Source: Clostridiales bacterium | GTDB lineage: Bacteria > Bacillota > Clostridia > DUPQ01 | Reading direction: 5' to 3' | Length of the DNA: 33,714 nucleotides | Assembly: GCA_023145435.1 (NCBI GenBank) | Contig: JAGLDS010000005.1 | Span: forward strand, 1-33,714 | Part shown: one piece after another, positions 1 to 33,714 of the stretch | Position numbering within the stretch: position 1 is the stretch's first letter | How the letters are laid out: every line of letters starts with the position of its first letter | Position numbers and translations under genes: made by a program | The notes under the pieces: model-generated | Database searches by the model: none | The model's input: the letters and a program-made list of their open reading frames with translations, nothing else | What the model was told of the DNA's origin: nothing

Positions 1-14
1 GACATTTAAAAGTG

Positions 15-43
15 TTGACGGTAGAATATGCTTATGTTATAAT
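15..43 (+). promoter_or_regulatory. sigma-A promoter of rho
   Basis: TTGACG (15-20) and a perfect TATAAT (38-43) are separated by 17 bases, close to the sigma-A consensus. The predicted start near base 50 leaves a leader of about 70 bases before rho. No intrinsic terminator was seen in that leader. Confidence 0.85.
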
Positions 44-119
44 CTACGTAGAATTTCTAAAAATCACAGTTATTTTTAAATATGAATATATATGATAGAT
101 TCGAGATTGAGGTATTATT

Positions 120-1520
120 ATGCAAAATATGGATGTATTAAAAAGTAAGAAATTAGCCGATTTACGCTATATTGCAAAAATGATGGGCATAAAAAGTGTT
201 ACTGTCATGAGAAAAGATCAGTTAATTGAAAAAATATTAGAGGCTGGAAAACTAGCAGAAAGCGAAAACCCTGAGCCAATTAAAAAAGCGCCTGCCAGCA
301 CAGAAGAAAAAATGATTGAACCAGTTGAAATCACTTCAGATACAAACTTACAACAAAAAAAAGAAGCACCAAAAAGAAAAAAGATTACCGGTGAAACAGT
401 ATCAGGTATACTTGAAATATTACCAGATGGCTATGGTTTCTTGCGTACAGAAAATTTCACATATGGTCCTAAGGATATATATGTGTCACCTTCACAAATC
501 AAAAAGTTATCACTTAGAACAGGTGATAAAATTGAAGGAATTGCCAAGAAGAAAACAGACGGTGAAAAATTTCAAGCATTACAATTTGTAAATATAGTTA
601 ACGGAGATGTACCAGGTGTTGCCATGAAACGAGCTAATTTTTCTAGACTAACACCAATTTTCCCAGATAATAGACTTGTAATGGAATTGAAGCAAAGAGA
701 ATTATCTACTAGAATTATTGATTTAATTGCTCCAATTGGAAGAGGACAGCGTGGAATAATTGTTTCTCCTCCAAAAGCTGGTAAAACAGTTTTATTAAAA
801 AAGATTGCCAATAGCATATCAACTAATTATCCTGAAATTGAATTAATTGTTTTATTAATCGATGAACGACCTGAAGAAGTTACTGATATGCAACGATCAA
901 TAAATGGAGAAATTGTTTATTCAACATTTGACAAAGTACCTGAAAATCATATAAAAATTGCTGAAATGGTTCTTGAAAGAGCACAAAGGTTAGTTGAGCA
1001 AGGGAAAGACGTTGTAATATTACTTGATAGTATTACAAGGCTAGCTAGAGCATATAATATTACAATGACACCTACAGGTAGAACTTTATCTGGTGGACTA
1101 GACCCAGGCGCTCTTCATAATCCGAAGCGATTCTTTGGAGCAGCTAGAAATATTGAATTTGGTGGTAGTTTAACCATTATTGCTACAGCATTAATTGAAA
1201 CTGGTAGCCGTATGGATGATGTAATCTATGAGGAATTTAAAGGAACTGGTAATATGGAATTACATCTTGATAGAAAACTATCTGAAAAAAGAGTATTCCC
1301 TGCAATAGATATTAACCGCTCAGGTACGAGAAGAGAAGATTTACTCTTAACACAAAAGGAATTAGAAAGTATTTGGACAATTAGAAAAGCAATGAATAAC
1401 ATGGGAACTGTTGAAACTACAGAATGGTTTATTGATAAATTATTACGAACAAAAAACAATGCAGAATTTGCAAATAGTATTAATGTTAAACCATTGAAAA
1501 ACCAGAACGATTATTTATAG
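120..1520 (+). CDS. rho: transcription termination factor Rho
   Basis: Rho is a hexameric RNA-dependent ATPase that ends transcription of untranslated RNA. The 466-residue protein has the Rho N-terminal helical domain (about 1-45) and a charged Lys/Glu-rich linker (about 46-90). It then has the cold-shock-like RNA-binding domain with DGYGFLR (103-109) and the RecA-like ATPase. Walker A is SPPKAGKT (216-223), Walker B is VVILLDSIT (298-306), followed by the R-loop region TRLARAYN. The start is supported by GAGG seven bases upstream of the ATG. It has its own promoter, and rpmE follows from a separate promoter. Ends in TAG. Confidence 0.97.
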
Positions 1521-1529
1521 GATTTATGC

Positions 1530-1558
1530 TTGTAATCGTAAAACTCATATGTTATAAT
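1530..1558 (+). promoter_or_regulatory. sigma-A promoter of rpmE
   Basis: TTGTAA (1530-1535) and TATAAT (1553-1558) with a 17-base spacer lie just after the rho stop codon. The predicted start near 1565 gives a leader of about 60 bases that contains an inverted repeat. Confidence 0.75.
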
Positions 1559-1567
1559 ACTTCTTGC

Positions 1568-1592
1568 GTTAACACGAGATAACTATCTGTTA
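1568..1592 (+). promoter_or_regulatory. hairpin in the rpmE 5' leader, possible L31 autoregulatory site
   Basis: TTAAC (1568-1572) can pair with GTTAA, and inside it AGAT-AACT-ATCT forms a second short stem, all between the promoter and the rpmE ribosome binding site. Leader motifs that bind L31 and control rpmE are known in several phyla, including Firmicutes. Assignment of this hairpin to that class is inference; the stems are AU-rich. Confidence 0.35.
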
Positions 1593-1624
1593 ATAGTGAG
1601 ATACAATTGAAAGAGGTGAAGCGG

Positions 1625-1825
1625 ATGAAAAAAGGAATCCATCCTGAATATAATCAAACAAAAGTAACATGTGCCTGTGGAAATACATTTGAAACAGGTT
1701 CAACAAAAAAAGAAATTCGTGTGGAAATCTGTTCGAGTTGTCATCCATTTTTTACTGGTAAACAAAAATTAATTGACACTGGTGGAAGAGTAGATAAATT
1801 CAAGAAAAAATATGGTATCAAATAA
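1625..1825 (+). CDS. rpmE: 50S ribosomal protein L31 (zinc-binding form)
   Basis: L31 bridges the large subunit and the head of the small subunit. The 66-residue protein begins [11 protein letters not shown], the typical L31 N-terminus. It carries the four zinc ligands C16-x-C18 and C36-x2-C39, so it is the zinc-containing C+ type rather than the zinc-free paralogue. A TTG 18 bases upstream is in frame, but AGAGGTG lies between it and the ATG at 1625, so the ATG is the start. An intrinsic terminator follows at once, making this a single-gene unit. Confidence 0.96.
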
Positions 1826-1836
1826 TATACAATGTA

Positions 1837-1861
1837 GGGCTGATGGATATCAGCCCTTTTT
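1837..1861 (+). terminator. intrinsic terminator after rpmE
   Basis: An 8-bp perfect stem (GGGCTGAT, loop GGAT, ATCAGCCC) is followed by five T residues. Confidence 0.9.
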
Positions 1862-1878
1862 ATTAAAAAGAGGTAGTA

Positions 1879-2787
1879 ATGAAAAAAACTAGTATAGGTG
1901 GAATGGCATTGTTAGAGGGAATCATGATGATTGGTCCCCATAAAAAAGCAGTTGCAGTTAGAAAACCTGATAATGAAATCGAAATTAAAGTAGAAGATTT
2001 ACCACATCATAATAAAATGCAAAAAATTCCTTTTGTTAGAGGAGTGGTTGGTTTATTTAGTCAGATGATAAGTGGAATGAAAGCATTAATGTATGCAGCT
2101 TCATTTGCTGATTTGGAAGGTGAAGAAGAACCATCAAAATTTGATAAGTGGTTGGAAAATATATTTGGTGATAAATTAATGACTGTAATGATTTATTTTA
2201 GTGTAGTTATTGCGTTATTCTTTTCAGTAGGATTATTTATTCTTTTACCAAACTTTATTATAAGCATAATATTTAAAGATCAAGTGGTGCTAAATAACTT
2301 GTTTGAAGGAGTATTAAGAATATCTATTTTTGTAGGATATTTGGCACTAGTGTCTAGAATGAAAGATATTAAACGAGTATGGATGTACCATGGTGCTGAG
2401 CATAAAACCATTACAACATATGAAAATGGTGAAGAGCTAATTGTTGAAAATACAAAGAAGTATACAACTTATCACAAAAGATGTGGCACCTCATTTATGT
2501 TCATTGTTTTAATTATTAGTATTATTGTTTTCTCTTTTACAGGTTGGCATTCACCAATTATCAATGTATTAATTAGATTGGTTTTAATTCCTGTTGTTGC
2601 AGGTATATCATATGAGATAATTAAGATAACTGGGCGAACTGATGGAATTCTTTCGAAAATTATTTCTGCACCTGGACTGTGGTTACAACGATTAACAACA
2701 AAAGAGCCAGATGATGATATGGTTGAAGTAGCTATAGAAGCATTCAAAGCCGTTATTCCTGATGTAGAAGGCGAAGATAAATGGTAA
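1879..2787 (+). CDS. DUF1385 membrane protein (YqhQ family)
   Basis: The 302-residue protein begins with the family's conserved start (IGGMALLEGIMMIGP) and contains the conserved stretch WMYHGAEHKTI followed by YHKRCGTSF. The family is annotated as a putative metal-dependent membrane enzyme; its activity is not known. Hydrophobic segments lie at about 100-128, 140-160, 210-232 and 238-255. It starts after AGAGGT. Its last codons overlap the prmC start, so the two are translationally coupled. The order rpmE-DUF1385-prmC is common in Clostridia, where prfA usually follows; prfA is not in this window. The His and Cys residues of the central stretch are plausible metal ligands, by inference. Confidence 0.88.
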   Translation: MKKTSIGGMALLEGIMMIGPHKKAVAVRKPDNEIEIKVEDLPHHNKMQKIPFVRGVVGLFSQMISGMKALMYAASFADLEGEEEPSKFDKWLENIFGDKLMTVMIYFSVVIALFFSVGLFILLPNFIISIIFKDQVVLNNLFEGVLRISIFVGYLALVSRMKDIKRVWMYHGAEHKTITTYENGEELIVENTKKYTTYHKRCGTSFMFIVLIISIIVFSFTGWHSPIINVLIRLVLIPVVAGISYEIIKITGRTDGILSKIISAPGLWLQRLTTKEPDDDMVEVAIEAFKAVIPDVEGEDKW

Positions 2788-3614
2788 TTAAAGACCTGCT
2801 AGAATATGCTAAAAATCAATTATCAAATATAGCAAAAGATGAAAGAATAAATGAAGCATTTATTCTTTTGTCTTTTGTCATGAAAAAAAATAAAACCTAT
2901 TTATATACTCATATGGATGAATTAGTATCCACTACTCACATAGAAGAGTATAAAGAGAGTTTATTGCAAAGAAATAAGTTAATGCCTATTGCATACATAA
3001 CTAAGAGAGCGTATTTTATGGATATGGTTCTTCATGTTGAAAAAGGAGTATTAATCCCAAGAGGCGATAGTGAGATAGTAATTGAAGTTTTAAAAAAGTT
3101 ACCATCACATAAAAAGGTTTTAGATCTTTGTTGTGGAAGTGGCGCTTTAGGAATTGCTTATGCAAGAAAATTTAGCAATTCAAATGTTACATTAATTGAT
3201 ATTGATGATAAATGTATTAGTATAGCTTCTAAAAATGTAAAAAAATATCATCTTGAAAATAGAATGATAGTTATAAAAAGCAACCTTTTTAACAATATTG
3301 CTAATGAAAAGTTTAATCTTATTATTTCTAATCCTCCATACATTGAAAGTAAAGAAATCAATAATTTAATGGTTGATGTAAAAGATTATGAACCACGCTT
3401 AGCACTTGATGGAGGAGATGATGGACTCTTATTCTATAAACAAATAATTTTAAAAAGTAAAAATCATTTGTTAAAAGGGGCTCATATTATTTTAGAAATA
3501 GGATATAATCAAAAAGATGCAGTTACTAAATTATTAGAACAAAATAAATTTACTAATATTTCCTGTTATAAAGATTACCAAAAAAATGACAGAATATTAT
3601 TGGCTACTTACTAA
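2781..3614 (+). CDS. prmC: release factor glutamine methyltransferase PrmC
   Basis: PrmC methylates the Gln of the GGQ motif in peptide chain release factors using S-adenosylmethionine. The 277-residue protein has the N-terminal helical release-factor-binding domain (about 1-85). The SAM-binding motif I is VLDLCCGSGALG (113-124), and the catalytic NPPY is at 184-187 within ISNPPYIES. The region usually written PRPETE reads PRGDSE here (93-98), a mild divergence. The ATG lies inside the last codons of the upstream gene (7-base overlap). Its usual partner prfA is not next to it; the downstream gene is an ANTAR regulator with its own promoter. Confidence 0.93.
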   Translation: MVIKDLLEYAKNQLSNIAKDERINEAFILLSFVMKKNKTYLYTHMDELVSTTHIEEYKESLLQRNKLMPIAYITKRAYFMDMVLHVEKGVLIPRGDSEIVIEVLKKLPSHKKVLDLCCGSGALGIAYARKFSNSNVTLIDIDDKCISIASKNVKKYHLENRMIVIKSNLFNNIANEKFNLIISNPPYIESKEINNLMVDVKDYEPRLALDGGDDGLLFYKQIILKSKNHLLKGAHIILEIGYNQKDAVTKLLEQNKFTNISCYKDYQKNDRILLATY

Positions 3615-3634
3615 AACATCTATTTATTATTTTA

Positions 3635-3643
3635 TGGTATAAT
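3635..3643 (+). promoter_or_regulatory. extended -10 promoter of the ANTAR regulator gene
   Basis: TGGTATAAT (3635-3643) is an extended -10 element. The hexamer 17 bases upstream (AAACAT) is poor, as is usual for extended -10 promoters. The predicted start is only about 15 bases before the ATG. Confidence 0.6.
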
Positions 3644-3666
3644 TGTGAAAAGTGTGGGGAGGACAA

Positions 3667-4239
3667 ATGAGAAACTCTGTTATCTTAGTTGCAGCTCGTT
3701 CTGCAGATATTGCTAATAAAATAAAAAGCGTATTAGAGCAGGAGTTTTTTATTGTTTCAGATGTTTGTATCTCTGGAAATGAAACCATTAGAAAGGTTAG
3801 AATATACCAACCTGATTTATTAGTATGTGATTATGAATTAGGAGATATGACAGGTATAAATATAGGAGATATTGTCATTAAAAGTGGACTATGTTCTATG
3901 ATTATGCTTTGTAATCAAGTGCAAAAAGATTATGCAGAATCATTGTTTTCGTACCCTTATTTAATTTGCTTAGGAAAACCTCTCAATAAATCTGTTTTAT
4001 ACAATTCTATTGAGATATCATTAAAAAGTCGTAAAGGGATAAAGCTACTTGAAAATGAAATAAATAAATTAAAAGAAGATATTGAAACAAGAAAAATAAT
4101 TGAAAAAGCAAAAGGTCTTTTAATGGATAAATTACACATGACAGAAGAGCAAGCATATAACAAATTGAGAAAACAAAGTATGGATTCTCAAACACCGATG
4201 AAGAATGTGGCTAGTATAATTGTGGCCACAATGGAGTAA
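3667..4239 (+). CDS. ANTAR-domain response regulator (RNA-binding antiterminator)
   Basis: The 190-residue protein combines a receiver-like domain with a C-terminal ANTAR domain, which in characterised members binds paired RNA hairpins and prevents transcription termination. The receiver part (about 3-118) keeps the phosphoacceptor position D55 (LLVCDYELGD) and the conserved Lys K104 (LGKP). A coiled-coil linker spans about 124-145. ANTAR runs from about 140 to 188 with KAKGLLMDK and the following EEQAYNKLRKQSMD. An in-frame GTG at 3652 lies upstream of the Shine-Dalgarno GGGGAGGA, so the ATG at 3667 is the start. No partner kinase and no obvious paired-hairpin target is visible nearby. mazG follows 2 bases after the stop and is probably co-transcribed. 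Confidence 0.88.
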   Translation: MRNSVILVAARSADIANKIKSVLEQEFFIVSDVCISGNETIRKVRIYQPDLLVCDYELGDMTGINIGDIVIKSGLCSMIMLCNQVQKDYAESLFSYPYLICLGKPLNKSVLYNSIEISLKSRKGIKLLENEINKLKEDIETRKIIEKAKGLLMDKLHMTEEQAYNKLRKQSMDSQTPMKNVASIIVATME

Positions 4240-4241
4240 AT

Positions 4242-5030
4242 ATGAAAAAGAAGACTTACAATATTTCTGATTTTGAAAAAATTATTGAACAATTACGTGG
4301 CGAAAATGGGTGTCCTTGGGATAAAGAACAAACTCATCAAACGTTAAAAAACCATTTAGTTGAAGAAAGTTATGAAGCAATTGAAGCTGTGGATTTAAAT
4401 GATATGACTAAATTACGAGAAGAGTTGGGTGATGTTTTATTGCTTATTATGCTTCATTCACAAATTGCAAAAGAAGAAGGTGATTTTACTATTGATGATG
4501 TAATTGATGTGGTTTCTAAAAAAATGATTTCTAGACATGCCCATGTTTTTGGTGATGTTATTGCGAACACAAAAGAAGAAGTGTTACAGAGTTGGAATGA
4601 TATTAAAAATAAGGAAAAAGGATTAAAAAAAGGAATAAATGTACTAGAGGATATTCCTACAAATTTACCAGGTCTCATGAGAAGCTATGAAATTCAAGAT
4701 AAAGCTGCAAAAATAGGGTTTGATTGGGATAATAGCGAGGGACCATTCGATAAAACACGAGAAGAAATTGAAGAATTTCTAGAAGCTGTTAAAGAAATGG
4801 ATCAAGATAAAAAAGAAAGTGAAATGGGAGATATATTATTTTCATTAGTTAATGTATGTCGTTTTATGGATATAGATCCAGAAATTGCAGTACAAAGAAC
4901 TAATAGAAAATTTCTAAAACGATTTGGATACATGGAAAACAAATGTGATGAAAGAAATTTATCGTTAAAAGAAATGAAGCTAGATGAAATGAATAAAATA
5001 TGGGAGGAAGCTAAAGATGAGATTGGATAA
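4242..5030 (+). CDS. mazG: nucleoside triphosphate pyrophosphohydrolase MazG
   Basis: MazG hydrolyses NTPs and dNTPs to monophosphate and pyrophosphate, cleaning damaged nucleotides or lowering alarmone pools. The 262-residue protein has two tandem MazG modules. The first has the signature GCPWDKEQTH (23-32), then the metal ligands in VEESYEAIEA (40-49) and REELGDVL (59-66). The second has EEIEEFLEA and SEMGDILFSL. The last codons overlap the rqcP start. The mazG-rqcP pair matches yabN-yabO of Bacillus subtilis, though YabN there carries an extra N-terminal methylase domain that is absent here. Confidence 0.93.
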   Translation: MKKKTYNISDFEKIIEQLRGENGCPWDKEQTHQTLKNHLVEESYEAIEAVDLNDMTKLREELGDVLLLIMLHSQIAKEEGDFTIDDVIDVVSKKMISRHAHVFGDVIANTKEEVLQSWNDIKNKEKGLKKGINVLEDIPTNLPGLMRSYEIQDKAAKIGFDWDNSEGPFDKTREEIEEFLEAVKEMDQDKKESEMGDILFSLVNVCRFMDIDPEIAVQRTNRKFLKRFGYMENKCDERNLSLKEMKLDEMNKIWEEAKDEIG

Positions 5031-5256
5031 GTACTTAAAAGTTTCTAGGTTAATAAAAAGACGAACAATAGCAAATCAAGCTTGTGAAAATAAGCGAGTG
5101 ACAATCAATGGAAAAGAAGCGAAACCATCAGCTAAGGTTGCTATTGACGATGTAATTGCCATAACATTTGGAAACAAAGTATCTACTGTAAGAGTAATTG
5201 AAGTAGCAGAACATGTAAAAAAAGATTCAGCAAAAGAATTATATGAAATCATATAA
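5017..5256 (+). CDS. rqcP: S4-domain ribosome quality control protein RqcP
   Basis: This 79-residue S4 RNA-binding protein begins MRLDKYLKVSRLIKRRT, nearly identical to RqcP (YabO) of Bacillus subtilis. RqcP works with RqcH on obstructed 50S subunits to add C-terminal poly-alanine tails to stalled chains. The ATG lies inside the end of mazG (14-base overlap), indicating translational coupling. The stop is only 8 bases from the end of the convergent polymerase gene, and no terminator is visible between them. Confidence 0.92.
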   Translation: MRLDKYLKVSRLIKRRTIANQACENKRVTINGKEAKPSAKVAIDDVIAITFGNKVSTVRVIEVAEHVKKDSAKELYEII

Positions 5257-5264
5257 TATAAGAG

Positions 5265-7004
5265 TTATTTTTCTGCCCAATTACTAGCTATTTCAATGTC
5301 AGCAACTAATGGAACATTACTTAAAAAGCTTATACCTGCATTTTCCATTACATTTTGTAAAGTTTTTTTTGTTTGTTTAGCTATTTCTTCCTTACATTCA
5401 ATAATAATTTCATCATGAATTACAGCTACAATATGTACATTACTATCTTTTATTTTTTTATAAAGATTTCCTAAAGCTATTTTTAAAATATCAGCTGCAC
5501 TACCTTGAACAGGGGTATTGCAAAAACTACTAAATCCAGTGGTATCACGATAAAAGTATCTACGACCTGTTATGGATTTTGCAGATGTTGGAGGATTACT
5601 CTTAAAGTTGTTATGCCATTTTTTTATACCTGTATACGCTTTAAAATATTCGTTTCTAAATTGATCTGCTTGTTCAAGAGTAATATTAATTCCGTATGTA
5701 TCTTTGGAATAATTCATTAACCCTCTAGAACCCATACCAAATATTAATCCGAAATTAACAGCTTTCGCAGATTGCCTTTGCTCTTTTGTTATTTCACTAA
5801 TAGGTGAATTTGTAATTAAAGATGCAGTTAATTTGTGTAAGTCTTTATTATCTTTATAAGCTTTTATCATTCTAGGGTCATTTGCAATTTCTGCTGCTAT
5901 TCGCAATTCAACCTGAGAATAATCAGCTATGATAAAACAATTTCCTTTATCTGGAACAAACATTTCTCTGAATTTTTTATCTCGTGGTACTTGCTGCATG
6001 TTAGGTTTACGACAACTCATACGACCACTTGATGCACCAATTTGAGAATAACTTGCATGGATTCTACCTGTTAAATTATTAATATCTTTTGGTAATGGTT
6101 GTAAAAAAGAACCATATAATTTATATGCTTTTCGATAATTCTTTAGAGCAATAATTAGGGGGTGATTAGCATATGAGGCTAAAGAGGCTTGTGAAGTATC
6201 GTCTATAAAAATATCGTTTTCATTAAGAAGTGTTAGTATTTGTTTTTGTGAATTAAAATTTATTGAGTGACTTTGTTCAATACCAAAGAAAGTTTGTTGA
6301 ACTACTTTATTAATAACAAAAGAATCTAACGTTTCATGGTATTGTTGCACTTGTTTTTTAATTTGAAGAGTGTAAGCAGATAAAAGTTGTTCATCAATTT
6401 TCATACCGGTTAGTTCCATGTCTGCAATAGCATATATACAAGAAAACTCAATAGCTGCAATTTTTTCTAATTTAGCTTTTCTAAGATCACTTTGCATTGC
6501 TTCTCTAAGTTCTAGTAAAATATGAGCATCTTTAGCAGCGTACTGTAATTGAGAATTAGTTAGTTCACCAGAAAAATCACTTTTTTGTTCTTCTTTATTT
6601 AATTCTTTTCCCAAATAAAATTTTGATAATTCTGCTAAATTAACACGATATGGGCCACTGTTACTTCGTAGTAATTGCCCTGCTATCATTGTGTCAAAAA
6701 GTATACCTTCGACTGTGTAACCGTTATGATATAAAAATTTTAAATCAAACTTAGCGTTTTGAAATATTTTAGTATTATTTAATTTCATGATTTTTTTTAT
6801 AATCTGTTGATCTTCAATTGATACTTTAAAAAGGTCAATTACAAAAACAGGGCTATTGTATGTAGCAATTTGTAGCAATCGTAATTGACTAGTAAAAACA
6901 TCAAGTCCAGTTGTTTCTGTATCTATTGCCATTACATCTTGTGTAAGGAGCAAATCACGATAATTTGTTAATGATCCCTGTGAAGGGATTAGAATGGTTT
7001 CCAT
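5265..7004 (-). CDS. family A DNA polymerase with 3'-5' exonuclease, no 5' nuclease
   Basis: A 579-residue Pol I-like polymerase. The exonuclease domain (about 15-180) keeps all DEDDy residues: D28 and E30 in AIDTETTGL, D87 in NAKFDLKF, and Y155 and D159 in YAAKDAHILL. The polymerase domain has motif A ADYSQVELR (360-368), motif B RQSAKAVNFGLIFGMG (410-425) and motif C VIHDEIIIE (528-536). The N-terminal flap nuclease domain of normal bacterial Pol I (about 300 residues) is missing, so RNA primer removal would need another protein. The O-helix position that is Tyr766 in E. coli Pol I is Phe here. A longer in-frame ATG at 7019 exists, but GGAG sits just before the ATG at 7004. It is convergent with rqcP and divergent from the GGDEF gene. 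Confidence 0.93.
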   Translation of the reverse strand: METILIPSQGSLTNYRDLLLTQDVMAIDTETTGLDVFTSQLRLLQIATYNSPVFVIDLFKVSIEDQQIIKKIMKLNNTKIFQNAKFDLKFLYHNGYTVEGILFDTMIAGQLLRSNSGPYRVNLAELSKFYLGKELNKEEQKSDFSGELTNSQLQYAAKDAHILLELREAMQSDLRKAKLEKIAAIEFSCIYAIADMELTGMKIDEQLLSAYTLQIKKQVQQYHETLDSFVINKVVQQTFFGIEQSHSINFNSQKQILTLLNENDIFIDDTSQASLASYANHPLIIALKNYRKAYKLYGSFLQPLPKDINNLTGRIHASYSQIGASSGRMSCRKPNMQQVPRDKKFREMFVPDKGNCFIIADYSQVELRIAAEIANDPRMIKAYKDNKDLHKLTASLITNSPISEITKEQRQSAKAVNFGLIFGMGSRGLMNYSKDTYGINITLEQADQFRNEYFKAYTGIKKWHNNFKSNPPTSAKSITGRRYFYRDTTGFSSFCNTPVQGSAADILKIALGNLYKKIKDSNVHIVAVIHDEIIIECKEEIAKQTKKTLQNVMENAGISFLSNVPLVADIEIASNWAEK

Positions 7005-7026
7005 AATAACTCCAATCATATATACT

Positions 7027-7035
7027 ATTATATCA
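7027..7035 (-). promoter_or_regulatory. extended -10 promoter of the DNA polymerase gene
   Basis: On the minus strand TGATATAAT (7035-7027) forms an extended -10 element about 22 bases before the ATG. The -35 region is weak (CTTCAT). Confidence 0.55.
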
Positions 7036-7040
7036 AAAAG

Positions 7041-7069
7041 TTGCTAAAAATGAAGGAAAGCATTACACT
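7041..7069 (+). promoter_or_regulatory. candidate promoter of the GGDEF gene
   Basis: TTGCTA (7041-7046), 17 bases, TACACT (7064-7069). Each hexamer matches consensus at four positions. It lies back to back with the polymerase promoter. Confidence 0.45.
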
Positions 7070-7095
7070 TATTATGTGCAGTAAAGGAGAATATG

Positions 7096-8445
7096 ATGAA
7101 ATTAACTAAAAGAGATTTCCTTGATTTAGGAATATGGATGATTGTTTTTGGTATAATAATTGGTATAGTCTTCCCGTTTTTTACCATAGTGTTAGGAGTA
7201 GATAAAAGCATTGCACTTAAGCCTACCTTTATTATCCTAAGCATTATTGCTGGGATACTTGTGGGATTAGTTAATATTTTGTTAGCAAAAGGAGTTATTG
7301 GGAAAAAGTTAAAAATATTAATAAAAGGAATGAGTAAGGTAGAGAGAAACTTAGTTGAAGATGACGAAACAGCAAAAGAAGATTGTAAGCTAGAAGATTG
7401 TTTAATAAAAGTTGAGTCAATTGATGAAATTGGTAAAAGCGCACAAGCTTTTAATAATTTGACAAATACGCTCTTTGAATCATTGCAAACACAACAACTT
7501 TTAAGTGATTATCAAGTTATGCTAACTACTAATTTAAATATTAGTTTTTTATCTCAAAATTCTTTGAAATATATAATGATGCATTTACAAGCAAATGCAG
7601 GAGCAATTTTATTAGAAAAAAATGGAGAACTTTATGTTGCTGATTCAAAGAGAATAGACAATCCATTATCATTACAAACCCATGAAAGCATTATAGAAGT
7701 ATATAATAGTGGGAAACAAATAACTATGATGAATCCTAAAAATATTAAAATTGATAACGTATTGGTCAACTTTACGCCATCTGAGATAATCATAGAACCT
7801 ATTATGTATAAGGGTATTGTTATAGGGGTATTAATATTAGCTAGCGATCAAGTATTAAATTATACAAGAAAACAACAAGTTAGTCTTTTTACTAATACTT
7901 TTGCTTTGGCAATTAATAATTCAATAGAACACTCACAATTACAAGAGTTAGTGGCTATTGATCCTTTAACTAAAGCATATAATAGAAGATTTGGTATGAA
8001 GCGATTAAAAGAAGAATATATTAGAAGTGTGAGAAACCAAAATCCACTTGGAATAATGATGATTGATTTAGATGACTTTAAAAAAGTTAATGATACATAT
8101 GGTCATATGGTAGGTGATAAAATTTTAATTGCTCTTTCTCAGATTGCAAGTTCTACTTTGAGAGAAAGTGATATTTTAATGAGATATGGTGGAGAAGAGT
8201 TTTTAATTATTCTTCCAGGAGCATTAGTTGAAGATACAGCAAAAGTTGCAGAGAGAATAAGAAGGATTGCTAATGACTATGAATTAAAGCATAATGATTC
8301 AATTATTAATGTAACTGTTAGTATTGGAGTAGCTTCATATCCACAATCAAATGTTGAAAGTGAAGAAAAGTTAATTGTTATTGCGGATAATGCTTTATAC
8401 TTAGCCAAAGATAATGGAAAAAATAGAGTAGAAAAAGGATTATAA
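7096..8445 (+). CDS. membrane GAF-GGDEF diguanylate cyclase
   Basis: This protein probably makes cyclic di-GMP from GTP at the membrane. The 449-residue protein has two transmembrane helices (about 11-33 and 44-65) and a charged HAMP-like linker (about 66-130). A GAF-like sensor domain follows (about 138-280), then a GGDEF domain (about 284-449). The active-site motif is GGEEF (365-369), which is catalytically competent. The inhibitory I-site RESD (356-359) lies five residues upstream, so product inhibition is expected. DLDDFKKVND is the metal and substrate-binding segment. Two ATGs are adjacent; the second (7096) is better spaced from AAAGGAG. No phosphodiesterase or effector is nearby. Confidence 0.92.
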   Translation: MKLTKRDFLDLGIWMIVFGIIIGIVFPFFTIVLGVDKSIALKPTFIILSIIAGILVGLVNILLAKGVIGKKLKILIKGMSKVERNLVEDDETAKEDCKLEDCLIKVESIDEIGKSAQAFNNLTNTLFESLQTQQLLSDYQVMLTTNLNISFLSQNSLKYIMMHLQANAGAILLEKNGELYVADSKRIDNPLSLQTHESIIEVYNSGKQITMMNPKNIKIDNVLVNFTPSEIIIEPIMYKGIVIGVLILASDQVLNYTRKQQVSLFTNTFALAINNSIEHSQLQELVAIDPLTKAYNRRFGMKRLKEEYIRSVRNQNPLGIMMIDLDDFKKVNDTYGHMVGDKILIALSQIASSTLRESDILMRYGGEEFLIILPGALVEDTAKVAERIRRIANDYELKHNDSIINVTVSIGVASYPQSNVESEEKLIVIADNALYLAKDNGKNRVEKGL

Positions 8446-8451
8446 TTTTCG

Positions 8452-8481
8452 TTGACAAAATAACAAGATATATGGTATTAT
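8452..8481 (+). promoter_or_regulatory. promoter of the infC-rpmI-rplT operon
   Basis: A perfect TTGACA (8452-8457), an 18-base spacer and TGGTATTAT (extended -10; hexamer 8476-8481). The transcript starts near 8488, about 150 bases before infC. Confidence 0.8.
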
Positions 8482-8602
8482 CTACTAGCAATAAAGCAGA
8501 AGTAATCCACTTCTCACCTAGTAGATAAAGATGTTTGCAGGTTAATACTAAAAAGTTATACTACTTTAGTTTGAGAATGGGTTATTATTAACCCATTTTT
8601 TT
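8482..8602 (+). promoter_or_regulatory. structured leader with attenuator ahead of infC (L20-leader-like)
   Basis: Three structures follow the promoter. The first is a 7-bp stem CTACTAG/CTAGTAG (8482-8488 with 8518-8524) enclosing AGAAGT/ACTTCT. The second is an 8-bp bulged stem built from ACTAAA and TTTAGT (about 8547-8571). The last is a terminator: 8-bp stem ATGGGTTA/TAACCCAT (8577-8596) with a run of seven T. In Bacillus subtilis, L20 binds the infC leader and promotes premature termination. The same position, gene order and terminal terminator suggest the same control here. The pairing scheme is read by eye and unproven. The 5' part of the first stem slightly overlaps the promoter region, so the true RNA start matters. 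Confidence 0.65.
8577..8602 (+). terminator. attenuator terminator in the infC leader
   Basis: Perfect 8-bp stem (8577-8584 with 8589-8596), 4-base loop and a T7 tract, 36 bases before the infC start codon. Its place upstream of essential genes implies conditional termination. Confidence 0.85.
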
Positions 8603-8638
8603 ATGGAATGGATATGATAAGGTTGGAGGTGTCGCAAC

Positions 8639-9166
8639 ATAGCTAAAGATAAGAAAAAAAACGATTATAGAATTAATGAAGAAATCAAGAGTCAAAAAGT
8701 TAGACTTATTGACATGAACGGGAATATGGTTGGAATAGTAGAATTTAAAAATGCTATAACCATGGCTGAAAATGAAGGACTTGACTTAGTCGAAATTTCA
8801 CCAAATGCCAACCCACCTGTGTGTAAAATTATTGATTATGGTAAACACTTGTTTGAACAAGCTAAGAAAAAGAAAGAAGCTAACAAACATCAAAAAACCA
8901 TGGTAATCAAAGAAGTCTGGTTAAAACCTAAAATAGAAGATCATGACCTAGGTTTTAAAGTGAAAAGTGCTTGTAAGTTTTTATCCCAGGGACATAAAGT
9001 AAAAGTAAGCTTACGATTTAGAGGTAGAGAAATGCAATACACCAAAATGGGAATGGACGTTATTGATAAATTTGTAGGTTTGTGCTCTGAATACGGAGAA
9101 CCTGATAAAAGACCAAAACTAGCTGGTAGAAACATTATGGTGGTTCTATCTCCTAGCAAGAAATAG
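8639..9166 (+). CDS. infC: translation initiation factor IF-3, AUA start codon
   Basis: IF-3 prevents subunit joining and checks the start codon. From 8639 the protein is 175 residues and runs (M)AKDKKKNDYRINEEIKSQKV, the normal IF-3 N-terminus, through the C-terminal domain (PKIEDHDLGFK, RFRGREMQYT). The reading frame is closed by TAA at 8618, and no ATG, GTG or TTG exists between that stop and the conserved N-terminus. The only usable codon is ATA at 8639, eight bases after GGAGGT (8625-8630). The first ATG (8714) would delete 25 conserved residues. Rare starts (AUU, AUC, AUA) in infC are known and let IF-3 repress its own translation. First gene of the L35/L20 operon. Confidence 0.93.
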   Translation: MAKDKKKNDYRINEEIKSQKVRLIDMNGNMVGIVEFKNAITMAENEGLDLVEISPNANPPVCKIIDYGKHLFEQAKKKKEANKHQKTMVIKEVWLKPKIEDHDLGFKVKSACKFLSQGHKVKVSLRFRGREMQYTKMGMDVIDKFVGLCSEYGEPDKRPKLAGRNIMVVLSPSKK

Positions 9167-9184
9167 ATTTAAGGAGGAAGAATA

Positions 9185-9382
9185 ATGCCTAAAATAAAGA
9201 CACATAGTTCTTCAAAAAAAAGATTTAGTAAAACTGGAAATGGCAAAGTTAAAATGAGCCATGCTTCTAGAAGCCATAGACTGGTATCTAAAAGTAAGAA
9301 AGCTAGGAAACATCATAGACTTGATGCTTATGCATCTAGTGCAAATGAAGCAACTATTAAAAAATTAATTCCATATAAATAG
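9185..9382 (+). CDS. rpmI: 50S ribosomal protein L35
   Basis: The 65-residue, strongly basic protein begins [14 protein letters not shown], the L35 signature, and ends near LIPYK. The length is standard. AAGGAGG precedes the ATG. It lies between infC (18-base gap) and rplT (16-base gap) in the canonical infC-rpmI-rplT operon, so it should share the attenuated promoter. Confidence 0.97.
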
Positions 9383-9398
9383 GTAGGAGGACTGGAAA

Positions 9399-9758
9399 AT
9401 GGCAAGAGTGAAAGGTGGCGTAACCACCCGCGCAAGACGTAAAAAAATATTAAAAATGGCTAAAGGATATTTTGGTCGTAAGAGTACCAATTTTAAAGTA
9501 GCTAAACAAGCTGTATTTAAATCATTACAGTATTCATATAGAGACAGAAAAGTTAACAAAAGAAACTTTAGAAAATTATGGATTACTAGAATTAACGCAG
9601 CAGCAAGAATTGACGGATTATCATATAGTAGATTTATGAATGGTCTTAAATTAAACGGTATTGACTTAAACAGAAAAGTACTAGCTGATATGGCGATTAA
9701 TGATCCAGCAGGATTTTCTGAATTAGTTAAATTAGCAAAAAAGAAGGTTGATGCGTAA
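9399..9758 (+). CDS. rplT: 50S ribosomal protein L20
   Basis: The 119-residue protein begins [19 protein letters not shown] with the basic N-terminal tail of L20, followed by the [15 protein letters not shown] segment that contacts 23S rRNA. L20 is needed for early 50S assembly and is the autogenous regulator of this operon in studied bacteria. GTAGGAGG precedes the start. The stop codon abuts the ATG of the following methyltransferase gene. Confidence 0.97.
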
Positions 9759-10535
9759 ATGCAGAGAATAGAATCTTTGTCTAATGCAAAATTGAAAAGA
9801 CTGAAAAGTTTACATAGAAAAAAGGTTCGAGATGATTTGAACCTTTTTCTTGTAGAGGGAAAAAAAGTTATAAAAGAAGCATTACTTTCTTCATTTAGTA
9901 TTAGTGAAATATTTTTTACTAATTCATTTTTGGAGGAAGAAAGCGACTTTCTTAATGATTTTTTCAAGCTAGATCAGATATCATATGTTATTCGCGATAA
10001 CCTTTTTGAAAAATTAACAAATACAAAGACTCCACAGGGAATCATTGCTATTATAGAAAAAAAAGAATTTGATGTGAAATCAATTATTGAATCAGGAAAA
10101 AGTTTGTTGTTACTTGATAAAGTAAGTGACCCTGGTAACGTGGGTACAATTATTAGAACTGCAGAGGCTTTTTCATTTGGTTGTTGTTTCTATACAGCTG
10201 GAAGTGCTGATTTATACAACGAAAAAGTAATTAGATCTACTATGGGATCGATTTTTAGAATTCCCTATGTCAAATTTAGTGATGAAGTGTATCAATTATT
10301 AATTGATAATGATTATCAATTTATTGGATTAGATATTCATGGTAATAATAGTAATCTTGATAAATTAACTAGAAAAAGTGTAATTATAATTGGAAATGAA
10401 GCAAATGGTTTATCAGATGAAATTAAAAATATTTGTAATCACTTATTAAAGATTAATATGGCTGGTGAAACTGAGTCTTTAAATGCAGCTATTGCATCTG
10501 CTATAATAATGTATGAAATAAGCAAGATTATATAA
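9759..10535 (+). CDS. SpoU/TrmH-family RNA 2'-O-methyltransferase
   Basis: This protein is likely to methylate a ribose 2'-OH in rRNA or tRNA using SAM. The 258-residue protein has an N-terminal substrate-binding domain (about 1-100) with FLVEGKKVIKEAL. The SPOUT trefoil-knot domain follows, with motif 1 DPGNVGTIIRTAEAF (124-138; N127, R133), motif 2 IIGNEANGLSD and motif 3 ESLNAAIASAIIMYE. It matches the YsgA-type family in length and layout. The ATG directly follows the rplT stop, so it is translated by coupling in the ribosomal protein operon. The target nucleotide cannot be told from sequence. Confidence 0.9.
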   Translation: MQRIESLSNAKLKRLKSLHRKKVRDDLNLFLVEGKKVIKEALLSSFSISEIFFTNSFLEEESDFLNDFFKLDQISYVIRDNLFEKLTNTKTPQGIIAIIEKKEFDVKSIIESGKSLLLLDKVSDPGNVGTIIRTAEAFSFGCCFYTAGSADLYNEKVIRSTMGSIFRIPYVKFSDEVYQLLIDNDYQFIGLDIHGNNSNLDKLTRKSVIIIGNEANGLSDEIKNICNHLLKINMAGETESLNAAIASAIIMYEISKII

Positions 10536-10547
10536 GGGAAAAATAAA

Positions 10548-10898
10548 ATGAAAGAATTAAAAGATTTAAAATTTGATAAAGATGGTTTAATTACTATTGT
10601 TACACAAGATGAATTGACAAAAGAAGTGTTAATGGTAGCTTATGCAAAACTTGAACAGATACAAGCTACTTTATTAACAAGAAAAGCTACATATTTTAGT
10701 AGAAGTCGTAATCAAACGTGGGTTAAAGGTGAAACCTCTGGTCATTATCAAGAAGTAATTGATGTTAAAGTAGATTGTGATCACGATGCTGTTTTGTATA
10801 TTGTTAATCAAATTGGTGCAGCTTGTCATACTAATGAGTTTTCTTGTTTTTATAGAAAAATTAGTGAGAAAGGAACTTTTGAAGATGAAAAAAAATAA
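10548..10898 (+). CDS. hisI: phosphoribosyl-AMP cyclohydrolase
   Basis: HisI opens the purine ring of phosphoribosyl-AMP in the third step of histidine synthesis. The 116-residue protein has the family core: [26 protein letters not shown], the metal-binding CDHDA and the Cys-containing [12 protein letters not shown]. The last codons overlap hisE by 14 bases. No other his gene is in the window, and the pair follows a translation operon rather than hisG or hisF. It is read from the infC operon or from an unseen promoter, with AAGGG upstream of the ATG. Confidence 0.93.
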
Positions 10899-11175
10899 AG
10901 AGATTATTAATGATTTAGTTGAAATAATCAGTGAACGTAAAAAAAACAAAGTAGAAGGATCTTATACTAACTACTTGTTTGATAAAGGACTAGATAAAAT
11001 ATTAAAAAAAGTGGGAGAAGAAACAGCTGAAGTTATTATCGCTTCTAAGAATGAAGATAAAAGCGAACTAATTTATGAAACTGCAGATTTAATATACCAC
11101 ATGCTAGTTCTACTAGAAGAAAAAAACATTTCACTTGATGAAATATATGAGGAATTAATAAAAAGACATAAATAA
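10885..11175 (+). CDS. hisE: phosphoribosyl-ATP pyrophosphatase
   Basis: HisE removes pyrophosphate from phosphoribosyl-ATP, the second step of histidine synthesis. The 96-residue protein from the ATG at 10885 begins [19 protein letters not shown] and carries the MazG-like helical core [16 protein letters not shown] and [14 protein letters not shown] with Glu/Asp metal ligands. The frame is open further upstream (to 10777), but that extension is antiparallel in logic to HisE homologues, is hydrophobic and overlaps hisI fully, so it was rejected. In many bacteria hisI and hisE are fused; here they are separate but overlapping and in different frames. Confidence 0.92.
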
Positions 11176-11287
11176 AAATTATTAAATCTATAATTTCTTC
11201 ATTATTTAGAGTCTAGTAGGATTTACAGTGCGTTTTACTAACGATAGGATTATATAGTATATTTAGTAATAAACGGAGAAGAGTAAC
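11176..11287. other. intergenic region without recognised content
   Basis: AT-rich spacer between hisE and the tRNA-Leu terminator. No conserved gene, clear promoter or strong hairpin was found. Confidence 0.5.
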
Positions 11288-11312
11288 AAAAAAATAGGAC
11301 ATTTAGTCCTAT
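11288..11312 (-). terminator. intrinsic terminator of the tRNA-Leu gene
   Basis: Seven-bp stem ATAGGAC/GTCCTAT (11294-11300 with 11306-11312) with a 5-base loop. On the minus strand it is followed by a run of T residues (11294-11288), placing it 10 bases after the tRNA CCA end. It may also stop hisE transcripts, but the plus-strand T tract is poor. Confidence 0.85.
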
Positions 11313-11321
11313 TTAGTTATT

Positions 11322-11406
11322 TGGTGCAAGAGATGGGAATCGAACCCACATGGATTTCTCCACACGGCCCTCAACCGTGCGCGTCTGCCAGTTCCGCCAC
11401 TCTCGC
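11322..11406 (-). tRNA. tRNA-Leu (anticodon GAG)
   Basis: An 85-base class II tRNA with encoded CCA. The acceptor stem GCGAGAG pairs with CTCTTGC (one G-U), then A73 and CCA. The anticodon stem is CACGG/CCGTG with loop TTGAGGG, giving anticodon GAG, which reads CUU and CUC. A long variable arm (TGGAGAAATCCA) and the T-loop GGTTCGATTCC are present. It is transcribed alone from a consensus promoter. Confidence 0.97.
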
Positions 11407-11420
11407 ATAGAGCAAGAATA

Positions 11421-11449
11421 ATTATACAAGTTGTGAAAAATACTGTCAA
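11421..11449 (-). promoter_or_regulatory. consensus sigma-A promoter of tRNA-Leu
   Basis: On the minus strand TTGACA (11449-11444), a 17-base spacer and TATAAT (11426-11421): both hexamers are perfect. The predicted start lies about 10 bases before the mature tRNA 5' end. Confidence 0.93.
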
Positions 11450-11519
11450 GAAATATACAATGATAAAATTAGATAATTATGGTAATATTGAAGTGAAATT
11501 ATAAAAAAGGAGATAACTA

Positions 11520-11795
11520 ATGGATACTTATGATGAAAGCAAATTACGTAAACTTGCTGAGAGAAGAGTTAAAGAAAAGCGAGAGTTGACTTCACATATA
11601 ATTGCTTATGTATGTGTTAATGGTTTTTTATTAGCTTTAAATTATATAATACAAAGTGAAATTAGCTGGGCTTTATTTCCATTATTAGGATGGGGAATTG
11701 GTTTAGTAATTCATATACTTACTACAATTAAATTCCTAATGGATAAAGGAGATAAAGTTGAACGTGAAATGGAAAAATTAAGAAGAAGAAAATAG
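11520..11795 (+). CDS. small 2TM-domain membrane protein
   Basis: The 91-residue protein has a charged N-terminus (DESKLRKLAERRVKEKREL), two transmembrane helices (about 25-45 and 50-70) and a basic C-terminal tail ending KLRRRK. This layout is that of the 2TM domain family, also found fused to histidine kinases; no activity is known. AAAAAGGAG precedes the ATG. The next gene starts within about 12 bases, so the two form an operon. Confidence 0.8.
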   Translation: MDTYDESKLRKLAERRVKEKRELTSHIIAYVCVNGFLLALNYIIQSEISWALFPLLGWGIGLVIHILTTIKFLMDKGDKVEREMEKLRRRK

Positions 11796-11807
11796 ATGGA
11801 GGATACT

Positions 11808-12683
11808 ATGCCAGAAAGAGAAAAAATAGTTGGTCACAAATTTATGAGGTTAATCAATCTACTTATTAGTAGATTTTGGGATATTTCAAAAGTAAATGTT
11901 TATAGTGTGTTACTATATTTACCATCATTTGCAATAATGTTTTATTTATCCTTAAGTGTATTCCCAGCAGATTTTGATAAACTAGCAAGTATATTTATTT
12001 ATACTGTTGAAGATGTTGCACTTATAAATGCCCTTGTTCGAATGGCAGTTGGTCTTGTATTTATGACAATTCCTATGATTGTGTTTGGACCAGCAGCAGC
12101 AGGAGCTGCTAATGTATTTAAGTTAATTATTGCTAATAAATCCATCCAAGTATGGTCAATTATGTGGCAATCAATGAAAAAGCACTTTTTAAAATCATTT
12201 ATTGTTAGTGGAATTAGTACAGTAATTATGTACGTTTCGCTACTATCATTAAGAATATGGATACAACTACAAAATAATTCTGAATTTATTAGCGGATTAA
12301 AAAGCAATGATGTAATCGATTCATTGATTAAGTTTTTATTAGGAAATAAATTTTTCTTTGTAATGATTATAATTTTAATATTATTATTTATTCTTATTTT
12401 TACCATGATGCATCTATATATATATCAACTACTAGTACAATATGACTTATCTATAACAAAATTATTTAAATATTCTTATACTTTTGCAATTTTACGGTTT
12501 ATTCCTAATTTATTAATTGTTATTGTATGTATGGCATTAACAGTAATACCTTACTGGATTCACTACTTATTTGGTGGAGGAATGACTATGTTTGTTACAT
12601 TTGGATTATGTGGATTAATTATTAATTATTATACTTGGCCCGCTTTAGAAAAACACTTTGAGCCTTTAGTTGATAGAAAATAA
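11808..12683 (+). CDS. multi-spanning membrane protein, DUF624 (YesL)-like
   Basis: The 291-residue hydrophobic protein has about six transmembrane segments (near 28-50, 72-95, 128-150, 176-200, 222-242 and 248-275). The pattern GPAAAGAANVFKLI followed by a WSIMWQSMKKHFLKSF stretch resembles the DUF624/YesL family, usually found by carbohydrate uptake genes; function unknown. An ATG at 11796 is in frame, but GGAGG lies after it, so 11808 is the start. A strong terminator follows. Confidence 0.75.
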   Translation: MPEREKIVGHKFMRLINLLISRFWDISKVNVYSVLLYLPSFAIMFYLSLSVFPADFDKLASIFIYTVEDVALINALVRMAVGLVFMTIPMIVFGPAAAGAANVFKLIIANKSIQVWSIMWQSMKKHFLKSFIVSGISTVIMYVSLLSLRIWIQLQNNSEFISGLKSNDVIDSLIKFLLGNKFFFVMIIILILLFILIFTMMHLYIYQLLVQYDLSITKLFKYSYTFAILRFIPNLLIVIVCMALTVIPYWIHYLFGGGMTMFVTFGLCGLIINYYTWPALEKHFEPLVDRK

Positions 12684-12700
12684 ATAAATTAAAATATTTA

Positions 12701-12732
12701 AAAGGCAAATAGTAAGAATTCTATTTGCCTTT
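12701..12732. terminator. bidirectional terminator between convergent operons
   Basis: Perfect 12-bp stem AAAGGCAAATAG/CTATTTGCCTTT with an 8-base loop, in the gap between the convergent DUF624-like and dapB genes. The bases after it are T-rich on both strands, although the T tracts are broken. Confidence 0.8.
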
Positions 12733-12758
12733 ATTATTCTTTTAAAAAAAATCTTATA

Positions 12759-13514
12759 TTAAGTTTTTAACATACTATTCATTGTATAGAAACCACTAGG
12801 TTGCTTATTTAGATAGATAGCAGCTTTTATTGCTCCATTTGCGAATATGTCTTTTGATAGGGCTTCATGTTTTATTTCAATGATTTCATTATGTCCTGAA
12901 AATATTATAGTATGTTCTCCAACAATATTTCCACCTCTAATTGAGTGAATACCTATTTCATTTGGTGAACGCTTTTTTCGACTAGATTGGCGATCGTAAA
13001 TATAATCTTTGGGTTGCTCAAGAGATTTATTAATTGAATCTGCAATTGCTAAAGCAGTTCCACTTGGAGCATCAATTTTCTGATTATGATGTTTTTCAAT
13101 AATCTCTATATCAAATGAATCTTCTAAAAAGGAAGCTGCTTGTTTACATAGACTCATTACTAGATTAACACCCATTGACATATTAGCACTGAAAAATACT
13201 GGGATTGTTAAAGAGACTTGTTGTAATTTAGCTAATTGCTCATCTTTTAAACCCGTTGTAGCCATTACTAGAGCTGTATTTGTATTCTGACAATATGTTA
13301 GAACATCATTAAAAGCTAATGGATTTGAAAAATCAATAACTACATCTGCAGGGATATTATTTTTTATAATAGATGTAAAGACTGGAAAGTTATTATATTG
13401 CTTTTCTACTACATCTGCACCTGCAACAATAGTTACTTCACTATTAGAATCTACAAGATCTACAATAACTTGTCCCATTTTTCCATTACAACCATTTAAA
13501 AAGATTTTTATCAT
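12759..13514 (-). CDS. dapB: 4-hydroxy-tetrahydrodipicolinate reductase
   Basis: DapB reduces hydroxy-tetrahydrodipicolinate with NAD(P)H, the second committed step toward diaminopimelate and lysine. The 251-residue protein has the Rossmann motif NGCNGKMGQ (7-15). The catalytic segment is EKHHNQKIDAPSGTAL (140-155), with the catalytic His pair 142-143, Lys146 and the substrate loop SGT. AGGAG precedes the ATG. It is last in asd-dapA-dapB, 8 bases after dapA, under the lysine riboswitch. Confidence 0.97.
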   Translation of the reverse strand: MIKIFLNGCNGKMGQVIVDLVDSNSEVTIVAGADVVEKQYNNFPVFTSIIKNNIPADVVIDFSNPLAFNDVLTYCQNTNTALVMATTGLKDEQLAKLQQVSLTIPVFFSANMSMGVNLVMSLCKQAASFLEDSFDIEIIEKHHNQKIDAPSGTALAIADSINKSLEQPKDYIYDRQSSRKKRSPNEIGIHSIRGGNIVGEHTIIFSGHNEIIEIKHEALSKDIFANGAIKAAIYLNKQPSGFYTMNSMLKT

Positions 13515-13522
13515 GACTACTC

Positions 13523-14401
13523 CTATATTAACTCTAATTTTCGCATAACTGAATGTAAAATTTCTTTATTCTTATTTGACATTTCAATAAGAGGTAAGCG
13601 TAATAGCCCACCAGGTAGTCCCATCATATTAACAGCAGTTTTACAAGGAATAGGATTATTTTCAATAAATAGGGTTTGTGCTAATTCATATGTTTCATAA
13701 AACATCTCTCTGCTTTTTTTAATGTTTCCATCTAGATAATATTTACATATGTCATGAGTTTGCGTTGGAGCTACATTTGCAACCACTGAAATGACTCCCT
13801 GTGCTCCTAAAGATAAAAATGGTAGTAATTGTCCATCTTCACCTGAGTAAACCGTGAAATCATCATTAGTTTTACTTATAACTTTTGCAGCTTGATCAAG
13901 ATTGCACTCTTTTACTCCCACAATATTTTTAACAGTTGATAATTCAATTAAAGTATTTGCATCTACATTAATACCTGTTCTGCTAGGAACATTATATATT
14001 AGCATTGGAAGGTTTACACCATTTGCTATAGTAGTAAAGTGAGCAATTAATCCCGCTTGTGTTGTTTTATTATAGTATGGGGAAACAGACAATATGGCAT
14101 CAGCACCAACTTTCTCTGCGTATTGACTTAATTCAATGGCATGGGTTGTATGATTACTACCTGTATTTGCAATAACAGGTACTCGCTTATTAATATATTC
14201 TACTGTAAAACGAATTACTTCTTTATGTTCTTCGTCAGGCATTGTTGATGACTCTCCAGTAGTTCCACAAATTAATATGGCATCTGTCCCATTATTGATC
14301 TGAAAATCGATTAGTACTTTAAGTGCTTCATAGTCAACACTACTTTTTGTAAAAGGCGTAATGATGGCTACACATGAACCAGTAAATATACGTTGACTCA
14401 T
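13523..14401 (-). CDS. dapA: 4-hydroxy-tetrahydrodipicolinate synthase
   Basis: DapA condenses pyruvate with aspartate semialdehyde. The 292-residue TIM-barrel lyase keeps all key residues: Thr47-Thr48 in CGTTGESST, Tyr110 in SPYYNK, Tyr136 and Arg141 in IYNVPSRTG, and the Schiff-base Lys164 in GVKECN. Its Shine-Dalgarno GGAGGG lies inside the end of asd, and its ATG follows the asd stop directly, so the two are coupled. It is fed by asd product and passes its own product to DapB. Ends in TAG. Confidence 0.98.
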   Translation of the reverse strand: MSQRIFTGSCVAIITPFTKSSVDYEALKVLIDFQINNGTDAILICGTTGESSTMPDEEHKEVIRFTVEYINKRVPVIANTGSNHTTHAIELSQYAEKVGADAILSVSPYYNKTTQAGLIAHFTTIANGVNLPMLIYNVPSRTGINVDANTLIELSTVKNIVGVKECNLDQAAKVISKTNDDFTVYSGEDGQLLPFLSLGAQGVISVVANVAPTQTHDICKYYLDGNIKKSREMFYETYELAQTLFIENNPIPCKTAVNMMGLPGGLLRLPLIEMSNKNKEILHSVMRKLELI

Positions 14402-15409
14402 TTATTTTCCCTCCTCGTTCCAATAAGCTATTAATTTTTCTGCAATTTGAATTGTGTTAGTAGCTGCACCTTTTCTAATATTATCTGCAACGACCCATAT
14501 GTTTATGCCGTTTTTAACACTTTCGTCTCTTCTAATACGTCCTACAAATGTTTCGTTTTTACCTGCAGCTTCTAAAGCTAATGGGTAAATATTATTAAAA
14601 GGATCATCTTGTACAATAATACCAGGAGCATTTGTTATTGTTTTTTTAACATCATCAATATTGAATGGTTTTTCAAATTCAATATTAATAGATTCACTAT
14701 GACTATCAAAAACAGGAACTCTAACTGCTGTAGCTGTAACTGCTAAATTAGGCTCATGCAGAATTTTTCTAGTTTCATTAATCATTTTAATTTCTTCTTT
14801 TGTATAACCATTTTCAGTAAATACATCAATGTGAGGTATACAGTTTCCGGCGATTGGATGAGGGAATTTCTCTGGTGGATTTCCCTTTAAACCTTCTTCT
14901 AAATCTTTGTATCCACCCATTCCAGCACCTGAAACAGCTTGATATGTAGAATAGACAACTCTCTTAATTGTATATTTATCATGAAGTGGTTTTAATACTA
15001 CCATTGCTTGAATTGTTGAACAGTTTGGGTTTGCAATAATACCTTGATGTTTAAGTATGTCTTTTGGGTTTACTTCAGGAACTACCAATGGAACTAAATC
15101 GTCCATTCTAAAAGCAGAAGAATTATCAATTACAACTACTCCTTTGCTTGCTGCGATTGGAGAATACTCTAATGAAGTGGCTCCTCCAGCTGAAAATAGG
15201 GCTATATCTATGTTTTTATCAAATGAAGCTTTTGTTAATTCTTCAACTATATAATCATTGTTATTAAAGGTGATAGTTTTACCAGCTGAGCGTTTAGAAG
15301 CCATGAAATAAATTTTATTTATTGGTAAATCCATTTCCTCTAACACTTTTATAAAAGTTCTTCCTACCATTCCAGTCGCTCCAACTATGGCAAAGTTATA
15401 TTGTTTCAT
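14402..15409 (-). CDS. asd: aspartate-semialdehyde dehydrogenase
   Basis: Asd reduces aspartyl phosphate to aspartate semialdehyde with NADPH. The 335-residue protein from the ATG at 15409 begins MKQYNFAIVGATGMVGR (NADP-binding motif at 7-16) and has the catalytic Cys130 in ANPNCSTIQ. The substrate and catalytic His region is RVPVFDSHSESI. The frame is open 30 codons further upstream, but that stretch is riboswitch RNA; GGAGG lies six bases before the ATG at 15409. First gene of the operon, directly controlled by the lysine riboswitch terminator. Confidence 0.96.
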   Translation of the reverse strand: MKQYNFAIVGATGMVGRTFIKVLEEMDLPINKIYFMASKRSAGKTITFNNNDYIVEELTKASFDKNIDIALFSAGGATSLEYSPIAASKGVVVIDNSSAFRMDDLVPLVVPEVNPKDILKHQGIIANPNCSTIQAMVVLKPLHDKYTIKRVVYSTYQAVSGAGMGGYKDLEEGLKGNPPEKFPHPIAGNCIPHIDVFTENGYTKEEIKMINETRKILHEPNLAVTATAVRVPVFDSHSESINIEFEKPFNIDDVKKTITNAPGIIVQDDPFNNIYPLALEAAGKNETFVGRIRRDESVKNGINIWVVADNIRKGAATNTIQIAEKLIAYWNEEGK

Positions 15410-15440
15410 TTCTAATCCTCCATTACTATTATATACTAAA

Positions 15441-15466
15441 ATAACAAAATCGGTACAGAGTACCGA
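15441..15466 (-). terminator. riboswitch-controlled terminator ahead of asd
   Basis: On the minus strand TCGGTAC-TCT-GTACCGA (15466-15450) is a perfect 7-bp stem followed by TTTTGTTAT. It lies between the lysine aptamer and the asd start, so it is the expression platform that should form when lysine is bound. A second perfect stem (15467-15484) sits just before it and shares base 15484 with the aptamer P1 stem. Confidence 0.85.
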
Positions 15467-15483
15467 CACAAATTTTAATTTGT

Positions 15484-15651
15484 GATAGCCCTCCATCATA
15501 GTTATGATGACAGTTTAGTAGCTATTAATCGACTAAACCAGGAATACTATTAGTTTGGAATAATTTTCCTTCGGCAAATGGGTCCTTTCACTGTCAAGTT
15601 TTTGTCCAAACACTAAATTGTCAGTTACTAATAGCCAAATGCTCCTCTATC
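15484..15651 (-). promoter_or_regulatory. lysine riboswitch (L box) aptamer
   Basis: On the minus strand the segment opens with GATAGAGGAGC and closes with GGAGGGCTATC, forming P1. Between them are the conserved TGAAAGG, TGCCGAAG and CTGG elements in the right order, as in the Bacillus subtilis lysC leader. The aptamer of about 168 bases is of normal size. It senses lysine and represses the asd-dapA-dapB operon by the terminator at 15441-15466. Confidence 0.95.
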
Positions 15652-15671
15652 TTGCTTATTTAATTTTTTTG

Positions 15672-15700
15672 ATTATACAGTAAATTAAATGGCCTGTCAA
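15672..15700 (-). promoter_or_regulatory. consensus promoter of the asd-dapA-dapB operon
   Basis: On the minus strand TTGACA (15700-15695), 17 bases, TATAAT (15677-15672): both perfect. Transcription begins about 15 bases before the aptamer. Confidence 0.93.
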
Positions 15701-15722
15701 TAAAGCGGTTTTATGTTACAAT
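15694..15722 (+). promoter_or_regulatory. candidate divergent promoter of the downstream membrane protein gene
   Basis: CTGTCA (15694-15699), 17 bases, then TACAAT (15717-15722) preceded by TG (extended -10). Its -35 covers the same bases as the -35 of the asd promoter on the other strand. The predicted start is about 8 bases before the ATG. Confidence 0.45.
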
Positions 15723-15737
15723 TACTACGAGGTGACT

Positions 15738-16493
15738 ATGAAAAAATTGCTCTTTTCTAAAGTGTTAAGTGAGACTTTAAGTTTATATAAAAAACATTTT
15801 TTTAAACTACTAATAATAGCTGGAATGCTTAGCTTGATAAATGTTTTAATTAAGGTTATATCTAGTTTCACATTTGATTTTAAAAGTCCTATAGTTATAA
15901 TTTTAGTAGGAACAATTCAAGTTGTGTCTGTGATTTTACTATTTTATGGATATCTTAGAGTCTTTTGTGCCATGATTAACTATACATATAATCTAGCTTG
16001 TAATAATGAAATTTCATATAAAGATAGTTTATTTTATGCAAAACGATTATGGACAAAATTATTAGGAGCTGGAGCGCTATTGATTGGTATGGTTTTTATT
16101 CCTGTATTGGTGATTTTATTTGCTGACGTACTATTTAATTCAATAGCACTTGTATGGTCATTAAAAGCATTAATGGTTGCTTTGTTAATTATAATTATTA
16201 CACGTTATTCTTTTATGATTTATATTCGGTTAATTGAACCAGATAGTAAAAACTTTATAACAAGAACTATAACTTTGTTAAAAGGAAATTATTTAGTATT
16301 TTTTCTAATTTTGTTAATCGTATATTCTATATCATTTGCAAAGATCATATTTGATTATCAAGTGATTGTAAATAATATCTCAATAGGTAGTGAGATATTT
16401 ATATCGGTTATATATAATTTAATTAATGTTTTCGTTTTTCCAATAGTTATTGGAGCACAAGTTGTTATCTATCGTAAACTTGTTGCAAATTAG
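15738..16493 (+). CDS. multi-spanning membrane protein of unknown function
   Basis: The 251-residue hydrophobic protein has about six transmembrane segments (near 20-45, 52-82, 108-135, 137-160, 185-207 and 222-247). The opening pattern (a short helix ending SLYKKHFFKLL, then a membrane segment) recalls the membrane domain of glycerophosphodiester phosphodiesterases and related families, but this is only a resemblance and no catalytic motif is seen. GAGGTG precedes the ATG at 15738; a GTG at 15732 overlaps that site and is less likely. It is divergent from asd, and the SpoIID-domain gene follows after a possible promoter. Ends in TAG. Confidence 0.7.
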   Translation: MKKLLFSKVLSETLSLYKKHFFKLLIIAGMLSLINVLIKVISSFTFDFKSPIVIILVGTIQVVSVILLFYGYLRVFCAMINYTYNLACNNEISYKDSLFYAKRLWTKLLGAGALLIGMVFIPVLVILFADVLFNSIALVWSLKALMVALLIIIITRYSFMIYIRLIEPDSKNFITRTITLLKGNYLVFFLILLIVYSISFAKIIFDYQVIVNNISIGSEIFISVIYNLINVFVFPIVIGAQVVIYRKLVAN

Positions 16494-16502
16494 TTTTTAG
16501 GT

Positions 16503-16544
16503 TATAATTTACTTATTGAACAAAAGATAAACCAGTTACTGGTT
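16503..16544 (+). promoter_or_regulatory. candidate -10 and leader hairpin of the SpoIID-domain gene
   Basis: TATAAT (16503-16508) lies after the upstream stop codon, with only TTGTTG at -35. Downstream, AACCAG-TTA-CTGGTT (16530-16544) makes a 6-bp hairpin ending 6 bases before the GGAGG of the gene. Confidence 0.4.
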
Positions 16545-16559
16545 AACTACGGAGGATAA

Positions 16560-18178
16560 ATGTCTATGAAAAGAATAAAAAGAGTCATATCGGTTATCTT
16601 GCTTTCTCTGCTGATAACCGTTTTTTTACCAATAAATAACGTTAATGCACTGATTAGTCGACCAAAGAACATAAGGATTGGAATAAATTTTAAATATGGT
16701 GCCACAAATACAACATTAGAAAATATAACGATGTCTTCTTTAGGTGGGTTAGTGCTTGGTATTAATTTGAATGGGAATTATACTAGAGTACTTGAAACAA
16801 CAGCTATAGTTAATGCTTCTATAGATGTGAAATCTGACAGTTATCATGTAAAAATTACTAATATTGGATATGATTTGTCAACAGCTTTAGTTAACTTAAA
16901 TCACTATAAAAGTTTAGGACTTGATGTGTTTTTAGTTTGTAATCAAACAAATACTTGGTATATCTATGAAGGTGAGTATTATTCTGAACAAGATGTTACT
17001 TTAGCAATTAATAATAAATTAAAACCAAAGCTTGGAGATATTGAATACTTAATTGTTAAACCTTCAACAAGAAGAATTTTATTAGAATATGGAAATGGTG
17101 TCCCTGTAATGGCATCTGAAAGTAATACAGCTTTTCTAACACTTACTTCTAATTTTAGTGGTACTCCAAAGACAATTAGTGTAAATGGTGATAAATATAG
17201 AGGAGCAATTGAACTTAGAAAATTAGAAGATGGAGACATTACTGTAATTAATGAACTTTTATTAAATGAATATTTATATGGTGTGGTTCCACTAGAAATA
17301 GGTACTACTAATACACCATTTGAAGCATTAAAAGCACAAGCGGTTGCTGCGAGAACCTATGCATTAGGAAATAGTAACTTTACTGCATTAGGATTTGATT
17401 TAACAGATACAACTCTATCACAAGTGTATGGTGGGTATGATGTTGAAAATTTAGCATCAAATAATGCAGTTGAAGCAACTGCTGCTGATGTTGTTACATA
17501 TGGTGGAGTATTAGCTAGACTATATTATTTTAGCTCAAGCGGAGGAGCAACTGCTAATAGTGAAAATGTTTGGTTAAGTCCAATTCCATATTTACGAAGT
17601 GTAGCAGATCCCTACGATAGGATATATCGTTATGAATATACATATTCAGCAAGTGAAATTGCTAATCATTTAACAGCTACTGAACGAAGCGTTGGTGATA
17701 TTACAAAAATTGAAATAGTAAGAGTATCAGTATCTGGAAGAGTAGTATCAATGAAAATTTATGGAACTCTTGGGTCAACTTTATTTACAAATGAAGCATG
17801 TAGAATATTTGCATTTCCAGATAGATTACCAAGTCAAATGTTCACAGTAGGAACAGCTTCATCTTATGCAGTCAAAATGGGAGACAACTCATTAAAAAGT
17901 GTAGAATTGCCTGGAACATTAGTAAAAACATCAACAGGTATTCAATTAATTAATAGTAATTCTAGGGTATTAGTTGCAAATGATTCAGGTGGAACTATTT
18001 CATTAATTATAACAACATCTTCAAATAGTGATTTTGTTATTACTGGTGCTGGCCATGGACATGGCGTTGGTATGAGCCAGTATGGTGCAATGGGAATGGC
18101 TGAAGCTGGATATACTTATGAAAAAATCCTACAACACTATTTTACTGGTGTTAGAATAGAAGAGGCGAAATTGTATTA

Positions 18179-18179
<1 letters not shown>
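16560..18179 (+). CDS. secreted SpoIID/LytB-domain protein (probable peptidoglycan lytic transglycosylase)
   Basis: The 539-residue protein has a signal peptide (basic MKRIKR, hydrophobic core, cleavage near NVNA at 27-30). An N-terminal region of about 190 residues has no family I can name. A SpoIID domain (about 220-535) follows. That domain has [11 protein letters not shown], in which Glu246 matches the catalytic Glu of SpoIID, then [16 protein letters not shown], and ends with [18 protein letters not shown]. SpoIID cleaves stem-less glycan strands during engulfment in spore formers. This protein is much longer than classical SpoIID (about 340), and such long forms also occur outside sporulation operons. 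GGAGGA precedes the ATG. The stop overlaps the queA start. Confidence 0.88.
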
Positions 18180-20337
<2,158 letters not shown>

Positions 20338-20352
20338 AGGAGAACTATAATA

Positions 20353-20640
20353 ATGGATAACACTTGGTCACTCATATCGATCGTTGTTGTATTTGGTATC
20401 ATGTATGCCGTACTAATTATTCCTCAACGTAGGAAAGAGAAAAAGACAAAAGCTATGCTTAATGCATTAGGGCAAAATGATTTAGTCATGACTATTGGCG
20501 GAATCGCTGGTAAAATTGTTAATATTAATGAAGATGATATTACAATTGAAACAGGTATCGACAAAACAAAATTGCTAGTAAAAAAATGGGCAATAAGAAG
20601 TGTAGAACCTGTACAAGTTGAAGAATCAACTAGTATGTAA
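20353..20640 (+). CDS. yajC: preprotein translocase subunit YajC
   Basis: YajC is a small accessory membrane protein of the SecDF translocase complex. The 95-residue protein has one N-terminal transmembrane helix (about 6-24), then the conserved IIPQRRKEKKTKAMLNAL and GDLVMTIGGI-type segment (here NDLVMTIGGIAGKIV), and a basic soluble tail. AAGGAGA precedes the ATG. secD and secF do not follow; the operon ends at a terminator. Confidence 0.94.
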   Translation: MDNTWSLISIVVVFGIMYAVLIIPQRRKEKKTKAMLNALGQNDLVMTIGGIAGKIVNINEDDITIETGIDKTKLLVKKWAIRSVEPVQVEESTSM

Positions 20641-20647
20641 TGAAAAT

Positions 20648-20669
20648 GCTGCCAAATGGCAGCTTTTTT
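20648..20669 (+). terminator. intrinsic terminator after yajC
   Basis: Perfect 6-bp GC-rich stem GCTGCC/GGCAGC, loop AAAT, then six T residues. The T tract overlaps the stop codon of the convergent NlpC/P60 gene by two bases. Confidence 0.9.
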
Positions 20670-21912
20670 ATTGTAAAGAAATCCCAAGATATATTAGTGA
20701 TTGATAAGGAGTTCCACTGCTTGAGTAAATATCAAAATCATTAATAATTACTCCATTAGCATTTACGAATTTACCATCGCTAAAAAATCCAGGAGTGTCA
20801 TGGATCATATATCGCTTTTCTCCATGATCTCCTAAATACATCATAACATGACCCTTCATAAATAATAGTGAGCCTATGGACAATGATTCATAGTTTTCGT
20901 TTGTTTTAAGAGAAAAAGTATTTGTAGGAATTAACTCTTGTTGATCAGTATTTCTTGGTAACTTAATTCCAAATACACTATAGATATCTACTATATAAGA
21001 AGAACAATCTCGTCCGTTATTATCACCACCCCATCCATATGGATCACCTATTAGAGATAGAGCTGTATCAATAAGATTTTTAGTTGTATAGGGTAAATAA
21101 CCTTTTTCACAGTCAATTCTAAAAATGGCTTCTTTAACAAAATATAATTGTCCAGTTGAAGTTGTCTTTGGTAAAAGAACAATTAAGTTATAATTTCTAT
21201 CAACACTTATTAAAGGTAGTTTACTACCTAAATCAAGTTGAGTATTTGATTTATTTGTAAGAGTATTAGCTTTAGTAACTATAGCAAAGTTAGAGCAGCC
21301 AATATATAGAAAAATTACTTCTCTAGAGCAGTAAGCAATAGCTTCTTTTTCCACCCATCCAGAATAATTATACATTTTCACATAGTAGAATTTATTATCA
21401 GCAGAAACGTGTAAAATAGCAACAGGTTCACCTACATATAAGGTTGTTTCTAGTAATCTATCATAGGAAGAAGTAGTAGAAGAATATAATTTATTAGTTG
21501 TTGGTAAGCGCTTTAAAGGTGCTCGCTTAATAACAACACCATATGTAATATCATTTGATTCATTAATTGAAGATAGATTCATATTTAAAAGATAACCATC
21601 ATATATATTTCCAGCAATCAAATTGCGATTTTCATCATATCGTGAGGAAGATGGAATAAAAGATGTAAAATTAATTGCTTTAGTTAATAAAATTTCAGAC
21701 ATGGAAGTTTTTTCATATATAATATTATTAACTTCTGGTATGGTGTCAATAATATTTTCATTTAAATTTATAATTTGATTTTGATCTAAAATAATCTGTC
21801 TATCATACGGGTAAGCTTTGAAATAGTCTAATAAGCTTTCATCTGCAGCGTTTGTGTGAATTGGAATAAATAATAGTAATATAAATAGTAGTGTGATTGT
21901 AAAATTTTTCAT
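20668..21912 (-). CDS. secreted NlpC/P60 cysteine peptidase with SH3-like domains
   Basis: Probably a cell-wall peptidase that cuts between D-Glu and the diamino acid of stem peptides. The 414-residue protein has a signal peptide (cleavage near THTNA-type site at 18-22) and SH3-like repeats about 120-265. The NlpC/P60 domain (about 278-414) has PYGWGGDNNGRDCSSY with catalytic Cys303, His355 in KGHVMMYLGD and a likely third residue His371. The layout resembles YkfC of Bacillus. No Shine-Dalgarno is visible: the bases before the ATG read CTTCTTTT, and AT-rich -10-like boxes lie about 14 bases upstream, so it may be read with a very short leader. Confidence 0.9.
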   Translation of the reverse strand: MKNFTITLLFILLLFIPIHTNAADESLLDYFKAYPYDRQIILDQNQIINLNENIIDTIPEVNNIIYEKTSMSEILLTKAINFTSFIPSSSRYDENRNLIAGNIYDGYLLNMNLSSINESNDITYGVVIKRAPLKRLPTTNKLYSSTTSSYDRLLETTLYVGEPVAILHVSADNKFYYVKMYNYSGWVEKEAIAYCSREVIFLYIGCSNFAIVTKANTLTNKSNTQLDLGSKLPLISVDRNYNLIVLLPKTTSTGQLYFVKEAIFRIDCEKGYLPYTTKNLIDTALSLIGDPYGWGGDNNGRDCSSYIVDIYSVFGIKLPRNTDQQELIPTNTFSLKTNENYESLSIGSLLFMKGHVMMYLGDHGEKRYMIHDTPGFFSDGKFVNANGVIINDFDIYSSSGTPYQSLIYLGISLQ

Positions 21913-21940
21913 AAAAGAAGTATATAGTATATAAATTTAT

Positions 21941-21969
21941 TTGTAAAAAAAAACCGGATACGATATACT
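21941..21969 (+). promoter_or_regulatory. promoter of scfA
   Basis: TTGTAA (21941-21946), 17 bases, TATACT (21964-21969). It gives a leader of about 20 bases containing AACGGAGGG. It lies back to back with the NlpC/P60 gene. Confidence 0.7.
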
Positions 21970-21995
21970 ATTTATAGTAAAAACGGAGGGATTGT

Positions 21996-22133
21996 ATGAA
22001 ACATATTATTACTATCAATAAACCAAAATTACACAAAGACCTTGATAATAAAGGGTGTGGAGAGTGTCAAAATTCTTGTCAGTCAGCATGTAAAACATCA
22101 TGTACTGTTGCTAATCAAGAATGTAAGAGATAA
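21996..22133 (+). CDS. scfA: SCIFF ribosomal peptide precursor (six cysteines in forty-five residues)
   Basis: The encoded peptide is exactly 45 residues, with six cysteines at 21, 24, 28, 32, 36 and 43. It begins MKHIITINKP and has the core segment CGECQNSCQSACKTSC (21-36). This is the SCIFF family, nearly universal in Clostridia. In known cases a radical SAM protein (ScfB) joins Cys sulfur to a residue alpha carbon, usually Thr, and the peptide usually lies just after yajC with the maturase gene beside it. Here it lies after yajC, with the divergent NlpC/P60 gene in between, but no radical SAM gene is in the window. The biological role of SCIFF is unknown. A strong GGAGG lies 5 bases from the ATG, and it has its own promoter. 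Confidence 0.95.
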   Translation: MKHIITINKPKLHKDLDNKGCGECQNSCQSACKTSCTVANQECKR

Positions 22134-22165
22134 GGAGAACGGTTAAATTAACCGTTTCTTATAAT
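22132..22165 (+). promoter_or_regulatory. Shine-Dalgarno separated from AUG by a perfect hairpin
   Basis: AAGGAG (22132-22137) is the only ribosome binding site near the next ATG (22166) but lies 28 bases away. The gap holds AACGGTTA-AAT-TAACCGTT (22138-22156), an 8-bp perfect stem that begins directly after the AAGGAG. Folding it leaves 9 bases (TCTTATAAT) before the ATG, a normal spacing. The same hairpin followed by TCTT could act as a weak terminator of scfA. Confidence 0.65.
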
Positions 22166-22672
22166 ATGATAGAAACCTTTAAAAATTATACACCTAAAAT
22201 TCACGAACATACTTTTATTGCTAAAAATTGCTCAATTATTGGACAAGTTGTTATAAGAGAACAAGCTAGTATCTGGTATGGAGCTGTTTTGCGAGGAGAT
22301 ATTGAAAAAATAATTATTAAAAAAGGCAGCAATGTTCAAGATAATTGTGTTCTTCATTGTAGCGAAAATATTCCTTTGATAGTTGGAGAAAATACCACAA
22401 TTGGCCACGGCGCAATTCTGCATAGCTGTAATATTGGGAGCGGTTGTCTAATTGGAATGGGATCTACAATACTAGATGGAGTAGTCATTGGTGATAATTG
22501 TTTAATAGGGGCAAACGCATTAGTTACACAGAATCAAATAATTAAAGAAGGCTCGTTGGTTGTTGGTAGCCCTGCAAAAGTAAAACGATTATTAAGCGAA
22601 AAAGAAATTTTATATATGCATGAAAACACACAAGAATATATTAAATTAATGAAAGAGTATAACCATGATTAA
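22166..22672 (+). CDS. gamma-carbonic anhydrase-like hexapeptide-repeat protein
   Basis: The 168-residue left-handed beta-helix protein has repeated hexapeptides (such as IVGENTTIGHGAIL and VVIGDNCLIGANAL). The three zinc ligands of gamma-class carbonic anhydrases are at His64, His81 and His86, the last two with the classical five-residue spacing. Such YrdA/PaaY-type proteins form trimers; carbonic anhydrase activity is shown for some only. It follows scfA after a hairpin and ends inside the start of the HD gene (8-base overlap). Confidence 0.9.
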   Translation: MIETFKNYTPKIHEHTFIAKNCSIIGQVVIREQASIWYGAVLRGDIEKIIIKKGSNVQDNCVLHCSENIPLIVGENTTIGHGAILHSCNIGSGCLIGMGSTILDGVVIGDNCLIGANALVTQNQIIKEGSLVVGSPAKVKRLLSEKEILYMHENTQEYIKLMKEYNHD

Positions 22673-23327
22673 TATTCAAGAAATTAGAAAAAATGATGAA
22701 GTAAAAAACTTTCTTAGAGTTGCAGAAATGCAGCTTTCTGCACAAGGTTTTACAGAACATTCTTTTCGCCATGTAGGGTTAGTATCTAAAATGGCAGGTA
22801 ATATTTTAAACGATTTAGAATTTTCTGATAGAGAAGTTGAATTAGCTAGAATTGCAGGTTATCTACATGATATTGGTAATGCAGTTAATAGAACAGATCA
22901 TGCACATATTGGGGCAACACTTGCATATGATATGTTGCTTAGAATGGGTATGAATGTTTTAGATGCTAGTGAGATTATGTTAGCTATTGGGCAACATGAT
23001 GAAAAAACTGGTACAGCTGTAAGCCCTATATCTGCAGCTTTGATATTAGCTGATAAATCAGATGTACATAGAAGCCGTGTTAATAATAAAAAAGAAGTAT
23101 CTACTTATGAGATTCATGACAGAGTTAACTATGCTGTTGAGAGTTCAAAAGTGAATATAGATAAATTAAAAAAAAGAGCAGTTCTTGAATTGGTTATTGA
23201 TACTGAAATTTGTCCTGTAATGGATTATTTTGAAATCTTTTTGTCAAGGATGTCAATGTGTCGAAGAGCTGCGGAATTTTTAAATTTAGAGTTTCATTTA
23301 ATTATAAATGGAGCATCATTATTGTAA
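22665..23327 (+). CDS. HD-domain phosphohydrolase
   Basis: The 220-residue protein has the full HD metal set: His36 (SFRHV), His68-Asp69 (YLHDIGN), His79 or His81 (DHAHIGA), His111 (GQHDEKTG) and Asp130 (LADKSD). It is therefore likely to be an active metal-dependent phosphohydrolase on a nucleotide or other phosphate ester; the substrate cannot be predicted. The C-terminal part (about 150-220) has no recognised domain. The ATG overlaps the upstream gene by 8 bases. The next gene starts 13 bases after its stop. Confidence 0.87.
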   Translation: MINIQEIRKNDEVKNFLRVAEMQLSAQGFTEHSFRHVGLVSKMAGNILNDLEFSDREVELARIAGYLHDIGNAVNRTDHAHIGATLAYDMLLRMGMNVLDASEIMLAIGQHDEKTGTAVSPISAALILADKSDVHRSRVNNKKEVSTYEIHDRVNYAVESSKVNIDKLKKRAVLELVIDTEICPVMDYFEIFLSRMSMCRRAAEFLNLEFHLIINGASLL

Positions 23328-23340
23328 AAAAGGAGAACAC

Positions 23341-24870
23341 ATGGCATATTTAATAGGAACAGACATTGGAACTTCAGGTACTAAAACAGTACTTTTTGAT
23401 GAATTAGGAAATACGATTAGTAGTTCAACTTATGAATATGAAATGTTAAAACCTGCCATTGGGTGGGCAGAACAAGACCCAAATGAATGGTGGAGAGCAG
23501 TTTATCAATCAATAAATGATGTTATCTCACAATCAGGTGTACCAAATAGTGAAATAAAAGGAATTGGTTTATCAGGACAAATGCATGGGGCTGTAATGTT
23601 AGATAAACATGGTGATGTGTTAAGAAATGCTATTATTTGGTGTGATCAACGTACAACTAAAGAATGTGTAGAAATTACTGAAAAAGTAGGAAAGAAACGA
23701 TTAATTGAAATTACAGCTAATCCTGCTTTAACAGGATTTACAGCTTCTAAGATTTTATGGATTAGAAATAACGAACCAGCTATTTATGATAAAACAGATA
23801 AAATCTTATTACCAAAAGATTATATAAGATATAAATTAACAGGCGAGTTTGCCACAGAAGTTTCTGACGGTTCTGGTATGCAATTAATGGATATTACTAA
23901 AAGAGATTGGTCAGATGAAGTATTAGAAAAACTAGAAATAGACAAATCACTTCTTGGTAAAATGTATGAGTCATGTGAAATTACTGGTCAAATTACAAGT
24001 GAAGCGGCTAAATTAACCAAACTAAAAGTTGGAACTATTGTTGCAGGTGGTGCAGGAGATCAGGCAGCTTTAGCTGTTGGTAATGGTATTGTTAGAAAAG
24101 GTATTGTTTCATCTTCAATTGGCACTAGTGGTGTAATGTTTGCCCATGCAGATAGTATTGAAATTGATTTAAAAGGGCGAGTACATACCTTTTGTCACGC
24201 TGTACCAGGTGCTTGGCATGTTATGGGTGTAACACAAGGCGCTGGGTTATCATTACAGTGGTTTAGAGATCAATTTTGTAAAGATATTATAAGTGATGCA
24301 GATAAAAAAGGAATAGACCCTTATATTATAATGGATCAATTGGCAGAAAATATTCCAATTGGTAGTGAAGGGGTTATATATCTTCCATATTTAATGGGAG
24401 AGAGAACTCCTCATTTAGATCCTGATGCTAAAGGTGTCTTTTTTGGAATGTCAGCTTCTCATACAAGAGATCATCTTATTAGAGCTGTTTTAGAAGGTGT
24501 AATATTTAGTTTAAAGGATTCCCTTGAAATTATGAAAGATATGGGTATACAAGCTACTGAAGTTAGAGCTTCTGGAGGTGGAGGAAAAAGCCCACTATGG
24601 AGACAAATGCAAGCCGATGTATTTAATAGTGATATAACTACAATTAACTCAAAAGAGGGTGGAGCATTAGGTGTGGCTATATTGGCAGGAGTTGCAAAAG
24701 GTATTTATCCAGATGTAGTTTCAGCGTGCGATCAAATTATAACTGTAACTAATAGACAAGTAAGTAATGCTAGTAATCAAAAGCAATATGAACAGTATTA
24801 TCAACTATATAAGAAACTTTATGTTTCTTTAAAAGATGATTTTAAAACTGTAAGTAGCTTTTTAAAATAA
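23341..24870 (+). CDS. xylB: xylulokinase-like FGGY sugar kinase
   Basis: The 509-residue kinase has the FGGY fold. It shows the ATP-site loop GTDIGTSGTKTVLFD (6-20), the xylulokinase motif GLSGQMHGAVM and IIWCDQRT. The C-terminal ATP-binding segment is ASGGGGKSPLWRQMQADVF. It would phosphorylate D-xylulose or a similar ketose. An in-frame ATG at 23308 lies inside the HD gene, but AAAAAGGAG sits between it and the ATG at 23341, so the latter is the start. No xylose isomerase, transporter or regulator is nearby; the partner is an aldolase 11 bases downstream. The exact sugar is therefore uncertain. Confidence 0.88.
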   Translation: MAYLIGTDIGTSGTKTVLFDELGNTISSSTYEYEMLKPAIGWAEQDPNEWWRAVYQSINDVISQSGVPNSEIKGIGLSGQMHGAVMLDKHGDVLRNAIIWCDQRTTKECVEITEKVGKKRLIEITANPALTGFTASKILWIRNNEPAIYDKTDKILLPKDYIRYKLTGEFATEVSDGSGMQLMDITKRDWSDEVLEKLEIDKSLLGKMYESCEITGQITSEAAKLTKLKVGTIVAGGAGDQAALAVGNGIVRKGIVSSSIGTSGVMFAHADSIEIDLKGRVHTFCHAVPGAWHVMGVTQGAGLSLQWFRDQFCKDIISDADKKGIDPYIIMDQLAENIPIGSEGVIYLPYLMGERTPHLDPDAKGVFFGMSASHTRDHLIRAVLEGVIFSLKDSLEIMKDMGIQATEVRASGGGGKSPLWRQMQADVFNSDITTINSKEGGALGVAILAGVAKGIYPDVVSACDQIITVTNRQVSNASNQKQYEQYYQLYKKLYVSLKDDFKTVSSFLK

Positions 24871-24881
24871 GGAGAACAATA

Positions 24882-25649
24882 ATGAGAGAAAGTAACATCA
24901 TTAAAAAACTTAAAAACGATGAAGTAGCAACCTGCTTTAAAACAAATTTTAGAGAGCCAAGAATAGTAGATATGATTGGACATGCAGGATTTGACAGTGT
25001 TTGGACATGTATGGAACATGTTGGAAACGATTTAAGGGACATTGAATCTCAGATTTATGCAGCTAAAGCGCATAATATGGATTGTGTAGTAAGGGTGCCC
25101 AAAGGTAGTTACTCAGATTATATAAGACCACTTGAAATGGATGCTTCAGCTATTATGATTCCACATTTAATGAGTCTTGAAGAAGCTAAGGAAATTGTAT
25201 ATTATACAAAGTTTCATCCAATTGGCAGACGTCCTGCAGATGGTGGAAATGCAGATGGTAATTATACTGCATACAGTGGCTTGGAATATTTGGAAATATC
25301 TAATAGAGAAAAGTTAGTGATTTGCCAAATAGAAGATCCAGAACCAATGGAGCAAATTGAGGAGATTGCACAATTAGAAGGAATTGATATGCTCTTCTTT
25401 GGACCTGGTGATTACTCTCATTCAATTGGTAAATTTGGACAAATGGACCATGAAGATGTATTGGGCCCTTGGAAAAAGGTAGCTGAAGTTTGTAAAAAGT
25501 ATGGTAAATTTGCAGGAACAGTAGCAAATCCTAATAACATTGAGATGTTACATGATTGGGGATATCGTTTCTTAAATATGTCATCTGATGTAGGTGCTTT
25601 AAAAAAATACCTAGATGATATGATAAAAGTGTATGATAAAATAAGATAG
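24882..25649 (+). CDS. HpcH/HpaI-family aldolase
   Basis: A class II, metal- and pyruvate-dependent aldolase of the HpcH/HpaI family, 255 residues. Family residues are in place: Glu45-His46 in CMEHVGND (catalytic His), Arg71 in VVRVPKGSY (pyruvate carboxylate), and metal ligands Glu151 in CQIEDPE and Asp177 in FFGPGDYSH. Members cleave 2-keto-3-deoxy sugar acids or hydroxy-oxo acids to pyruvate and an aldehyde. AAGGAG precedes the ATG. With the kinase it forms a two-gene sugar-acid-like module. Ends in TAG. Confidence 0.88.
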   Translation: MRESNIIKKLKNDEVATCFKTNFREPRIVDMIGHAGFDSVWTCMEHVGNDLRDIESQIYAAKAHNMDCVVRVPKGSYSDYIRPLEMDASAIMIPHLMSLEEAKEIVYYTKFHPIGRRPADGGNADGNYTAYSGLEYLEISNREKLVICQIEDPEPMEQIEEIAQLEGIDMLFFGPGDYSHSIGKFGQMDHEDVLGPWKKVAEVCKKYGKFAGTVANPNNIEMLHDWGYRFLNMSSDVGALKKYLDDMIKVYDKIR

Positions 25650-25684
25650 ATAAAGTATATATAAATAGAATTATTACATAATTA

Positions 25685-25729
25685 TTAAAAGTGTTTTAGG
25701 TACTAAAAAGGTATTTAAAGCACTTTTAA
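25685..25729 (+). terminator. long imperfect hairpin after the aldolase gene
   Basis: TTAAAAGTGTTTTA (25685-25698) pairs with TAAAGCACTTTTAA (25716-25729) over 14 bp with one G-T pair; the loop is 17 bases. No T run follows (AATAATGTTTT), so termination would be weak. It could instead be a boundary repeat of the accessory patch that begins here. Confidence 0.45.
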
Positions 25730-25796
25730 AATAATGTTTTATATTTCAAAATTATAGAATACATAAAATAGAGAAACTATTAGTAGAAAAAACATT

Positions 25797-27020
25797 TTAT
25801 AGGTAATTTACAGGAATAACTATATTGTTTTGGTCAATATCTAATAAATCATCATATAAGCAAATTAGTCCACCAGTACCAATTGTTTTATTATGTAGTT
25901 TGTTAAGTACAGAGAAGTTTTTTATATGTTCTTTTCTTGGGGTAGATGTCTTTTTTATTTCAATAGGATAAAGAGTATTGTCCCTTTCTATTAGCAAGTC
26001 AATTTCTTTCATATCCTTATCTCTATAATAGTATAATGGGGGACGTAGTATTCCTATATTATAGTAACTTTTTAGTATCTCGCTAATGACAAATGACTCG
26101 AAGAACGCCCCGGCCATTACTCCAGATTCTAATACCTCTGAATTAGTCCATTTTGTGAGATAAGCTGCCAAGCCAGTATCTAAAAAGTATATCTTTGGTG
26201 TTTTAACCATTCTTTTAGTTAAATTATTGTAATATGGTTGTAAGAGAAATACTATATTTGAAGTAACTAGAATAGATAACCATCTATTTGCTGTTGGATT
26301 ACTTATTCCAACCTCGTTAGCTACTGATGATAGATTCAACATTTGTGAGGTTCTTGCTGCTAACGAAATCATAAATCTAATAAATTTTTGTTCATCTCCT
26401 ACTTGTGTTAATCCTTTTACATCTCTTTCAATATATGTTTTTGTATAAGAAGAATAGAACATATTCCAATCCATATCAAATGAATACATAACTGGCATTG
26501 AGCCTTTATGAATTATTTCCCATAAATGCTTATAACTATTATGCTTTAAAGATTTCTCTCTTTCTGAAAAGTATTCTTTAATAGGAATAAAAGGCTTATC
26601 AAACGTAATATTATTTATTTCTCTCAAAGAAAGACCAAGTAAATTAATAATAGCTATTCTTCCTGCCAAAGATTCACTAACGTTTTTCATCATATGAAAT
26701 TGTTGTGAACCAGTTAAAAAGAATTGACCTTTTTTATTCTCATTATCTGCTATCATTTTTATATAAGGGAATAATTGGGGTGCATATTGTACTTCATCAA
26801 CAATAACAGGAGGGATTGCAGATTTAAAAAATGTTCCTGGATCATCAATAACGGTTTGTAATAGTAAAGGATCGTCAAGTGTTACATATCTTATCTCATT
26901 TTTTATATGTTTTAGTAAGGTTGTTTTACCAACTTGTCTTGCACCAGTTACTAAAATAGCTGAAAAAGTTTTTTCAGCTTGATTTATGATTTGTCCAATA
27001 TGTCTATTTATGTATTTCAT
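25797..27020 (-). CDS. AAA ATPase with DUF4143 domain
   Basis: The 407-residue protein has an AAA_14-type ATPase with Walker A GARQVGKTT (26-34) and Walker B PPVIVDEVQYAP (71-82), then a winged-helix region and a C-terminal DUF4143 region with the nuclease-like motif KEIDLLIE. Proteins of this family are common, patchily distributed accessory genes. The biological role is unknown, although a restriction-like DEK fold is proposed for the C-terminal part. The ribosome site is weak (GGACGG). It lies beside a decayed IS3 element, so it is probably acquired cargo. Confidence 0.88.
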   Translation of the reverse strand: MKYINRHIGQIINQAEKTFSAILVTGARQVGKTTLLKHIKNEIRYVTLDDPLLLQTVIDDPGTFFKSAIPPVIVDEVQYAPQLFPYIKMIADNENKKGQFFLTGSQQFHMMKNVSESLAGRIAIINLLGLSLREINNITFDKPFIPIKEYFSEREKSLKHNSYKHLWEIIHKGSMPVMYSFDMDWNMFYSSYTKTYIERDVKGLTQVGDEQKFIRFMISLAARTSQMLNLSSVANEVGISNPTANRWLSILVTSNIVFLLQPYYNNLTKRMVKTPKIYFLDTGLAAYLTKWTNSEVLESGVMAGAFFESFVISEILKSYYNIGILRPPLYYYRDKDMKEIDLLIERDNTLYPIEIKKTSTPRKEHIKNFSVLNKLHNKTIGTGGLICLYDDLLDIDQNNIVIPVNYL

Positions 27021-27152
27021 TTTATACCGTCCAATTTAATATCTAATATTAATATACACTAAATGCTTTAAATCTGCAAATTTTTTTATTGTACTGCGTT
27101 GAAAACAGTAGACACCAAAAATGTATTATCATATGCATAGGAGGAGTCACTA

Positions 27153-27476
27153 ATGAGCAGTAATAATAGTAAATACTCTCAGGAGATGAGAGCAAGAACA
27201 GCAAAACACATATTAGACAGTGGTAAATCAGCCACCAGTATGGCAGAAGAATTAGGAATAGACACAAATACAGTTTGCCGTTGGGTTAGAGAATACCGGA
27301 GAAAGAATAATCTACCAAGTTATGCAGAAGAAAAAGGGATGAAAAGAAAAGCATCAAAAAGTAATAATGAATTGATTCTTAGAGTTAGGTAACTAGAAAA
27401 GGAAATTAAGATTAGAGATAAAATAATTAAAAAACAAAGAGTAGAAATGAAAACTTATAAAATCAGAAATTTAATG
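27153..27476 (+). pseudogene. IS3-family orfA, interrupted
   Basis: The first 79 codons encode a helix-turn-helix protein (SGKSATSMAEELGIDTNTVC, then RWVREYR) after a good AGGAGG site. A TAA (27390-27392) sits where the leucine-zipper helix normally continues. Reading through it gives LEKEIKIRDKIIKKQ, the expected coiled coil, so the TAA is probably a CAA-to-TAA mutation. The frame then ends at TAA (27477-27479), because the middle of the element is deleted. Confidence 0.78.
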
Positions 27477-27767
27477 TAAATGAACCTAATAAAGTTTGGG
27501 CAGGAGATATCACATATATAAAGACTAAATTAGGATGGGTTTATTTATCTGTAGTAATGGATCTATTTAATAGGGAGGTAATTGGATACGACATTAGCAA
27601 GTCAGCAGATACTGAATTAGTAAAAAGAGCTTTAGGAAATACCTTATATAATAAGAGCGAGGAAAAAAATACAATATTTCATAGTGATAGAGGATGCAGT
27701 ATAGCAGTAAATCATATGGGAAAATACTAGCAAGAAATGGGATAACAGGAAGAAAGTTTTTACACTA
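27467..27767 (+). pseudogene. IS3-family orfB transposase core fragment, frameshifted
   Basis: In the frame from 27467 the sequence reads NEPNKVWAGDITYIKTK with the first catalytic Asp, VVMDLFNREVIGYD, and then FHSDRG with the second catalytic Asp. Near 27697 one base is missing: the next frame reads YSSKSYGKILARNGITGRK, the expected continuation. The N-terminal half of orfB and the catalytic Glu region are absent. Confidence 0.78.
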
Positions 27768-27770
27768 TTA

Positions 27771-28340
27771 TTATTCATCAATTGTAAATAATATATCCAT
27801 AAGCCTAAGCGCTTCTTTTTCATTGTGGTATTTTAATCTAAATGTGATAATAAAATCACCAATTGGGTAATAAAGTACTGAACTCATCTCATCTTCATTA
27901 ATAATATCTTCTTGGTACATAGTAAAATTGTTAACAGTCACTTGTAAGGCAGTATCTGGAATATCTCTTCCTTTTAAGGCGCTAATGACTAGTCCTGGAT
28001 TTAATATTGGAGTTATATGATCATGATCATGTTCATTATTCTCTGCAAGTTCAATTAATTCATCTCTATATAAAATCATTAATAAAACATTTGTTGCTTG
28101 TTCATAATCAGAAAACTTTTCATCTTGTTGTTGTTCATTAAATGACAAGGTTAAATCTTTTCTCTCATCATCTGTATAATAATGCCAATCATTAGGCATT
28201 GTTAATGAAAAATTAAAATATGAATTTGTGTAAACCATATCTTTAGATGTACTTCCTAGAATGCTTTTGTTTTTAACACAAGCAGTAGAAATCATAGATA
28301 TAAAAGCTAATATTAAAATGATTGAGACAAGTTTTTTCAT
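27771..28340 (-). CDS. putative lipoprotein of unknown function
   Basis: The 189-residue protein has a lipoprotein signal (MKKLVSIILILAFISM, lipobox ending STAC at Cys21), so it should be anchored on the outer face of the membrane. The rest is an acidic soluble domain with YFNFSLTMPNDWHYY near the start, a pattern of PsbP/DUF1795-like or similar surface domains. No catalytic motif is seen, apart from a His/Asp cluster EHDHDHI that might bind metal. A frame extension to 28367 is rejected because GGAGG lies before the ATG at 28340. The IS remnant ends next to its stop codon. Confidence 0.75.
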   Translation of the reverse strand: MKKLVSIILILAFISMISTACVKNKSILGSTSKDMVYTNSYFNFSLTMPNDWHYYTDDERKDLTLSFNEQQQDEKFSDYEQATNVLLMILYRDELIELAENNEHDHDHITPILNPGLVISALKGRDIPDTALQVTVNNFTMYQEDIINEDEMSSVLYYPIGDFIITFRLKYHNEKEALRLMDILFTIDE

Positions 28341-28450
28341 AATTCCTCCAAAATACATAAAATGCATATGTTTTCTTTATATTTGTTAAGTATAATAATA
28401 TAACTATTATATAATGAATTCAAATTAAATTTCTAAAGGAGTATTTATAT

Positions 28451-29785
28451 ATGTCACAACTAGCAATATTCGATGGATCAAAATCTGTAACTAAAGAATC
28501 AGGTGATTTATTTACTTGGCCAATTACTACCGAAGAAGATGAAAAAGCGGTATTAGATGTTTTGCATAACGGTTCTATGAGTGGAACAGATATAACAAAA
28601 CAATTTGAAAAAGAATTTGCATCATGGATAGGTCTTGATAATGCTTTAGGGTTTTCAACAGGAACTGCAGCAATTCAAAGTGCTATGTATGGTTGCAAAG
28701 TTGGTGTTGGAGATGAAATTATTTGTCCAACAATTACTTATTGGGCTTCAGGATTACAAGCATATACCTTGGGTGCCACAGTTGTTTTTGCAAATGTTGA
28801 TAAAAAAACACTTTGTTTAGACCCAAGCGATATTGAACATAGAATTTCAAAGAGAACTAAAGCAATTGTTTGCGTTCATTATTTAGGACATCCATGTGAT
28901 ATGGATGCAATCATGGCAATTGCTAAAAAGCATAACATAAAAGTTATTGAAGATGTATCTCATGCACATGGCGCATTATATAATGGTCAAATGGTAGGTA
29001 CATTTGGTGATGTAGCTGCTATGAGTTTAATGAGTGGAAAATCATTGGCAGTTGGAGAAGCGGGTATATTAGCAACAAATAATGTTGAAATTTATGAGAG
29101 AGCTATGGCTTTTGGACATTATTCACGTTATAAAGCTGAAGATATTAAAACTAAAGATTTAAAAGAAGCTGCTGGGTTACCCCTTGGTGGATATAAATAT
29201 AGGATGCACCAGATGTCATCGGCTATGGGTAGAGTACAACTTAAATATTATGATAAGAGAAGTGCAGAAATCAGAAAAGCTATGAACTACTTCTGGGATT
29301 TACTAGAAGATGTGCCTGGAGTTGTTGCTCATAGAGTTAATGAAGCTAATGGTCATACAATGGGTGGATGGTATGCAGCTAAAGGTATTTATGATAGTAG
29401 CCAACTAGGTGGATTATCTGTTACAAGATTTTGTGAAGCAGTAAGAGCAGAGGGGGTTGATTGTAATCCTGGAGCTAATTTAGCACTACATACACATGCA
29501 CTATTTCAAACAACTGATGTTTATGGTCATGGCAAACCTACAAGAATCGCAAATAGTGATAGAGATGTAAGAGAACTTGATAATTCTCTTGAACCAAGTG
29601 AAGAAATTGGGGCAATGACATACTCTGTTCCATGGTTTAAAAAATTCTATCCAGAAAAAATTGAAGAATATGCTAATGCATATAAAAAAGTTGCATTAAA
29701 TTACAAAGAATTATTAAAAGATGATAAAGGAAATCCAGAAGAAATTGGTGGATGGCATTTCTTTAAACATAGTAAAAAAATCTAA
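28451..29785 (+). CDS. DegT/DnrJ/EryC1-family PLP aminotransferase
   Basis: The 444-residue enzyme probably transaminates a keto-sugar nucleotide or a cyclitol. It has GFSTGTAAIQSAMYG (67-81; cofactor phosphate region), the PLP-ring Asp168 in VIEDVSHAHGA, and the Schiff-base Lys197 in MSGKSLAVGEAG. It is longer than sugar aminotransferases of about 380 residues because of a C-terminal extension. AAAGGAG precedes the ATG. AT-rich TATAAT boxes lie at 28391 and 28410, without good -35 boxes. A terminator follows, so it is its own unit next to the glycosyltransferase operon. Confidence 0.9.
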   Translation: MSQLAIFDGSKSVTKESGDLFTWPITTEEDEKAVLDVLHNGSMSGTDITKQFEKEFASWIGLDNALGFSTGTAAIQSAMYGCKVGVGDEIICPTITYWASGLQAYTLGATVVFANVDKKTLCLDPSDIEHRISKRTKAIVCVHYLGHPCDMDAIMAIAKKHNIKVIEDVSHAHGALYNGQMVGTFGDVAAMSLMSGKSLAVGEAGILATNNVEIYERAMAFGHYSRYKAEDIKTKDLKEAAGLPLGGYKYRMHQMSSAMGRVQLKYYDKRSAEIRKAMNYFWDLLEDVPGVVAHRVNEANGHTMGGWYAAKGIYDSSQLGGLSVTRFCEAVRAEGVDCNPGANLALHTHALFQTTDVYGHGKPTRIANSDRDVRELDNSLEPSEEIGAMTYSVPWFKKFYPEKIEEYANAYKKVALNYKELLKDDKGNPEEIGGWHFFKHSKKI

Positions 29786-29808
29786 CTGGTGAAAACCAGT
29801 TTTTCTTT
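29784..29808 (+). terminator. intrinsic terminator after the DegT-family gene
   Basis: Perfect 7-bp stem AACTGGT/ACCAGTT with a GAAA loop and a T-rich tail (TTTCTTTT). It begins within the stop codon. Confidence 0.88.
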
Positions 29809-29834
29809 TACTTATAGGTGTTATATAGTAAAAT
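29807..29834 (+). promoter_or_regulatory. candidate promoter of the glycan operon
   Basis: TTTACT (29807-29812), 16 bases, TAAAAT (29829-29834), about 28 bases before the GTG start of the first glycosyltransferase gene. Confidence 0.4.
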
Positions 29835-29861
29835 GATGGCATAAGATTTAAGAGGGTAGAC

Positions 29862-30611
29862 GTGAAAGAAAATTTAGTATCTGTTGTTATGCCAGTTTAT
29901 AATTGTGAAACTCATATTAAAGAGGCAATTTTGTCTGTGCTATCACAAACATACACGCAATTTGAATTATTAATATGTGATAATGGCTCTAATGACAAAA
30001 CAATTTCAATTATAAACTCATATTTAAAAGATTCTCGTGTTAAATTATTTTACTGTCAAAAAAAAGGTGTATCTTATGCTAGAAACAAATGTCTAGAGCA
30101 AGCAAATGGACGATATATTGCCTTTTTGGATAGTGATGATTGTTGGGAACCTTCAAAACTACAGATTCAATTGCAATTTATGAAAAAAAATAATGTGGTA
30201 TTTTGTTATAGTGAATATGATTATATAGATAGTGATTCAAAACAAAGCAACACTAAGAAAAGAAACATAAATGAAGTTACTACCTATAAGGCATTACTAA
30301 AAAATAATTATATTGGTACTTTAACAGTTGTTCTTGATAAAAAAATAATAGGACCAGTTTTGTTTTCAAACATTAAACATGAAGACTTGGTATTATGGTT
30401 ATTATTACTTAAAAAGGGAATTGTTGCTAAAGGGATAAAGCAAATTTTAGCTAGTTATCGTATAACTAGCCAATCACTAACTGCCAACAAATTCAAAGCT
30501 GCTACATGGCGCTATCAAATCTATCGAAAGGCTGAAGGGTTTACAGTACTAAAAAGTTTATATTACTTTTTGTTTTATGCTTACAATTCAGTAATAAGAA
30601 AAAAATGTTAG
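29862..30611 (+). CDS. family 2 glycosyltransferase (GT-A fold)
   Basis: The 249-residue protein has the GT2 core: VSVVMPVYNCETHIKEAI (6-23), LLICDNGSNDKT and the metal-binding FLDSDDCWEP. It would add a sugar to a glycan on the cytoplasmic face of the membrane; the sugar is unknown. The start is GTG, with GAGGG six bases upstream. The end overlaps the ammonia-lyase gene by 7 bases. Ends in TAG. Confidence 0.9.
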   Translation: MKENLVSVVMPVYNCETHIKEAILSVLSQTYTQFELLICDNGSNDKTISIINSYLKDSRVKLFYCQKKGVSYARNKCLEQANGRYIAFLDSDDCWEPSKLQIQLQFMKKNNVVFCYSEYDYIDSDSKQSNTKKRNINEVTTYKALLKNNYIGTLTVVLDKKIIGPVLFSNIKHEDLVLWLLLLKKGIVAKGIKQILASYRITSQSLTANKFKAATWRYQIYRKAEGFTVLKSLYYFLFYAYNSVIRKKC

Positions 30612-31840
30612 AAAATATCAAAGGAAAAGAACCTGTTTATTATCAAAATAAAAAATTGACAAGGGATTTATCTACCTACTTAAATAGTTTACCTATTACA
30701 TTTCGCGACATCATTGAAGCAGAAAAGAGAATGATTAGGTGGAGTGGTATTATAAAATATTTATTTCCTGAAACGAAAGATGGAATAATCGAATCACCCC
30801 TTATAAAAGCAAATAACTTACAAAAATTATTGTATCCTAATATGGTGGGAAATCTATATTTAAAACTTGATAGTCATTTATTAGTTGCAGGTTCAATAAA
30901 AGCACGTGGTGGTATTTATGAAGTATTAGTAATTGCTGAAAAAATATTAAAAAAACATAAAATTTTAATTGATGAAAATAACTTAGAAAATATTAGACTT
31001 TGTTTATCTGATTATACAATGTCAGTGGCATCTACTGGAAATTTAGGACTAAGTATTGGGATTATGTCAGCTGCTCTTGGATTTAAGGCTATTGTTCATA
31101 TGTCTAATGATGCTAAAGAATGGAAAAAGAAACGACTACGTGACAAAGGAGTTATAGTCATTGAGCATAAAGGAGATTTTACCTATGCAGCTAAAAAGGG
31201 AAGAGAACAAGCTATGCTTGATTCAAATACTCATTTTATAGATGATGAAAACTCTAAAGAACTCTTTTTAGGATATTCTGTTTCCGCTCTTAGAATCAAA
31301 AAACAATTTAATGAACTAGGAATTAACCCTAGTAAAGAAAACCCTCTCCATCTATATTTGCCATGTGGTGTAGGTGGGTCACCTGGTGGGATCACTTTTG
31401 GATTTAAGCATGTTTTTGGAGAAACAGTTAAATGTTATTTCGTAGAACCAATAAATTGTCCTAGTATGCTATTAGGAGTATTAACAGGGAAATTAGGAGA
31501 TGTTAATGTAAGCGATTTTGGCATTACCAATAAAACATCACTAGATGGGTTAGCTGTTGCGTCACCATCTAACTTTGTCGCACCATTAATGGAAAAATTA
31601 TGCGATGGATTTTATACAGTTAAAGATAATGATATGTTTATTCAAATTAAACAACTTAAAGATACAGAAGGAATTAAAATTGAACCATCAGCAGCAGCAG
31701 GGATTAGTGGAGTCAAAGCAACTAAAAATTTAAGTAGCAAAGGGTACCATATAATATGGACGACAGGTGGATTGTTTGTTCCTGATGAGATTTATGATAG
31801 AATGTATTTTAGAGGAGCTACATTATGCCAGAAAAAATAG
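30605..31840 (+). CDS. dsdA: D-serine ammonia-lyase
   Basis: PLP enzyme that turns D-serine into pyruvate and ammonia. The 411-residue protein has the Schiff-base Lys99 in VAGSIKARGGIYEVL, the asparagine-type loop STGNLGLSIG, and the glycine-rich phosphate loop PCGVGGSPGG. These are the signatures of DsdA rather than of the L-serine or threonine enzymes. It is slightly shorter than E. coli DsdA (about 440). It overlaps both neighbours (7 and 16 bases), which are glycosyltransferases. No dsdC regulator or dsdX transporter is present. Ends in TAG. Confidence 0.92.
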   Translation: MLENIKGKEPVYYQNKKLTRDLSTYLNSLPITFRDIIEAEKRMIRWSGIIKYLFPETKDGIIESPLIKANNLQKLLYPNMVGNLYLKLDSHLLVAGSIKARGGIYEVLVIAEKILKKHKILIDENNLENIRLCLSDYTMSVASTGNLGLSIGIMSAALGFKAIVHMSNDAKEWKKKRLRDKGVIVIEHKGDFTYAAKKGREQAMLDSNTHFIDDENSKELFLGYSVSALRIKKQFNELGINPSKENPLHLYLPCGVGGSPGGITFGFKHVFGETVKCYFVEPINCPSMLLGVLTGKLGDVNVSDFGITNKTSLDGLAVASPSNFVAPLMEKLCDGFYTVKDNDMFIQIKQLKDTEGIKIEPSAAAGISGVKATKNLSSKGYHIIWTTGGLFVPDEIYDRMYFRGATLCQKK

Positions 31841-32889
31841 GATTTGACTTAACATTAATTAGCGATTTGAATAAAGTTTCTGGAGAAGAGATAATTGCTT
31901 TGTACCTTGTTAAAGAAATTTGTGAAAGTGAATTAAAGAACCAATTTGTATTTTTTTCTGATAAAAAAGTTGAAAAACAATTAAGGCGATCTTATAAAAA
32001 CTTAAGGATTGTAGTAACCAGGAAAAAGGGAAAAAAATTCTATAAAAATTTCTTAAAAAAATATACTAAGAAAAACCCATTAAAATTAATGTTTTATCCC
32101 CACGTTAGCGATAAGATGACTTATCATAGCACCTTTTTAAGTGTTGCAGTTCTCCATGGTTTAAATGGTAAAGACGTAAAAAGAAAACAGATGAGAAAAA
32201 TAACAAAATTTCTAAAAGAATGTCATGGTGTAATAGCTGTTAGTGATTTTGTTAAACAAGAATTTTTAAAAAAAGCAAAAAAATATAATAGTGAGCATGT
32301 TTATGTAATAGAAAATCCTTTATCAGATATAAGAGCAGGGGTAGAAATTGTATATAAGAAAAAATTTATACTTTGTGTGAGTAACGATTATAAAAATAAG
32401 AATTTACTAAATGTTGTAAAAGCATACAATGAAATAGCTGGAATAATAGAACATGATTTAGTAATCGTTGGTGATATAGATGAAAAGGGGAAGACTTCAA
32501 AATATATTAATAAATATGGCTTATCACATAAGGTTATTGTAACTGGACATGTTGAAAGAGATACATTGTTTGGATATTACAAAGGGGCGGATTTGTTTGT
32601 TAACGCTTCTATTTATGAAGGATTTGGATTAACTCCTCTTGAAGCTATGGCAATGGGAACTAAAGTAGTAACAACAATTACACCGTCAATTGCTTCATTA
32701 AAAACTTTAGAATGTGATGGATATATTATGAATCCGAAGAACTATAAAGATATTGGTGAAACAATACTTCTTGCCGTTAATACACCAAAAAATGAAGAAC
32801 AGTTAAAAAATAAAGCACAGGCTGTAAGAGAGCTATTTGACCCTAAGAGTGTGTTTGATAAATACATAGCATTATTAAAGAAAATATAA
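31825..32889 (+). CDS. family 4 glycosyltransferase (GT-B fold)
   Basis: The 354-residue protein has the GT4 C-terminal nucleotide-sugar domain with the E-x7-E motif Glu265 and Glu273 (YEGFGLTPLEAM), preceded by VTGHVERDTLFGYYKGADLFV. The N-terminal acceptor domain is about 1-170. Likely a retaining glycosyltransferase acting on a lipid-linked glycan. Its start lies inside dsdA (16-base overlap), so GT2, dsdA and GT4 are translationally coupled. It is followed after 8 bases by the polyprenyl sugar transferase. Confidence 0.9.
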   Translation: MPEKIGFDLTLISDLNKVSGEEIIALYLVKEICESELKNQFVFFSDKKVEKQLRRSYKNLRIVVTRKKGKKFYKNFLKKYTKKNPLKLMFYPHVSDKMTYHSTFLSVAVLHGLNGKDVKRKQMRKITKFLKECHGVIAVSDFVKQEFLKKAKKYNSEHVYVIENPLSDIRAGVEIVYKKKFILCVSNDYKNKNLLNVVKAYNEIAGIIEHDLVIVGDIDEKGKTSKYINKYGLSHKVIVTGHVERDTLFGYYKGADLFVNASIYEGFGLTPLEAMAMGTKVVTTITPSIASLKTLECDGYIMNPKNYKDIGETILLAVNTPKNEEQLKNKAQAVRELFDPKSVFDKYIALLKKI

Positions 32890-32897
32890 GGAGCATA

Positions 32898-33714
32898 ATG
32901 GAAAGAGAAGGTGGTATAAAAAATTATATTATATTAATCATTGATGTTGTAATAATTACGTTATCATATTCTTTGATTATTCTTTTAAGTAATCCTGCTA
33001 ATGAGTTTTTTATACGCTTATTAAACATTAGAAAAATTATCTATGCTCCAGTCATTACTGTTGCTATTGTTTTATCTTTTCTTGATATGTATAAAAGTGT
33101 ATACAAACGTTATTTAGAAGTTGTGTTTAATAGCTTTTTAGCAAGTTTACTAGGGTTTTTAACATTTTTAGTATTTATAAATATTAGAGATTGGCAATTA
33201 TCTCATATTAACCTTCCATTTTGGATAATTTTTATTTTAGTAACAGTTATATTAATCATTAGTCGTATGGCAATAGAAATTATTCTTAGAAAAACATATA
33301 AAAAGGAAAATGTGCTAGTAATTGCATGTGAGAAGGATGGTTATAAAACAAGCTATAATCTTCAATCAAATGGTAATAGTGCCTATATTGTTGATACATT
33401 ATTCATAACTGATACTGGAGTACTAACAGTTGAAACATATATTAAAAAAACAGACAGGATTATTTTAGGAGCGGATATAAATACAAACTATAGAAAAGTT
33501 ATTTTACAATTATGTCAAAAACATCATAAAAAAGTTTTTTTAATTCCTGAAATTTATGATATTAGCTTAATGAGACCACGATTAACACAAGTTGATGATA
33601 CACCTTATTTATATTTAGATAGCATTGGGTTATCAAAAGTTGAAGAGGATATAAAAAGAGTAATGGATATTATCTTATCAATCCTATTAATTATTTCACT
33701 ATCTCCACTACTAA
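32898..33714 (+). CDS. polyprenyl-phosphate sugar-1-phosphate transferase, 3' truncated by window end
   Basis: The 272 codons present begin MEREGGIKNYIILIIDVV after AAGGAG. Four or five membrane helices lie in the first 125 residues. A CoA-binding-like (NAD-fold) region follows, then the segment SLMRPRLTQVDDTPYLYLD. At the edge is the start of the sugar transferase helix (KRVMDIILSILL). This is the WbaP/EpsE-type layout, which loads the first sugar phosphate onto undecaprenyl phosphate. The catalytic domain itself lies beyond the window. No stop codon is reached. Confidence 0.85.
   Translation, partial: MEREGGIKNYIILIIDVVIITLSYSLIILLSNPANEFFIRLLNIRKIIYAPVITVAIVLSFLDMYKSVYKRYLEVVFNSFLASLLGFLTFLVFINIRDWQLSHINLPFWIIFILVTVILIISRMAIEIILRKTYKKENVLVIACEKDGYKTSYNLQSNGNSAYIVDTLFITDTGVLTVETYIKKTDRIILGADINTNYRKVILQLCQKHHKKVFLIPEIYDISLMRPRLTQVDDTPYLYLDSIGLSKVEEDIKRVMDIILSILLIISLSPLL

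Follow-up and report, generated by a model that had tools for sequence, protein, structure and literature searches.

The scfA gene and its expression signals

The DNA that we analyzed, here called the window, is a stretch of 33,714 nucleotides from a Clostridiales bacterium. The features at and around its scfA gene are the following:

18179..20640 (+): queA-tgt-yajC, upstream genes of the ancestral scfA operon (YajC profile; order shared with Clostridium and other Clostridia)
20668..21912 (-): SH3/NlpC-P60 protein, encoded between yajC and scfA and divergent from the latter (PF12913, PF00877)
21941..21969 (+): probable sigma-A-type promoter of scfA, TTGTAA-17-TATACT (promoter scan, likeness to congener G001, divergent upstream gene)
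21981..21995 (+): strong ribosome-binding site of scfA, GGAGGG (sequence)
21996..22133 (+): scfA, SCIFF ranthipeptide precursor (TIGR03973; cysteines C21, C24, C28, C32, C36 and C43; Thr34 and Thr37)
22139..22158 (+): terminator- or attenuator-like hairpin AACGGTTAAATTAACCGTT, then TCTTA, between scfA and the next gene (fold)
22166..22672 (+): gamma-carbonic-anhydrase-like hexapeptide-repeat protein, gCA (NF050158)
22665..23327 (+): HD-domain protein (PF01966)

The scfA open reading frame encodes a peptide of 45 residues with six cysteines, MKHIITINKPKLHKDLDNKGCGECQNSCQSACKTSCTVANQECKR, in which both candidate acceptor threonines after Cys32 (Thr34 and Thr37) are present. Membership in TIGR03973 was judged by a score over the curated cut-off of 50 bits, full length and six cysteines, and the peptide has all three, with 84.6 bits (E 3.2e-24) over profile positions 1-43 of 43. 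Sequence comparison showed it to be intact with the full core kept, and a search of the draft genome found scfA as a single gene. Thus, the intact precursor described in an earlier note on this DNA is confirmed, and the strong ribosome site that the same note had claimed is plain in the sequence, which reads GGAGGGATTGT-ATG. The promoter that it had also assigned to scfA gains nothing from counting, as promoter-like elements are not above chance (3 found, 2.3 expected). It is nevertheless likely, since congener G001 has a similar element, TTGTAA-18-TATAAT, at the equivalent place before scfA, and the upstream gene is divergent. The hairpin behind the stop codon folds at -10.1 kcal/mol (z -3.3); a consensus terminator scan gave no match there, and relatives carry hairpins at the equivalent place 3' of scfA, most of them with a T run. 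The promoter counterpart, the divergent upstream gene and these hairpins indicate that scfA is probably transcribed separately, as a small unit.

Genes around scfA

Both genes that follow scfA recur as neighbors of scfA or scfB in other genomes. The gCA protein, which scored 188.6 bits against NF050158, under the model cut-off of 250, also occurs in G001, G004, G029, G016 and G035. The HD-domain protein adjoins scfB in G031, G039 and G037, and a similar one follows scfA in G021 and G058. The SH3/NlpC-P60 neighbor is common to the window and congener G001. No radical SAM domain turned up when the main open reading frames of the window were scanned with profiles; rho, infC, rplT, hisI/hisE, dapA/dapB and asd were named by eye only. 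The earlier note was therefore right about the two genes next to scfA, and right, for the proteins scanned, about the lack of a radical SAM gene in the window. The window also encodes, at 5265-7019 on the reverse strand, a family A DNA polymerase that stands alone and has a 3'-5' exonuclease but no 5' nuclease domain.

The precursor length, six-cysteine core, leader and queA-tgt-yajC-scfA context are those of the known SCIFF systems (scfA/scfB, TIGR03973/TIGR03974; CteA/CteB of Clostridium thermocellum, PDB 5wgg/5why; Tte1186). Unlike in those systems, scfB does not lie beside scfA in the window; this adjacency is usual, but not defining, for a SCIFF system.

ScfB in the draft genome and in its closest relatives

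The genome to which the window belongs (G000) is available as a draft assembly, 69.5% complete, whose 19 contigs total 1.44 Mb. A TIGR03974 profile search of this draft gave no ScfB over the cut-off of 425 bits; the best and sole match, on contig C14, scored 61 bits. In a draft this incomplete, not finding ScfB carries little weight on its own.

Full-length ScfB, scoring 530-564 bits against the same cut-off, was found in the congeners G001-G003 and in G004, G006 and G008 of the sister genus g2. The scfA and scfB genes lie on different contigs in G001, G004, G006 and G008. No scfA was found in the drafts of G002 and G003, and there the flanks of scfB show that it lies away from scfA. In genus g3 of the same family, scfB adjoins scfA, and ScfB scores about 740-752 bits. 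The genome-wide search proposed in the earlier note thus ended in two parts: no ScfB in the G000 draft, from which about 30% is missing, and an scfB elsewhere in all the closest relatives.

The flanks of scfB are conserved in g1, the genus of the window, and in g2, as seen in a locus comparison in which several genes were named by eye. The order is radA-like, carD, PIN/TRAM, ispD, ispF, scfB, a HAD phosphatase and two unknowns, followed by an mgtC-like gene, a gene for a flavoredoxin- or AMMECR-like protein and a ddl-like gene. When carD, PIN/TRAM, ispD, ispF, HAD, the mgtC-like gene and the next gene were joined into one query, only a HAD paralogue of 30% identity was found in G000. A joined query of carD, ispD, ispF and PIN/TRAM had no match in G000, and the same query found all four genes in G001, G003 and G008. 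The contig ends of G000 were searched for a break within the scfB block, and none was found: no block genes or neighbors were present as orthologues within about 9 kb of the sampled ends (the low end of contig C15 is the window itself). The block therefore seems to be missing as a whole. Bacteria using the MEP pathway normally cannot do without IspD and IspF, so missing DNA explains this better than the loss of every gene. Since the tested block genes are all absent from G000, scfB is best placed in the portion of the genome that was not assembled. The maturase-elsewhere alternative, which the earlier note had left beside others, is thus supported both by this absence and by the unlinked, intact ScfB in all the congener and sister-genus genomes searched.

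ScfA with and without ScfB across Clostridia

Among 393 genomes of Clostridia, nearly all at least 90% complete, scfA was found in 335 and ScfB in 333 (E <= 1e-60), with both in about 330, a joint count made by comparing the listed handles by hand. Such near-perfect co-occurrence, linked or not, points to a conserved pair working in trans. Three genomes (G246, G196 and G296; loci L096-L098) have ScfB over the cut-off and no clear ScfA, two of them with ScfBs in the unlinked clade described below; their scfA may lie in assembly gaps.

The family f39 departs from this pattern. ScfA over the cut-off occurs in 7 of its 37 genomes, in three genera (G098, G210, G422, G423, G431, G433 and G434; loci L092, L112 and L131-L135), and the profile search found ScfB over the cut-off in none of the 37; in six of the seven, nothing matched the ScfB profile at E <= 1e-10. 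The f39 scfA genes are single genes in AT-rich surroundings, mostly in different places, with no yajC or sec neighbors in the stretches read. These peptides could function without ScfB, or they could be relics or transfers; the core kept across genera argues somewhat against decay. We entertain only tentatively the idea that ScfA has a function independent of ScfB, as its retention without ScfB in f39 may indicate, and that it might have one in the present species too.

The strongest rival to a missing stretch of DNA is that this species lost scfB, leaving ScfA either to work in its unmodified form, perhaps in metal binding or redox chemistry, or to decay. It would fit the lack of ScfB in the species' own assembly and the intact ScfA without ScfB in f39. 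We nevertheless regard it as improbable: ScfB is present in all congeners, the genes that flank the unlinked scfB are absent as well, which indicates missing DNA and not gene loss, the assembly is only 69.5% complete, and scfA is intact with its full core. The suggestion of the earlier note that the peptide acts unmodified or through other partners accordingly found no support here and is unlikely, as all congeners carry ScfB.

History of the scfA/scfB split

In a set of 60 genomes of relatives, scfA and scfB are unlinked in 11 of the 51 that have scfA. In an unrooted tree of 52 ScfB proteins, from which L059 and the very long L091 were left out, 13 unlinked ones fell into one clade (support 100/99) that spans five families: f1 (g1 and g2), f4, f12, f13 and f20. 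Three other unlinked ScfBs arose separately, those of G037 and G258 and the second copy of G040. This second copy (L078, contig C11) is full-length, scores 613 bits, lies apart from the linked pair of that genome and branches with Clostridium ScfBs. In genus g95 of family f58, scfA and scfB lie 62-85 kb apart on one contig.

The unlinked ScfBs of the relatives were tested for the TIGR03974 cut-off, the N-terminal RRE part, and the CX3CX2C and SPASM cysteines, and all of these were found, at scores of 530-620 bits. Within the clade, all 13 proteins keep the radical SAM cysteines, and the remaining conserved cysteines are present in 12 or 13 of them. The relatives' ScfB aligns end to end with CteB, with the cluster cysteines kept; that of G002 does so (PDB 5wgg) over residues 1-442 at 444 bits. 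Still, the clade is divergent, with 530-620 bits compared to about 620-800 in most linked lineages, and the ScfA of g1, g2 and f20 has Asn26 where Thr is common. The unlinked ScfB of L075 (G030, contig C189) lies in two overlapping frames of 305 and 359 bits, the result of a frameshift or a sequencing error. The ScfB-related orphan maturase 'not_ScfB' (NF040492) is related to the unlinked proteins, and it was rejected as their identity: the G002 ScfB scores 486 bits against it (cut-off 855) and 539 bits against TIGR03974 (cut-off 425). Moreover, in contrast to an orphan maturase, it belongs to a genus that carries scfA (G000 and G001).

In the unlinked lineages, scfA remains in its ancestral place, tgt-yajC-(TIGR04086-like)-scfA, followed by gCA, HD or secD-secF, and Clostridium species (L086-L090) keep scfA-scfB-secD-secF in that same operon. 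The window is this ancestral operon without scfB and with the P60 protein inserted. From these operon remnants we infer that scfB left the operon, rather than joined it. The split is therefore old, stable and common to five families, and is not a case of a peptide without a maturase.

The remaining ancestral neighbors queA, tgt, yajC, gCA and HD could also be read as the trace of a local, recent rearrangement that removed scfB from the operon in this species only. The same split in both genera of f1 and in f4, f12, f13 and f20, with their ScfBs in one clade, makes this very improbable. Hence, of the simple rearrangement that the earlier note had envisaged should an scfB be found elsewhere, the separated pair was borne out by the neighborhoods of relatives, and a recent origin was not, as five families share the split.

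Predicted maturation of ScfA

Least credible of all is that another radical SAM/SPASM enzyme modifies ScfA instead of ScfB: the C14 protein, the sole SPASM enzyme found in the draft by the ScfB profile, was rejected as ScfB because it scores as a genuine anaerobic sulfatase maturase (NF010321, 449 bits, over the cut-off). Its match to the ScfB profile begins at position 104 and so leaves out the N-terminal RRE part.

We therefore consider it very probable that the window carries a standard SCIFF scfA and that the gene for its ScfB lies at another chromosomal site, within DNA that the 69.5%-complete assembly lacks. Against this stand the lack of any ScfB seen in G000, where the only SPASM protein found by profile is the sulfatase maturase, and the persistence of ScfA without ScfB in f39. 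In the ancestor of the clade, scfB would have departed from a queA-tgt-yajC-scfA-scfB-(gCA/HD)-secDF operon in which scfA stayed, and in genera g1 and g2 it now resides in the carD-PIN/TRAM-ispD-ispF-scfB-HAD(-mgtC) block. ScfA would be made from its own small transcript, and ScfB would bind its leader in trans through the N-terminal RRE domain. The radical SAM and SPASM iron-sulfur clusters of ScfB would then form the thioether of Cys32, to Thr34 or Thr37.

This scheme follows the characterized family members, and the modification of ScfA in this species is predicted from them. According to PMC8326336, the RRE of ScfB binds the ScfA leader, and the thioether joins Cys32 to Thr37 or, in later work, to Thr34, the published reports disagreeing on the acceptor; Chen et al. 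2020, cited therein, proposed a quorum-sensing role in solventogenic clostridia. The published reaction needs no gene adjacency, and by analogy the same reaction likely proceeds in trans here. Among 53 distinct ScfA sequences, all 53 have Thr at position 34, and at position 37 there are 36 with Thr, 16 with Gly and 1 with Ala; Thr34-Thr37 of the window are encoded at 22095-22106. Nearly all genomes with Gly37 carry an intact, linked ScfB. The invariance of Thr34, together with Gly at position 37 beside an intact ScfB, favors Thr34 over Thr37 as the general thioether acceptor; the invariance of one core residue counts for little alone, as most of the core is invariant. A doubled precursor was seen at locus L043 (G014, contig C84), where two tandem ScfA-like cores lie in one open frame beside scfB.

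Implications for the SCIFF family

In kind the system is nothing unusual: the peptide family is known, and its enzyme is encoded at a distance. The literature searched, largely titles and abstracts, held no description of the split arrangement shared by the five families. In PMC5300114, a neighborhood of 500 bases was used, and every ScfA is expected to have a ScfB. If ScfA did function independently of ScfB, this would break the rule of a maturase for each SCIFF precursor and would point to a function of the six-cysteine peptide in its bare form; f39 is a natural setting in which to ask whether ScfA is active without ScfB. Ranthipeptide genome mining that requires a maturase within a few hundred bases will miss or misjudge an old clade, spread over several families, in which precursor and maturase are split.
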